Source: an uncultured Pelagibacteraceae bacterium
GTDB taxonomy: Bacteria > Pseudomonadota > Alphaproteobacteria > Pelagibacterales > Pelagibacteraceae
Direction of reading: 5' to 3'
NCBI GenBank assembly: GCA_902603625.1
Contig: CACKVM010000002.1
Location: forward strand, 1 to 64,000
Length of the DNA: 64,000 nucleotides
Shown: piece by piece, positions 1 to 64,000 of the stretch
Numbering within the stretch: position 1 is the stretch's first letter
How the letters are laid out: each line of letters begins with the position of its first letter
Notes under the pieces: generated by a model
Databases searched by the model: none
What the model saw: only the letters and a program-made list of their open reading frames with translations
What the model was told of the DNA's origin: nothing
Position numbers and translations under genes: made by a program

Positions 1-368
1 ATTAATATATCCTTTTTTTGATTAATCTTATTTTCTAATAAAAGTGGAATATCTAAAATAACAATTTTTTTATTTTTGTTTTTTTTTAAAAATAAATTCA
101 TTTTTTTTCTTACTTCTAAGTGAACTACTTTAACTATTTTTGTTAAATTATATTTATTTCCTAAAATAGCATTAGTAATTTCTTTCTTATTTACTGGAAA
201 CGAGAAAATATATTTAGGTAAAGTACTTTTTAATTTTTTGTAAATTTTTTTATTATTTTTATATATTTTAGAAACCTCTAAATCAGCATTGAATACAGGG
301 TAACCAAAACATTTTGCTACGAAACTTTTTCCTGATCCAATACTGCCTAGAATTCCTACTCTTATCAT
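1..368 (-). CDS. coaE: Dephospho-CoA kinase, partial (C-terminus outside window)
   Basis: Reverse translation starts MIRVGILGSIGSGKSFVAKCFG (P-loop); ATGA overlap with aroE stop; not in ORF track because it runs off the edge. Confidence 0.85.
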   Translation of the reverse strand, partial: MIRVGILGSIGSGKSFVAKCFGYPVFNADLEVSKIYKNNKKIYKKLKSTLPKYIFSFPVNKKEITNAILGNKYNLTKIVKVVHLEVRKKMNLFLKKNKNKKIVILDIPLLLENKINQKKDIL

Positions 369-1159
369 CTATCTAAAAGTTTAATGACTTCACTATTTAT
401 TTCTGGTTCTATACCGTGCCATAATTTAAATGAGGCAAATGCTTGATAAATAAACATATATTTACCATTTTCTACTTTATTTTCCAGGTCTTTACCTGTT
501 TTAAGGAAGTGTGTCTCACTTGGATTGTAAATTACATCATAAAAAAATTTATTTTTTCCTACTTTAGAAAAATTAAGTTTAAGATTGTCTTCTTTTTTTA
601 AGCCGACACTGGTAGCATTAATAACAATATCAAATTCTGGAATTTCTCCCCAATCCACTATTATTAAATCTTCAAATAGTTTTTTTAAATAATTTGTGTT
701 CTCTTTAGTTCTATTACTAATTATTATTTTAGATACTTTCATTTTCTTAAGTGCATAAATTATTGATGATACGACGCCTCCTGATCCTAAAATAAGCACT
801 ATTTTATTTTTTAGGTCTATATTAAAATTCTTTATTCCCAACTCAAACCCTTTGATATCTGTATTGTAGCCAACTACTTTATTGTGTTCTAGACAAACAG
901 TATTAACTGATTGTGTGTCCTCAGCTTCCTCACTTAATTCATCTAAGTGTCTAATAATAGTTTTTTTAAAAGGAACTGTTACATTTATTCCATTAATTTC
1001 TTTTTTTTTGATTTGATTAATAATACTTGAAATCTCCTCCTCTTTTATTTCCTTTTTTTCATAAATTGCATTTATATTATTCTTTTTTATCCAATAGTTG
1101 TGTAATTGTGGTGAAAGAGAGTGTTTAATTGGATTTCCAATAACTATAAATTTTTTCAT
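365..1159 (-). CDS. aroE: Shikimate dehydrogenase
   Basis: GNPIKHSLSPQLHN motif, NVTVPFK, GSGGVVSSI. Confidence 0.95.
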   Translation of the reverse strand: MKKFIVIGNPIKHSLSPQLHNYWIKKNNINAIYEKKEIKEEEISSIINQIKKKEINGINVTVPFKKTIIRHLDELSEEAEDTQSVNTVCLEHNKVVGYNTDIKGFELGIKNFNIDLKNKIVLILGSGGVVSSIIYALKKMKVSKIIISNRTKENTNYLKKLFEDLIIVDWGEIPEFDIVINATSVGLKKEDNLKLNFSKVGKNKFFYDVIYNPSETHFLKTGKDLENKVENGKYMFIYQAFASFKLWHGIEPEINSEVIKLLDR

Positions 1160-1743
1160 TTTATATCGTTTAAATATTCCTTAATTTTTTTTATTGGTAA
1201 GCCCATAATTGTATCTGCATCACCATCAATTTTTGAAAATAAATTTCTACCTTCCCCTTCTATTTGATAAACATTGTATGCATATAATTTTTCGTCAGAT
1301 ATTTTAGATAAATATAATTTTAAATCAGTTTCTGAAAAATTTTTCATAACCAATGAAGCTCTATCAGTATAATTCCACAACATAGAGCCATTTTTAGAAA
1401 TACAAACAGAGCTTATTAATAAATGCTCTTTACCGTTTAGTTTTTTTAAGATATCTAAAGCATCCTCCCTATTAATTGGTTTTGATATTAATTCTCCATT
1501 TAAATCTATAACACTATCAGCCCCCAAAACTAGTTTGTTATTTATTTTTAAACTTACTTTATTCGCCTTCAACTCTGCTAAGTTTTTTGATATTAAATCA
1601 GGTGAAGCTTTAATTTTTTTCAAACTTTCTTTTACAGGATCCTCGTCGACATTAGAAGGTTCGACTCTATTAGGAATATTGTGTTTATCTAATATATCTT
1701 TTCTTACCTTGCTTTTTGAGGCAAGAATTATTTCATTTAACAT
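1156..1743 (-). CDS. maf: Maf-like nucleotide pyrophosphatase
   Basis: LASKSKVRKDIL, GADSVIDLNGE motifs. Confidence 0.9.
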   Translation of the reverse strand: MLNEIILASKSKVRKDILDKHNIPNRVEPSNVDEDPVKESLKKIKASPDLISKNLAELKANKVSLKINNKLVLGADSVIDLNGELISKPINREDALDILKKLNGKEHLLISSVCISKNGSMLWNYTDRASLVMKNFSETDLKLYLSKISDEKLYAYNVYQIEGEGRNLFSKIDGDADTIMGLPIKKIKEYLNDIK

Positions 1744-2560
1744 TGTTCAAATAGATTTCATGCATTTTAATTATTGATGCCGCTGTTTCTTCTACTGACT
1801 TTCTGGTTACATCAATTGAGGGCCATTTATATTTTTTAAATGTTTTTTTCGCCTCATCAATCTCTCTTTTTATATTGACCAGATTAGTATAATTTTTGTT
1901 TTCTGTCTCTCTTAAGGAGTTCATTCGGTTTTTCCTTAACTCTACTAATCTTTCTGGTTCTGTATTAAGTCCAATTACACAAGTTAACTTTGGATTATCT
2001 TTTAATTTTAAAGGTAAAGAATTTTCGTTTACTAGAGGTATATTTGAAGTTTTAAAACCTTTGTTAGCTAAATAGATTGAAGTTGGAGTTTTGCTTGTTC
2101 TGCTTACACCAATTAACACAATATCTGATTTATCTATTTCATTTACTAAATTTCCATCATCATGATTCATGGTAAATTGAATAGCTTCTATTCTTTCATA
2201 ATACTCGTCATTGAGTACATGTTGAGCACTTGGCTCATGAGACGCTTTTTGATTTAGAATTTTTGAAAAATTTAGAATTAAATTTCCTAAAACTCCAAAG
2301 CAAGGAATTTTCTTTTCATTGCTTTTATTAGCCAAATATTTTGCAAGATTATTGTCAACAATTGTATAAAGAATTACCGAATTATTATTTTTTTTTGCCT
2401 TTTCTAAAATTTTTAGAATTTGATTTTCAGTTCTAGTAAAAGAATAAGAATTAACATTATAATTAATATTTTTAAATTGTGCTTTAAGGGCTAAAAATAT
2501 TCTATCTAAAGTTTCACCTGTTGAATCAGAGATTAAATAAATTTGAAATGTATTACTCAT
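1733..2560 (-). CDS. ppsR: Pyruvate,phosphate dikinase / PEP synthase regulatory protein (DUF299)
   Basis: LISDSTGETLDRI, GVSRTSKTPTSIYLANKG motifs. Confidence 0.9.
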   Translation of the reverse strand: MSNTFQIYLISDSTGETLDRIFLALKAQFKNINYNVNSYSFTRTENQILKILEKAKKNNNSVILYTIVDNNLAKYLANKSNEKKIPCFGVLGNLILNFSKILNQKASHEPSAQHVLNDEYYERIEAIQFTMNHDDGNLVNEIDKSDIVLIGVSRTSKTPTSIYLANKGFKTSNIPLVNENSLPLKLKDNPKLTCVIGLNTEPERLVELRKNRMNSLRETENKNYTNLVNIKREIDEAKKTFKKYKWPSIDVTRKSVEETAASIIKMHEIYLNNVK

Positions 2561-2832
2561 GAATAATTTGTTAATAAATTTTTATTATTTTAATAAATTT
2601 TGTATATTTAGATATTGTTTAATTAATGTTGTAAAATAAGAACTTTATTCACAAAAATAAACAAATCTGACTAATAATACACCAAACTTAATAAATTAAA
2701 AAAAAGCTGCATTTTGAACAATATTAATTATCTTAATATCAGATAAACTGTTGATATAATGTTAATAAAATTTAATCAACGTTATTCACAAGCTATATTA
2801 ATACTAAAATTAAATATATTTATTAATTAATT
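2561..2832. other. Candidate chromosomal replication origin (oriC)
   Basis: 272 bp AT-rich gap between ppsR and hemE; two TTATTCACA DnaA-box-like 9-mers (2645-2653, 2782-2790); 12-bp direct repeat TTAATAAATTTT (2571-2582, 2590-2601); genes diverge from it. Confidence 0.65.
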
Positions 2833-3741
2833 ATGTCTCCTATCGAGGAAGTAATTTTAAACAAAAACGTTAATATAAATCCAATATGGATAATGAGACA
2901 AGCAGGTAGGTATTTACCTGAATTTAGAAAAATAAGGAAAGAAAACCCAGATTTTATTAAATTATGCCTTAACGAAAAGTTATCTACTGAGTTAACGCTA
3001 CAACCATTAATTAGGTATGATTTGGATGCAGCAATAATTTTTTCTGATATTTTAATGTTACCTTATGGATTAAATCAAAAAATAGAATTTATAAAAGGAA
3101 CTGGACCTATATTGGGCAACATAAATTTAGAAAATATTTCAAAATTAACTGAAAGTGATTTTATTAAAAAGGTAAATCCAGTTTATAAATTAATAAATTT
3201 GGTAAAAAATAATAAAATTACTAAAAACAAAACCACAATAGGATTTGTTGGAGCTCCATGGACCTTGTTAGTTTATATGTTAAATCAAGAATCACCTAAG
3301 AGTGGCTTAAAAAAAGATTTTTTTGGTGATGAAAATTTAATTAATAACATTTTAGCAATTATAGAAAGATTTTTAAAAATACATATCAAGCATCAAATAA
3401 ATAGTGGTGCACAGATCATTCAAATTTTTGATAGTTGGGCTGGTTTATTAGAAGAAAAAGATTTGCCAAATTATATTTACAAACCAACATCAAACTTAGC
3501 TGAGTATATTAAGTCCTTTAATGTTCCAGTTATATGTTTTCCAAGAAACATTAAAAACTACAAAGAATATTGTGATGTCGTTAATCCAAGTGTCATTTGT
3601 ATTGATTACAATACGGATCCAAAACAAATTTCCAGAAATATTAATATTCCTGTTCAAGGCGGGATGGATCCTAAAATCTTATTAACTGACAAGGAAAACT
3701 TAAAAAAAGAGGTAAATGAAAGAAATAGTATTAGATACTGA
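2833..3741 (+). CDS. hemE: Uroporphyrinogen decarboxylase, apparently truncated at C-terminus
   Basis: IWIMRQAGRYLPEFR, GFVGAPWTLLVYML, QIFDSWAG motifs; ends after QGGMDPKILL without the family C-terminal NLGHGI segment; overlaps dnaQ. Confidence 0.88.
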   Translation: MSPIEEVILNKNVNINPIWIMRQAGRYLPEFRKIRKENPDFIKLCLNEKLSTELTLQPLIRYDLDAAIIFSDILMLPYGLNQKIEFIKGTGPILGNINLENISKLTESDFIKKVNPVYKLINLVKNNKITKNKTTIGFVGAPWTLLVYMLNQESPKSGLKKDFFGDENLINNILAIIERFLKIHIKHQINSGAQIIQIFDSWAGLLEEKDLPNYIYKPTSNLAEYIKSFNVPVICFPRNIKNYKEYCDVVNPSVICIDYNTDPKQISRNINIPVQGGMDPKILLTDKENLKKEVNERNSIRY

Positions 3742-4381
3742 AACTACAGGCATTTCAGCAAAAGAAGGGCACAGAATAGTTGAAATTGGTTGTATTGAAT
3801 TAGAAAATTTAATACCAACTAAAAAAAAATTTCACAGTTATTTAAATCCAGAAAGAAAAGTCTCAGAAAAGGCTTTAGAAGTTCATGGTTACACAGATGA
3901 TTTTTTATCTAATCAAAAAAAATTTAAAGAAGTAGTAGATGACTTTTTAAATTTCATTGATGGAAAAAAATTGATAATACATAATGCTAATTTTGATCTA
4001 GAGTTTTTAAATAAAGAACTTAAATTATTAGGCAAAGGAAAGATTAATAATGAAATTGTTGACACACTTGTTTTAGCTCGCGATAAATTTCCAGGTGCTT
4101 CAATAAGTCTGGATGCATTATGTAAAAGATATAGAATTGATAATTCAAAGAGAGTAAATCATACTGCTCTTATCGACTGTGATTTATTAGCGAAAGTATA
4201 TATTAATTTAATTGATCAAAAAGAACCATCATTAAACTTTCAAGCACAAGATGAAAAATCTCAAATTTTAGATAGAGAGAGTTTATTATATTTCAAAAAA
4301 ATAATTAAGCCTACTCCTCAGGAACTTAAAAAACATGAAGATTTTTTAAAAATAAATTTAAAAAAAAATTTTTTTAATTAA
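3716..4381 (+). CDS. dnaQ: DNA polymerase III epsilon subunit
   Basis: VLDTETTGISAKEGHRIVEIG; HNANFDLEFLN exonuclease motifs. Confidence 0.93.
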   Translation: MKEIVLDTETTGISAKEGHRIVEIGCIELENLIPTKKKFHSYLNPERKVSEKALEVHGYTDDFLSNQKKFKEVVDDFLNFIDGKKLIIHNANFDLEFLNKELKLLGKGKINNEIVDTLVLARDKFPGASISLDALCKRYRIDNSKRVNHTALIDCDLLAKVYINLIDQKEPSLNFQAQDEKSQILDRESLLYFKKIIKPTPQELKKHEDFLKINLKKNFFN

Positions 4382-4799
4382 ATTTTTCGTTATACAATTT
4401 TGTAAAATCTATCTTTTTTTCCAGCTTAATTGATGGATGGCCAGAATTATGCATTAAATTTAAAAAAGCATTTTCTAATTCAGGATATATTTTATTAGGA
4501 ACATCACACAAGATTATTCTTTCCAAATCTTTCTTTTCTTTAATTTCTTCATTAATTCTTACTATTGATGCATAAACTATTTCGTAGTAGGATTTTTTTT
4601 CATTTGGTTCCTTATCCTCAAATTTCAAAGTAGTATTAATTTCAATTAATTTATTTTTTAAAGGCTTAGATGTGATGTCAATATTTAATTGATATTTTGA
4701 AATATTATCTTTAACAAATAAAAAAGTCTCTATATCGCGTGTTTCACTTGACATATCTTTAATATATTTTGCTAGGATTTTAAACTTTTCTGTCGTCAT
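4374..4799 (-). CDS. secB: SecB-like protein-export chaperone (divergent)
   Basis: C-terminal SGHPSIKLEKKIDFTKLY resembles SecB GGFPPLxLDPIDFxxLY; adjacent to dnaQ as in other alphaproteobacteria. Confidence 0.75.
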   Translation of the reverse strand: MTTEKFKILAKYIKDMSSETRDIETFLFVKDNISKYQLNIDITSKPLKNKLIEINTTLKFEDKEPNEKKSYYEIVYASIVRINEEIKEKKDLERIILCDVPNKIYPELENAFLNLMHNSGHPSIKLEKKIDFTKLYNEKFN

Positions 4800-5205
4800 C
4801 TTCTTCTATTTCCTCAAATTCGCCTTCAATAAAATTTTTTTTGTTTGTTTGTTTTTCATTAAACTTTTTTGATAAATTTCCAAAAATTAATTTTCTACTC
4901 AATGGGAAAATTAATAAAAAACCTATTAAGTCAGTTGCAAAACCAGGAATTATCAAAAGAATGGCTGCAAAGGCTATTGCTGCGCTAGAAATAATTTCAT
5001 ACGCTGGAACTTCATTTTTAATTACTTGTACAAAACCAGATCTTATAGTGTTAATACCCTCGTATTTTGCGTAATAAACTCCTATAATTGCAGTAATAAA
5101 TATAAGCAAAACTGTGTTAAATGCTCCTATTTGAGAGCCAATCTTTATAAATAAGTAAATTTCTAAAGCAGGGATTAAAATTATTGATAAAAGGACTGTG
5201 TTCAT
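4780..5205 (-). CDS. fxsA: FxsA family membrane protein
   Basis: PALEIYLFIKIGSQIG, LIIPGFATDLIGFLLIFP. Confidence 0.85.
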   Translation of the reverse strand: MNTVLLSIILIPALEIYLFIKIGSQIGAFNTVLLIFITAIIGVYYAKYEGINTIRSGFVQVIKNEVPAYEIISSAAIAFAAILLIIPGFATDLIGFLLIFPLSRKLIFGNLSKKFNEKQTNKKNFIEGEFEEIEEDDDRKV

Positions 5206-5213
5206 TTGTCTTT

Positions 5214-5256
5214 AATGTAATTGTTAGTTGAAATATATCAACAGAGTAATTACATT
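5214..5256. promoter_or_regulatory. Interrupted palindrome in the fxsA/Tim44-like divergent gap
   Basis: AATGTAATT ... GTTGA-AATATA-TCAAC ... AATTACATT. Confidence 0.45.
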
Positions 5257-5262
5257 CAGGCC

Positions 5263-5859
5263 ATGAACAGTAGCTTTGAATATATTGATATCATATTGTT
5301 AGCGATGATTGCTGGGTTCATTTTTTTAAGATTAAGGGGAATATTAGGAAAAAGAACAGGATTTGAGGGTAAATCTACATCGCAATTCGAAAATGTCATA
5401 AATAATGTTCAAGTAAAAAATACCAATATTGAGAATGGTGAATTTGACAAAAATGCACAAAAAGATTTTCTAAAAGGAGCAGAAATCGCTTATGAAACAA
5501 TTATAACTGACTTTAGTGATAACGATAATAAGTTAATTGCAAGTAAACCATTGTTGAGTAAAAAGATTTTTGATCAATTTAATGAGGCTCTAAAAGAAAG
5601 AGGTAAAAGAGGTCATTATGCAAACATTACTTTTATAGGTGTAAATTCTGCTAAAATAAAAGAGCATAAAAAAATTGATAAAATTTTAAGTGTTACAGTC
5701 GATTTCGTTGCAGAAGTAATTACTTGTATCAGAGACAAAGAAAATAATGTGATTTCTGGGGACCCTGAAAAAATTAAAAAAATTTATGATACATGGGTTT
5801 TTTCAAAAGACGTACGAAACAATAATCCGAATTGGCAATTAGTTGATACTTTAACATAA
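5263..5859 (+). CDS. Tim44-like domain protein
   Basis: Likely start MNSSFEYIDIILLAMIAGFIFLRLRGILGKRTG; the track start at 5221 is upstream of the conserved Met. Confidence 0.85.
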   Translation: MNSSFEYIDIILLAMIAGFIFLRLRGILGKRTGFEGKSTSQFENVINNVQVKNTNIENGEFDKNAQKDFLKGAEIAYETIITDFSDNDNKLIASKPLLSKKIFDQFNEALKERGKRGHYANITFIGVNSAKIKEHKKIDKILSVTVDFVAEVITCIRDKENNVISGDPEKIKKIYDTWVFSKDVRNNNPNWQLVDTLT

Positions 5860-6276
5860 TTGAGCAATAAAATTTCAGATAAAGATAAAAAAGATTGGGA
5901 AAATTTTATAACAGATCAATCTAGATTAAATAATAAAGATTTAGATTCCTCAAAAAAAAATATTGTTAAAACAAAACGATATGATTTTCATGGTTATTCA
6001 TTAGATGAAGCAAATAAAAAAATTGATAGCTTGATTAAATCTGCATTTTCAGATGGAGTTCGTAAAATTATTGTCGTTACAGGAAAAGGACTTCACTCAG
6101 AAAATGAAAAAGATCCATATAAATCGAAAGATTTAAGTATACTTAAATATTCATTACCTGAGTATATTAATAATAATTTTGAATTAAGTAATTTAATAAA
6201 TGAGATTAAAGAAGCAAGTATTGAAGATGGAGGCTCAGGAGCTTTCTATATTTATCTTAAAAAAAAAATTAAATAA
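5860..6276 (+). CDS. Smr domain protein
   Basis: DFHGYSLDEA ... VVTGKGLHS ... GGSGAFYIYLKK. Confidence 0.85.
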   Translation: MSNKISDKDKKDWENFITDQSRLNNKDLDSSKKNIVKTKRYDFHGYSLDEANKKIDSLIKSAFSDGVRKIIVVTGKGLHSENEKDPYKSKDLSILKYSLPEYINNNFELSNLINEIKEASIEDGGSGAFYIYLKKKIK

Positions 6277-6286
6277 TTAATTTTAT

Positions 6287-7660
6287 TTATAATATAAATT
6301 TTGATAAGTCTGTATCTTTAACTAAATTATCAAGATTTTTCTCTATATAATTTTTATCAATTATAATTTTTTCACCTGCTCTATCTGTTGCAGTGAAACT
6401 AATTTCATCTAGAATTTTTTCAATAATAGTATGTAATCTTCTTGCACCAATATTTTCTACAGATGAATTAACTTCAGAAGCAATTTTCGCTATAGCATCT
6501 ATTCCATCATCAGAAAATTTAAGATCAACGTCTTCTGTCTTCAAAAGTGCAATATATTGTTTAATTAAGCTAAAATCTGGTTCCTTTAAAATTCTTTTAA
6601 AATCCTCACTTGTTAAAGCCTCTAACTCAACTCTTATTGGTAATCTACCTTGTAATTCAGGTAATAAGTCAGATGGTTTTGCAAGCTGAAAAGCCCCTGA
6701 AGCAATAAATAAAATATGATCAGTTTTTATTGGACCATACTTTGTGTTCACAGTAGTTCCTTCAATTAAAGGTAACAAATCTCTCTGTACACCTTCTCTA
6801 GAAACGTCACCACCAACCCTATCAGTTCTTCCTGAAATTTTATCTATTTCATCTAAAAACACTATCCCATTATTTTCAGTGGATATTTTCGCTGATTTAA
6901 TAATTTTATCTTGTTCAATTAATTTATCTGACTCATCGTTAATTAAAATTTCATGAGATTCTTTTACTGTCATTTTTCTTTTCTTTTCTTTAGCACCCAT
7001 TGATTTACCAAGCATTTCACCTATATTGATCATTCCAACATTAGCGCCTGGCATTCCTGGTATTTCAAACGATGTAGCGTTATTTCCTGAATCGCTAACT
7101 GCTATTTCTATCTCATTATTATCTAAATCACCATTTCTGAGTCTTTGTCTAAAACTTTCTCTAGTTGCTGCACTTGCTTTTTTACCAACTAGTGCATCCA
7201 AGACTTTTTCCTCTGCAAGCTTTTGAGCCTTTGCCTTTACCTCTTTTCTTTTTTTTACTTTCTCCATTGATATTGCAATTTCTACCAGGTCTCTAACTAT
7301 TTGTTCCACATCTCTTCCAACATAACCAACCTCAGTAAATCTTGTAGCTTCAACTTTCACAAATGGAGCTTCTGCAAGTTTAGATAATCTTCTAGAAATT
7401 TCTGTCTTACCTACTCCTGTTGGTCCAATCATTAAAATATTTTTTGGTAATACCTCATTTTTCATTTCACCTTCTAGAGCTTGTCTTCTCCATCTATTTC
7501 GTAAGGCTACAGCTACAGCTTTTTTAGCTTTATTTTGACCAACTACAAATCTATCTAGTTCAGAAACTATTTCTCTAGGTGATAATGAGCTTACTAATGA
7601 GGCTCCATCTTTCTTGTTTTTATCTTTTGGGTGTAATTGAGTTACGTTTGATTTATCCAT
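6287..7660 (-). CDS. hslU: ATP-dependent protease ATPase subunit HslU
   Basis: [33 protein letters not shown]; Walker [10 protein letters not shown]. Confidence 0.97.
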
Positions 7661-8175
7661 TATATTTTTTCAACTTTGACATTTTCGTTTGTAAAAACAC
7701 AGATATCGGCTGCAACTTTTATAGCTTTCTTTGCAACTTCCTCTGCTGATATATTACTTTCCATTAAAACTTTCCCTGCAGCTAAAGCATAATTTCCACC
7801 AGAGCCAATGCCAATCACATCTCCTTCAGGTTCAAGAACATCACCAGTACCAGAAATTATATAACTATTTTTTTTATCACCAACTGCCATTAGTGCTTCT
7901 AATCTTCTTAAATATTTATCTGTTCTCCAGTCTTTAGCTAATTCAACAGCAGCCCTAGACAAGTTGCCAGCATGTTTTTCTAATTTTCCCTCTAATCTTT
8001 CAAACAATGTTAAGGCATCAGCTGTTGATCCAGCAAAACCAGCTACAACATCTCTCTTCTCAATTTTTCTGACCTTTGAGGCAGTACTTTTTACGACAGT
8101 GTTTCCCATACTCACTTGTCCGTCGCCAGCCACCACTACTTCATCGTTTTTTCTAACTAACACAATCGTTGTCAT
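7660..8175 (-). CDS. hslV: ATP-dependent protease peptidase subunit HslV
   Basis: [26 protein letters not shown]. Confidence 0.97.
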
Positions 8176-8266
8176 AGCCTATACATGGATATTAAATTTG
8201 ATAGTTCAAGCCCAGGTTTAGTATTATTGCCATAATCGAATAATATATGTATACCTGTTTTTAATT

Positions 8267-8857
8267 ATGAAGCGTAAAGGTAAAATAAGTAGGAAAACAA
8301 AAGAAACAAGCATTAGTGTTGATTTAAACATTGACGGCAAAGGTAAATACAAAATTGACACAGGAATAGGTTTTTTAAACCATATGCTTGAACAACTATC
8401 AAAGCATTCTTCAATAGATATGAATATAAAAGCTAAAGGCGACACTCATATTGATTTACACCACACAACTGAGGATACAGGAATTGCTATTGGCGAAGCG
8501 TTAAAAAAAGCTTTAAATAAATCTGTTGGAATTAAAAGGTATGCTCATGCGATGATACCAATGGATGAAACTTTATCACGTGTAGCAATTGATATTTCAA
8601 ATAGACCTTATTTAATTTGGAAAGTAAATCTAAAAGTAGAAAAGCTCGGCGAGATGGACACTGAACTTTTTAAAGAATGGTTTCAAGCGTTTTCTCAAGC
8701 TGCTGGAATTACTCTACACGTTGAAAATATTTATGGGGACAATAGTCACCACATTATTGAGTCTTGTTATAAAGGATTAGCAAGATCATTAAGAACTGCT
8801 TTGGAAATAGATCCAAGGAATAAAAAAACAATTCCATCTACAAAAGGTTCTTTATAG
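8267..8857 (+). CDS. hisB: Imidazoleglycerol-phosphate dehydratase
   Basis: [32 protein letters not shown]. Confidence 0.97.
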
Positions 8858-8862
8858 ATTTA

Positions 8863-9489
8863 ATGAACGTTACAATTGTTGATTATAAATCGGGCAATAT
8901 AAGCTCGGTGATAAACTCTTTTGAGGAAGTTGCTAAGGACAAAGTGAATATCGAGGTTACTTCGGATTTAAATAAAATAAAATCAAGTGATAAAGTAGTT
9001 TTACCTGGGCAGGGCTCTTTTAAAAGTTGTGTAGAAGCACTAAATAATATTAATGGCCTTAAAGATATACTTAATGAATTCGCAATAACTAATAAAAAAC
9101 CTCTTCTTGGAATTTGTGTAGGTCTTCAAATGTTTGCCGACATCGGTTATGAAGAAACCGAAACAAAAGGATTAGGTTGGATTGCAGGCAAAGTCTCAAA
9201 AATAGATAATCAAAATGGAAAATTTAAGCTTCCTCATATTGGATGGAATCAAATCAATATTGTAAAAGATAGTAAAATTTTTAAGGATATAAAGGAAAAT
9301 TCTCATATGTATTTTGTTCACAGTTATGAATTTATTCCAGAAGATAAAAATGTGATATCAGCAACAACTGATTATTCATCAAATATTGTTTGTTCTGTTG
9401 AAAAAGAAAATATTTTTGGAACCCAATTTCACCCTGAAAAGAGTGACAAGATGGGACTTAAAATAATTGATAACTTTATAAATTTATAA
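8863..9489 (+). CDS. hisH: Imidazole glycerol phosphate synthase subunit HisH
   Basis: VDYKSGNISSV; LGICVGLQMF; FGTQFHPEKS. Confidence 0.96.
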   Translation: MNVTIVDYKSGNISSVINSFEEVAKDKVNIEVTSDLNKIKSSDKVVLPGQGSFKSCVEALNNINGLKDILNEFAITNKKPLLGICVGLQMFADIGYEETETKGLGWIAGKVSKIDNQNGKFKLPHIGWNQINIVKDSKIFKDIKENSHMYFVHSYEFIPEDKNVISATTDYSSNIVCSVEKENIFGTQFHPEKSDKMGLKIIDNFINL

Positions 9490-9490
9490 A

Positions 9491-10207
9491 ATGAAGATAT
9501 TTCCCGCAATAGATATTAAAGATAAAAAGTGTGTAAGATTAGTGAAAGGAGATTTTGACAACAAGACTGAGTATGACATGTCTCCAATAGAGCAAGCAGG
9601 AAAATATGAAGATCATGGATTTAAAAATTTACACATAGTTGATCTTGATGGGGCTTTAATTGGTGAAACAGTAAATTTAGATATTGTTCAGGATATAGTT
9701 GGTAAATTTAATTTAAAGATCGAGGTAGGTGGTGGTATTAGAAATACTGATAGTATTCAAAAATATATTGATGCTGGTGTTGAGAAAGTAATTTTGGGGA
9801 GTGCTGCTATTAAAGACAAAAATTTTTTAAAAGAATCGTGTGAAAAATTTCAAAATTATATTGCTCTAGGTTTAGATGCTAAAGACGGGTATCTGTCAGT
9901 ATCTGGATGGAAAGAAAGCTCTAACCAACTTGCTTTAGATTACTTAAAAGAAATTAACGACTATGGTGTTAGTAGATTAATTTATACTGATATTAATAAA
10001 GACGGTATGAAACAAAGTCCAAACTTTAATGAAACAATGAAAGTTGCTGAGATGTCAAAGTGCCCTGTAATTATATCAGGTGGTGTTTCATCGATACGTG
10101 ATATTAAAAAAGCAAAGAATTTGAAAAATATTGAAGGAATAATAGTTGGTAAAGCTATATATGATGGAGATATAAAATTAGAGGAATTAGTAAAAGAAGA
10201 TGCTTAA
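9491..10207 (+). CDS. hisA: ProFAR isomerase HisA
   Basis: [19 protein letters not shown]; his operon position. Confidence 0.96.
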
Positions 10208-10955
10208 AAACAGAATAATACCTTGTTTAGATGTTAAAAATGGCCGAGTAGTTAAGGGTATAAATTTTGTTGATCTGAAAGATGCAGGAGACCCTGTCGA
10301 ACAAGCAAAAATTTATAGCGATGGTGGAGCAGATGAAATTTGTTTTTTAGATATTACAGCTTCAAATGAAAATAGAGATACTATTTATGATGTTGTGGAG
10401 AAAACTTCAAAAAAATGTTTTGTGCCATTAACTGTAGGAGGTGGTGTTAGAAGTGTTGATGATATAAACAAATTACTTAGCTGTGGGGCCGATAAAGTTT
10501 CCATAAACACAGCAGCAGTTGAGAATTCGAAAGTCGTTGTGGATAGTTCAAAAAAATTTGGGTCTCAATGTATTGTAGTTGCAATAGATGCTAAAAAAAA
10601 TGAAGATAAGTGGGAAGTTTTTACTCATGGAGGAAGAAATAATAGTGGGATTGATGCGTTGGAGTACGCTGAACAAATGGAAAAAAACGGTGCAGGGGAG
10701 CTATTAGTAACTTCTATGGATAGAGATGGAACACAAGTAGGTTATGATATTGATCTCATGTCAAAAATTTCATCTAAAGTAAATATCCCAGTTATTGCAT
10801 CTGGCGGGGTGGGTAATTTAGATCACATGGTGGACGGAATTAAATTAGGAAAAGCTAGTGCAGTTTTGGCAGCTTCTATATTTCACTATGGAAAATATTC
10901 GGTAAAAGAAGCCAAGGATTATTTGGACTCAAAAGGAATACCTGTTAGAATTTAA
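10200..10955 (+). CDS. hisF: Imidazole glycerol phosphate synthase subunit HisF
   Basis: [19 protein letters not shown]. Confidence 0.97.
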
Positions 10956-10956
10956 A

Positions 10957-11229
10957 ATGCTTAATACTTTAGAAAGCTTATTTAATCTTGCAAGAGAAAG
11001 GAAAAAAACTCCTGTAGATGGTTCTTACACAAATAAATTACTTAGTGATAAATCTTTGAGCAAAGAAAAGGTCCTAGAAGAAATTAATGAACTTATTGAG
11101 GCAGTAGAAAAAAATTCAAATAAAATTCATGAAGCAGCTGATGTTTTTTATCATTTGATAATGTATCTAGAGGCTAATGATGTAAAAATTGAAGATGTAA
11201 TGGAAGAACTTAATAAAAGAAAAAAATGA
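10957..11229 (+). CDS. hisE: Phosphoribosyl-ATP diphosphatase
   Basis: EEINELIEAVE ... EAADVFYHLIMYL; his operon position. Confidence 0.9.
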   Translation: MLNTLESLFNLARERKKTPVDGSYTNKLLSDKSLSKEKVLEEINELIEAVEKNSNKIHEAADVFYHLIMYLEANDVKIEDVMEELNKRKK

Positions 11230-11591
11230 CTTATGATGATAATAATATTTTTGCTAAAATTTTAAGAGGCGAGATACCTTGTAAAAAAATTTATGAGGAC
11301 GAATATGTCTTATCTTTTCATGATATAAATCCACAAAAAAAAATTCATGCACTGGTCATACCTAAAGGAAAATATATTGACCTTGACGATTTTAGTCAAA
11401 ATGCCTCTCAAGAGGAAATAGTGGGTTTATTAAAGGGTATTAATCTTGTTGCAAAAAAACTTGGTATATCAGTAGACGGTGGTAAAGGTTATCGTGCTTT
11501 AGCTAATATATCTGAACACGGTGGTCAAGAAGTACCTCATTTACATTTTCACCTATTTGGAGGTGAAAAAGTTGGAAAGATGGTGGAGTGA
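11226..11591 (+). CDS. HIT family protein
   Basis: IFAKILRGEIPCKKIYED; HLHFHLFGG histidine triad. Confidence 0.94.
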   Translation: MTYDDNNIFAKILRGEIPCKKIYEDEYVLSFHDINPQKKIHALVIPKGKYIDLDDFSQNASQEEIVGLLKGINLVAKKLGISVDGGKGYRALANISEHGGQEVPHLHFHLFGGEKVGKMVE

Positions 11592-12094
11592 GCACTAAAG
11601 TCGAGAGAAATTACTTAGAGATCAATTCACTTAAAGACTTAAAAAAATCAAAATTTTCTCCAGATGATTGTTTAATTGATCTTAGTGATCCAACAGATTT
11701 TCAAATAAATAAGTTTTTTTATAAAAACATCGGTAAAGAACATCGATGGACGGATCGATTAGTTTGGACAGATAAACAGTGGATGGAATATATTTCTGAT
11801 CAAAAGGTTAAAACTTATATTCTTAAAAAAGCTGATGATATAGCTGGATATTTTGAACTTATTTTCCATAAGGAAAAAAATGAGACAGAAATTGCTTATC
11901 TTGGTTTGCTTAAAGAATATCAGAATAAAAAGTTAGGTTCATATTTACTTTCTTCAGCAATTAAAAAATCTTTTGAAGATAAATATATTAAAAGAGTATG
12001 GGTCCACACTTGTACTTTAGACCACAAAAATGCTTTGAATAATTACTTAGCAAGAGGTATGAAAATATTTAGGAAAGAGTCTATACAAATTTAG
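11588..12094 (+). CDS. GNAT family N-acetyltransferase
   Basis: AYLGLLKEYQNKKLGSYLLSSAI acetyl-CoA-binding region; GTG start overlapping previous stop. Confidence 0.8.
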   Translation: MSTKVERNYLEINSLKDLKKSKFSPDDCLIDLSDPTDFQINKFFYKNIGKEHRWTDRLVWTDKQWMEYISDQKVKTYILKKADDIAGYFELIFHKEKNETEIAYLGLLKEYQNKKLGSYLLSSAIKKSFEDKYIKRVWVHTCTLDHKNALNNYLARGMKIFRKESIQI

Positions 12095-12642
12095 TTAATA
12101 GTAGGAAGTTTAAATATATTTTTTTTTAATATCATATTTTTTTTTACTGACGAAATATATGTAATGGCTAAATTTTGATATATATCTAAAGTTTGCCACC
12201 CTACTAAAGTATAGTTATCTTTATCAAAAAATATGTTTATTTCATTGTTATCTTTTAGAAGAGTGTAATTGACAAATTTATTGTCAATAATCCTTTCCTC
12301 CAAATTTTGAATTTGGTTTATTAAAAAGTTTTTATCAAGAATATATGTAAGAGGTGTCCTTTCGATAGGATATCTATAATAACTTCCATTTTTTGTAATT
12401 ATAACAAGAGATTTCCCGTTTGATACTAATATTTTATTTTTTGGTAAATTATAATCACAAAATATTTTTTTTGGATATTCTATAATGCATTCACCTTTTT
12501 CAATCTTACTATTTATATTTTGTTCAAATTTGAAACTTAAATTATTTATATTTGATAAATTTTTAATAATATTTTCTTTGATTGATCCTAAAGCAATTGA
12601 ATTATGAGATAATATAATGAAAATTAATAAAAATTTTTTCAT
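12091..12642 (-). CDS. lolA: Outer-membrane lipoprotein carrier LolA-like
   Basis: Signal peptide; INNLSFKFEQN; GECIIEYPKKIFCDY; downstream of ftsK. Confidence 0.75.
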   Translation of the reverse strand: MKKFLLIFIILSHNSIALGSIKENIIKNLSNINNLSFKFEQNINSKIEKGECIIEYPKKIFCDYNLPKNKILVSNGKSLVIITKNGSYYRYPIERTPLTYILDKNFLINQIQNLEERIIDNKFVNYTLLKDNNEINIFFDKDNYTLVGWQTLDIYQNLAITYISSVKKNMILKKNIFKLPTIN

Positions 12643-14729
12643 TAGAGAACGTCTCTTTTGCCAACATGATTAGCTTTACTAATTAATCCTTCCTCTTCCA
12701 TCATATCAATTATTCTTGCTGCTCTGTTATAGCCAATTTGTAATTTTCTTTGTAAAAATGAAGTAGATGCTTTTCCTTCTGTTTTTATAATTTCCACTGC
12801 CTTTTCATAAAGTTCATCTTTATCTCCATTATTTTTTGAACCATATTCAATTTCTTTTTCATCTGCAAAATTGAGAATTTCGTCTACGTAATCAGGTTCT
12901 TCTTGGGATCTAAGAAAGTTATTTATTGTCTCAATTTCATTATCAGAAACAAATGGTGCATGAATTCTTAAAATCCTATTAGCAGAAGACATATACAACA
13001 TATCACCTTTTCCTAGAAGTTGTTCAGCTCCTTGTTCACCTAAAATAGTTCTGCTATCAATTTTAGATGTAACTTGAAAAGAAATTCTAGTAGGAAAATT
13101 TGCTTTAATAGTGCCTGTTATAACATCTACACTTGGTCGCTGAGTGGCCATAATAATATGAATACCAGCTGCTCTTGCCATTTGAGATAATTTTTGAATA
13201 TAATTTTCAATTTCTTTACCAGCAACAAGCATCAAATCCGACATTTCATCAACTACAACTACTATATAGGGCATTGCTAATTTATGTTTTGAATTGTAAG
13301 AGTCTATATTCCTAACACCTTCTTTTGTCATCAATCTGTATCTACTTTCCATTTCTTTTACTACCCAACCGAGAACAGAAGCAGCTCTTTTAGCTTCAGT
13401 TATGACTGGACATAATAAATGTGGTATACCTTCATAAGTCGAGAGCTCTAACATTTTTGGATCAATTAAAATAAATTTGCATTTATCAGGAGTATGTCTA
13501 AACAACAGTGACAAAATAATAGTATTAATACAAACAGATTTTCCAGAGCCTGTAGTTCCAGCTATTAATAAATGGGGCATTGAAGCTAAATCAGTTACTA
13601 AAGGGACACCAGAAATATTTTTTCCTAATGCTATAGGTAATTTAATTTCTTTTTTTTTAAACTCTTTACTATTTAAAATTTCACTTAAATAAACATTTTC
13701 TCTTGTAGTGTTTGGTAATTCAATTCCAACAGTATTACTTCCTGGAATAGTCGAAATTCTTGCTGACTCCGAGCTGGTATTCCTTGCAATATCATCTGAT
13801 AAGTTAATAATTTTAGAAACTTTAACTCCTGCAGCTGGTTCAAATTCGTTTAATGTCACAACTGGACCATGACTAATTTTTTTGATATTACCATTTACAC
13901 CAAAATCTTTTAATATTCTTTCAAGAAATTCAGGGTCTTGATTTTCATCTTTTTTGGTTTTCCTTTCTTTTATTGATGGTATCTTTAATAATTCAAATGT
14001 AGGAAGATTAAATTTTAATTTTTCATTGTTTTTTAATTTGTCAGCCTTAATAAAAGGTAAGTCTTCTTGAATTAAATTTTTGATTTGATCTTGTGGAATG
14101 TACTCTGTAATAATTTCATTTTTGTCAGTATAAGTTGTATTTTCTCTTTTATTGAAAAGTGTTGAGAGTTTTTTTAATAATTTAAGAAAACTTTTTATTT
14201 TAAAATTTATGCTTTTTAAAAAAGATCCTATTGTCAAAACAATAAGAAGATAATAAGCTATGTTAATATTTAGATTAATTAAATTTCCAAATAAATTTTT
14301 ATTAAGATATGATCCAACAAATCCTCCATTTCCATTAATAAAAAGGGAAAAATTGTCATTATAAAAAAAACTAAAAAATAAAGATCCAAATAAAGAGCAA
14401 ATTATAATAAAAAAAACATTTTCTATTATTAAAAATATATTTTTACTCTTAAAAATATTTATCCCAGTGACGAATAAAGTTAGAGATATTAGATAAGATA
14501 TAATTCCAATAGATTGAAAAAATAAATCAGATGTATAACTTCCCTGAAAACCAAGTAAATTTTTGATTTCCGTATTTTGTGGAAATATGAAGTTTGGGTC
14601 TTCTGGAGAGTATGATGTTAATGAGATGATTAATAGTATTCCAGAGAATGATATAATTAAACCTAAAATTTCAATTAATCTATTAATCGTAAATTGAACA
14701 GTAATATTTGCTATATTTTTTATATTCAT
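12642..14729 (-). CDS. ftsK: DNA translocase FtsK
   Basis: PHLLIAGTTGSGKSVCINTII; C-terminal gamma-type winged helix; N-terminal TM segments. Confidence 0.96.
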   Translation of the reverse strand: MNIKNIANITVQFTINRLIEILGLIISFSGILLIISLTSYSPEDPNFIFPQNTEIKNLLGFQGSYTSDLFFQSIGIISYLISLTLFVTGINIFKSKNIFLIIENVFFIIICSLFGSLFFSFFYNDNFSLFINGNGGFVGSYLNKNLFGNLINLNINIAYYLLIVLTIGSFLKSINFKIKSFLKLLKKLSTLFNKRENTTYTDKNEIITEYIPQDQIKNLIQEDLPFIKADKLKNNEKLKFNLPTFELLKIPSIKERKTKKDENQDPEFLERILKDFGVNGNIKKISHGPVVTLNEFEPAAGVKVSKIINLSDDIARNTSSESARISTIPGSNTVGIELPNTTRENVYLSEILNSKEFKKKEIKLPIALGKNISGVPLVTDLASMPHLLIAGTTGSGKSVCINTIILSLLFRHTPDKCKFILIDPKMLELSTYEGIPHLLCPVITEAKRAASVLGWVVKEMESRYRLMTKEGVRNIDSYNSKHKLAMPYIVVVVDEMSDLMLVAGKEIENYIQKLSQMARAAGIHIIMATQRPSVDVITGTIKANFPTRISFQVTSKIDSRTILGEQGAEQLLGKGDMLYMSSANRILRIHAPFVSDNEIETINNFLRSQEEPDYVDEILNFADEKEIEYGSKNNGDKDELYEKAVEIIKTEGKASTSFLQRKLQIGYNRAARIIDMMEEEGLISKANHVGKRDVL

Positions 14730-14790
14730 TTTAATGAATCAAATTTATCACTTTGTATCATCTAATTTTTATTGTTAAAATTAATTTGTT

Positions 14791-15873
14791 ATGAAAGTTT
14801 GTATTATTGGTGATGGCCTCGTTAGCCTATCTCTGGCTAATGTATTGATGAAAAAAGACTTGGAAATAGATATTTTAGTAAACACTAAAAAAAAAATTTA
14901 CAATAAAACAAGGACTATCGGTATTTCAAAATCTAATGTTGATTTTTTTAATGATGAGATAGTCAATATAAAAAAAATTTTATGGGAAATTAAAAAGATA
15001 AAAGTTCTTACAGAAAATTCATCGAATAAAGAAATTTTAAACTTTACGAATGATAATAAACAAATTTTTTCGATAATTAAAAACTATAAACTTAATGAAT
15101 TATTACTTAGAAATATAAAAAAAAGAAAAAATGTTAATTTTAAAAAAACAATTAATCTAGAAAATATTTTAAAGGAAAATTATAATTTAATTGTAAATTG
15201 TGACCCAAAACATGAAATTACAAATAAATATTTTTATAAAAAGATTAAAAAGAATTATAATAGTTATGCATACACCACAATTATAAATCATAAAAAAAAA
15301 GAAAAAAATAATATTGCATATCAAAATTTTACTAATGATGGGCCGATAGCTTTTTTACCAATTTCGAATTCTTCAACTTCAGTTATATATTCTTTACGAA
15401 GTAGAAATATAAATACCCAAAAACAAATAAAGAAATTGATTAAAAAATTTAACCCAAACTATCTAATTAAAAAAATAGATGATTGTGCAAGCTTTAGATT
15501 GAAATCATCAAATTTAAGAAAATATTATAAAAATAATATTCTTGCCTTTGGAGATTTGCTTCACAAAATACATCCTTTAGCAGGACAAGGATTTAATATG
15601 TCGCTAAGAGACATTAAGCTTTTATCAGAATTAATCGATAATAAACTAAATTTAGGTATGCAAATTGATAGTTCAGTTTGTTATGAATTTCAGCAAAATT
15701 CACAAGATCGAAATTATATTTTTGCGACGGGTATTGATTGGATTTATGAAATATTTAATTTTGAAAGTAAAACTAAATCTAAATTTATTAGTAAAACGAT
15801 CAATTTTATAGGTCAAAAAAAATTGATTAATTCTTTTTTTAAAAAATATGCAGATAATGGAATTAGAATCTAA
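14791..15873 (+). CDS. UbiH/UbiF-type FAD-dependent monooxygenase
   Basis: GDLLHKIHPLAGQGFNMSLRDI motif; N-terminal dinucleotide fold. Confidence 0.82.
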   Translation: MKVCIIGDGLVSLSLANVLMKKDLEIDILVNTKKKIYNKTRTIGISKSNVDFFNDEIVNIKKILWEIKKIKVLTENSSNKEILNFTNDNKQIFSIIKNYKLNELLLRNIKKRKNVNFKKTINLENILKENYNLIVNCDPKHEITNKYFYKKIKKNYNSYAYTTIINHKKKEKNNIAYQNFTNDGPIAFLPISNSSTSVIYSLRSRNINTQKQIKKLIKKFNPNYLIKKIDDCASFRLKSSNLRKYYKNNILAFGDLLHKIHPLAGQGFNMSLRDIKLLSELIDNKLNLGMQIDSSVCYEFQQNSQDRNYIFATGIDWIYEIFNFESKTKSKFISKTINFIGQKKLINSFFKKYADNGIRI

Positions 15874-15874
15874 A

Positions 15875-16540
15875 TTACTGTAAAGTTGTATTATTATACT
15901 CGTCGTAAGAATAAGTATTCAGAATTTCAGCAATTTTACTTTTTCTAACTGCTAAATTTTGCGCTTCTAATAAAACTTGTTTTTCCTCTAAACTAAAAGG
16001 AGAGGCCATAGCTAGAGCATTTATGGTTTCGTCTAAGCTTTGTTTTTCTAGGGCTTTCCAATTAATAATAAATCCTCTTTTTTCAAATAGAGATTTTAAA
16101 TCTTTAAAAATTAACTCAAGATCTGAAAATTTTAAATTTTCCTTTTTTTCGGTTAAATCATCTAAGAAATTTTCAAAACTTACTTCACAACTTCTATATT
16201 TTTTCTCATTTATTATTTCTTTAATTATTTTAAATCTCGCCACTCCCTTTAAATCAATTAAATATCTCCCATCGTCAGTTTCCTTAAAACTTGTAATTTT
16301 TCCTAAACATCCAATATCATGGAGTTTCTCTATAGTAGATTCTTGCTTGATAGTAATTTTTGGTTGGATCATTCCAATAAGTTTGTTTGACTTCATGCTA
16401 TCATTTATCATATCAATGTAACGTGGTTCAAAAATGTTGAGTGGAACAGAAGTTTTTGGAAATATTATAAAATTACTTAATGGAAATATTGGGATTTTAT
16501 TTGGTAATTCTTCTTTTTTTAACATGATTAAGTATAACAC
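15875..16540 (-). CDS. LON N-terminal (substrate-binding) domain protein
   Basis: IPIFPLSNFIIFPKTSVPLNIFEPRYIDMI. Confidence 0.88.
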   Translation of the reverse strand: MLYLIMLKKEELPNKIPIFPLSNFIIFPKTSVPLNIFEPRYIDMINDSMKSNKLIGMIQPKITIKQESTIEKLHDIGCLGKITSFKETDDGRYLIDLKGVARFKIIKEIINEKKYRSCEVSFENFLDDLTEKKENLKFSDLELIFKDLKSLFEKRGFIINWKALEKQSLDETINALAMASPFSLEEKQVLLEAQNLAVRKSKIAEILNTYSYDEYNNTTLQ

Positions 16541-16551
16541 ATTAATATAGC

Positions 16552-16580
16552 TTGAATCAAAAAAAAAGGCTTACTATAAT
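16552..16580 (+). promoter_or_regulatory. Sigma70-type promoter for tRNA-Gly
   Basis: TTGAAT (16552-16557), 17-bp spacer, TATAAT (16575-16580). Confidence 0.65.
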
Positions 16581-16588
16581 CTTAATAT

Positions 16589-16663
16589 GCGGGCATAGCT
16601 CAGTGGTAGAGCGTCTCGTTGCCAACGAGAAGGTCGAGGGTTCGACCCCCTTTGCCCGCTCCA
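16589..16663 (+). tRNA. tRNA-Gly (anticodon GCC), CCA encoded
   Basis: GCGGGCA/TGCCCGC acceptor, anticodon loop TTGCCAA, T-arm GAGGGTTCGACCCCC. Confidence 0.95.
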
Positions 16664-16677
16664 TAAAAAAAATTTAT

Positions 16678-17517
16678 ATGATTATTTGGATTGCATCTTA
16701 TCCTAAAAGTGGAAATACTTTCATTAGATCTTTCTTGTCCTCTTATTTTTTTTCAAAAAAAGGAAAATTTGACTTTAGCTTATTAATGAATATTCCTCAA
16801 TTTCCTTCAATAAGATTTTCCCAAAAAGATTTTTTGTCATTTAAGGATGCTGCTGAAAATTGGATACCCAATCAAAAATTTTTTTTTGACAAAAAAAAGA
16901 TTTTTTTTTTAAAAACTCATAACACTCTTAACAAATTTAATAATTTTGATTTTACGACAGAGAGTGAAACAGCTGGTGCCATTTACATAGTCAGAGATCC
17001 CAGAAATGTGATAACATCTATGTGCCATCATTACTCCTTCACACTAGAATATGCGTTGGAAAGAATGTTAGACCAAAACGCTTCATTATCTGAAAAAGCT
17101 AGTAATGGTGATTGTAGTAATTTTACATTTTTAGGTTCTTGGTCTGAACATTATAAATCTTGGAAAAATAATAAAAAGTTTAAAGTCTTATTTATTAAAT
17201 ATGAGGACTTAAAAAATAACAAAGAAGAGATTTTTATGGAAATGATAAATTTTATTAATCAATTATATGGTAATCCAAATAGCCAAATAGATGAAAATAA
17301 GTTTAATAATTCTTTAAGATCTACAAATTTTTCAAATTTAAAAAACAAAGAATTAAATGAAGGCTTTAGTGAAGGCTATATGTCAAGTGGAGGAAAAAAG
17401 ATTAATTTTTTCAACATGGGTTTTAAAAATAAATGGGAAAACTTTTTACCAAAAAATATAGTAGACATGATTGATAAAAAATTTAATATTGAATTGAAAG
17501 AATTAGGTTATAAATAA
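16678..17517 (+). CDS. Sulfotransferase family protein
   Basis: MIIWIASYPKSGNTFIRSFL (PAPS-binding loop); IVRDPRNVITS; true start downstream of tRNA. Confidence 0.88.
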   Translation: MIIWIASYPKSGNTFIRSFLSSYFFSKKGKFDFSLLMNIPQFPSIRFSQKDFLSFKDAAENWIPNQKFFFDKKKIFFLKTHNTLNKFNNFDFTTESETAGAIYIVRDPRNVITSMCHHYSFTLEYALERMLDQNASLSEKASNGDCSNFTFLGSWSEHYKSWKNNKKFKVLFIKYEDLKNNKEEIFMEMINFINQLYGNPNSQIDENKFNNSLRSTNFSNLKNKELNEGFSEGYMSSGGKKINFFNMGFKNKWENFLPKNIVDMIDKKFNIELKELGYK

Positions 17518-17525
17518 ATAAGTAT

Positions 17526-17870
17526 ATGAATGATTTAATAAATAAAAAATGTGTTCCTTGTGAGGGTGGGGTCATACCTTTTGATATTTCACAAATACAA
17601 AAATATCAAAAAAAAGTTGATGGCTGGGAAATTGTAAAAGGTGATAAACAAATTTATTTTTTGGAAAAAAAATTTGATTTTAAAAACTTTCAAGAAAGTC
17701 AAGATTTTATCAATAAAGTTGGTGAAATTTCAGAAAATGAGGGACATCATCCTGACATAAATTTTGGCTGGGGTTATGCTAAAATAAATATTACTACTCA
17801 TGCCATTAAAGGTTTGTCAGAAAATGATTTTATTTTAGCTGCTAAAATTGACGAAATTCTTAATGTCTAA
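17526..17870 (+). CDS. 4a-hydroxytetrahydrobiopterin dehydratase (PCD/DCoH-like)
   Basis: NEGHHPDINFGWGYAKINITTHAIKGLSENDFILAAKID. Confidence 0.92.
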   Translation: MNDLINKKCVPCEGGVIPFDISQIQKYQKKVDGWEIVKGDKQIYFLEKKFDFKNFQESQDFINKVGEISENEGHHPDINFGWGYAKINITTHAIKGLSENDFILAAKIDEILNV

Positions 17871-19395
17871 AATGCCTTGTTTTCGAAAATAATAAAACTG
17901 TATTTGTATCATTTGCAAATTTAATTATTTCTTTATCTCTGATTGATCCCTTGGGTTGAACTACAGCTTGCACACCGGATTGAACAAGTTTTTCTATTCC
18001 ATCAACGAATGGAAAAAAAGCATCAGATGCTGCAACAATATCCTTAGATGATTTCATAAATTTATTCATTTTATCTATTGCAATTTGGCTGCTATCCAAT
18101 CTACTTGGTTGTCCTGATCCAATTCCTATTGTTGTTTTATTAGAGGCTAAAACAACAGCATTAGATTTAACGTATTTGCATACATTGAAAGCAAACACTA
18201 AATCGTCAAATTGTGATTTGGATGGTTTTCTTTTGGATACAACCTTAAAATCTTTTTTTTTAAATATTTTTGTATCTTCAGATTGTACTAACATATTCCT
18301 ATTTACAGAAGTATATTTTAAAACTTCAGACAGTACATAGTGTTCGGCATTTATTAACCTTAAATTTTTTTTCTTTTTTAATATTTTCAAAGCACTATTA
18401 TCAAAACCATTTGCAATAATCACTTCTAAAAACATTTTATTTAGTTCAGTTGCGATTGTTTTGGTAATTTTAAAATTACAAGAAACTATTCCGCCGTATG
18501 CACTTATTGGATCACATGAAAGTGCAAACTTAAAACTATTTAAATTATTTTTTAATGATGAAACACCACAAGGATTAGCATGTTTTAAAATTACAGTGCC
18601 AATATTTTTTGGAAAAGATTTTGAAATTGTAAGAGCTGAAAAAATATCATTCAAATTATTGTAGCTCAGTTTTTTTCCGTGAATTTGGTGAATATCCAAA
18701 ATATTATTTTTTGAGTAAACTGCACTCTCTTGATGAGGGTTTTCACCGTATCTAAGTTTTGAAATTAAATTACCATAAATAATCTTTTTATGAGGAAAAT
18801 TAATATTATCAATTTTATTAAAATAATTAGAAATTACTGCATCATAATATGCTGTTTCAGCAAATGCTATTTGAGACATTTTTTTTCTAAATTTAAGAGT
18901 GGTAAAACCTTTATTATTTTTTATTTGTTCTATTAGTTCATTATATTGAGAATTAGATGTTATTACTGTAACATCATTGTAATTTTTTGCAGCAGCCCTA
19001 ACCATTGTTGGACCACCAATATCTATTTGGCTTAAAATTTCATTATGATTTGAGGTTTTTTTTAAGGTTTTCTCAAAAGGATAAAAATTTACGATTACAA
19101 GATCAATGTCATCAAAATTATTTTTGATAAGATCTTTACGGTGACTTTTTTTATTTCTTTGGTTTAAAATTCCAGCATAAATTTTTGGATGTAAAGTTTT
19201 TACCCTTCCATCTAATATTTCAGGTGATTTTGTATAATTTGAAACTTCGGTACATCGGAATTTTAATTTTTTTATTTCTTTGTAAGTCCCACCAGAACTT
19301 ATAATTTGGATTTTATTTTTTTTTAAAATTTGAAGGAGCGGTTTTAAATTTTCTTTATTTGAAACAGAAATTAATGCTTTTTTAATTTTTTTCAT
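17860..19395 (-). CDS. purH: Bifunctional AICAR transformylase/IMP cyclohydrolase
   Basis: KALISVSNK; KTLHPKIYAGIL; KLRYGENPHQ. Confidence 0.97.
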   Translation of the reverse strand: MKKIKKALISVSNKENLKPLLQILKKNKIQIISSGGTYKEIKKLKFRCTEVSNYTKSPEILDGRVKTLHPKIYAGILNQRNKKSHRKDLIKNNFDDIDLVIVNFYPFEKTLKKTSNHNEILSQIDIGGPTMVRAAAKNYNDVTVITSNSQYNELIEQIKNNKGFTTLKFRKKMSQIAFAETAYYDAVISNYFNKIDNINFPHKKIIYGNLISKLRYGENPHQESAVYSKNNILDIHQIHGKKLSYNNLNDIFSALTISKSFPKNIGTVILKHANPCGVSSLKNNLNSFKFALSCDPISAYGGIVSCNFKITKTIATELNKMFLEVIIANGFDNSALKILKKKKNLRLINAEHYVLSEVLKYTSVNRNMLVQSEDTKIFKKKDFKVVSKRKPSKSQFDDLVFAFNVCKYVKSNAVVLASNKTTIGIGSGQPSRLDSSQIAIDKMNKFMKSSKDIVAASDAFFPFVDGIEKLVQSGVQAVVQPKGSIRDKEIIKFANDTNTVLLFSKTRHFRH

Positions 19396-21026
19396 TAAAT
19401 TTTACTTAGCTCCCAAGATATGCTTTCCTCAGTTGTATTAGTAATTCCACTAATAAAAATATTTTGATTTTGTGTATATGAATTTTTTTTGCCAAAATAA
19501 AGTCCTTTATCAATATTGATTTCAAATTTTTCGCAACTAAATTTCCAACCCTGGTCATCTAATTCAATTAATATAGTTTTATTGTCTTGTGTCTTCATTA
19601 ATTTTACATTTGGTTCCAAGTGAAATCTCAACTCAAATTTTATATTTAAATTATTTTTTCTATTCAAGATTTTATCATTCCCTACAAACTTATATTTTTT
19701 TGGAAAAAATTCTATTTGTCTCTCATAAATTGTATTATATCTTCTTAAATATCCATCGTGCGAAGCATTAATTTTCCAGTAATTCTTTTCAAATATTAAA
19801 TTTTTTTTTAATATTTTTATCCCGCCATTAATTAAAAAACCTTTATTATTTCTTTTTTCAAAGCGACACGAGGAATTATCGTCAATAATCAATACACTAT
19901 GTGTAGCTGTTGACTTTGATAATTTTTTTAGATCAACATTTTTATAACCAAAATATCCACAATTGCTTATAAGTTTTTTTCCATCAGAATTTATTTCAAA
20001 TGATAATGCTCCAGCTTGGTAGTCTTTAGAAAATCTTGATAAAGGAGATGGACCAGCATCCATTACTAATGATATCTTTTTACCATTAAGAATTATATAA
20101 CCTCCAAATTCTTTTTCTTCATTCTTAAATTTATAATCAAATCTTTTTAAATAATTATCAAAATCGTGATTGTTAGAAATATTATTTCCATTCATTAAAA
20201 TATCAAATTGAGTGTTTTGCCAGACAAAAGCGTAACCCTGTCCTAAATAGTAAATTGTTTCGTTTATTTCATCTGGTATCTCAATTTGTGATTCTTTGAA
20301 CCACTCTCTTATAAGAATAAAATATTTTAAGTAGAAAATTAATTGTTTAATATTCCTAGATTTTGGAAAACCATAATTATCAAAACTTGATTTGATAATT
20401 TTTTTCAACAGACTCAAGCCGTATTCTAGATAATTTTTTTGATCTTTGTAGCAAAGACCAACCAAGATGATAGCCGCACATCCAATTATTTTATCATCTA
20501 AGTCTTTTGATTTATTAATTTCGTTAACTAAATGATTTGTTTGTTTCTGTATCATTAAATTATATTTTTTTTGGTAACTTTCGTCACTTTCATCAAAAGT
20601 TAGATTATAATTTGAAAGCCATGCTATAATTCTTTTTGAGGTAATATCAAATTCCCAGCTTTTAGAATTATATTTAAAGTTTTTATCTATCCAATCAGAT
20701 ATGATTTTATGTATATTTTTTTTTGATGACTTTAAATCTAATTTAAAAAACCAATAAAAATTATTAAGCTTTTTAAAATCTCTAGAATTTATATTTTTGT
20801 TTGTCCACAAGTTTTCAATTGAAATATCGTTTATATTTATCTTTTTTGTTTGATAATTTATTAAAGATGAGAGTAAATGTGGACTAGGTTTATAAATTAG
20901 CTCATTAAATCTGATATTAGATATTTTCTTATCATAATAATTTGAATTAAGATAAATATTTCTAAATTTAGAATAAAAAGTCTTATAGAATTGATACAGG
21001 AAATTTAATAAATTTCTTAAAATCAT
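19395..21026 (-). CDS. Heparinase II/III family protein
   Basis: DAGPSPLSRFSKDYQAGALSFEINSDGKKLISNCG; located next to purH. Confidence 0.85.
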   Translation of the reverse strand: MILRNLLNFLYQFYKTFYSKFRNIYLNSNYYDKKISNIRFNELIYKPSPHLLSSLINYQTKKININDISIENLWTNKNINSRDFKKLNNFYWFFKLDLKSSKKNIHKIISDWIDKNFKYNSKSWEFDITSKRIIAWLSNYNLTFDESDESYQKKYNLMIQKQTNHLVNEINKSKDLDDKIIGCAAIILVGLCYKDQKNYLEYGLSLLKKIIKSSFDNYGFPKSRNIKQLIFYLKYFILIREWFKESQIEIPDEINETIYYLGQGYAFVWQNTQFDILMNGNNISNNHDFDNYLKRFDYKFKNEEKEFGGYIILNGKKISLVMDAGPSPLSRFSKDYQAGALSFEINSDGKKLISNCGYFGYKNVDLKKLSKSTATHSVLIIDDNSSCRFEKRNNKGFLINGGIKILKKNLIFEKNYWKINASHDGYLRRYNTIYERQIEFFPKKYKFVGNDKILNRKNNLNIKFELRFHLEPNVKLMKTQDNKTILIELDDQGWKFSCEKFEINIDKGLYFGKKNSYTQNQNIFISGITNTTEESISWELSKI

Positions 21027-21030
21027 TTAT

Positions 21031-21690
21031 TTAATGAGATTTAAGTAAATGAATATTCTTTTTTATATCTCCGTTGTTACTTTTAAATATTGTAGTTCCA
21101 GAAACTAAAATATTAGCACCTGCATTAATGGCTATTTTTGAATTTTCAAAATTAATTCCACCATCAATTTCAATATCAAAATCTATGTTTTTGCTTTCCT
21201 GTATTTTTTTTAATTCTTTTATCTTATCTAATACTTCTGGCATAAACTTTTGTCCCCCAAAACCAGGATTTACACTCATAATTAAAACTAAATCAATTCG
21301 ATCTAATAAATCTTTGATTACATCAATTTTCGTCTCAGGATTTAAAGATACCCCAACCTTCTTTTTTAATTTTTTTATTTTGTTTATTGAGTCTATCAAA
21401 CTACTTGTTGCCTCAGGATGAATGGTAATAATATCCGCACCTGCTTCTGAGTAAGCATCTATGTATTTATGAACTGGTGATATCATTAAATGAACATCAA
21501 ATATCATTGAAGATTTATCTTTTAATGCTTTAATTACAGGAGGGCCAATTGTTAAATTAGGAACAAAATGCCCATCCATGACGTCCACATGGATCATATC
21601 AGCACCAGCATCTTCCAGTCTTTTAATTTCTTTTCCAAGCTGACCAAAATCAGCTGATAATATTGATGGTGAAATTTGTATTTTTTTCAT
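21031..21690 (-). CDS. rpe: Ribulose-phosphate 3-epimerase
   Basis: SPSILSADFGQLG; HVDVMDGHFVPNLTIGP; MSVNPGFGGQKF. Confidence 0.97.
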   Translation of the reverse strand: MKKIQISPSILSADFGQLGKEIKRLEDAGADMIHVDVMDGHFVPNLTIGPPVIKALKDKSSMIFDVHLMISPVHKYIDAYSEAGADIITIHPEATSSLIDSINKIKKLKKKVGVSLNPETKIDVIKDLLDRIDLVLIMSVNPGFGGQKFMPEVLDKIKELKKIQESKNIDFDIEIDGGINFENSKIAINAGANILVSGTTIFKSNNGDIKKNIHLLKSH

Positions 21691-21718
21691 TGATAACTAG
21701 ATTTACTAGTATCAATTT

Positions 21719-22075
21719 TTAAAATTTAATTGAATTAAAAAATTGGTAAATTTGTCTCGAAATTTCACTTTCTAAAGGAAAAGATAGCATACCCATTACA
21801 GAATAACCTAAAACCCATGGCATTAGGTAAAATCTTATCATAAAAAAAAACCATGCTACATATAAGGGAACTAGTGGTTGAATTATAAATTTTGGAGTCA
21901 AAGGTTTGAAAATATTAATCAAGGGATTAGTAAATTTAACAAATACTTTCATAAAAAAAAATTGAGAGTCTTCTCTTTGGAAGATGTTCATCGCGACTCT
22001 TCCAATCAAAGTCCACATAATTACTCCAAGAATATAATCAATTATATAAACTAAGGGGTGAAAGTTAGCTGACAT
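21719..22075 (-). CDS. Small multi-TM protein (YggT-like)
   Basis: IDYILGVIMWTLIGRVAMNIF; FVKFTNPLINIFKPLTPKFI. Confidence 0.6.
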   Translation of the reverse strand: MSANFHPLVYIIDYILGVIMWTLIGRVAMNIFQREDSQFFFMKVFVKFTNPLINIFKPLTPKFIIQPLVPLYVAWFFFMIRFYLMPWVLGYSVMGMLSFPLESEISRQIYQFFNSIKF

Positions 22076-22108
22076 TCAAAATTTATATTGGAAAAATTAA
22101 GAAATTAA

Positions 22109-22132
22109 AAGGGGCGAAATTAATCGCCCCTT
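22109..22132 (-). terminator. Hairpin downstream of the symporter gene
   Basis: aaGGGGCGA-aattaa-TCGCCCCtt with a T-rich tract on the minus strand. Confidence 0.75.
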
Positions 22133-22144
22133 AAATAAGATTAT

Positions 22145-23959
22145 TTAATGTTGTTTACCTAGGATCGATTTACCTGACGGTACACGAACCTCATCAACCA
22201 TTTTTTGTGTTGCAGCATTAGGCTCTGCAGTAATTAAACTTACTACTACCATAGATACTAAGCTGACTGCTGAACCAAAGATACCAAACGTTAACTGCGT
22301 AATACCCAAGAATCCACTTCCGCCGTTTCTTACCCAAATTAGGTAACCAGCACCAGAAATTAATCCTAAAGCCATACCAGCTATAGCACCTTCTCTGTTA
22401 GCTCTCTTCCACCATACACCAAGTACAAGTGGGAAGAACAATCCAGACATCGCAAAGTCAAAAGCCCAGATTACTGAACCTAAGATACCTTGGATCTCCA
22501 TTGCTGCAATAGTTGCTCCAGCAAAACCAATTACTACAAGTAATACCCTTGCAACAACTAGTCGTTTTGCAGTTTCTGCTTTTGGATCAATGATCTTGTA
22601 GTACAAGTCATGAGATAAAGCATTTGCAATCGCTAGAATCAAACCATCCGCTGTAGACATAGCAGCAGCCATACCTCCAGCAGCAACTAGACCTGAGATT
22701 ACATATGGTAATCCAGCTATTTCTGGAGTTGCTAACACAACGGCTTTACCACCCATGAAAAACTCGTTTAATTCAAGAGTTCCATTTCCGTTAAAGTCGC
22801 TTACAAACATTAAGTTTGCTTGGTTCCAGTTTTGATACCAATCTATCGCTTGAACTTCTGCAATCGATTTACCGATAATACCAGTTGGTAATGACGGATC
22901 AATCAATGACAATTTAGACAGTGTAGCTAACATTGGAGCAGAAGAATAAAGTAGGAAGATAAAGAATAATGACCAACCTACTGATTTTCTAGCTGCTTTT
23001 ACACTTGGAGTAGTGAAATATCTCATCATCACGTGCGGTAATGAAGCTGTTCCCATCATCATCGCTAGTGCTAATGAAATAAATGCCCAAGGTGTAGCGT
23101 TAACCGCTGAGTGAGCTTTAGTTATTCCAGCTAAGCCTTTAGGTACTTCCTTTAGATTTTCAGCTGAGTTTTTTACAAAACCAAACTGAGCTTCTAATTC
23201 AGCAATTCTAGAAACTTCATCAGCTAACATAAAGTGTGGGAAGAAACCCGCACCCATTTTGTTACTGATCCAGAATACCGGAAGTAAATAAGCTATAATT
23301 AGTACAATGTACTGTGCTACCTGTGTCCAAGTTACTCCTCTCATACCACCTAACATAGAACATAATAAGATACTTATTAGTCCAACATAAACTGCGTATT
23401 GGAATGGAATATCAAGAGCAACAGATGCAATTGTTCCTGTAGCGTTAATCTGTGCAGTCACATAAGTAAATGAAGCAACAGTTAAAACTATTACTGCCAT
23501 TAACCTAGATAAATTACCACCGTATCTTGTACCAATAAAATCTGGAACTGTGTAACAGCCAAATTTTCTTAAGTATGGTGCTAATAAAGATGCAACTAAC
23601 ACATATCCACCAGTCCAACCTACAAGTAGTGCCATATAACCGTAACCTTTAAAGTAAATACCACCTGCCATCGCAACAAACGATGCACCAGACATCCAGT
23701 CTGCTGCTGTTGCCATTCCGTTGAACACGGTAGGTACTTGTCTTCCAGCTACGTAATACGCATCTGCTTGAGCTGTACGTGATAGATAACCAATTATCGC
23801 GTAGATGGCTACTGTAAAGGCTACGAAACAAATTCCGATAGCTTTAGCTGACATACCCATCTGTTCAGCAATTGCCATAATGATTATGAAAGCTAAAAAT
23901 CCACCTGTATAGATTCCATAAACTTTAGGCAAGTTGTCTATAAAATTACCTTTTAACAT
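22145..23959 (-). CDS. Sodium:solute symporter, acetate-permease (VC_2705-like) type
   Basis: AQADAYYVAGRQVPTVFNGMATAADWMSGASF; PHVMMRYFT; paired with DUF4212 protein. Confidence 0.9.
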   Translation of the reverse strand: MLKGNFIDNLPKVYGIYTGGFLAFIIIMAIAEQMGMSAKAIGICFVAFTVAIYAIIGYLSRTAQADAYYVAGRQVPTVFNGMATAADWMSGASFVAMAGGIYFKGYGYMALLVGWTGGYVLVASLLAPYLRKFGCYTVPDFIGTRYGGNLSRLMAVIVLTVASFTYVTAQINATGTIASVALDIPFQYAVYVGLISILLCSMLGGMRGVTWTQVAQYIVLIIAYLLPVFWISNKMGAGFFPHFMLADEVSRIAELEAQFGFVKNSAENLKEVPKGLAGITKAHSAVNATPWAFISLALAMMMGTASLPHVMMRYFTTPSVKAARKSVGWSLFFIFLLYSSAPMLATLSKLSLIDPSLPTGIIGKSIAEVQAIDWYQNWNQANLMFVSDFNGNGTLELNEFFMGGKAVVLATPEIAGLPYVISGLVAAGGMAAAMSTADGLILAIANALSHDLYYKIIDPKAETAKRLVVARVLLVVIGFAGATIAAMEIQGILGSVIWAFDFAMSGLFFPLVLGVWWKRANREGAIAGMALGLISGAGYLIWVRNGGSGFLGITQLTFGIFGSAVSLVSMVVVSLITAEPNAATQKMVDEVRVPSGKSILGKQH

Positions 23960-24219
23960 TAGTCGTCTCCTCTTTCACTGAAGCCGAATTCTTCATCAAT
24001 TTTTTCTTGTCTATTCGCAAACCAGAAAATTAAGATTACGAAAATTCCAAGAGAACCTTGACAAGTGAACCAATAAGTTAACGGGTATCCAAATGGACCT
24101 GTTACTTCGTTCATTTCTGCTCCGAAAAGGAAGATGCCAATTGAGAATACAAACCAGATTGCCAACGTTACCATTAACAATCCCCTGGTTTTTTCCCAGT
24201 GTTGTGCTTGTTTTGACAT
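23959..24219 (-). CDS. DUF4212 small subunit of the sodium:solute symporter
   Basis: 86 aa, two TM; FGYPLTYWFTCQGSLGIFVILIFWFA; directly upstream of symporter. Confidence 0.9.
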   Translation of the reverse strand: MSKQAQHWEKTRGLLMVTLAIWFVFSIGIFLFGAEMNEVTGPFGYPLTYWFTCQGSLGIFVILIFWFANRQEKIDEEFGFSERGDD

Positions 24220-24343
24220 TTATACCTCTCTCTTTTAGTTATAACTGGCCGAAACCATAACCATTATGAAAAAGATTTAAAGTGTTAAAATTGTACAAAA
24301 AAAGTGGTTTTTTGAGGTATAATTCAGATAATTAGCTGATTTT

Positions 24344-24967
24344 ATGGCAAAATATAAATTAACTTGGAAAGATCTAACTTGGAGAGATTTTAAGATTTAT
24401 TTATTTGCATTATTTAAAGCTTTTATTCCTAAACAAAAAATAAGTGATTTAAACCAGCTTGAAAACTTTATTCAAACGAAATCAGCATGGGTAACACAAG
24501 TAACACTTTATGGTTATCTAAAAACTAGGATGGGGACACGATATGTTCTTCATTTTGAGAATGATGAATTTATGAAGTCAGTAAATACAGCTAAGTGGAA
24601 TATTTATGCAGATGCTCTTCAAGACCTTACATTTTATACTTTTTCGTATTTATATGTAAATTTTGATTATCGAGATACCAATAAAGCAAAAGATATTTTT
24701 TTTAATATTCTAGATGATGAAACTTCTAATAAGATGCCGTTAGATATAATTGATAAAAATAAAAAAATTTTTACAGAAAGATTTCAAAATTTAGATTGGA
24801 AGAGTTACTGTAATAGTCTTCCATTTAATTCGAGTGCATTATCCTTATACAAGTGGTCACCTATTGCTGAAAATTTAAAAGAACTCGATCGTAAAATTGT
24901 ATTAAATTCAGCAATATTGAAATGGGATATTATTAAAAAAGAATTTAAAGAAAGAATAAAGTTTTAA
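24344..24967 (+). CDS. Conserved protein of unknown function
   Basis: 207 aa ORF with normal spacing, between the symporter and acs. Confidence 0.65.
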
Positions 24968-27042
24968 ATATTTTTTCTGTTTTCAACTAAACTGCTTACA
25001 ACACTCGGATCTGCCAACGTCGTAGTATCTCCTAATTGTCCGTGTTCATTAGCTGCAATTTTTCTTAAAATTCTTCTCATAATTTTACCAGATCTTGTTT
25101 TTGGAAGGCCAGGAGTAAAATGAATTAAATCTGGTGTGGCAAGGGGTCCAATCTGTTTTCTTACCCAGAGTTTTAGATCTCTTTCAAGCTCTCCAGTTTC
25201 TTGTTCGCCTGCATTTAGAGTCACATAACAATACAATCCATTTCCTTTAATGTCATGTGGGTAACCTACTACTGCAGCCTCTGCAACTTTTGGATGAGCA
25301 ACGAACGCACTTTCAATTTCTGCAGTTCCTAGGTTATGACCAGATACTATAATTACATCATCTACTCTTCCAGTAATCCAATAATATCCGTCTTTGTCTC
25401 TTCTACAACCATCCCCTGTAAAATATTTACCATTGAATTGTGAGAAATATGTATCAATAAATCTTTGATGGTCTCCATAGACTGTTCTCATTTGACCTGG
25501 CCATGACTGAGAGATACAAAGCCTACCTTCTCCGGCACCTCTAATTTCTTTTCCATCTTTATCAACTAAAACAGGTTTAATTCCATAAAAAGGTTTAGTT
25601 GCGGAACCAGGTTTTAAAGGGATCGCTCCCGTTTGAGGTGCAATCATTATTCCACCTGTTTCTGTTTGCCACCATGTATCAACTATAGGACATTTAGAGT
25701 CACCAACAACTTTGTAATACCACATCCAAGCTTCGGGATTAATTGGTTCACCTACTGTTCCCAATAATTTTAAAGATTTTCTTGAAGTCTTATTAACTGG
25801 ACCATCTCCCTCTCTCATTAAAGCTCTAATAGCCGTTGGAGCAGTGTAAAAAATATTTACTTTATATTTGTCTACTATTTGCCACCACCTTGAACTATCT
25901 GGATAATTTGGAACACCTTCAAACATTATCGTTGTCGCTCCATTGGCAAGAGGTCCATAAATTATATAGCTGTGTCCTGTCACCCAACCTATATCTGCTG
26001 TGCACCAGTAAATATCTTTTGGTTTATAATTAAAAATGTATTGATGAGTCATTGATGCATAAACCATGTATCCACCAGTAGTATGTAATACTCCTTTAGG
26101 TTTACCTGTAGATCCAGAGGTATAAAGAATAAACATTGGATCTTCAGCATTCATTTCTTCAGGTTCACATTCATTAGAAACATCTTTAATTAAATCATGA
26201 TACCAAATATCTCTATTTTCATTCCAATCAATTTCATTTCCAGTTCTTTTTACAACAATGCATTTTTTTACATTTGGACAACTTAATAATGCTTCGTCAG
26301 TTATTGCTTTTAGAGGTATTTTTTTACCACCCCTAAGACCTTCGTCTGCAGTTATAATAAATTCAGACTCGCAATCATTTACTCTTCCCGAAATAGATTC
26401 TGCCGAAAAACCTCCAAAAATAATTGAGTGTACCGCTCCTATCCTTACGCATGCTAACATTAGAACAGCAAGTTCTGGTATCATTGTTAAATAAATTGTT
26501 ACTCTATCTCCTTTTTGAATTCCTAATTTTTTTAAACCATTAGCAGCTCTTGATACCTTTTGATGAAGTTGTTTATATGTAATTCTTTGGTTATCTTTTG
26601 GATCATCCCCAACCCAAATGATTGCAGTTTTATCTTTTTTATCTTTTAAATGTCTATCAATACAATTCGCTGAAGCATTCAAAGTTCCATCTTCGAACCA
26701 TTTAATCCTTACCTCTTTTGAACTGTATTTTACATCCTTAATTTTTTTGTATGGTTTTATCCAAGTGATCCTTTTTCCTTCTTTTTTCCAAAATCCTTCA
26801 TTATTTTTAATCGATTCATTATATTTTTTTTGATATTGGTTTTTATCTGCAATACTAGTTTTTACCCACTGGGGTTTGGTCTTAATTATTAACTCGGATG
26901 GTTCATTTTTTTTATCAATTTTTTTTTTATTTTTTTTTATCTTTCTTTTTCTTCCTTTGGAGATATTTTTTGTTCTTTTTTTAATCACTCTTTTTTTAGA
27001 GGATCTTTTTATTACTTTTCTTTTTTTCTTTTTTTTTGGCAT
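24964..27042 (-). CDS. acsA: Acetyl-CoA synthetase with lysine-rich N-terminal extension
   Basis: [50 protein letters not shown]. Confidence 0.95.
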
Positions 27043-27058
27043 TTTATTTTATTTATAA

Positions 27059-27472
27059 TCAAATCTTACTCATGTTATTTAAAATTTTCCAGCTTTTAGA
27101 GTCTATTGGCATTACAGATAATCTGCTTTGTTTTATCAAGGGTATTTGACCTAATTTCTTGTTTTTTTTAATCTCGCTCAATGAAATCGGTTTATCAAAT
27201 TTTTTGAGAAATTTAACTGTAATCGCAACAAAACGCCCAGATTGATCTGTTGCATCTGGGTAGGCTTCTTTTATGACTTTTACTATTCCAACAATTTCTT
27301 TTCCAATATTTGAATGATAAAAAAAACATAAGTCACCTTTTTTCATGGATTTGAGATTTTTAGCAGCTTGATAATTTCTTACACCGTCCCAAGCAGCTCC
27401 TTTGATCCCAGCTTGTTTTTGTTGATCAATAGACCAAACATTCGGCTCTGATTTAATTAACCAATATCGCAT
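27059..27472 (-). CDS. EVE domain protein
   Basis: YWLIKSEPNVWSIDQQ; WDGVRNYQAAKNLKSMKKGDLCFFYHSN. Confidence 0.93.
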   Translation of the reverse strand: MRYWLIKSEPNVWSIDQQKQAGIKGAAWDGVRNYQAAKNLKSMKKGDLCFFYHSNIGKEIVGIVKVIKEAYPDATDQSGRFVAITVKFLKKFDKPISLSEIKKNKKLGQIPLIKQSRLSVMPIDSKSWKILNNMSKI

Positions 27473-27577
27473 TATTTTATAAATTTATAATCTCTTTTTA
27501 GTCTTAATGAAATTATATTTTAGACGAACATTAGAATAGTATTTTACTATGCTATTATAAATATATAATTATAAAAA

Positions 27578-28720
27578 ATGAATATTTTAATTTGGGCTCC
27601 ATTTATCCAAAAAGTTGGCACAACCTCAAATGTTCAAAATTTGATTAGTTCTTTTATAAAATTTTCAAAAAAAGATAATTTTAAAATTGATCTAATTAAT
27701 GTTTTTGGTGAATGGGATAATTATGAATTTAGAGATATTAGAGTAAATAAAATTAAATTATTAAATTTTAAGTTTCTAAAAGAAAGTAAAAAAAATGGTT
27801 TTTTAAGAAGTCGAATTTATACGATATTAATTATAATTCTTTCAATATTTCCATTGATAAAGATATTAAATAAAAAAAAATATGATTTTTTATTTGCTCA
27901 CTTGATAACTTCCTTACCGATTTTTTTATTAAACTTTATTAATAAAGATATTAAATTAATACTTAATATTGCAGGGTTTCCTAAGTTAACTTTACTAAGA
28001 TCTTTCTTTTGGAAATTAAATCAAAAAAAAATTTATAATATAATTTGTCCTTCCCAAGAAACGAAAAATCTTTTGAAAGAAAAAAATATTTTTAATGAGA
28101 AAAAACTTTTTGTAATTAAAGACCCACATATTAGCGCAAGGGGTATTGTTAAAAAGAAAAACTATGTTGACGATGAAAAATATATTTCAAAAAATAAAAT
28201 AATTTCGATTGGTCGTTTAACTAAACAAAAAAATTATATTTTTTTATTAGAGGCATTTAAAAAAATTCTAGGTTTAAAAAAAGACCTTGAATTGATAATA
28301 ATTGGTGATGGAGAACAAAAAAAAATCATAGAAAAAAAAATACACGATTTAGGAATTTCAAGTCATGTTACATTAAAAGGTTATCAGAAAAATGTTTATA
28401 AGTATTTAAATAAATCACTTTGTTATTTTTCAACATCTCTTTGGGAAGGACCGGATTTAGCTATGCTTGATGCAGCATTTTTAAATGTTCCAATAATCTG
28501 TAGTGATTGTAAGAGTGGCAGAAAGGAATTTATAGAAAACAATAAAAGGGGTTACATATTTGAAACTAATAATATGAACTCATTAATAGATGCCTTTAAG
28601 AAATTTTTTGATGAAGATGAAGTAAAATTAAAAAGGATAATAATTGAGTCAAAAAAAGAAGTAAAAAATTTTACTCAATTTAGATTTTATCTAAATTTAA
28701 TGAAAATTCTTAAAAATTAA
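27578..28720 (+). CDS. Glycosyltransferase (GT4-like)
   Basis: IISIGRLTKQKNYIFLLEAF; LIIIGDGEQK; SLWEGPDLAMLDAAFLNVPIICSD. Confidence 0.87.
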   Translation: MNILIWAPFIQKVGTTSNVQNLISSFIKFSKKDNFKIDLINVFGEWDNYEFRDIRVNKIKLLNFKFLKESKKNGFLRSRIYTILIIILSIFPLIKILNKKKYDFLFAHLITSLPIFLLNFINKDIKLILNIAGFPKLTLLRSFFWKLNQKKIYNIICPSQETKNLLKEKNIFNEKKLFVIKDPHISARGIVKKKNYVDDEKYISKNKIISIGRLTKQKNYIFLLEAFKKILGLKKDLELIIIGDGEQKKIIEKKIHDLGISSHVTLKGYQKNVYKYLNKSLCYFSTSLWEGPDLAMLDAAFLNVPIICSDCKSGRKEFIENNKRGYIFETNNMNSLIDAFKKFFDEDEVKLKRIIIESKKEVKNFTQFRFYLNLMKILKN

Positions 28721-29790
28721 AATTTTACACCTGCTCCTTTTAAATAAGAAGCATTTTCATCCAGCTGCCATCTTGGTTTTGCTGGATGATCAAAATTATT
28801 TAATTCTTTTAATTTATATTTTTCTAGACCAACCAATGCAATCATAGCAGCATTATCACCGCAAAATTCAATCGGAGGAAAAATACTTTTAAATTTTTTT
28901 TCATTACACAAATTTGTTAACATTGATCTTATATTTCTATTAGCAGCTACACCTCCAGCAACTACAAATATTTTTTTCTCTACTATATTTTCTTTTTCGA
29001 ATTTACTAAATGCAATTGTTGTTTTTTTATATAAAATTTCTTCTATAGTTTTTTGGAATGAGGCAGCGAGATCAAATTTATCTTGTTCCGTTTCAATTGA
29101 TTTTGAAATTTTTAAAATCGAAGTTTTAAGACCAGCAAAAGAAAGATTACACCCACCTTTGTTAAATATCGGTTTAGGCAAATTATACCGATTGGAATTA
29201 CCTTTTTTTGCAAGAATTTCTATTTGTGGACCACCTGGAAATTCTATTCCTAAAATTTTAGCCGTTTTGTCAAAAGCTTCTCCTAAAGCATCGTCAATAG
29301 TAGTACCTAACCTTTTGTATTTTCCTAGACCTAGAACACTCAAAAATTGTGAATGACCACCTGAAATTAACAAAAGTAAGTAAGGAAAATTTAAAGATGA
29401 ATTTAGTTTTGGACTTAACGCATGACCTTCAAGATGATTAACAGCTACAAAAGGAATATTTAATGTTGAGGCAAATGATTTAGCAAAACTTAATCCAACA
29501 GATAAACAAACTATTAATCCTGGACCAGCGGTAGATGCTACAGCATCAATTTCCTCAATTTTTTTTCCACTATCATCAATTGCCTTTTGAACAATCCAAT
29601 CAATTTTTTCAATATGCGATCTTGCTGCCAATTCTGGAACAACTCCTCCGAATTCTTTATGTACATTTTCTTGACTAGAAACTACGTTCGATAATACTAT
29701 TGGTATTCCTTGCTCATTTTCAGAGATAATTGATGCAGCTGTTTCATCACAGCTAGATTCAATCCCTAGAATTATAGGCTTTTTGGTCAT
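28717..29790 (-). CDS. tsaD: tRNA threonylcarbamoyladenosine biosynthesis protein TsaD
   Basis: LGIESSCDETAASI; VNHLEGHALSP; LLLISGGHSQ. Confidence 0.97.
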   Translation of the reverse strand: MTKKPIILGIESSCDETAASIISENEQGIPIVLSNVVSSQENVHKEFGGVVPELAARSHIEKIDWIVQKAIDDSGKKIEEIDAVASTAGPGLIVCLSVGLSFAKSFASTLNIPFVAVNHLEGHALSPKLNSSLNFPYLLLLISGGHSQFLSVLGLGKYKRLGTTIDDALGEAFDKTAKILGIEFPGGPQIEILAKKGNSNRYNLPKPIFNKGGCNLSFAGLKTSILKISKSIETEQDKFDLAASFQKTIEEILYKKTTIAFSKFEKENIVEKKIFVVAGGVAANRNIRSMLTNLCNEKKFKSIFPPIEFCGDNAAMIALVGLEKYKLKELNNFDHPAKPRWQLDENASYLKGAGVKF

Positions 29791-29829
29791 ACAAATAGTT
29801 TTTATAAATAGTACTATCTGTTTACAAGT

Positions 29830-30750
29830 ATGAAAAAAAAGAAAATAGTTATAGGGTCAAGAGGAAGTAAATTAGCATTAATTTATGCTCAAAAAGTTAA
29901 AAATGAGATCACTAAAAACCCTAAATTTAAAAATATTCAAATACACATAAAGAAAATTGTTACAAAAGGTGATAAAATAAAGGATATTAGATTATCTGAT
30001 ATAGGTGGAAAAGGCCTTTTTTCAAAAAATATAGAGCACAATTTATTGAAAAACAAAATTGATATTGCCGTTCATGCATTAAAGGATATGCCAGCTATAG
30101 AAACAAAAGGACTTTCTACGTGTTCATTTCTTACCCGAAATGATCCAAGAGAAATTTTAATAAGCAATAATCAAAAAAAATTAAATGAGTTAAAAAAAAA
30201 TTCAATAATTGGAACATCTTCTTTTAGGAGAGAATTTCAGATTAAAAATATAAAAAAAGGATTGATTTGTAAAATTATCAGAGGAAATGTTGACACAAGA
30301 TTAGAAAAACTAAAAAAGGGTTTTTATGATGCTATTATTCTTTCATGTGCTGGTTTAAAATTGTTGAATTTAGAGGACAAAATTACTCAAACATTTTCTG
30401 TAAAAAAAATTATACCAAGTGCAGGTCAAGGGATAATAGCTATGCAATGCAGAGAAAATGACTTGGAGATTTTCAATTTATTAAAGACTATTAATGATAA
30501 AAAGACATATATTTGTGCAAAAGCCGAAAGAAACGTTTTAAAAATTTTAGAAGGAAGCTGTGAGACAGCTGTCGGTGTTCATGCTTCTTTAAAAAAAGAT
30601 AGAATTACGATTGAAGCAGAACTTTTTTCTCTGGATGGATCAAAAAGATACTATGAAAAGAGGACGAGAAATAAAAAAGACTTCTTTAAATTAAGTAAAG
30701 AAATTGGAAAAATTCTTAAAACAAAATCACAAGGACTTTATAGAAAATAA
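29830..30750 (+). CDS. hemC: Hydroxymethylbilane synthase
   Basis: IGSRGSKLALIYAQ; AVHALKDMP; GTSSFRR; LEGSCETAVG. Confidence 0.97.
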   Translation: MKKKKIVIGSRGSKLALIYAQKVKNEITKNPKFKNIQIHIKKIVTKGDKIKDIRLSDIGGKGLFSKNIEHNLLKNKIDIAVHALKDMPAIETKGLSTCSFLTRNDPREILISNNQKKLNELKKNSIIGTSSFRREFQIKNIKKGLICKIIRGNVDTRLEKLKKGFYDAIILSCAGLKLLNLEDKITQTFSVKKIIPSAGQGIIAMQCRENDLEIFNLLKTINDKKTYICAKAERNVLKILEGSCETAVGVHASLKKDRITIEAELFSLDGSKRYYEKRTRNKKDFFKLSKEIGKILKTKSQGLYRK

Positions 30751-30751
30751 A

Positions 30752-31447
30752 ATGCATATATTATTAACAAGACCATTAGAGGACAGTATAGAATTGATAA
30801 CAAAATTTAAAAAACTTGGTCATACAGTTTCTCATTTACCTTTACTTGATATTGAAAAAGTCAATTATGATGAAAACCTTGGTAGTTTTAGTGGTATAAT
30901 TTTTACAAGTGCCAACGCTATAAGGTTTTTAAATTTAAAGCATATTGATAAAAATATAAAATGTTTTTGTGTTGGATTAGCAACTGAAAAAATGGCAAAA
31001 AGTGTCGGTTTTCAGGATATAATTTGTGCCGAAGGAAATGTAAGAAATTTAAAAGAATTAATTATTCAAAACTTTAATACTTCTGAAGGGAATTTAATTT
31101 ATGTTAGCGGGGAAATGGTCACTATTGATTTAGATCAACAACTTATTGAGGAGGGTTATTCTATAAAAAGGATAATTAATTATAAGACAAAACATAATGT
31201 TATTTTTGATACAAAATTTGTAGAAAAACTTAAACTCAATATTCCTGAAATTGTTTATGTTTATTCCCAAAATAGTGCTATGAGTTTCATAAATTTTATT
31301 AAAAATGAGAAAATTGAAAGCCTATGGATGGATACTAATTTAATGTGTTTAGGTGAGAAAACTTCATCAATATTGAATGAAATTAAATGGAAAAAAATCT
31401 TTCTTTTTAATCCTGGTGATGAAGAGTTTTTATTATATAAAATTTAA
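30752..31447 (+). CDS. hemD: Uroporphyrinogen-III synthase
   Basis: ILLTRPLEDS; IIFTSANAIRFL; follows hemC; likely start MHILL rather than the track start. Confidence 0.88.
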   Translation: MHILLTRPLEDSIELITKFKKLGHTVSHLPLLDIEKVNYDENLGSFSGIIFTSANAIRFLNLKHIDKNIKCFCVGLATEKMAKSVGFQDIICAEGNVRNLKELIIQNFNTSEGNLIYVSGEMVTIDLDQQLIEEGYSIKRIINYKTKHNVIFDTKFVEKLKLNIPEIVYVYSQNSAMSFINFIKNEKIESLWMDTNLMCLGEKTSSILNEIKWKKIFLFNPGDEEFLLYKI

Positions 31448-31449
31448 TT

Positions 31450-32535
31450 ATGGATATAGTTGACAATTTTTCAGAAATATTTTTATCAGTTTGGAATAAA
31501 GGCATATTAGGTGTCGATATATTTCAAATATTAATTGGAATTTTAATCTTTTTAATTTTTCTAATTTTTAGAGGTATTATTAGCAAACTAATTATTAAAA
31601 AATTAGAAATAATTTCAAAAAAAACTACAAATAAATTAGATGATACATTTGTAAATTCACTCGTTGGGCCTGCAAGATTTTTTCCAATTGTTATTGGTTT
31701 TTTTATTGCAAGTTATTACATGACATTTTCCATAGAAGGTAGAGAAATAGTTGATACAATTAATAGAACATTAATTACAATTCTGATTTTTTGGATTATT
31801 CATCAAATTATTGAGCCGATCTCTTATATTTTAAGCGGCTTAGATAAATTATTAACAAGGGAATTAATTGGTTGGATAATAAAATCATTAAAAATTTTGA
31901 TTTTTATTTTAGGTTTGGCAGCTGTTCTTGAACTGTGGGGTATTAAAATTGGACCCATAATTGCTGGACTTGGATTATTTGGAGTTGCTGTTGCATTGGG
32001 GGCACAAGATTTGTTTAAGAATTTAATTTCTGGTATTTTGGTTTTAGTAGAAAAAAGATTCAAAATCGGAGATTGGATACTTGTTGATGGAATTATCGAG
32101 GGAATAGTTGAAAAAATTGGTTTTAGATCGACTACAATTAGAAAATTTGATAAATCCCTAGCAATCATTCCAAATTTTCAATTTGCTGAAAATGCTGTTG
32201 TAAATGTTAGTGAAACTTCAAACTGGTTAATTAGCTGGATTATTACTTTACAATATGACACTACAGTTGACCAATTGAAAACAATTAGAGATCAAATTGA
32301 GGATCATATTAAAAAAAGTGAGGATTTTAACACAAGCGTAGGTGTAGCGGTAAGGGTAGATAAATTTTCTGATAGTTCTATAGACATGTATGTTAGATGT
32401 TTTACAAAGTCAGATAGTTGGAATGAATGGCTTTCAGTAAAAGAAAATCTTGCTATAGCAATTAAAAAGATTGTAGAAAATAATAAAGCATCATTTGCAT
32501 TCCCAAGCCAATCTATTTATGTTGAAAAAAAATGA
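31450..32535 (+). CDS. Small-conductance mechanosensitive channel family protein
   Basis: GLGLFGVAVALGAQDLFKNLISGILVLVEKRFKIGDWI. Confidence 0.92.
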   Translation: MDIVDNFSEIFLSVWNKGILGVDIFQILIGILIFLIFLIFRGIISKLIIKKLEIISKKTTNKLDDTFVNSLVGPARFFPIVIGFFIASYYMTFSIEGREIVDTINRTLITILIFWIIHQIIEPISYILSGLDKLLTRELIGWIIKSLKILIFILGLAAVLELWGIKIGPIIAGLGLFGVAVALGAQDLFKNLISGILVLVEKRFKIGDWILVDGIIEGIVEKIGFRSTTIRKFDKSLAIIPNFQFAENAVVNVSETSNWLISWIITLQYDTTVDQLKTIRDQIEDHIKKSEDFNTSVGVAVRVDKFSDSSIDMYVRCFTKSDSWNEWLSVKENLAIAIKKIVENNKASFAFPSQSIYVEKK

Positions 32536-32822
32536 TAGCAATATTTTATTTAGCTCTCCAAATTTTAAAAATTTATTCTTATGTAGTTATAGCAAATGTT
32601 ATCATCAGTTGGTTAATTGCATTTAATGTTCTGAATACTCATAATAGATTTGTTTACTCAATTTTAGAACTTACATATAGACTTACAGATCCTATTTTAA
32701 ATAAAATTAGAAAATTTTTACCCAATTTAGGATCTTTGGATATTTCACCAATAATACTTCTTTTATTGATTTGGTTTATAGAAATGTGTATGAAACTGTA
32801 CATTGCGCCAATGATTTTTTAA
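32532..32822 (+). CDS. YggT family protein
   Basis: VVIANVIISWLIAFNVLN; LTDPILNKIRKFLPNLGSLDISPIILLLLI. Confidence 0.9.
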   Translation: MIAIFYLALQILKIYSYVVIANVIISWLIAFNVLNTHNRFVYSILELTYRLTDPILNKIRKFLPNLGSLDISPIILLLLIWFIEMCMKLYIAPMIF

Positions 32823-32828
32823 AATATT

Positions 32829-33674
32829 ATGATTTTAATTGATGGAAAAAAAGCTGCCGCTGAATTGAGAGAAGAGTTAAAGAAGGAGGTCTCTCAATTA
32901 AAAATAAAATATAACAAAGTACCAGGATTAACTGTTATTCTTATTGGGGATCTTACTCCAAGTCAAATATATGTAAAAAATAAAGAAAAATCAGCTATAG
33001 AAGTGGGATTAAAATCTGATGTAATCAGATATTCAGACACTGTAGAGGAAAAAACAGTATTAGAAAAAATTAATGAACTCAATAAAGATGAGAGTGTTTC
33101 AGGTATTTTAGTCCAACTTCCTTTACCAAAACATATAGACAAACAAAAAGTTATAGAGGCAATAAATCCTTTAAAGGACGTAGATGGGTTCCATCCTATG
33201 AATGTTGGAAATCTCTCCTCTGGATATAAAAGCTCGATTCCATGCACACCTTTAGGGTGTTATCTTTTGATTAAAAAAATTGAACCAAATTTGAGTGGAA
33301 AGAAAGCTGTTGTTGTTGGTAGATCAAATTTAAATGGAAAACCGATGACACAACTTCTTTTGAAAGAAAACTGCACTGTAACGATTACTCATTCAAAAAC
33401 TAAAGATTTAAAAGCTGAATGTCTTGAAGCTGATATAATTGTTGCAGCAGTTGGTATACCAGAGTTGGTAAGAGGAGATTGGGTTAAAAACGATGCAATA
33501 GTAATAGATGTAGGAATTAATAAAACAGACAAAGGAATAGTGGGTGATGTAAATTTCGATGAAGTTTCAAAAAATGCAAAAGCTCTTACACCAGTTCCGG
33601 GTGGTGTAGGACCAATGACAATCGCTTGTTTATTAAAAAATACTATAGAGTGTTTCAAAAGATCGCAAGTTTAA
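32829..33674 (+). CDS. folD: Bifunctional methylenetetrahydrofolate dehydrogenase/cyclohydrolase
   Basis: GILVQLPLPKHID; DVDGFHPMNVG; PCTPLGCYLLI; PVPGGVGPMT. Confidence 0.97.
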   Translation: MILIDGKKAAAELREELKKEVSQLKIKYNKVPGLTVILIGDLTPSQIYVKNKEKSAIEVGLKSDVIRYSDTVEEKTVLEKINELNKDESVSGILVQLPLPKHIDKQKVIEAINPLKDVDGFHPMNVGNLSSGYKSSIPCTPLGCYLLIKKIEPNLSGKKAVVVGRSNLNGKPMTQLLLKENCTVTITHSKTKDLKAECLEADIIVAAVGIPELVRGDWVKNDAIVIDVGINKTDKGIVGDVNFDEVSKNAKALTPVPGGVGPMTIACLLKNTIECFKRSQV

Positions 33675-33712
33675 TATTTAAATCTTTTAATTTAATCTGT
33701 TAACTTATTGAT

Positions 33713-33916
33713 ATGAAAAAACCTAAGTATCCTTATAGAATTGGTATAATATTTTTATTACTTACTTTTCCTACAATAGGTGCAACGCAGTTAGGTTGGT
33801 ATTTACATGATATGCAAACGGGATTTGATTATGGTATGATAGTAGGGACGATATCTGTGGTATATGCCGCATATCTTTTATATGAAAAAAAATGGAGAGA
33901 AGAAGACGAAGATTAA
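33713..33916 (+). CDS. Small membrane protein of unknown function
   Basis: 67 aa, two TM segments, normal spacing. Confidence 0.6.
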   Translation: MKKPKYPYRIGIIFLLLTFPTIGATQLGWYLHDMQTGFDYGMIVGTISVVYAAYLLYEKKWREEDED

Positions 33917-33919
33917 TCT

Positions 33920-34189
33920 ATGGAAAAAATAATTTTTTTTAGTTTAGTAATTCCAATTTTTGCTTTTGTTTTATATCTGGGCGGCAGGGCAATTATGAGT
34001 GGTTTCAGTGCTAAAGAGGCAAATAAATCTCATAAAGATCAGTTAGATAAAGATGATTATGATGCAACCACTATTAACGACAACAACAATTTAAGCGATG
34101 AACTTGCAAAATTAAATGATTTACGTGAGAAAGGAATTTTAACACAAGAAGAATTTGATAAAGCAAAAAATAAATTACTAAATCAATAA
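33920..34189 (+). CDS. SHOCT domain membrane protein
   Basis: One TM then LAKLNDLREKGILTQEEFDKAKNKLL. Confidence 0.8.
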   Translation: MEKIIFFSLVIPIFAFVLYLGGRAIMSGFSAKEANKSHKDQLDKDDYDATTINDNNNLSDELAKLNDLREKGILTQEEFDKAKNKLLNQ

Positions 34190-34191
34190 AA

Positions 34192-35262
34192 TTATTTTTT
34201 CATTTTCTCCATTATCCATAAGCTATCCCCTCCTAAAAAAAAAATTTTACCATTATCTGGATGGACTTGAATATCTCTTATTCTTCCAATTTTACCTTTA
34301 AAAATTATATCCTCTTTTATATTGGACAAGTCGTCAAAAATTAATTTTCTTAAAGATTGATCTTTCAGAGATGTTACAAGAGCATGCCCATTCCATTCAC
34401 TAAACTCTTTACCTTTATAAATTGTTATGGCACTCGTTGCTATAGATGGGACCCAATATTGTATCGCCTTTGTGAAGCCCGGCTTCCACTTAGGACCGAT
34501 AGGAATACCTGAATAGTTTGTGCCTCCCCAACCTAAAATTTTCCATCCGTAATTTTCACCCTTTTTTACCTCACCAAACCAATCTCCACCCCTTGCTCCA
34601 TGGTTACTTATGTAAATTTTTTTATCGAATGGAGATAAAGTTAAACCTTGAGGATTTCTGATACCTATTTGATAAATTTCAGGTAACCAATCTGATTTAC
34701 CCTGAAATTTTGGATTATCTTTTGGAATACTTCCATCAATATTTATTCTAATAATACTGCCTGGATGCTTTGTAGGATCTTGTGCAATCATACCTTGACC
34801 TCGCTCACCAGCAGACGCAAATAGATAATTACCTTTAATTGCTAACCTTGATCCAAAATGATAACCAGAATCAATTGGTGGGTTAGCCTGAAAAATATTT
34901 TTAAATATTAAATTTTTTTTATCAAATTTTGATTTTGCTATTGAAGTACTTGTTTTCCAATCCCCTCTATTTTCGGTATAAGAAACATAGACAAAATTAT
35001 CTTTAAAAAGAATATCTAATAAACCACCCTGCCCGTGCTCTAAAAAGTTAAGATTGTGATTTACCGAAGAAATTTTATTAGTACTCAGATCTATTAATTT
35101 AATTTTTCCGCTTTTTTCAGTAATTAATAATTCTGTATTACTAATAAAAGTAGATCCCCATGGACCCTTTAAATTTACAATCTTTTTAAAAGTTAAATTT
35201 CCTGCAAATGAATAATTTATGCAAAGTATAAACAAAAATAATGTAACAAATGTTCTTTTCAC
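34192..35262 (-). CDS. PQQ-dependent sugar dehydrogenase-like (beta-propeller), secreted
   Basis: GGLLDILFKDNFVYVSYTE; IYQIGIRNPQGLTLSP; GENYGW; probable GTG start at 35262. Confidence 0.88.
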   Translation of the reverse strand: MKRTFVTLFLFILCINYSFAGNLTFKKIVNLKGPWGSTFISNTELLITEKSGKIKLIDLSTNKISSVNHNLNFLEHGQGGLLDILFKDNFVYVSYTENRGDWKTSTSIAKSKFDKKNLIFKNIFQANPPIDSGYHFGSRLAIKGNYLFASAGERGQGMIAQDPTKHPGSIIRINIDGSIPKDNPKFQGKSDWLPEIYQIGIRNPQGLTLSPFDKKIYISNHGARGGDWFGEVKKGENYGWKILGWGGTNYSGIPIGPKWKPGFTKAIQYWVPSIATSAITIYKGKEFSEWNGHALVTSLKDQSLRKLIFDDLSNIKEDIIFKGKIGRIRDIQVHPDNGKIFFLGGDSLWIMEKMKK

Positions 35263-35263
35263 C

Positions 35264-35974
35264 TTAAGAAAGTTTTGATCTACCACCATCAACAGCTATG
35301 ACTTGACCTGTTACCCAAGAACTATCATCAGTAATAAGAAATTTAGCAAGAGCGGCAGAATCTTTACCTTGACCTAATCTTTTTAATGGATGAGCTTTAG
35401 CTATTCCATCTGCTAATGCTTTATTTTTTAGCATTGGCTCAGCGATTTTTGAATTAGTCAAACTAGGTGCAATACAGTTTACTCTAATATTAGGAGCGAA
35501 TTCTGCAGCCAAAGAAACTGTCAAACCTTCCACCGCAGCTTTTGTTGATGCAATTATAGCATGGTTTGTAAAACCTCTTTGAGCAGCAACTGTAGAAAAT
35601 AGAACTACTGAACCTTTATTTTTTTTTAAACTATCCTGATAGTTCTTAATAACTTCGACTGCTGAATATAGATTTAATTTCATACATTTGTTAAAATCTT
35701 GCTCATTAACCATTCTTAAAGGCTTTAAATCTATTGAACCTACACAATATGCAATACCTTTTATATCTGAAATATCATTTTTGACCTTTTCTACAAATCC
35801 ATCTTGTAAAACATCAACTATAGTAAATGCACAACCTAATTTTTCAGAAATAATTTTGGTTTCATTTTCACTTCTACCGACTAAATGAACTGAATTTCCT
35901 GAATTTACTAATTGTTCGGCTAAACTAGATCCGATTGATCCTGTCGCACCAAAAATAAGATATTTTTCTGACAT
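35264..35974 (-). CDS. Short-chain dehydrogenase/reductase
   Basis: FGATGSIGSSLAEQL; terminal SWVTGQVIAVDGGRS. Confidence 0.93.
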   Translation of the reverse strand: MSEKYLIFGATGSIGSSLAEQLVNSGNSVHLVGRSENETKIISEKLGCAFTIVDVLQDGFVEKVKNDISDIKGIAYCVGSIDLKPLRMVNEQDFNKCMKLNLYSAVEVIKNYQDSLKKNKGSVVLFSTVAAQRGFTNHAIIASTKAAVEGLTVSLAAEFAPNIRVNCIAPSLTNSKIAEPMLKNKALADGIAKAHPLKRLGQGKDSAALAKFLITDDSSWVTGQVIAVDGGRSKLS

Positions 35975-36001
35975 AAAAAATTTTATTAGTTATATTTAAC
36001 T

Positions 36002-37492
36002 ATGAAGTTATTTTTTATACTGGGCAATCAATTATTTCCATCAAAATACTTAGACCGCTTCAAAAAAGACCACCTATTTTTTATGGCAGAAGATTACCAA
36101 TTATGTACTTATGAAAAACATCATAAACACAAGATTCTTCTCTTTTTATCATCGATGCGTTCACATGCGGAAACCCTTAAAAAAGATAAGTTTAAATTAG
36201 AGTATTTTAAAATTGAGGGTAAAGAGTTTAAAGATGACTATTTAAAGAAATTAAAAAAAATAATTAATTCAAAAAAAATAAAAGAGATTTCAAGTTTTGA
36301 AATTGAGGACAAATTTTTTGAAAAAAAAATTGATCAATTCACTAAAAAAGAAAAAATTAAATGGAATATTGTTCAAACTCCAATGTTTTTAAACACAAGA
36401 GATGAATTCAAACAATATCTATCTAAATCAAAAAAACCTTTTATGGCGACTTTTTATAAAGATGTCAGAAAAAAATCAGGTATATTAATGAGTTCGGATG
36501 GAAATCCTATTGGAGGTAAATGGAGTTTTGATGAAGATAATAGAAACAAGTTACCAAAAAATATTTCTATTCCAAAGTTTCCTAAAATTAATGAAACAAA
36601 TCATACTAAAAATTTAAAACCTATTATTGAAAAATTATTTAAAGATCATCCAGGAACAACCAAAAATTTTTGGTTTGCCACAGAATATAATGATGTGGTC
36701 AAATTATTGAATTTTTTCATTAAAGAAAAATCTAATTTATTTGGTGATTATGAAGACGCAGTGGATCAAAAAGATAATATCTTATTTCACAGCGCATTAA
36801 GTCCTTATATTAACCTTGGTTTAATTACACCTGAATTTATTATAAAAAAAGTTTTAGATTTCCATAAGAGTAAAAAAATCAAGTTAAATTCTTTAGAAGG
36901 CTATGTTCGTCAAGTTATAGGATGGAGAGAATTTATGAGAGGAATTTATCAAAGTTACTCAAACGAAATGGAAACTGGAAATTTTTTCAAACAAAATCGT
37001 AAAATGAAAAAGTCATGGTATGATGGAACAACAGGTTTACCTCCATTAGATTATGCAATTAAAAATGCTTTAAATTTTGGATGGTCTCATCACATCGAAA
37101 GATTAATGATTTTATCAAACATCATGAATCTTTGTGAGATCAAACCTACAATTGTTTACAAATGGTTTATGGAAATGTTTGTAGACTCATCTGATTGGGT
37201 AATGGTGCCTAATGTTTATGGTATGGGATTATTTAGTGACGGAGGAATATTTGCTACGAAACCATATATCTGTGGATCAAGCTACTTTATGAAAATGATG
37301 GATTTTAAAAAAGGTGATTGGTGCAACATAATGGATGGATTGTATTGGAGGTTTATTGATAGAAATAGAAAATTTTTTTTGAAAAACCCTAGGTTATCTA
37401 TGATGGTAAGAATTTTTGATAAAATGAAAAGCGATAGAAAAAAATTAATTCTTCTTGCTGCAGAAAAATTTATTAAGCAAAACACAATTTAG
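36002..37492 (+). CDS. Cryptochrome/photolyase family, FeS-BCP (DPRP) type
   Basis: [63 protein letters not shown]; four C-terminal-half Cys consistent with an Fe-S cluster. Confidence 0.92.
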
Positions 37493-37623
37493 TGAAAAAA
37501 GAAAATCTTCCCTTTAAAATCTGTATAGTTTGTAAAAAACCTTTTACTTGGCGAAGAAAATGGAAGTTAAATTGGGAAAGAGTTAAGTATTGCTCAAAGA
37601 GATGTTCTAACAAAAAAATATGA
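37492..37623 (+). CDS. DUF2256-like zinc-ribbon miniprotein
   Basis: GTG start; 43 aa [35 protein letters not shown], CxxC...CxxxC; absent from ORF track. Confidence 0.85.
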
Positions 37624-38147
37624 AACTAGGTAAATACAAATGGAAAAGTAGAGTCTTACTTGTTTCTACACCAAATTATAAAGATAGAATTTATCTAGAG
37701 ACGAAAAAAATATATCAAGATGAAATAAAAAATTTTCATAAAAGATCTGTAAAATTAATTTGTAAAATTAATAAGCAGGAAAAATCTTCTATAAATCTAA
37801 TTGGTTTTGACGGAAAATCTAAAAAGATAATGGATAAACTTAATTATAAAATAGTGTTTAAAATCATTGATAAAATGCCACTAAGTAGAAAATCTAGACC
37901 TATAAATTTATCACTTTATTCAGATTATAATCCTAAAACCACTACTCAAGGTTTGGGATTTAAAAACAGGGAAAAAGCTCTTTACACAATTAAAACCATT
38001 AAAAATCGTTCATTTAAGTATCAGGTGAATGTCATCGCAACCATGTTGGGTAGAGCAAAGAACCATCCTCACAAAACTAGGGATATGGAGGATGCGATAA
38101 AAATATTTAGTGATTGGATGAAAAAATATAAAAGTAAAAAAAGATGA
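37620..38147 (+). CDS. DUF4174-like N-terminus joined to a helix-rich C-terminal module; unknown function
   Basis: [14 protein letters not shown] at N-terminus; C-terminal [45 protein letters not shown]. Confidence 0.7.
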
Positions 38148-39598
38148 ATATTAAAATAAACAAATTTTTAATAAAAATAGTAGTTTTATTTTTTTTATTT
38201 ACCCCAAATGGTCTGTATGCTGATTTTTTTGAGGATATTACAAATCAAATTGTTGATAATCCCAAAAGACTTAGTTACGGAGTTTCTGTAACGGACGTAA
38301 ATCAAGATGGAAATTTCGATTTTATAGTCACAGGTTTTGGTTATCTTAATTTAGCTTTATCTTACGAGGACGGAAAATTAATTAATATTGTAAAACAAAA
38401 AAAATTTACAGATAAGTTTAGAAGAACAATTGGTGTAGCTGCATGCGATATAGATAAAGATGGATACGAAGAAATATATTTTCTTAACACCGACACTTAT
38501 AGTGGTGCAAAAAAATATTCAGATAGACTTATAGATCTAGAAAATAATAATTATATAGATTTATTTGAAATCGAAAAAAATCAGAGAGACCTTAATTTAA
38601 CATCAGGCAGATCAGTTGTTTGTGTCGACAGAAAAGGCGATGGAAACTATGGGGTTTATGTTGCTAATTATGGAGGACCAACAAGATTTTACGAATATGA
38701 TAATGACATAATAGTCGATAAATCTGCCCAATTAAATCTTGCAGAGATTACTGGTGGTCGAGCAGTCGTAGCTGGACATATTATTTCTGATAAGATTGAT
38801 GTGTTTGCAGCTAATGAGAGAGGAGCAAATTTTCTTTATGAGAATAATAATGGAATTTTTCAAGATGTAGCATTTGACTACAGAATAGATGATGCAATCC
38901 AAAATGGGAGAGGTACAGCTTTATCAGACATATATTATCGAGGTAGATTAGATATTTTGAGTGGTAATTGGCTTGGATACCATAGAGCCTGGGTTTTGGA
39001 AAAAAACGAATTTAAAGATATAGGAAACAAAGATTTTGATAAACCTTCTAGAATAAGAACAATTATTTCAGCAGATTTTGATAACGATGGTTTTGATGAA
39101 GTTTTTATGAACAATATAGCAGAGCCGAACAAATTATTTCGTATTAAAGATAATGGAAAATTTGAACAGATAACTTTTCAAGTTGGTCTCGAAGCTAGTG
39201 GGTATGGAACTGGAGCAGCAGTTGCAGACATTGATAATGATGGAGTTTTAGAATTGTTAGTTGCTCGTGGTGAAAGTAAAGAACAACCATTAACTTTGTA
39301 TAAAGCAAAAGTAAACAAAGAAAATAAATATCTAAGAATTAAACCTTTAAATAAATATGGTGCTCCAGCGAGAGGTGCTACGGTAACATTGATGACTAAT
39401 AAAAGAAAGCATTCCAAAACCATTGATGCAGGATCTGGTTACTTATGTCAAATGGAGCCTGTGGCACATTATGGAATTAGAAAAAATGAAAAAAATTTTA
39501 AAGTAGAGATTAAATGGACTAATGGGTCAAAAGAATTGTTTGATATAAGTGAGTTAAATCAAACAATTACTATAAAGCAAAATGAAAAAAATTTTTAA
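38144..39598 (+). CDS. Secreted FG-GAP/VCBS-repeat protein with ASPIC/UnbV (CRTAC1-like) C-terminus
   Basis: Signal peptide; repeated DVNQDGNFDF, DIDKDGYEEI, DFDNDGFDEV, DIDNDGVLEL; C-terminal GAGSGYLCQMEP-type segment. Confidence 0.85.
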   Translation: MNIKINKFLIKIVVLFFLFTPNGLYADFFEDITNQIVDNPKRLSYGVSVTDVNQDGNFDFIVTGFGYLNLALSYEDGKLINIVKQKKFTDKFRRTIGVAACDIDKDGYEEIYFLNTDTYSGAKKYSDRLIDLENNNYIDLFEIEKNQRDLNLTSGRSVVCVDRKGDGNYGVYVANYGGPTRFYEYDNDIIVDKSAQLNLAEITGGRAVVAGHIISDKIDVFAANERGANFLYENNNGIFQDVAFDYRIDDAIQNGRGTALSDIYYRGRLDILSGNWLGYHRAWVLEKNEFKDIGNKDFDKPSRIRTIISADFDNDGFDEVFMNNIAEPNKLFRIKDNGKFEQITFQVGLEASGYGTGAAVADIDNDGVLELLVARGESKEQPLTLYKAKVNKENKYLRIKPLNKYGAPARGATVTLMTNKRKHSKTIDAGSGYLCQMEPVAHYGIRKNEKNFKVEIKWTNGSKELFDISELNQTITIKQNEKNF

Positions 39599-40271
39599 TA
39601 TATCTTTGATTATATTTTTAATATTATTTCAGCTTACATCATTTGCTGGAGAAAAAAATTATCATAAGGAGCTTATTACTGATTGGTCAAGAATATTTCC
39701 TGATAAAAATAGAAATGCAGCAGGACCCAAGTTTTTCAAATATATTATAGGTAAAAAAATCACGTATAAAGATTTTATTGAATTTAATAAATTATACTGC
39801 GCAGTTTCTGGATCTTTGATTGATCCAAATAGCGACTCAGAATTTTTATTTATTGAAGAAACTAAAACTCAAAAAAAAATTTGTGGAAATTATTATAGAT
39901 GCTGCGTTCCATGTTCATGTGATCTTATGAAGTATTCTGAAACTCAAAAAATGAAGTATGAATTTAAAGATGGCTTTAAAGAATTTTATGTTTTAACAAT
40001 AAAAAATCCTTGCAGTAAACAGGATTTTCCAAACAGGGTAAATAAAGATTATTTTTGCGATGGAAAAAAAATTAATAAATCAGAGGTGTATAGTCTTGAT
40101 GATCGTATAGTTATAGGTTTGTTGCATAATGGAAAAAGTTGTGAAAAGGATGAGATAGATTTTGTTAAAAGCCACCAAGTTACTGGTAGTTATTGTGAGC
40201 TAAGAAACAATACACCTTTAGAAAATTTAGATGCTGGTATGGGAGATATATTCATTAAACTGGCGAGATAA
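39582..40271 (+). CDS. Secreted Cys-rich protein of unknown function
   Basis: Signal peptide; KICGNYYRCCVPCSCDLMKY; overlaps the preceding gene. Confidence 0.7.
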   Translation: MKKIFNISLIIFLILFQLTSFAGEKNYHKELITDWSRIFPDKNRNAAGPKFFKYIIGKKITYKDFIEFNKLYCAVSGSLIDPNSDSEFLFIEETKTQKKICGNYYRCCVPCSCDLMKYSETQKMKYEFKDGFKEFYVLTIKNPCSKQDFPNRVNKDYFCDGKKINKSEVYSLDDRIVIGLLHNGKSCEKDEIDFVKSHQVTGSYCELRNNTPLENLDAGMGDIFIKLAR

Positions 40272-40345
40272 TTTAAAAAAATTTTTATTTTTTTTACTCA
40301 GTAAATTATTGTTTATAAAATTTAACTCGGTTAAAATATTAACTA

Positions 40346-41065
40346 TTGAACATACTTATTTTACAACATATTAAAATTGAAGATCCAGGTTACATAAAGG
40401 ATCTAATGTTGGATGATGGTTTAAATCTTACAACAGTCGAACTTGATGAAGGTGAGAAAATCCCAACTGATTTAACAAGGTATGATGGAATGTTTTGCAT
40501 GGGTGGGCCGATGGATACTTATATGGAAAAAGAGTATCCCTGGTTGGTTGAAGAAAAAAAAAGAATCAAAGAATTTGTAGTTGATCTAAAAAAACCTTAT
40601 TTGGGTTTCTGCTTAGGCTGTCAGTTATTAGGTGAGGTAGTTGGTGGCAAAGTCGTAAAATCAAACCCAGCAGAGATTGGTATAATGGATATAAATTTTA
40701 CTAATAATAAAAAAGAAGATAATTTATTTTCAAAATTCCCAAATAATATCAAAAGTTTACAATGGCATTCTTATGAGGTTCAAGGAATTGATAATAATCC
40801 TGACATTACTTTATTAGCATCATCACCAGTAACTAAATTTCAAATTTTTAAATATCAAGATCACGCTTATGGGATTCAATTTCACATCGAAATTAAAGAT
40901 TCAACAGTTAATGAGTGGGGTTGTGTGCCAGAATACAAAAAAGCTCTTGAAGATCAACTTGGAGATGGTGCTTTAGAGAAATTTGATCAATCTGCTAAAG
41001 ATAATATGAAAGATATGAATAATTATTCAAAAATTTTATATAACAATTTCAAAAAACTCTTATGA
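40346..41065 (+). CDS. Class I glutamine amidotransferase
   Basis: YLGFCLGCQLLGEVVGGKV; YGIQFHIE; TTG start. Confidence 0.92.
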   Translation: MNILILQHIKIEDPGYIKDLMLDDGLNLTTVELDEGEKIPTDLTRYDGMFCMGGPMDTYMEKEYPWLVEEKKRIKEFVVDLKKPYLGFCLGCQLLGEVVGGKVVKSNPAEIGIMDINFTNNKKEDNLFSKFPNNIKSLQWHSYEVQGIDNNPDITLLASSPVTKFQIFKYQDHAYGIQFHIEIKDSTVNEWGCVPEYKKALEDQLGDGALEKFDQSAKDNMKDMNNYSKILYNNFKKLL

Positions 41066-41211
41066 GTAAAAAAAGAAAAAAATTGAAAAAGAAAAATCCA
41101 ATAGCGAAATTATTAAGTTCACCAATGTTAAGAAATAAAATAGTAAAAAATAAAAAAAAAATCTATAATAGAAAAAATTCAAGTTGGAAAGTGAGTAAAG
41201 AATATGAATAA
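41062..41211 (+). CDS. 49-aa strongly basic protein
   Basis: MSKKRKKLKKKNPIAKLLSSPMLRNKIVKNKKKIYNRKNSSWKVSKEYE; ATGA overlaps on both sides; absent from ORF track. Confidence 0.7.
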   Translation: MSKKRKKLKKKNPIAKLLSSPMLRNKIVKNKKKIYNRKNSSWKVSKEYE

Positions 41212-41425
41212 TAAAATTTTTGAATGGGCAGGGGTGATTACCGCAATATTATACTCATTATTTGTAGCTATGAATATCGGAATCGAATTTTTTGGTTTTT
41301 GTTTGTTACTTATATCTGCAATCTTAATTGGAATCTGGGCTTACAGGGGTGGTCATAGAGGAATATTGTTTTTACAATTCTTTTATGCAACAGCTGGAAT
41401 TATAGGAATGTTTAGGTGGTTTTAA
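41204..41425 (+). CDS. Small membrane protein (possibly DUF6552-like)
   Basis: 73 aa, about three TM; WAYRGGHRGILFLQFFYATAGIIGMFRW. Confidence 0.7.
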   Translation: MNNKIFEWAGVITAILYSLFVAMNIGIEFFGFCLLLISAILIGIWAYRGGHRGILFLQFFYATAGIIGMFRWF

Positions 41426-42561
41426 TTAAAAGTTGTAACTATTTTAGGAATATAATTCTTAAAATTAAAAAAACCTTTATTACAATATTGCCAAGAAAAT
41501 TGATCAAGTTTTCTATATAAAAAATCTAATTTTAAATTATTTAAATTTAAATAATCCAAGTTTTCACCAACAGTTGGATATAAAGCAATAATTCCTTCAT
41601 TTATGTTTTTAATTTCACTTATATCTATTAATTCATAATCAATAGAATTATTTTTTAATCTCTGAATTTGGTCTTGAATTAAACGTGATTTAAATTTAAT
41701 AACTTTCTCACTTAGTTTGATAGATCTATTTTCATTTTTATTGGAAATTATATAAATTTTTTTAAATTTATTATTTTGAAAATCAGAAGTTTCAAATGAT
41801 AGATTATTTTCGAAAATTAAAAGGTTTCTATCATTTATATTTTGATTACTAAAATCTTGTTTAACAATTGGATAAGTTTTTTCCGAAATTTTAGGGGGAG
41901 CGTTCTCGTTTAATTTGATTTTATTATATCTATTATTAGTGAATTTTTTAATATTCCACTCATTTGCCAAATAATGTTTTCCTTGTGTTTGGATTCCAGC
42001 TACCCATCTCCAGCCAAGAGTATTTGAAGCAGCGTCGCCATCGTAAAGATGTTGCATAAAAAATTCCGCACCTAATTGCCATGGTAATTCCAAAGTGAAT
42101 ATCCAAATACTAGCGAACCACATTCTAGTATGATTATGTAAATAGTTATTTTCTTTAAGTTCTACTACCCATTGATCAAAGCATTCAATATTAGTTTTTC
42201 CATCAATCGCATTTTTATAATTTTGTTTATCTTTAAACTCTTTTCGAATTTTGTTTAGCTCAACTAAGTAATCTGTCCAAACATTAGGTCGTAATTCTAA
42301 CCAACCTTTCCAATACGTTCGCCATAAAACTTCTTGAATAAATTTTTCATTTTTTGAAAAAGAATATTTATTTAATGATTTTATTATCACCTCTTTCTCA
42401 TTAATTACTCCATGGGAGATATATGGAGATAAACAAGAAGTGTTTGATCTATTATTAGGCCCATAATCAAAATTTCTTAGTTTTGAATATTCTGAGAGAT
42501 TCTTTTCAACAAAATTATCCAATTTCTCAATAGCTTTTGCCCTTGACGCATCAAAATTCAT
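41422..42561 (-). CDS. Photolyase/cryptochrome-like protein starting with the FAD-binding domain
   Basis: ASRAKAIEKLDNFV...YLHNHTRMWFASIW...FMQHLYDGDAASNTLGWRWVAGIQTQGKHYLA; no N-terminal alpha/beta domain, C-terminal ~165 aa alpha/beta-like region. Confidence 0.85.
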   Translation of the reverse strand: MNFDASRAKAIEKLDNFVEKNLSEYSKLRNFDYGPNNRSNTSCLSPYISHGVINEKEVIIKSLNKYSFSKNEKFIQEVLWRTYWKGWLELRPNVWTDYLVELNKIRKEFKDKQNYKNAIDGKTNIECFDQWVVELKENNYLHNHTRMWFASIWIFTLELPWQLGAEFFMQHLYDGDAASNTLGWRWVAGIQTQGKHYLANEWNIKKFTNNRYNKIKLNENAPPKISEKTYPIVKQDFSNQNINDRNLLIFENNLSFETSDFQNNKFKKIYIISNKNENRSIKLSEKVIKFKSRLIQDQIQRLKNNSIDYELIDISEIKNINEGIIALYPTVGENLDYLNLNNLKLDFLYRKLDQFSWQYCNKGFFNFKNYIPKIVTTFN

Positions 42562-42566
42562 AATAC

Positions 42567-43754
42567 CTAGTATCTTAATTTTTTTTTGTGATAATTGATA
42601 AATCTTTCTATGTTTGACTTATTAAAAGTTTTATTTTCCTCAAAAGAAACTTTTTTTAAAGAGTAAGCAGAACTATTTGTTTGTCTAGACTCAATTATGA
42701 CATTGCCTTTATAAAGTTTGAGTTTGATTGATCCATTAACTTTACCTCTTTTAAGATCTACAATTTTTTGAAGTTTTAATCTTTCTTTTGAATACCAATA
42801 ACCATTATAAATAAGTTTAGCGTATCTTGGCATAATCAAATCTTTTTTATGCATAGTTTCTTTATCTAATGTTACAGATTCTACAGCTCTGTGAGCAATG
42901 ACCAATAAAGTTCCACCTGGTGTTTCATATACTCCTCTTGATTTTATTCCAATAAATCTATTTTCAACCAAGTCTACTCTTCCAATCCCATTTTTTCCTG
43001 CTAAGTAATTTAGTTTTGCTAATAATTTTGATGGAGTTAATTTTTTTCCATTAAGACCAATTGGATTACTATTCTTAAAATTAATTGTTACGAATGTAGG
43101 TTTATTAGGTGCTTTTTCAGGAGAAACTGTTCTTTGAAAAATAAATTCTGGTGCAGATTTTCTTGGATTTTCTAAAACTTTTCCTTCAGTTGAAGTATGA
43201 AACAAATTATCATCTATTGAAAAAGGAGGTGCTCCTTTTTTATCTTTAGGAATAGACATTCCTCTTTTCTTTGCATAACTTATAAGATCAGTTCTTGATT
43301 TTAATTTCCAAATTCTCCAAGGAGCGATGATTTTAATGTCAGGTCCAAAATAATGATAACCTAATTCAAATCTAATTTGATCATTCCCTTTTCCTGTTGA
43401 ACCATGTGAAACAGCATAAGCTTTTAATTTTTTAGCTACTCTGATTTGATCTTTTGCAATTAGTGGTCTAGCGATCGAAGTTCCAAGTAAATAAACACCC
43501 TCATAAATAGCGTGTCCTCTTATCATTGGGAATACATAATCTTTAACGAACACATCTTTTAAGTCCTTGATTATAATTTTTTGAACACCAAGTTTTTTTG
43601 CATTTTTGATTATTTTTTTTTTATCAAAATTTTGACCAATATCTGCAGTATAACAAATAACTTCTGCATTATAGTTTTCCTGAAGCCATTTTAAAATTAT
43701 TGAAGTGTCTAAACCTCCAGAATAAGCTAAAACAATCTTCTTCTTTAATTCCAT
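42567..43754 (-). CDS. argG: Argininosuccinate synthase
   Basis: KIVLAYSGGLDTSIILKWL; HGSTGKGNDQIRFE. Confidence 0.97.
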   Translation of the reverse strand: MELKKKIVLAYSGGLDTSIILKWLQENYNAEVICYTADIGQNFDKKKIIKNAKKLGVQKIIIKDLKDVFVKDYVFPMIRGHAIYEGVYLLGTSIARPLIAKDQIRVAKKLKAYAVSHGSTGKGNDQIRFELGYHYFGPDIKIIAPWRIWKLKSRTDLISYAKKRGMSIPKDKKGAPPFSIDDNLFHTSTEGKVLENPRKSAPEFIFQRTVSPEKAPNKPTFVTINFKNSNPIGLNGKKLTPSKLLAKLNYLAGKNGIGRVDLVENRFIGIKSRGVYETPGGTLLVIAHRAVESVTLDKETMHKKDLIMPRYAKLIYNGYWYSKERLKLQKIVDLKRGKVNGSIKLKLYKGNVIIESRQTNSSAYSLKKVSFEENKTFNKSNIERFINYHKKKLRY

Positions 43755-43757
43755 TAA

Positions 43758-44270
43758 TTAACTACATGCAGTTTTTGCAGTTTTGTATGCTTTAGTAAAA
43801 CCTAAAAGCGAGTAGTGATCAATTGTTTGAGAACCTTTTTGATTGTATCCTGTAATCATAATACGTGAACCTTTTTTCATTATTTTTATCATTTTTCTCT
43901 CTATTTTATTATCTGCTATCCATGCAAAACCTTGTTGCATAATATCAAACTTAATTTTATTTTTTCCAGATTGAGCTATTACAGAATTATTTTTATTAAA
44001 TTCATATCCAGGACTAGCACTTATTTCATCAGAAATTTTCTCATTTGGTCTAAAGGTTACAAACAATTTTGCTTCTCTTTTATTTGACTTAGGTGATTGC
44101 AAAACAGGAGATGATTGGGCAAAACAAATTTTACCATTTGCTTCAATGTAAACCATTGTTTGCCAATCTTTAAATTTTCCAATTTCTTTCAGATCTTCTC
44201 CCTTTGACGGGGTAAATGAGAACAATGTAAAAACAAAATAAATTAATATACTTTTTTTAATTATGGACAT
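43758..44270 (-). CDS. Invasion-associated locus B (IalB)-like periplasmic protein
   Basis: Signal peptide; FKDWQTMVYIEANGKICFAQSSPV. Confidence 0.8.
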   Translation of the reverse strand: MSIIKKSILIYFVFTLFSFTPSKGEDLKEIGKFKDWQTMVYIEANGKICFAQSSPVLQSPKSNKREAKLFVTFRPNEKISDEISASPGYEFNKNNSVIAQSGKNKIKFDIMQQGFAWIADNKIERKMIKIMKKGSRIMITGYNQKGSQTIDHYSLLGFTKAYKTAKTACS

Positions 44271-45298
44271 GGGTTGGGATAAATTTTTTGTACTTCGTTA
44301 ATTTCATCAATAATTTCATCAGATAATTTTATATTTACACTTTCTATATCTGTTTTCAACTGATCCATTGTCGTAGCTCCAATTATTATACTTGTAACAA
44401 ATGGCTGTACTTCACAGAATTTTAAACTCATTTGTGCAAAGTTTAATCCATGCTTATTTGCTATCTCATTATATCTTTCAATTGCTAATTGACCATTTTC
44501 GGTTTTATATCTGTTAAATTGATCACCAAATAATTTCATTCTTGATTTTTTTGGTAATTTTCCATTTCTGTACTTACCTGACAAATAACCAAAAGCTAAA
44601 GGAGAATATGCCAAAAGTCCACTTTCTTCTCTAATAGAGATTTCAGCGAGTCCAACCTCATAAGTTCTATTTAATAAACTATAAGGATTTTGAACTGACA
44701 TTACCCGAGGAAGATTTTTTAATTTTGAGATTTCTAAAAATTTTGATAGACCCCACGCTGTCTCATTTGAGAGTCCTATATATCTAATTTTACCATTTTT
44801 AATTATTTTATTAAGGGAATTAAGAATATCTTCAAATTTGTTCCAATTATCATCATCTTTGTGTCGATATCCAAGTTTTCCAAAAAAATTACTTTTTCTT
44901 TCTGGCCAGTGCAATTGATAAAGATCAATATAGTCTGTTTTCAATCTTTTTAAGCTTTCATTGACAGCATCATTTAAATTTTTTTCGTCATATTGATTAC
45001 CTCCACCTCGTATCCAATCTAAACCAGGTCCAGCAATTTTTGTTGCTAGAATCACTTCATTTCTTTTTTTTGTTTTTTGAAACCAATTTCCTATTACTTC
45101 CTCTGTTTTACCATAAGTATTTTCTTTTGGCGGAATTGCATATAGCTCTGCAGTATCCCAAAAATTCACTCCTTGATTTAAAGCATAATCCATTTGTTCG
45201 AAACCTTCTGCTTCAGTATTTTGTTCGCCCCAAGTCATTGTACCGAGACAAATTGTACTTACCTCAAGTGAGGTATTTCCTAATTTTTTGTAATTCAT
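44261..45298 (-). CDS. Aldo/keto reductase
   Basis: LGTMTWGEQNTE; FWDTAELYAIPP; SLKRLKTDYIDLYQLHWPER. Confidence 0.95.
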   Translation of the reverse strand: MNYKKLGNTSLEVSTICLGTMTWGEQNTEAEGFEQMDYALNQGVNFWDTAELYAIPPKENTYGKTEEVIGNWFQKTKKRNEVILATKIAGPGLDWIRGGGNQYDEKNLNDAVNESLKRLKTDYIDLYQLHWPERKSNFFGKLGYRHKDDDNWNKFEDILNSLNKIIKNGKIRYIGLSNETAWGLSKFLEISKLKNLPRVMSVQNPYSLLNRTYEVGLAEISIREESGLLAYSPLAFGYLSGKYRNGKLPKKSRMKLFGDQFNRYKTENGQLAIERYNEIANKHGLNFAQMSLKFCEVQPFVTSIIIGATTMDQLKTDIESVNIKLSDEIIDEINEVQKIYPNPCP

Positions 45299-45376
45299 TT
45301 AGGTTTTTGAGTTATTTTTTATTAATCTTTTAAGGTATCTTGAATAATTAGTAAAAGACTATATATCTATTTCATA

Positions 45377-46141
45377 ATGGAATTTAATAAAAAAGGAATA
45401 TTAGCTAGAGCAAAAGAAACTGCGCAAAAAACAGCTGCAGTGACAGATGAGGGCTTAAGAGCCTACATGTTAAAAGTATATAACTACATGGCAACTGGAA
45501 TACTATTGACTGGTATAATAGCTCTCATAACTTTTAAGATGTCAGTCGTTACAAATGATTTAGGATCTATTGTAGGTTTAACCCAAGTTGGTAATGCAAT
45601 TTACATGTCTGGATTAAAATGGCTAGTAATGTTAGCTCCCTTAGGAATAGTATTTTACATGAGTTTCGGAATAAACAAGATGGGTGCATCTAAAGCACAA
45701 ATGACATTTTGGGTTTTTGCCGCTTTAATGGGCTTATCATTATCATCAATTTTATTAGTCTACACTGGTATGAGTGTAACAAGGGTATTTTTCATATGTT
45801 CAGCTACTTTTGGTGCAATGAGTATCTATGGTTATACAACTAAAAGAGATTTAACTAAGTTGGGATCTTTTTTAATGATGGGACTGATCGGTATTATTAT
45901 TGCTTCTATTGTTAATATATTTATGAAATCCTCAATGATGTATTTTGTAATTTCTATATTAGGTGTTTTAATTTTTGTTGGTCTTACAGCGTATGATACT
46001 CAAAAAATAAAAAATATGTACACAGCAACTGATACTGGAGAATTAATAGGTAAAAAAGCTGTTATGGGAGCACTAACTCTTTACCTAGATTTTATTAATT
46101 TATTTATTATGCTTTTAAGACTTTTTGGTCAAAGAAGATAA
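45377..46141 (+). CDS. Bax inhibitor-1/YccA family membrane protein
   Basis: Seven TM; VGLTAYDTQKIKNMY; GALTLYLDFINLFIMLLRLFG. Confidence 0.95.
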   Translation: MEFNKKGILARAKETAQKTAAVTDEGLRAYMLKVYNYMATGILLTGIIALITFKMSVVTNDLGSIVGLTQVGNAIYMSGLKWLVMLAPLGIVFYMSFGINKMGASKAQMTFWVFAALMGLSLSSILLVYTGMSVTRVFFICSATFGAMSIYGYTTKRDLTKLGSFLMMGLIGIIIASIVNIFMKSSMMYFVISILGVLIFVGLTAYDTQKIKNMYTATDTGELIGKKAVMGALTLYLDFINLFIMLLRLFGQRR

Positions 46142-46148
46142 TTTCTTT

Positions 46149-46487
46149 CTACAATTTTTTCCAATTAATACTTTTCAGAAGCAATTTAAGATCGAAAGAA
46201 TTTTTTAATACTTTTCCATTAGTGTCAGTAATTAAATACTTTAGATTTTTATTTTTTGGTTTAAAATTTTTACATATTTTATAAAGTGCATTCTCAGCTG
46301 CATTTTTGAATACACTAAAACCTACCTGTTTACTTGAAATACTTAAACCATAATCTTTCCAAGACCCTTCGGAGACCATTTTTGCATAAAGATTTAAAAT
46401 TATTTTTAATTCCTCTTTTTCAAAAAAATTTCTTTCCTCTGTTTTTTTATTAATATTATCTATTACTAATCTTAAGTTGTTATTCAT
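46149..46487 (-). CDS. DUF2794-like protein
   Basis: LNLYAKMVSEGSWKDYGLSISSKQVGFSVFKNAAENALYKICK. Confidence 0.82.
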   Translation of the reverse strand: MNNNLRLVIDNINKKTEERNFFEKEELKIILNLYAKMVSEGSWKDYGLSISSKQVGFSVFKNAAENALYKICKNFKPKNKNLKYLITDTNGKVLKNSFDLKLLLKSINWKKL

Positions 46488-47031
46488 CTATTTTATATTT
46501 GTTTATTAATCCTATTTGAAAAGCAGTAAAGATAAATGTAATCGGCAATAAACCCCAAACTTTAAAGTTAACCCAGAATTCTTCTGATTGTGTACGCCAA
46601 ACCAATTCATTTAATATTGCCAATCCAAAGAAAAAATATATCCATCTTTTGTTAAGAATTTCCCACCCTTCATTTGTTAATAGGACAGATTTTCCCATTA
46701 TTTTTTTTAAAATTGGTTCTTCACTAAAATATTTTCCAAATATTAGAGTTACACCAAATAAAATATTTATAATTGTGGGTTTAATAAAAATAAAAACAGG
46801 ATTATCAAAATATAACGTTAATCCTCCAAATAAAGTTATTAGTATTCCACTAATTAATGGGATTTTAGGAATTTTCTTTTCTAAAAACCAGACTACAACC
46901 AATGCTATTATTGTCGCAACTATAAAAGGTGGAATAGCTACTTTTAAATTTTTTTCACTCTCATAATAAAAGTAAAAAAAAATAATTAATGGTCCAAAAT
47001 CGGTAAGAAACTTTAAAAAAGATTTGTTCAC
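46480..47031 (-). CDS. yciB: Septation protein A / YciB family
   Basis: FLTDFGPLIIFFYFYY; LTNEGWEILNKRWIYFFFGLAILNELVWRT. Confidence 0.93.
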   Translation of the reverse strand: MNKSFLKFLTDFGPLIIFFYFYYESEKNLKVAIPPFIVATIIALVVVWFLEKKIPKIPLISGILITLFGGLTLYFDNPVFIFIKPTIINILFGVTLIFGKYFSEEPILKKIMGKSVLLTNEGWEILNKRWIYFFFGLAILNELVWRTQSEEFWVNFKVWGLLPITFIFTAFQIGLINKYKIDE

Positions 47032-47119
47032 TTATTAAATATTAACATAAATAATATTTATTCAGAAATTATAAATTTTTCTTATTGATTTTTATATTTA
47101 AATACCCATACTAAACCTA

Positions 47120-47440
47120 ATGGCAATACAAAAAGCTAAATTTTCTATTGGAGATATAGTAAAGCATAAACACTTTGAGTTTAGAGGCGTAATTTATGAT
47201 GTTGACTTTGAATTCAATAATTCTGAGGAATGGTATCAATCAATACCTAAAAACGTAAGACCCAGAAAAGACCAACCTTTTTATCATTTGTTAGCTGAAA
47301 ATGATGAAATTACGTATGAGGCATATGTTTCAGAACAAAATCTTTTAACAGATGACTCAGAGGAACCGATTAAACATCCATTAATTGAAGAAATATTTTC
47401 AGGAAAAAGAGGATCTAGTTATTTTAAGCCATCAAATTAA
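47120..47440 (+). CDS. hspQ: Heat shock protein HspQ
   Basis: FSIGDIVKHKHFEFRGVIYDVD; DQPFYHLLAE. Confidence 0.93.
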   Translation: MAIQKAKFSIGDIVKHKHFEFRGVIYDVDFEFNNSEEWYQSIPKNVRPRKDQPFYHLLAENDEITYEAYVSEQNLLTDDSEEPIKHPLIEEIFSGKRGSSYFKPSN

Positions 47441-47597
47441 GATTCATTTTTTTAACACAATTGCTTCAAAACTTAGACATATGAAATTCGTATGATTACT
47501 CAGTATCTGGTCAAGAGTGTTAAATTTTATCCCATTATTATCTCCCTCTACATTCTTGATCAGATAAATTTTTCGTAATACAACCCTTCTATAAATT

Positions 47598-48305
47598 ATG
47601 ATGAAAATATTTGAACCAAATAAAATTTTTTTATTTACATCTAAAGCACCAAAATATGTAATGTTCTTATTTGTAATAGTTTTATCTATTGGACTTATTG
47701 AAGCTCTCATTTTCTCGCCAGAGGATTATAAACAAAGCCATTCAGTTCGAATAATGTATGTGCATGTACCAGCAGCATGGATTTCATTAGGTATTTTTTC
47801 ATCAATAACTTTACTCTCTATAAGTGGATTTATTTTTCGAAATAAGTATTTATTTATATTTGCAAAAAGTTTGGCTCCATCTGGATTGGTATTAAATATT
47901 ATTGCATTAGTTACAGGCTCTATTTGGGGCAGACCAACGTGGGGCACTTGGTGGGCTTGGGATGCCAGAATAACCTCGATGCTAATCTTAGCATTATTTT
48001 ATTTAATGTATTTAGTTGCATGGAGAATATATGAAGATAAAGATAAGGTTTTAAAAATTACAACTTTTATAACTATTCTGGGAATTGTAAATATACCTAT
48101 AATAAAATATTCTGTTGATTGGTGGAACACACTTCATCAACCTGCTTCAATTAACATTTTATCAAAATCTTCGATACATTCTTCAATGATGTTTCCGCTA
48201 ATGATTATGACTGCGGCATTTACACTATTTTCATTGTTAATTTTTTTGATGAAATATAATACAGAAATGATAAAAATTAAAAATAAGGGTTTAGATAGGT
48301 TATGA
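47598..48305 (+). CDS. ccmC: Heme exporter / cytochrome c biogenesis CcmC
   Basis: MYVHVPAAWISLG; GRPTWGTWWAWDARITSMLILALFY. Confidence 0.96.
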   Translation: MMKIFEPNKIFLFTSKAPKYVMFLFVIVLSIGLIEALIFSPEDYKQSHSVRIMYVHVPAAWISLGIFSSITLLSISGFIFRNKYLFIFAKSLAPSGLVLNIIALVTGSIWGRPTWGTWWAWDARITSMLILALFYLMYLVAWRIYEDKDKVLKITTFITILGIVNIPIIKYSVDWWNTLHQPASINILSKSSIHSSMMFPLMIMTAAFTLFSLLIFLMKYNTEMIKIKNKGLDRL

Positions 48306-48520
48306 TAACAAATTTATTTTATATGAGTGGATACGGAACATATGTTTGGTCTGCATTTATTTTTACCTTTTTTAGTTTTTCGATTTTATACTTGGTCATA
48401 AGAGTTCAATATGTGAGAGAGAAGAATAAATTTATTTCTAAATTTGGGGCTTTAGACCCTAAGAAAGCCGAAATTGCAAAATCACAAAATATTAATAGAG
48501 AAATTTTATCTACAAACTAA
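48302..48520 (+). CDS. ccmD: CcmD-like small heme exporter subunit
   Basis: MSGYGTYVWSAFIFTFFSFSILYL; position between ccmC and ccmE. Confidence 0.85.
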   Translation: MITNLFYMSGYGTYVWSAFIFTFFSFSILYLVIRVQYVREKNKFISKFGALDPKKAEIAKSQNINREILSTN

Positions 48521-48539
48521 AATTATTAACTTTTGAACC

Positions 48540-48962
48540 ATGTATGGTCGAAAAGTTAAGTTAAGATTTTTTTTTATTATTTTACTATTAATTACTTTAA
48601 CTCTATCTATCTTTCTTATTCTAAAATCTCTTGAGGAAAATGTAGTTTATTTTAAATCTCCTACCGATGTTCAATTAATTTATGAAAATAAAAATGAAAA
48701 AATAAGAATAGGTGGAATGGTTAAAAAAGACTCATTAGAAATTACTAAAAAAGAAGTAAAGTTCATAATAACTGATTTTAAAAATGAGATTAATGTGACT
48801 TACTCAGGTGTTGTACCCAATCTTTTTTCCGAAGGGAAAGGAGTAGTTGCTGAAGGATTTTTAAAAGACAAGAATTTTTTTCAAGCTTCAAAGATTCTAG
48901 CTAAACATGATGAAAATTATATGCCCCCAGAAGTTAAAGAGGCTTTAGGAGAAAATAAATGA
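48540..48962 (+). CDS. ccmE: Cytochrome c maturation protein CcmE
   Basis: [35 protein letters not shown] (heme-binding HDENY). Confidence 0.96.
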
Positions 48963-50836
48963 TTTACAGTACCTTAGGCTACTATTCTTTAATATTTGGT
49001 TTAGTTATTTCATTACCTTTATTTTTTTTTTCAACTAAAAATTTTAAGAATCAATATCCTTTAGACTTCAAAATCATAATATTTTCTTTTATTCAATTAA
49101 TTTTAGTTATTATAAGTTTTCTAGGGCTTATACTTTCATTTGTTTACTCTGATTTTAGTAATGAAACTGTTTTTAATAACTCCCACACTACAAAACCTTT
49201 ATTTTATAAAATAACTGGCACCTGGGGTAATCATGAAGGAAGCTTATTATTATGGTTATTAGTTTTAACATTATTTATTTTTATTTTTCTAATTAAATCG
49301 GAAGGATTGCTTAAAAAATATAGAATATTAACTTTATTATTTCAGCAAATAATTATTATAGGTTTTTTTGTCTTTTTAATTAAATCATCAAATCCTTTTA
49401 ATTATTTAATCCCTGCACCAAAAGAAGGATTAGGTCTTAATCCAATTTTACAAGACCCAGCTTTAGCCATTCATCCTCCAATATTATATTTAGGTTATGT
49501 TGGATCCTCAATTATTTTTTCGAGCGTTCTAGCTGCAACAACTTTGAATTATATTTCAAACACATGGGCAACTCACATAAAAAAATGGGTTTTGTTGTCA
49601 TGGGTTTTTTTAACATTAGGAATTTTACTTGGTTCTATATGGGCTTATTATGAATTAGGATGGGGTGGATTTTGGTTTTGGGATCCTGTTGAAAATGTAT
49701 CTTTAATGCCATGGCTTGCTTTAACTACATTGTTACATTGTATTTTAGTATTAGAAAAAAGATATCAGCTAAAATCATGGGTAATAATTTTATCTATCTC
49801 AACTTTTGCATTAAGTATGTGTGGAACCTTTTTAGTAAGATCTGGAATTTTAAACTCCATTCATACATTTGCAAATGATCCAGAGAGAGGTTTATATATA
49901 TTAACTTTTTTATTTATATTAATTCTTATTTCTTTATTAATTTTCTTTATCTTTCATAAAGAAGATAAACATAAGTTTAATTCCTTTTTTTTATTTAGTA
50001 AGGAAACAGCCATAGTAATTAATAATTGGTTTATGATGTATTTCTTAGCAGTCGTTTTAATTGGAACTGTATATCCAATTTTCTTGGAGGTTATATCGTC
50101 AGAAAATATTTCAGTTGGCCCACCATTTTACAACAAGTTAATAATTCCTTTTCTTATCCCTTTTTTAATTTTTATGGCAATAGGACCTCAACTAAGATGG
50201 ATTAAGACAAGACTTGAAAAAAAGCTAAATTTAATCTTATTATTTGTTATTTCTTTATTAGTTTCTTTTTTTATTATTAGAAATTTAGATATTAATTTTT
50301 TAATCAATACAGTTTTAATAGGAAGTGCGCTGTACCTTTTTTTTATAACAATAAGAGATTTTATTTTAAAAAAAAATATTAATATTTCTCAAAATATAGC
50401 GCATTTTGGCTTTAGTTTATTTATTTTAAGTATTCTTTTTAATAATTTTTTTTCAAGTGAGGTTATCACAAATTTAAAAGTTGGTGAGAAGTTTAATAAC
50501 GATAGATATGAAATTTTTTTTAAAGATTTAAAAAAGTTTGAAAAAAAAAATTATGTGTCCTTCGTAGGTAAATTCTCTATTAAAGAAAATAATAAAGAGT
50601 CAAACATGGAACCTGAATTAAGAATTTACAATCAGCCAAATATAATTACAAGTGAAGCTGATATTAAAACTTCTTTTTTATCTGATAAGTTTATCACCAT
50701 TAATACAGTAAATAATAAAGAATATTTTAATGTTAGATATCAAGTTAAACCTTTCATGATTTGGATTTGGCTGTCAGTACTATTAATTAGCTTAGGAGGA
50801 GTCATAAGTTTATTTAAAAAATATTATGAAAAATAA
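48959..50836 (+). CDS. ccmF: Heme lyase CcmF
   Basis: [46 protein letters not shown]. Confidence 0.97.
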
Positions 50837-51350
50837 AATACTTTCTTTTTTGTCAATTTTAATTTTGATTTTTGTTTTTACAACATTTTATAAAGGTTTA
50901 GAAAAATCAAATATTTATGAACCACAAAATAGTTTAAAAAAAATACCTGAATTTTCTATGATGACTTTTTTTGAAAGTAAGGAAATTTATTCAAAAGATA
51001 TATTTAGAGATAATGATTTTTACTTAATAAATATTTGGGCCTCTTGGTGTGTGCCTTGTAGAGATGAACATCAATTTTTAGTTAGCTTAAGTAAAAATAA
51101 TCGTTTAGAAATTATTGGTATAAACTATAAAGATAATTATAAAAATGCAGAGAGATTTTTAATTGAATTGGGAAATCCCTACTCAAAAATTTTAGTAGAT
51201 AAGGATGGAACAAAAGCTATTGAATGGGGTGCAATAGGAGTACCAGAAACCTTTTTGGTCTATGAAAATAAAATTTTAAAAAAGATCATTGGTCCACTTA
51301 ATTCTGAATTAGCTGAAGAAATTGAACGTATAGTAAATGAAAAAATTTAG
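50826..51350 (+). CDS. ccmG: Thiol:disulfide oxidoreductase CcmG/DsbE
   Basis: NIWASWCVPCRDEHQFL; GAIGVPETFLV. Confidence 0.95.
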   Translation: MKNKILSFLSILILIFVFTTFYKGLEKSNIYEPQNSLKKIPEFSMMTFFESKEIYSKDIFRDNDFYLINIWASWCVPCRDEHQFLVSLSKNNRLEIIGINYKDNYKNAERFLIELGNPYSKILVDKDGTKAIEWGAIGVPETFLVYENKILKKIIGPLNSELAEEIERIVNEKI

Positions 51351-51702
51351 TTTGTTTATAATTATTTTACTATCGTTGAATATTAATTCATCCCAAGCTG
51401 ATGAAATAGAATTACAAAACAAAATTACCAAAAACTTAAGATGTTTAATTTGTCAAGGTCAATCAGTTTTCGACTCAGATTCTGATTTTGCTAATAGTCT
51501 TAAAATTGTAGTTAGAAACAAAATCGATGAGGGTTTTACAGAAAATGAAATTAATGATTTTTTGATTCAAAAATATGGAGAGTGGATTTTATATGATCCT
51601 AAATTTAACAAAAATACTTATTTATTGTGGCTTTTACCTCTATTGATCTTCTTACTAGGTGGTGCAATAATATTTAAAAAATTAATAAAAATTAATAAAT
51701 AA
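51337..51702 (+). CDS. ccmH: Cytochrome c maturation protein CcmH
   Basis: LRCLICQGQSVFDSDSDFA; YGEWILYDPKF. Confidence 0.95.
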   Translation: MKKFSLFIIILLSLNINSSQADEIELQNKITKNLRCLICQGQSVFDSDSDFANSLKIVVRNKIDEGFTENEINDFLIQKYGEWILYDPKFNKNTYLLWLLPLLIFLLGGAIIFKKLIKINK

Positions 51703-51706
51703 ATTA

Positions 51707-52228
51707 ATGAGAAAAATATTTTTTTTAAAAAAGATTTCCATAACTTTAATTCTTATATTTAGTATAAGTAACTTAACAACAGCAGATGAGAATAATAATG
51801 GACATCAAATAAATTTTTTTACTGGAAATTTTGATTTTAGTGATGATAAACAGAGTGCGTATTTATTTGGTTTTCAACATCAAGATGAAAATTTAAATAG
51901 AGATACATTTTTAGGAAATGTATCTCCAATTACAGGAGGATTTATCACAGAAAACTCTGCAGCATATATTTATACGGGCATTGAGTGGAATATGGAAATG
52001 AGTGATAAAATGGCTTTTACACCAAGTTTTGCCCCTGGTTTTTATCATGAAGGCGATGGGAAAGATTTGGGACATGTTTTGGAATTTAAATCTGAAGTGC
52101 AAATTTCTTATGCAACCTCTGAAAATTCAAGCATTGGCGTATCATATAACCATGTATCAAATGCCAGTTTAGGAGATAAAAATCCTGGGGCAAATAGTTA
52201 TATGTTTAATTTTATTAAAAACTTCTAA
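51707..52228 (+). CDS. PagL-like lipid A deacylase
   Basis: C-terminal SYNHVSNASLGDKNPGANSYMF (PagL His-x-Ser-Asn); signal peptide. Confidence 0.82.
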   Translation: MRKIFFLKKISITLILIFSISNLTTADENNNGHQINFFTGNFDFSDDKQSAYLFGFQHQDENLNRDTFLGNVSPITGGFITENSAAYIYTGIEWNMEMSDKMAFTPSFAPGFYHEGDGKDLGHVLEFKSEVQISYATSENSSIGVSYNHVSNASLGDKNPGANSYMFNFIKNF

Positions 52229-52237
52229 CATAAAGTA

Positions 52238-53389
52238 ATGAATTTAAAAGATTGTCACAATTTTAGTGATTTTAGAAAATTAGCTGAAAGAAAATTACCC
52301 TCACCTATATTTCATTACATTGATGGAGCCGCAGATGATGAAATCACCTATGTTAGAAACACAAGTGCTTTTGATGATGTAGATTTAGTTCCAAATGTGT
52401 TAAGAGGTGTGGAGAATGTTGATTTATCTACTACAATTTTTGGAAAAAAATTAGACTTACCTTTTTATTTGTCTCCAACAGCTCTTCAAAGACTTTTTCA
52501 TTATGATGGTGAAAGAGCAGTTGGAAAAGCAGCACAAAAATTTAATACAATGTTTGGTGTCTCTGCCTTAGCTACAGTTAGTGTTGAAGAAATTTCTTCA
52601 ATGATTGATACACCTAAAATGTTTCAATTTTATTTTCATAAAGATAGAGGTTTGAATGACTCTTGTTTGGAAAGAGCAAAAGCAGCAAAATTTGATGTTA
52701 TGGCATTAACTGTAGACACAATAACAGGTGGTAATCGTGAAAGAGATTTAAGAACTGGATTTACTTCTCCACCTAAACTAACTTTATCAAGTTTATTTAG
52801 TTTTGCTACAAAACCAATGTGGGGGATAAATTATTTAACAAAAGGTAAATTTGAATTACCTCATCTTCAAGATTACGTAAAAGAGGGGACAAGCACGAAT
52901 ACATCTATAGGAAATTATTTTTCTACTATGTTAGATCAATCAATGAATTGGAAAGACGCAGAAAAACTTTGTTCTCAATGGGGAGGCCATTTTGCTCTCA
53001 AAGGAATTATGAGTGTTGAGGATGCTAAAAAAGCTGTAGATATTGGCTGTACTGGCATAATGGTTTCTAATCATGGAGGAAGACAACTTGACGGCTCCAG
53101 ATCTCCTTTTGATCAACTTGCTGAAATAGTTGATGCAGTTGGTGATAAATTAGATGTTATCTGTGAAGGAGGAATCCATAGAGGTACACATATGTTAAAA
53201 GCCTTATCATTAGGTGCAAAGGCTTGCTCAGGGGGAAGACTTTATCTTTACGCATTAGCAGCGGCCGGCCAGGCAGGTGTTGAAAGAGCTTTAGAAAAAT
53301 ATAAATCTGAATTAATTCGAGATATGAAACTGATGGGATGCACTAAAATAAGTGATCTAAGTAGAAGTAACCTAAGGTTTAGAAGATAG
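52238..53389 (+). CDS. FMN-dependent alpha-hydroxy acid dehydrogenase, copy 1
   Basis: SPIFHYIDGAADDE; IMVSNHGGRQLDGSRSPFDQL. Confidence 0.94.
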   Translation: MNLKDCHNFSDFRKLAERKLPSPIFHYIDGAADDEITYVRNTSAFDDVDLVPNVLRGVENVDLSTTIFGKKLDLPFYLSPTALQRLFHYDGERAVGKAAQKFNTMFGVSALATVSVEEISSMIDTPKMFQFYFHKDRGLNDSCLERAKAAKFDVMALTVDTITGGNRERDLRTGFTSPPKLTLSSLFSFATKPMWGINYLTKGKFELPHLQDYVKEGTSTNTSIGNYFSTMLDQSMNWKDAEKLCSQWGGHFALKGIMSVEDAKKAVDIGCTGIMVSNHGGRQLDGSRSPFDQLAEIVDAVGDKLDVICEGGIHRGTHMLKALSLGAKACSGGRLYLYALAAAGQAGVERALEKYKSELIRDMKLMGCTKISDLSRSNLRFRR

Positions 53390-54540
53390 TGAGTTTGAAA
53401 GACTGTCACAATTTTAATGACTTCAGAGAATTAGCTAAAAAAAAATTACCTTCACCTATTTTTCATTATATTGATGGTGGCTCTGATGATGAAACTACTC
53501 TTAGAAGAAACACAGATTCGTTCAATGATTGTGATTTGATTCCAAACGTTTTAGCAAATGTAGGTAAACCAGATTTATCAACTAATTTATTTGGAAGAAA
53601 AATAGACATGCCAATTTTTCTTTCTCCAGCTGCGATGCAAAGACTTTATCATACTGATGGTGATAAAGCTTCAGCAAGAGCAGCAGAAAAATTTGGAATT
53701 TTTTATAGTATGTCATCTATGAGTAATAACTCTATTGAGGAAATATCAAATATTTCTAGTGGTCCAAAGTTATTTCAATTATATGTTCATAAAGATAAAT
53801 CAATAACTGATGATTTAATTGACAGATCAAGAAGGTCAGGATTTGATGCAATGTGTTTGACAGTAGATACTTTGGTTGCAGGTAATAGGGAAAAAGATCA
53901 TAGAACGGGTTTCACTACTCCACCAAAACTTACATTCCAAAGTTTAATGAGTTTTGTAAAGAGACCAAGCTGGGTATTTAATTATCTAACTGGAAAAAAA
54001 TTTGAGCTTTCAAATGTTAAAAAAAAAACAGATAAAGGCACCAATATTGCTAAGTCAGTAATTGAATACATTAATGAGCAGTACGATCCACTAATGGGAT
54101 GGAAAGATGCAGAGTACTGTGCAAAAAAATGGAATGGACCTTTTGCACTTAAAGGAGTTATGTCAGTCGAAGATGCAAAAAAAGCTGTGGATATTGGCTG
54201 TACGGCTATCATGATATCAAATCACGGTGGTCGACAACTTGATGGATCACGATCACCCTTTGATCAAGTCAAAGCAATATCTGATGCTGTAGGCGATAAA
54301 TTGGAAATCATTTTAGACGGAGGAGTGAGAAGAGGAACTCACGTGTTAAAAGCCATTGCAGCTGGTGCAAAAGCTTGTAGTTTTGGAAAAATGTTTTTGT
54401 TCTCTTTGGCCGCAGGAGGCCAACAAGGAGTAGAACATTTACTAAAAAATATGCAAGATGAGATAAATAGAAACATGGTTTTAATGGGATGTAGAAATTT
54501 AAAAGAGTTGAATAGTTCAAAATTAATCTATAGAAAATAG
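53389..54540 (+). CDS. FMN-dependent alpha-hydroxy acid dehydrogenase, copy 2
   Basis: SPIFHYIDGGSDDE; IMISNHGGRQLDGSRSPFDQV; tandem to copy 1. Confidence 0.94.
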   Translation: MSLKDCHNFNDFRELAKKKLPSPIFHYIDGGSDDETTLRRNTDSFNDCDLIPNVLANVGKPDLSTNLFGRKIDMPIFLSPAAMQRLYHTDGDKASARAAEKFGIFYSMSSMSNNSIEEISNISSGPKLFQLYVHKDKSITDDLIDRSRRSGFDAMCLTVDTLVAGNREKDHRTGFTTPPKLTFQSLMSFVKRPSWVFNYLTGKKFELSNVKKKTDKGTNIAKSVIEYINEQYDPLMGWKDAEYCAKKWNGPFALKGVMSVEDAKKAVDIGCTAIMISNHGGRQLDGSRSPFDQVKAISDAVGDKLEIILDGGVRRGTHVLKAIAAGAKACSFGKMFLFSLAAGGQQGVEHLLKNMQDEINRNMVLMGCRNLKELNSSKLIYRK

Positions 54541-54550
54541 AGGGGGAAAT

Positions 54551-55717
54551 ATGAAATTAGCAAAAAGTTTAGAAAGATTAGGAACCGAATCTGCATTTAC
54601 TGTTCTAGCGGAGGCTAAAAAATTAGAAGCTCAAGGAAAACCTATGATCCACTTGGGATTAGGACAACCAGATTTTAAAACTCCAAAACATGTTGTTGAA
54701 GCAGCTAAGAAAGCCTTAGATGATGGACACCATGGATATGTTATGTCTAACGGTATTCCCGAATGCCGACAAGCTGTAACTAGATGGATTAAAAAACGTT
54801 ACAACGTCGATGTAGATTTTGAAAGAATTATTATCATGCCTGGTGGAAAGCCAACAATGCATTATGCTATACAATGTTTTGGTGAACCAGGTGCAGAGAT
54901 TATACACCCGACACCAGCTTTTCCAATTTATGAATCGATGATAAATTATACAGGCTCAAAATCTGTTACTTATGACTTAACAGAGGACAAAGATTTAAAA
55001 TTTAATCCTGATAAAATATTATCTTTAATTACAGATAAGACCCGATTGTTAATATTAATTAATCCAAATAACCCTACAGGAAGTTTTGTCGATAAAAGAG
55101 ATATTGATTTTTTAGCTGATGGTCTCAAAAAACATCCTCATGTAACAATTTTAAGTGACGAAATTTATAGTAGGCAAATTTTTGATGGTAAAGAGATGCC
55201 CTCATTTTTTAATTATCCTGAGTTAAGAGAAAGGTTAATAGTATTAGAAGGATGGAGTAAAGCTTATTCAATGACAGGGTGGAGACTTGGTTGGAGTTTT
55301 TGGCCTCATCATTTAGTTGAACATGTAAATAAATTATTAATTAATAGTGTTTCTTGTGTTAACGCAGCGGCTCAATTTGCTGGTATCGCTGCATTAGACG
55401 GACCAGATGACTCAATTGATCTAATGATGGAAAAATTTACTCAAAGAAGAGATTTAATTCATAAAGGTTTAAATGACTTACCAGGTGTTGAATGTAGTTT
55501 ACCTGGAGGGGCTTTTTATGCATTTCCTAAAGTGATCGGTACAGGTATGAATGGTGCAGAGTTTGCAAGAAAGGCTATGCATGAAGCAGGAGTAGCAATA
55601 GTTCCTGGGTCAGCTTTTGGTGAAACTTGCCAAAATTATGTGAGGTTTAGTTTTGCTGCATCAAGAGATAATATTTCACAAGCATTGGAAAATATAAAGA
55701 AAATGCTATCTAAATAA
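54551..55717 (+). CDS. PLP-dependent aminotransferase (fold I)
   Basis: LGLGQPDFKTPKHVVEAAK; LINPNNPTGSFV; WSKAYSMTGWRLGW. Confidence 0.94.
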   Translation: MKLAKSLERLGTESAFTVLAEAKKLEAQGKPMIHLGLGQPDFKTPKHVVEAAKKALDDGHHGYVMSNGIPECRQAVTRWIKKRYNVDVDFERIIIMPGGKPTMHYAIQCFGEPGAEIIHPTPAFPIYESMINYTGSKSVTYDLTEDKDLKFNPDKILSLITDKTRLLILINPNNPTGSFVDKRDIDFLADGLKKHPHVTILSDEIYSRQIFDGKEMPSFFNYPELRERLIVLEGWSKAYSMTGWRLGWSFWPHHLVEHVNKLLINSVSCVNAAAQFAGIAALDGPDDSIDLMMEKFTQRRDLIHKGLNDLPGVECSLPGGAFYAFPKVIGTGMNGAEFARKAMHEAGVAIVPGSAFGETCQNYVRFSFAASRDNISQALENIKKMLSK

Positions 55718-55756
55718 GGTATATTTTTTTAGTATTATTTATTAATATCACTTCTT

Positions 55757-57130
55757 ATGAACGATCAAGTACAAGCTGAGCTAAAAAAAATTTTTAATGG
55801 AAGATTTTCAACTTCTGTATCCACAAGAACAAATTATGCCAGAGGTGAAGACACTTATGATCCAATTTTATCAGAAGCTGTTGTATTTCCAGAAACAAAT
55901 CAGGAGGTTTCACAAATATTAAGACTATGTAATGAACATAAAATTCCTGTAGTACCATTTGGTACAGGTACCTCTTTAGAGGGTAATGTGGTTGGTAATG
56001 AAAAAGGAATAACCATAAGCCTTGAAAAAATGAATAAAATTTTAAGTGTTAATGCTGAGGACTTCGATTGTAGGGTACAAGCCTGTGTTACAAAAGAACA
56101 ATTAAATGAATATCTTAGAGAGGATGGTGTCTTTTTTCCAATTGATCCAGGTGCTAATGCTGCGATCGGAGGTATGGCTTCCACATCGGCTTCAGGAACA
56201 ATGGCGGTTAAATACGGCACTATGAAAACTGTAATTACTGGTTTGACTGTTGTTTTGCCTAATGGAGATATTATTAACACAGGAGGAAGAACGAAAAAAA
56301 CCTCAGCGGGTTATAATCTAACTAATTTATTTATTGGTTCTGAAGGAACTTTAGGAGTTATAACGGAAGTTCAATTAAGACTTTCTCCCATACCAGAGAG
56401 TATAATGTCAGCTGTCTGTCACTTCCCAACTTTAGAAAAAGCAGTTCAAACTGCGCAACAAGTTATTCAATATGGGGTCCCAATCGCAAGAATCGAAATG
56501 TTAAATAAAGACCAAATGGGAATAAGTATAAATTATTCAAAATTAAAAGATATTGAGGAAACGCCAACATTATTTTTTGAATTTCATGGATCAGAATTAT
56601 CTAATAATGAAAATATCAAAATAGTCGAGGAAATATCTAAAGATAATAATGGAAGCTCTTTTAAATGGGCAAAAGATTTAGAGGAAAGAAATAAACTCTG
56701 GCAAGCAAGATGGGACGTTTACTATTCTGTAAAAGCTTTGATAAATAATGGAAGAGTTTATTCAACAGATGTGTGTTTACCTATCTCAAATATAACAGAA
56801 TGTGTAAATTATGCAGAGGAACAAGCAAAAAAGTTTGGACTTAGAGCTCCAATGGTGGGCCACTTAGGAGATGGAAATTTTCATGTATTGTTACCATTTG
56901 ATCCTGAAAAAAAGGAAATGTATAAAAAGATAAGAGAATTTAACGATTTATTAATAAAAAAGGCTTTAGAACTTAAAGGAACGATTACAGGAGAACATGG
57001 TGTAGGCCTTCATAAAAAAGAATATCTTTTAAAAGAGCATGGAGACAACATCCCTGTTATGAAATTAATTAAAAGAAGCATTGATCAAAACAATATAATG
57101 AATCCAGGTAAAATATTTGATCTTAATTAA
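55757..57130 (+). CDS. FAD-binding oxidase, GlcD/D-lactate dehydrogenase-like
   Basis: PVVPFGTGTSLEGNVVG; GSEGTLGVITEVQLRLSPIPE; GEHGVGLHKKEYL. Confidence 0.94.
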   Translation: MNDQVQAELKKIFNGRFSTSVSTRTNYARGEDTYDPILSEAVVFPETNQEVSQILRLCNEHKIPVVPFGTGTSLEGNVVGNEKGITISLEKMNKILSVNAEDFDCRVQACVTKEQLNEYLREDGVFFPIDPGANAAIGGMASTSASGTMAVKYGTMKTVITGLTVVLPNGDIINTGGRTKKTSAGYNLTNLFIGSEGTLGVITEVQLRLSPIPESIMSAVCHFPTLEKAVQTAQQVIQYGVPIARIEMLNKDQMGISINYSKLKDIEETPTLFFEFHGSELSNNENIKIVEEISKDNNGSSFKWAKDLEERNKLWQARWDVYYSVKALINNGRVYSTDVCLPISNITECVNYAEEQAKKFGLRAPMVGHLGDGNFHVLLPFDPEKKEMYKKIREFNDLLIKKALELKGTITGEHGVGLHKKEYLLKEHGDNIPVMKLIKRSIDQNNIMNPGKIFDLN

Positions 57131-57142
57131 AAAAAATATTTT

Positions 57143-58096
57143 ATGAAAAAAATTTTGATTACGAGAAAATTAATCAAAGAAAGTGAAGATAAAGCTTCAA
57201 AAACATTTGACCCAATATTTAATTCTAATGATGAGTTATATTCACAATCAAAAGTTATAGAGATGAGTCAAGGTTGTGACGGTATACTATCCTCTTTAAC
57301 TGATAAGATGGATAAAGAGACTATTGATAAGTTACCAGATACAATAAAAATTATTTCAAATTTTGCAGTTGGTTTTGGAAATATAGATTTGGAAGCAGCA
57401 AAAAAAAGAGGAATTGCAGTTACTAATACACCTGAAGTTTTATCAGACGCAACAGCTGAGATTGGTATTCTTTTAATATTAGGAGCTTGTAGAAGGGCTG
57501 CAGAAGGAATTGAGTCTGCCAGAGAGGGTGGATGGAAATGGTCTGCAGATTATCTGATTGGTAAACAATTAACCGGAACAAGGCTTGGAGTTTTAGGAAT
57601 GGGCAGAATTGGACAGAAAATTGCAAGGATTGCAAAATCATTAGGAATGATTATTCACTATCATAACCGGTCAAAACTGAGCGCGGAAAAAGAGCAAGGT
57701 GCCATTTATCATGATAATTTGAAAAGTCTTTTTTCAGTATCAGATGTTTTATCTATTTGTTGTCCAGCAACAAAAGAGACTGAAAATATGATAAACAAAG
57801 AGACAGTTGAGTATTTCCCTAAAGGTGCAGTAATCACTAATGTTGCAAGAGGTGATATAGTTGATGATGATGCATTGATCGATGCACTTAATAGAAGAAA
57901 AATTTATGCTGCGGGACTTGATGTTTATAAGAATGAGCCAAATTTAAATCCAGGATACTTAAAGATTAAGTCAGCCTTTATTTTACCCCACTTAGGCAGC
58001 GCAACTAAAGATACCAGAATTGCTATGGCAAACCTTGCGATAGACAATATTGACGAGTTCTTTAAGACAGGAAATTGTGCAAATAAAGTAAATTAA
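57143..58096 (+). CDS. D-isomer 2-hydroxyacid dehydrogenase (glyoxylate/hydroxypyruvate reductase-like)
   Basis: LGVLGMGRIGQKIARIAKSLGM; NVARGDIVDDDALIDAL; ILPHLGSAT. Confidence 0.94.
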   Translation: MKKILITRKLIKESEDKASKTFDPIFNSNDELYSQSKVIEMSQGCDGILSSLTDKMDKETIDKLPDTIKIISNFAVGFGNIDLEAAKKRGIAVTNTPEVLSDATAEIGILLILGACRRAAEGIESAREGGWKWSADYLIGKQLTGTRLGVLGMGRIGQKIARIAKSLGMIIHYHNRSKLSAEKEQGAIYHDNLKSLFSVSDVLSICCPATKETENMINKETVEYFPKGAVITNVARGDIVDDDALIDALNRRKIYAAGLDVYKNEPNLNPGYLKIKSAFILPHLGSATKDTRIAMANLAIDNIDEFFKTGNCANKVN

Positions 58097-58214
58097 TTCT
58101 ACTTCAGATTGAAATTTTATTAAATTCTGCGACATCTGCTCCGTTTTTTGGAAAGACTCTAAACTGATTCTGTGTTTAAATTGATCGAGTTAATTAACTT
58201 TAATAGGAGTAATA

Positions 58215-59372
58215 ATGACAAAAGAAAATAAATCATTGAAGGTAAAAACATCTTCAAGACGTAAGTTCTTTAAAACTGCTGCTAAAGCTGGTGCTGTAGC
58301 TGCAGCTGCTGTTGCAATGCCAAACATAGCAACTGCAGGCGGTCATAAAACTTTAAAGATGCAAGCTGCATGGCCAAGTGGAGCAAACATCTTTTTTGAA
58401 ATGGCCGGAGACTACTGCAAAATGGTAGATGAGATGTCTGGAGGTACACTTAAGATTGATCTTCAACCAGTTGGAGCAGTCGTAAAGACTTCAGAAATCG
58501 GACAAGCAGTAAGTTCTGGTGTAGTAGATATGGGTCACTGGGTGACTGCATATTGGTATGGTAAAAATCCTGCTGCATCATTATTTGGAACTGGTCCTTC
58601 ATACGGTATGTCATCTCAAGAAGTTATGGGATGGATGGAGTATGGTGGAGGAAGAAAACTGTATGATGAAACTCTTGCAAAAGTAGGTTTCGATTACATT
58701 GGTTTTTTCCATATGCCTATGCCAGCACAGCCTTTTGGTTGGTTCAAAAAGAACGTAACAAAAGTATCTGATGTTAAAGGTATGAAGTACAGAACAGTTG
58801 GTCTAGCGACTAACGTTTTGACTGCAATGGGAATGGTAGTTAGACAATTACCAGGTGGTGAAATTCAGCCAGCTATGAAAACTGGTTTGATTGAAGCTGC
58901 TGAGTTTAACAACCCAACTTCAGACTCTCAATTTGGTATGCAAGACGTTTCTAAGCATTATCACTTAGGAAGCTTCCACCAATCTCAAGAGATGTTTGAG
59001 ATCCCAGTTAACAAAAAAACATATAATAGTTTATCACCTGCGCACCAAGCGATATTGAAAAATGCTGCTTATGCTGCAAACAGTGATAACTACTTTAAAG
59101 CTTTAGTAAGATACTCAGCTGACTTAGCTAAGTTGATGAATGAGCATAAAGTAAATGTTTACCAAACTTCAGATGAGATTTTGGCTCAACAATTAAAAGG
59201 TTGGGACAAAGTAATTGGTGACTTTAATAAGAAAGATCCTTTCTTTAAGAAAGTTGTTGATTCTCAAAAAGCTTATGCGAAGAGAGTAATGAAGTACTTG
59301 CTGATGAATCAGCCTAATTACAAACTTGCATATGAAAATGAGTTTGGTCCAATTGGAAAAGTTAAGATATAA
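58215..59372 (+). CDS. TRAP transporter substrate-binding protein (DctP family), Tat signal
   Basis: SSRRKFFKTAAKAGAVAAAAVAMPNIATA Tat signal; keto/hydroxy-acid type SBP. Confidence 0.92.
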   Translation: MTKENKSLKVKTSSRRKFFKTAAKAGAVAAAAVAMPNIATAGGHKTLKMQAAWPSGANIFFEMAGDYCKMVDEMSGGTLKIDLQPVGAVVKTSEIGQAVSSGVVDMGHWVTAYWYGKNPAASLFGTGPSYGMSSQEVMGWMEYGGGRKLYDETLAKVGFDYIGFFHMPMPAQPFGWFKKNVTKVSDVKGMKYRTVGLATNVLTAMGMVVRQLPGGEIQPAMKTGLIEAAEFNNPTSDSQFGMQDVSKHYHLGSFHQSQEMFEIPVNKKTYNSLSPAHQAILKNAAYAANSDNYFKALVRYSADLAKLMNEHKVNVYQTSDEILAQQLKGWDKVIGDFNKKDPFFKKVVDSQKAYAKRVMKYLLMNQPNYKLAYENEFGPIGKVKI

Positions 59373-59394
59373 TTAACTTTTATAAATTTTAATG

Positions 59395-59417
59395 AGGGGG
59401 CTTCGGCCCCCTTTTTT
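59395..59417 (+). terminator. GC-rich UUCG hairpin plus T-run between dctP and dctQ
   Basis: AGGGGGC-TTCG-GCCCCCTTTTTT. Confidence 0.85.
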
Positions 59418-59457
59418 ATTTGATTAATTCAAGACAATTCAATAAGAGTCTATATTT

Positions 59458-60051
59458 ATGATGAGATCTTATATAAAATTCGCTGATCGTTTGAGTGTCT
59501 CGATGGGTAAAGCATTCTCGTGGTGTATAGTAATTTTGATGGGCGGAACATGCTATGAAGTTTTTATGGCGTATGCTTTGAATGCCCCAACCTTGTGGAA
59601 TTTCGATTTTAGTCTTCAGATGTACGGTGCAATTTTTATGATGGCAGGAGCTTATACTTTATGCACCGAAGCGCATGTTAGAGGAGATGTTATATACAGA
59701 TTATTTTCTCAGAGAACGCAAGCTTGGATAGATGTTGTTTTATATTTTATTTTCTTCTTCCCTGGCGTCATTGCTTTAGCTTTTTATGGTTATGAATATG
59801 CAGCATTAGCATGGAAAATTAAAGAAACAAGTTGGAATAGCCCTGCACAAATTCAAATTTATATGGCAAAATCTTTAATACCATTATCTGGAGCACTTTT
59901 AACACTTCAAGGAATTGGTGAGGTATTTAGATGTATCATTTGTATTCAAACAGGTAGTTGGCCTGAAAGAGGAACAGAGCGTGATGCTGAGGAAACTGAA
60001 AAAGTATTAATGAGAACTTCACAAGAAGGTAATAAAGAAGATGTTATTTAG
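59458..60051 (+). CDS. TRAP transporter small permease (DctQ)
   Basis: Four-TM protein; GAIFMMAGAYTLCTEAHVRGDVIYR. Confidence 0.93.
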   Translation: MMRSYIKFADRLSVSMGKAFSWCIVILMGGTCYEVFMAYALNAPTLWNFDFSLQMYGAIFMMAGAYTLCTEAHVRGDVIYRLFSQRTQAWIDVVLYFIFFFPGVIALAFYGYEYAALAWKIKETSWNSPAQIQIYMAKSLIPLSGALLTLQGIGEVFRCIICIQTGSWPERGTERDAEETEKVLMRTSQEGNKEDVI

Positions 60052-61402
60052 TCTAACAAATCCTGAAGTAGCAATTATGATGATGGGAATATTTCTATTT
60101 GCAGTCTTATTAGGTTTTCCTATTGCTTTCACGTTAATGGCGATGGGTCTTGGTTTTGGATATTATGCTTACTTTGATCCGACTAAGATGGAGCATCTGT
60201 TTGATAACAGGATTTTCCAACTCTTTGTTCAAAATACCTACACTGTAATGGACAACAATGTGTTGACCGCAGTCCCCCTCTTCTTGTTTATGGGATATTT
60301 AGTTGAAAGAGCTGGAATTGTTGCAAAATTATTTTTTGCAATAAGATTAGCATCTCACAAACTTCCAGCTTCAATGGCAGTTGCTGCACTAATTACTTGT
60401 GCGCTATTCTCAACTGCTACAGGTATTATAGGAGCTGTAGTAACTTTAATGGGCCTTCTTGCTTGGCCAGCAATGATTAAAGCTGGTTATGATAAAAAAT
60501 TTGCATCTGGAATTATTTGTTCAGGAGGTTGTCTAGGAATTTTGATACCACCTAGTATTATGTTAATCGTCTATTCTGTAATTGCTCAATTATCCCCTTT
60601 AAGATTATTTGCAGCTGCAATTTTCCCAGGATTAATGCTAGCAGGACTTTATATAGGTTATGCAGTATTTAGGGCTTGGATGAATCCCTCAATAGCACCT
60701 AAACCTGCAGCAGAGGAAATTCCTCCTCCTGCAGTAATTATGAAAGAAGTTTTAGTTTCTTTCTTACCTTTATTCTCATTAATCATCTTAGTTTTGGGAA
60801 CAATACTTGCAGGTATAGCAACCCCAGCAGAGGCAGCCGCTGTTGGTGCATTTGGCTCATTAGTGCTTTCATATTTTTATAAAACACTTAAATGGAAAAA
60901 TTTTAAAGAGTCAGTTTTTCTTACAGCAAAAACAACAGCCATGATTATGTGGTTGTTCATTGGTTCTTGGACATTTGCCTCAGTATTTTCATACTTGGGT
61001 GGTCACGAAGTTTTTGAGCATTTTTTCAAATCCTTAAATTTACAGCCTTGGCAGTTTTTAGTTATTACCCAATTAATTATATTTTTATTGGGATGGCCCC
61101 TAGAATGGACTGAAATATTAATCATATTTGTACCGATATTTTTACCATTAGTTGAATTTTTTGGAGTTAATCCATATTTTTTTGCAATGTTAATCGCATT
61201 AAATTTACAAACCTCATTTCTGACACCCCCCATGGCAATGTCAGCTTATTATTTGAAAGGAGTTCAATCAAAGAACGTTGAGCTTATGGAAATTTTTGGA
61301 GGGATAATGCCTTTCTTAGGAATTGTAATTTTAGCGATGGTTCTGATGTATTTATTCCCAGGAATAGCACTTTGGTTACCAGAGACATTATTTGCAAATT
61401 AA
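60041..61402 (+). CDS. TRAP transporter large permease (DctM)
   Basis: ASGIICSGGCLGILIPPSIMLIVY; ATPAEAAAVGAFGSL; LTPPMAMSAYYLKG. Confidence 0.95.
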   Translation: MLFSLTNPEVAIMMMGIFLFAVLLGFPIAFTLMAMGLGFGYYAYFDPTKMEHLFDNRIFQLFVQNTYTVMDNNVLTAVPLFLFMGYLVERAGIVAKLFFAIRLASHKLPASMAVAALITCALFSTATGIIGAVVTLMGLLAWPAMIKAGYDKKFASGIICSGGCLGILIPPSIMLIVYSVIAQLSPLRLFAAAIFPGLMLAGLYIGYAVFRAWMNPSIAPKPAAEEIPPPAVIMKEVLVSFLPLFSLIILVLGTILAGIATPAEAAAVGAFGSLVLSYFYKTLKWKNFKESVFLTAKTTAMIMWLFIGSWTFASVFSYLGGHEVFEHFFKSLNLQPWQFLVITQLIIFLLGWPLEWTEILIIFVPIFLPLVEFFGVNPYFFAMLIALNLQTSFLTPPMAMSAYYLKGVQSKNVELMEIFGGIMPFLGIVILAMVLMYLFPGIALWLPETLFAN

Positions 61403-61408
61403 TTTTGA

Positions 61409-62737
61409 ATGACAGATATATTTTCATTAAGTCTTGAGGAACTAGCAAAAAAGATAAATGGTGCTCAGCTTACATCAGTCGAAGTTTGTGAAAAATATAT
61501 TGAAAGAATAAATAAGTTTGAAAAAGATGTAAAAGCCTGGGCACATTTTGATAAAAAAGTTTTATTAGAAAAAGCAACCGAAGCTGATGATCATAGAAGA
61601 TCAGGAAAACCAGTAGGACCACTGCATGGAGTGCCGATAGCAGTTAAAGATATCATAGGAACTGTTGATATGCCTACTGAGTGTGGAACTGTAATTAGAA
61701 AAGGAAAATCGTATTCTCAAAATGCTGAAATAATTGATTTGCTTCATGCATCAGGAGCAATTGTCATGGGTAAAACAGCAACCTCAGAACTTGCCTACTT
61801 AGGACCCCCAGCCACAACTAATCCACATGATAAAACTAGAACACCAGGTGGTTCATCAAGTGGATCAGCAGCTTCGGTTGCTTCTTTTATGGCACCGGCT
61901 TCTATTGGTTCTCAAACAGGAGGATCTGTAATAAGACCAGCGTCTTATTGTGGTGTAGTTGGTTATAAACCAAGTTATGGACTTATTTCTAGAAATGGAG
62001 TTTTAAGAACCTCATACAGCTTAGATCAAATTGGAATGTTTGGTCGTAAAGTTGAAGATGTAGCTATGTTAGCAAAGGTATTGATAAAGAAAGATAAATA
62101 TGATCCAGCTACGATTCATTACTCTACAGAAAATATTTTAACTGAAACTAAGAAAGGTCCAATTTTTGAGCCTAAGTTTATTTTTTATAAAACTGATCAT
62201 TGGAAAATAATTGATAAAAAATCACGAGAATCTTTTGAATATTTTATTAAATCTTTTAAAAAAAATATTGAGATATTTGACACTCCCTCATATTTTAAGG
62301 ATATACACAAATATCATAAAATTATTCATGAAACAGACTTGGCTAATAATTTTTCTGTTTATTTTAAAAAATTTAAAAATAAACTTTCAAAGTATATGCA
62401 AGATGCTATTTCAAATGGAAATAAGTACACTGCAAAGGAATATGCTGAGGCAATTGATTTTATGAAAAGAAGTTATGAGTCTTATGAGGAAGTATTTGAA
62501 GACTATCATGGAGTACTATCTCCATCTAGTCCTGGTGTTGCGCCTAAAGGATTAAAGAGCACTGGAACAGCAGAATTTAACAAAGTCTGGTCGTATCTAG
62601 GTACCCCCTGTATATCACTGCCTTTACTTGAGGGTGAAAATAATCTACCATTAGGAGTTCAATTAATTGGCAACAAATATGATGATCATAGATTTTTAGG
62701 TGTTGCTAATTGGCTTGAGAAGGAGTGTCAGGAATAA
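61409..62737 (+). CDS. Amidase signature family protein
   Basis: GVPIAVKDIIGT; TPGGSSSGSAASVASFMAPASIGSQTGGSVIRPASYCG. Confidence 0.95.
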   Translation: MTDIFSLSLEELAKKINGAQLTSVEVCEKYIERINKFEKDVKAWAHFDKKVLLEKATEADDHRRSGKPVGPLHGVPIAVKDIIGTVDMPTECGTVIRKGKSYSQNAEIIDLLHASGAIVMGKTATSELAYLGPPATTNPHDKTRTPGGSSSGSAASVASFMAPASIGSQTGGSVIRPASYCGVVGYKPSYGLISRNGVLRTSYSLDQIGMFGRKVEDVAMLAKVLIKKDKYDPATIHYSTENILTETKKGPIFEPKFIFYKTDHWKIIDKKSRESFEYFIKSFKKNIEIFDTPSYFKDIHKYHKIIHETDLANNFSVYFKKFKNKLSKYMQDAISNGNKYTAKEYAEAIDFMKRSYESYEEVFEDYHGVLSPSSPGVAPKGLKSTGTAEFNKVWSYLGTPCISLPLLEGENNLPLGVQLIGNKYDDHRFLGVANWLEKECQE

Positions 62738-62741
62738 TCGT

Positions 62742-62918
62742 ATGAATAAAATAACAACAATAATAGGTTTGTCATTTGCTGTTTTCTTTTTAATTGGTCT
62801 AGCGACCACTCTTACTAGATCAATGATGATTGGTTTTTTAGACGTAATACCGGTTTATTTGTTAATGGGTGCTGCCATCATAATGATGATTTACGAAGCC
62901 TTCTTTGATAAAAGTTAA
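62742..62918 (+). CDS. Small two-TM membrane protein
   Basis: 58 aa, starts just after amidase stop. Confidence 0.55.
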   Translation: MNKITTIIGLSFAVFFLIGLATTLTRSMMIGFLDVIPVYLLMGAAIIMMIYEAFFDKS

Positions 62919-62929
62919 TTTATCGTAAA

Positions 62930-63836
62930 TTGAATAACTCAAAGAAAAACTTTTTTTCATTTTCATTGTTATTTATTCAGCCAATTTTTATGGCTAGTAA
63001 TCTTGTTGTAGCAAGAGGGGGCGTTGAGTTTGTACCTCCAATATCGTTAGCTTTTTGGAGATGGACACTAGTTTTTTTGATATTATTACCTTTTACATAC
63101 ATAACATTAAAAAAAAATTTTAAGACTATTAAAAAAGAATATAAAAAATTATTTTTTTTAGGCTCAATGGGATGTGGAGTATGCGGAGCCTTTCCATTTT
63201 TGGCAGGCGAAACAACAACTGTAACAAATATGGGAATTATTTATACATCTTCGCCTGTGTTCATAATTTTGATTTCATACTTTTTTTTTCATGAAAATAT
63301 AAATTTCACAAAAATAATTGGATTAATCGTATGTTTAATAGGTGTCTTTACAATCATTATAAAAGGAGATTTAAATTTATTAATTAGTTTGCAATTTACA
63401 ATTGGTGATTTATGGATGTTAGCTGCTGCTATTGGATGGGCATTATATTCAATTTATTTATTTTACTGGAATTCAGAACTTAAAATTTTTGAAAGATTTA
63501 CTTTAATATCATTTTTTGGAGCTTTAAGTTTATTACCATTTTATATTGGTGAAGAAATATTCTACAAACAGACAGCTTTTATACCTGAATTTTATTTCTG
63601 GGTAATTTTTGCTGCTATTTCACCAGGAATAATTGCTTTTACACTTTACACTTTTGCTCAAAAAAAAATTAGGTGCATCTTTAACGGGTTTCACTCTTTA
63701 TGTTTTTACAGTCTATGGAGCGATTTATGGTTATTTTTTATTTGACGAAAAATTTGAAAATTATCATTTCATAGGAACAATTCTAGTATTTTTTGGAATA
63801 TACTTAGCAAAGAAAAAAAATGTTAAAAAAGTCTAG
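62930..63836 (+). pseudogene. EamA/DMT transporter with a frameshift at an A9 run
   Basis: Frame 1 ends as ...FAQKKIRCIFNG; homology resumes in the overlapping ORF as KKLGASLTGFTLYVFTVYGAIYGYFLFDE. Confidence 0.8.
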
Positions 63837-64000
63837 GAATATTTTGTTGTTATTTTTTCAAATAATTATTTTTGTTTACTTTTTAATCTTAGTTTTTTTA
63901 TATTTTTATCAGAGAAGTTTATTATATCATCCTAATGAAAATAATTATTCTGGCGATCAAATATCGGTACCTATTGAAAAAGTAAAAATTAATACAGAGG
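63820..64000 (+). CDS. Probable alpha/beta hydrolase, N-terminal part (runs off window)
   Basis: MLKKSRNILLLFFQIIIFVYFLILVFLYFYQRSLLYHPNENN, TM then YxxQRSLLYHP. Confidence 0.55.
   Translation, partial: MLKKSRNILLLFFQIIIFVYFLILVFLYFYQRSLLYHPNENNYSGDQISVPIEKVKINTE

Follow-up and report, generated by a model that had tools for sequence, protein, structure and literature searches.

An inverted hemE-dnaQ join beside a probable SAR11 replication origin is almost certainly an amplification chimera

Inverted joins in amplified DNA and the native SAR11 origin region

The closest described counterparts of the join reported here are the chimeras formed during multiple displacement amplification (MDA) of single cells. 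In a set of 475 chimeras obtained by MDA of single E. coli cells, inversions made up 85%, and 83% of these linked points lying less than 10 kb from each other; most of the chimeras featured 2-21 nt of complementarity, and a mechanism was proposed, in which a 3' end branch-migrates onto a nearby displaced strand (PMC1855051). In one workflow for single-cell genomes, assembly with SPAdes (single-cell mode) is followed by the removal of 100 bp at either contig end, and only contigs longer than 2000 bp are kept (PMC5519541); a benchmark of that workflow yielded 1.5 misassemblies per 100 kb (PMC11247762).

The native arrangement against which the present locus has to be read is found in its SAR11 relatives, where hemE (- strand) is followed by the oriC/intergenic region, by ppsR, maf, aroE, coaE and dnaQ (all + strand), and finally by secB and the next gene (both - strand). 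This order was read gene by gene in same-genus and same-order genomes wherever the contigs reach far enough, with some hits missing in the two same-order genomes. Every hemE match in 36 same-genus neighbours lies in an open frame of 333-358 aa, and an intact hemE C-terminus followed by hemH is present in all of the 80 relatives' loci that were fetched by name. Those of the 80 named loci that reach far enough share the native block, except for AG-901-C21 NODE_14, where maf itself is cut (~4563-4610) and meets a cytosine/purine-permease gene head-on beside TRAP-transporter genes, an arrangement that is probably a long-range chimera.

The junction and its flanking genes

The window, i.e. the whole stretch of 64,000 bases analysed here, comprises bases 1-64000 of contig C2 (85,312 bp), which starts inside coaE; window and contig share their left end, beyond which there is no sequence. 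The coaE fragment (3-368, - strand) comprises residues 1-122 of approximately 188 (TIGR00152, 2-123/188) and is cut by the contig end. The inverted block continues with aroE (365-1159, - strand; assigned by TIGR00507 and the gene order of relatives), maf (1156-1743, - strand; Maf-like NF002690 and TIGR00172) and a gene for a ppsR-type regulator (1733-2560, - strand; NF003742 above cut-off). The intergenic region between hemE and ppsR (2561-2832), native on both sides, is a probable replication origin, since the only two matches to the DnaA-box TTATNCACA in the 64-kb window, at 2645 and 2782, both fall inside it, and since the divergence of hemE and ppsR is conserved in relatives.

The open reading frame at 2833-3741 (+ strand) encodes HemE (uroporphyrinogen decarboxylase), yet its homology extends only to position ~3712, corresponding to residue ~294-296 of ~333. 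The 5' part of hemE (2833-3712, + strand; residues 1 to ~294) thus forms the left half of the join. The protein is a truncated HemE without a full-length TIGR01464 match over the curated cut-off: the model is matched from position 5 to 299 of 338 with 261.8 bits, under the cut-off of 302.95, and the Pfam URO-D match covers positions 6-307 of 346. In the closest relative found, AG-911-E04, HemE is 82% identical across residues 1-296 and goes on for about 39 C-terminal residues, which include the conserved NLGHG motif and are gone from the HemE of the window. The frame remains open until 3741 and overlaps the start of dnaQ; its last ~9 residues, VNERNSIRY, represent the coaE-stop/dnaQ sequence read out of frame.

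A column-by-column comparison with the hemE and coaE-dnaQ sequences of 60 relatives placed the switch between the two parents at 3712|3713: at T3713 the support for hemE falls to 0, and from this position onward the support for the coaE stop/dnaQ start climbs. The AA at 3714-3715 is compatible with both parents and suggests a microhomology of 2 bp, a value deduced from relatives, as the assembly lacks the native partners of this cell. The right half of the join (3713-4381, + strand) holds the coaE stop/dnaQ start and an intact dnaQ (3716-4381), which codes for DNA polymerase III epsilon (TIGR01406, 257.7 bits, above the cut-off of 222.7) and begins at the ATG that directly follows coaE in relatives. 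On a synteny map against a closed relative, which covers C2 up to ~11 kb and from ~69 kb, positions 3-3714 of contig C2 map onto the - strand and positions from 3716 onward onto the + strand. In relatives, the two joined points are natively spaced by 3905-3975 bp (median 3921).

The hemE|dnaQ arrangement occurs in none of the 80 named loci. When positions 3450-4150 were compared with 300 genomes of the genus, 271 of these gave matches, and among the matches listed only the window itself spans the junction, the remaining ones being separate pieces. A truncation conserved among relatives was accordingly rejected, being absent from the 36 same-genus neighbours, the 80 named loci and the matches listed for the 300 genomes.

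An earlier note on this DNA had proposed that hemE is truncated at its 3' end where dnaQ begins, and this is borne out by the end of hemE homology and the immediate onset of the coaE stop/dnaQ start. It had also described the NLGHGI-containing C-terminal segment as missing, and the HemE C-terminus is indeed present neither in the window nor in the whole assembly. The geometry that it had deduced, a block of hemE(N)-oriC-ppsR-maf-aroE-coaE flipped against dnaQ-secB, turned out to be exact when compared with the native order in relatives.

The missing arm and further joins in the assembly

The assembly comprises 788,680 bp in 48 contigs, the smallest of 2141 bp, and is 67.6% complete with 0.04% contamination; in the contig map 788,001 of the 788,680 bases were placed, and N stands for three stretches, in C1, C4 and C5. 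It looks like a single-amplified genome, and we infer an origin from one cell, because the nearest neighbours are AG-/AH- single-cell isolates (SAGs), and because of the assembly size, the low contamination and the contig cut-off.

The entire hemE side of the origin is without recovery in the assembly: the C-termini of HemE and CoaE as well as hemH, rho, trmE and mnmG were found nowhere in it, and in a positive control the same DNA query matched in 5/5 relatives. The missing C-terminal HemE fragment beyond coaE, or a second hemE, which the earlier note had suggested looking for, was sought across the assembly, and neither was found; hemE is present only once, and a second copy or a C-terminal fragment hidden elsewhere was rejected.

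Two other contigs carry joins of a similar kind. In C1 (160 kb), bases 1 to ~3288 are inverted versus the rest, which interrupts argB and creates its in-frame fusion with a VTT-domain gene (~3281-3307). C18 is inverted from ~8030 onward, and a ribF devoid of its first residues forms one reading frame with a DUF6134 gene (~8026-8037). The DNA joined in this manner is natively spaced by ~3 kb in C1 and ~6 kb in C18, and relatives with matches to both parts carry these separately and in the opposite relative (native) orientation. Both joins lie no more than 3.3 kb from contig ends, and together with the one in C2 all three are within 3.7 kb. The argB and ribF joins are likely to be further amplification chimeras. 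More synteny breaks versus the closed relative, which reflect either real rearrangements or chimeras, are present at the start of C11 and at C17 ~7030, C24 ~6900, C34 ~2020 and C36 ~1850; these were kept out of the evidence.

Origin of the join

We consider it highly probable (about 0.94) that 3712|3713 is an inverted chimera, which arose by phi29 multiple displacement amplification of one SAR11 (Pelagibacteraceae) cell and was retained by the assembler. The locus shows the inverted orientation, the spacing of less than ~10 kb and the private junction, unshared by relatives, which are expected of MDA chimeras. At the dnaQ start, branch migration would have displaced the 3' end of a growing strand that was copying secB-dnaQ toward coaE, and the freed 3' end would have re-annealed inside hemE on a nearby displaced strand, followed by extension back through hemE(N)-oriC-ppsR-maf-aroE-coaE; alternatively, the complementary event may have taken place. 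The chimeric product would next enter dnaQ again in the opposite orientation, thus forming an inverted repeat. Short-read assembly is bound to break off where an inverted chimera runs back, as an inverted repeat, into sequence that has been assembled before, and this repeat, together with the missing coverage of the hemE-C/hemH/rho/trmE/mnmG side, would have ended the contig within coaE. The start of C2 lies 197-206 bp short of the re-entry point, the native coaE/dnaQ boundary, and that of C1 lies 44 bp short of its own. At the rate of 1.5 misassemblies per 100 kb benchmarked for the single-cell workflow (PMC11247762), an assembly of 789 kb should contain about 12, and three such joins are therefore unremarkable. 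Points against an amplification chimera are an estimated junction microhomology of only 2 bp, the end of C2 ~200 bp before the predicted repeat rather than at the repeat, and the end of C18 ~3 kb ahead of its re-entry point.

The earlier note had preferred to read the site as a likely inversion breakpoint next to the origin and had named an assembly chimera as the alternative. A genuine inversion of ~3.9 kb that recently took place across the origin in this cell or its lineage and cut hemE would account for the sequence, in which hemE and dnaQ are cleanly joined by an inversion. Moreover, the second breakpoint would be expected just past the contig end, and therefore its absence is no counter-evidence; the reciprocal coaE|hemE-C junction was not found in the 67.6%-complete assembly, from which that whole arm is missing. 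Yet such an inversion would destroy the sole hemE found, which relatives keep at full length, its join is without a match in any other genome (among the matches listed for the 300 genus genomes), the same-genus relatives are uninverted, at least two more inverted joins that cut argB and ribF lie near contig ends of the same assembly, and an inversion gives no reason why the contig should end near the point of re-entry. A chimera is favoured over a rearrangement because the single hemE is broken and relatives harbour the gene at full length, because two like lesions are present in C1 and C18 and because the contig stops near re-entry; the preference of the earlier note is accordingly unsupported and its alternative gains the upper hand. 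We regard the inversion as very improbable, and it appears more improbable still that the single cell truly carried a fresh, origin-spanning inversion destroying hemE and was a dying or heme-scavenging SAR11 cell. If the inversion were true, it would represent a rare heme-synthesis-deficient SAR11 cell.

A pure assembler error, i.e. a mis-join during scaffolding or in the assembly graph that involves no chimeric DNA molecule, is less probable than either of these. In its favour, single-cell assemblies contain ~1.5 misassemblies per 100 kb (PMC11247762). However, the junction holds no long repeat to mislead an assembler, the shared sequence amounting to at most ~2 bases, and three inverted short-range joins of one type are better explained by chimeric molecules than by random mis-joins. 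Finally, the short HemE might be a natural, tolerated form, a possibility raised by the earlier note, and dnaQ might be translationally coupled to it; this reading could draw on the frame that stays open to 3741 and overlaps the dnaQ start. This is contradicted by the full-length hemE of the relatives examined, as seen in the 333-358 aa frames of the same-genus matches and in the C-terminus retained at 80/80 named loci, and the final residues are out-of-frame dnaQ; such a form is vanishingly unlikely.

The hemE|dnaQ join is thus almost certainly not a real chromosomal feature but an amplification chimera, and the actual chromosome of the cell most likely carries a full-length hemE in the ordinary gene order. 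The genes hemE, argB and ribF all look broken in this assembly, probably owing to inverted amplification chimeras. Where a single-amplified genome seems to have lost or fused genes or to break synteny close to a contig end, the cause can be an inverted amplification chimera, and this warning extends to GTDB species representatives.

Compared with the standard SAR11 origin region, hemH-hemE-oriC-ppsR-maf-aroE-coaE-dnaQ-secB, the window has the same genes on either side of the join, in the same order within each side, whereas the segment from hemE(N) to coaE runs in the opposite direction relative to dnaQ, HemE has lost ~39 residues at its C-terminus and coaE is interrupted by the start of the contig. 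AG-901-C21 NODE_14, part of a single-cell assembly of a relative, is similar in that maf, a gene of the same block, is likewise cut and fused, but its partner DNA stems from outside the immediate origin neighbourhood. Unlike the MDA chimeras documented by Lasken and Stockwell in 2007 (PMC1855051), the join in the window is known from an assembled contig rather than from raw reads, and its microhomology is an estimate from relatives. The window shares with these chimeras an inverted join of points less than 10 kb apart with probably tiny or no shared sequence, in a low-completeness assembly that resembles a single-cell amplified genome.
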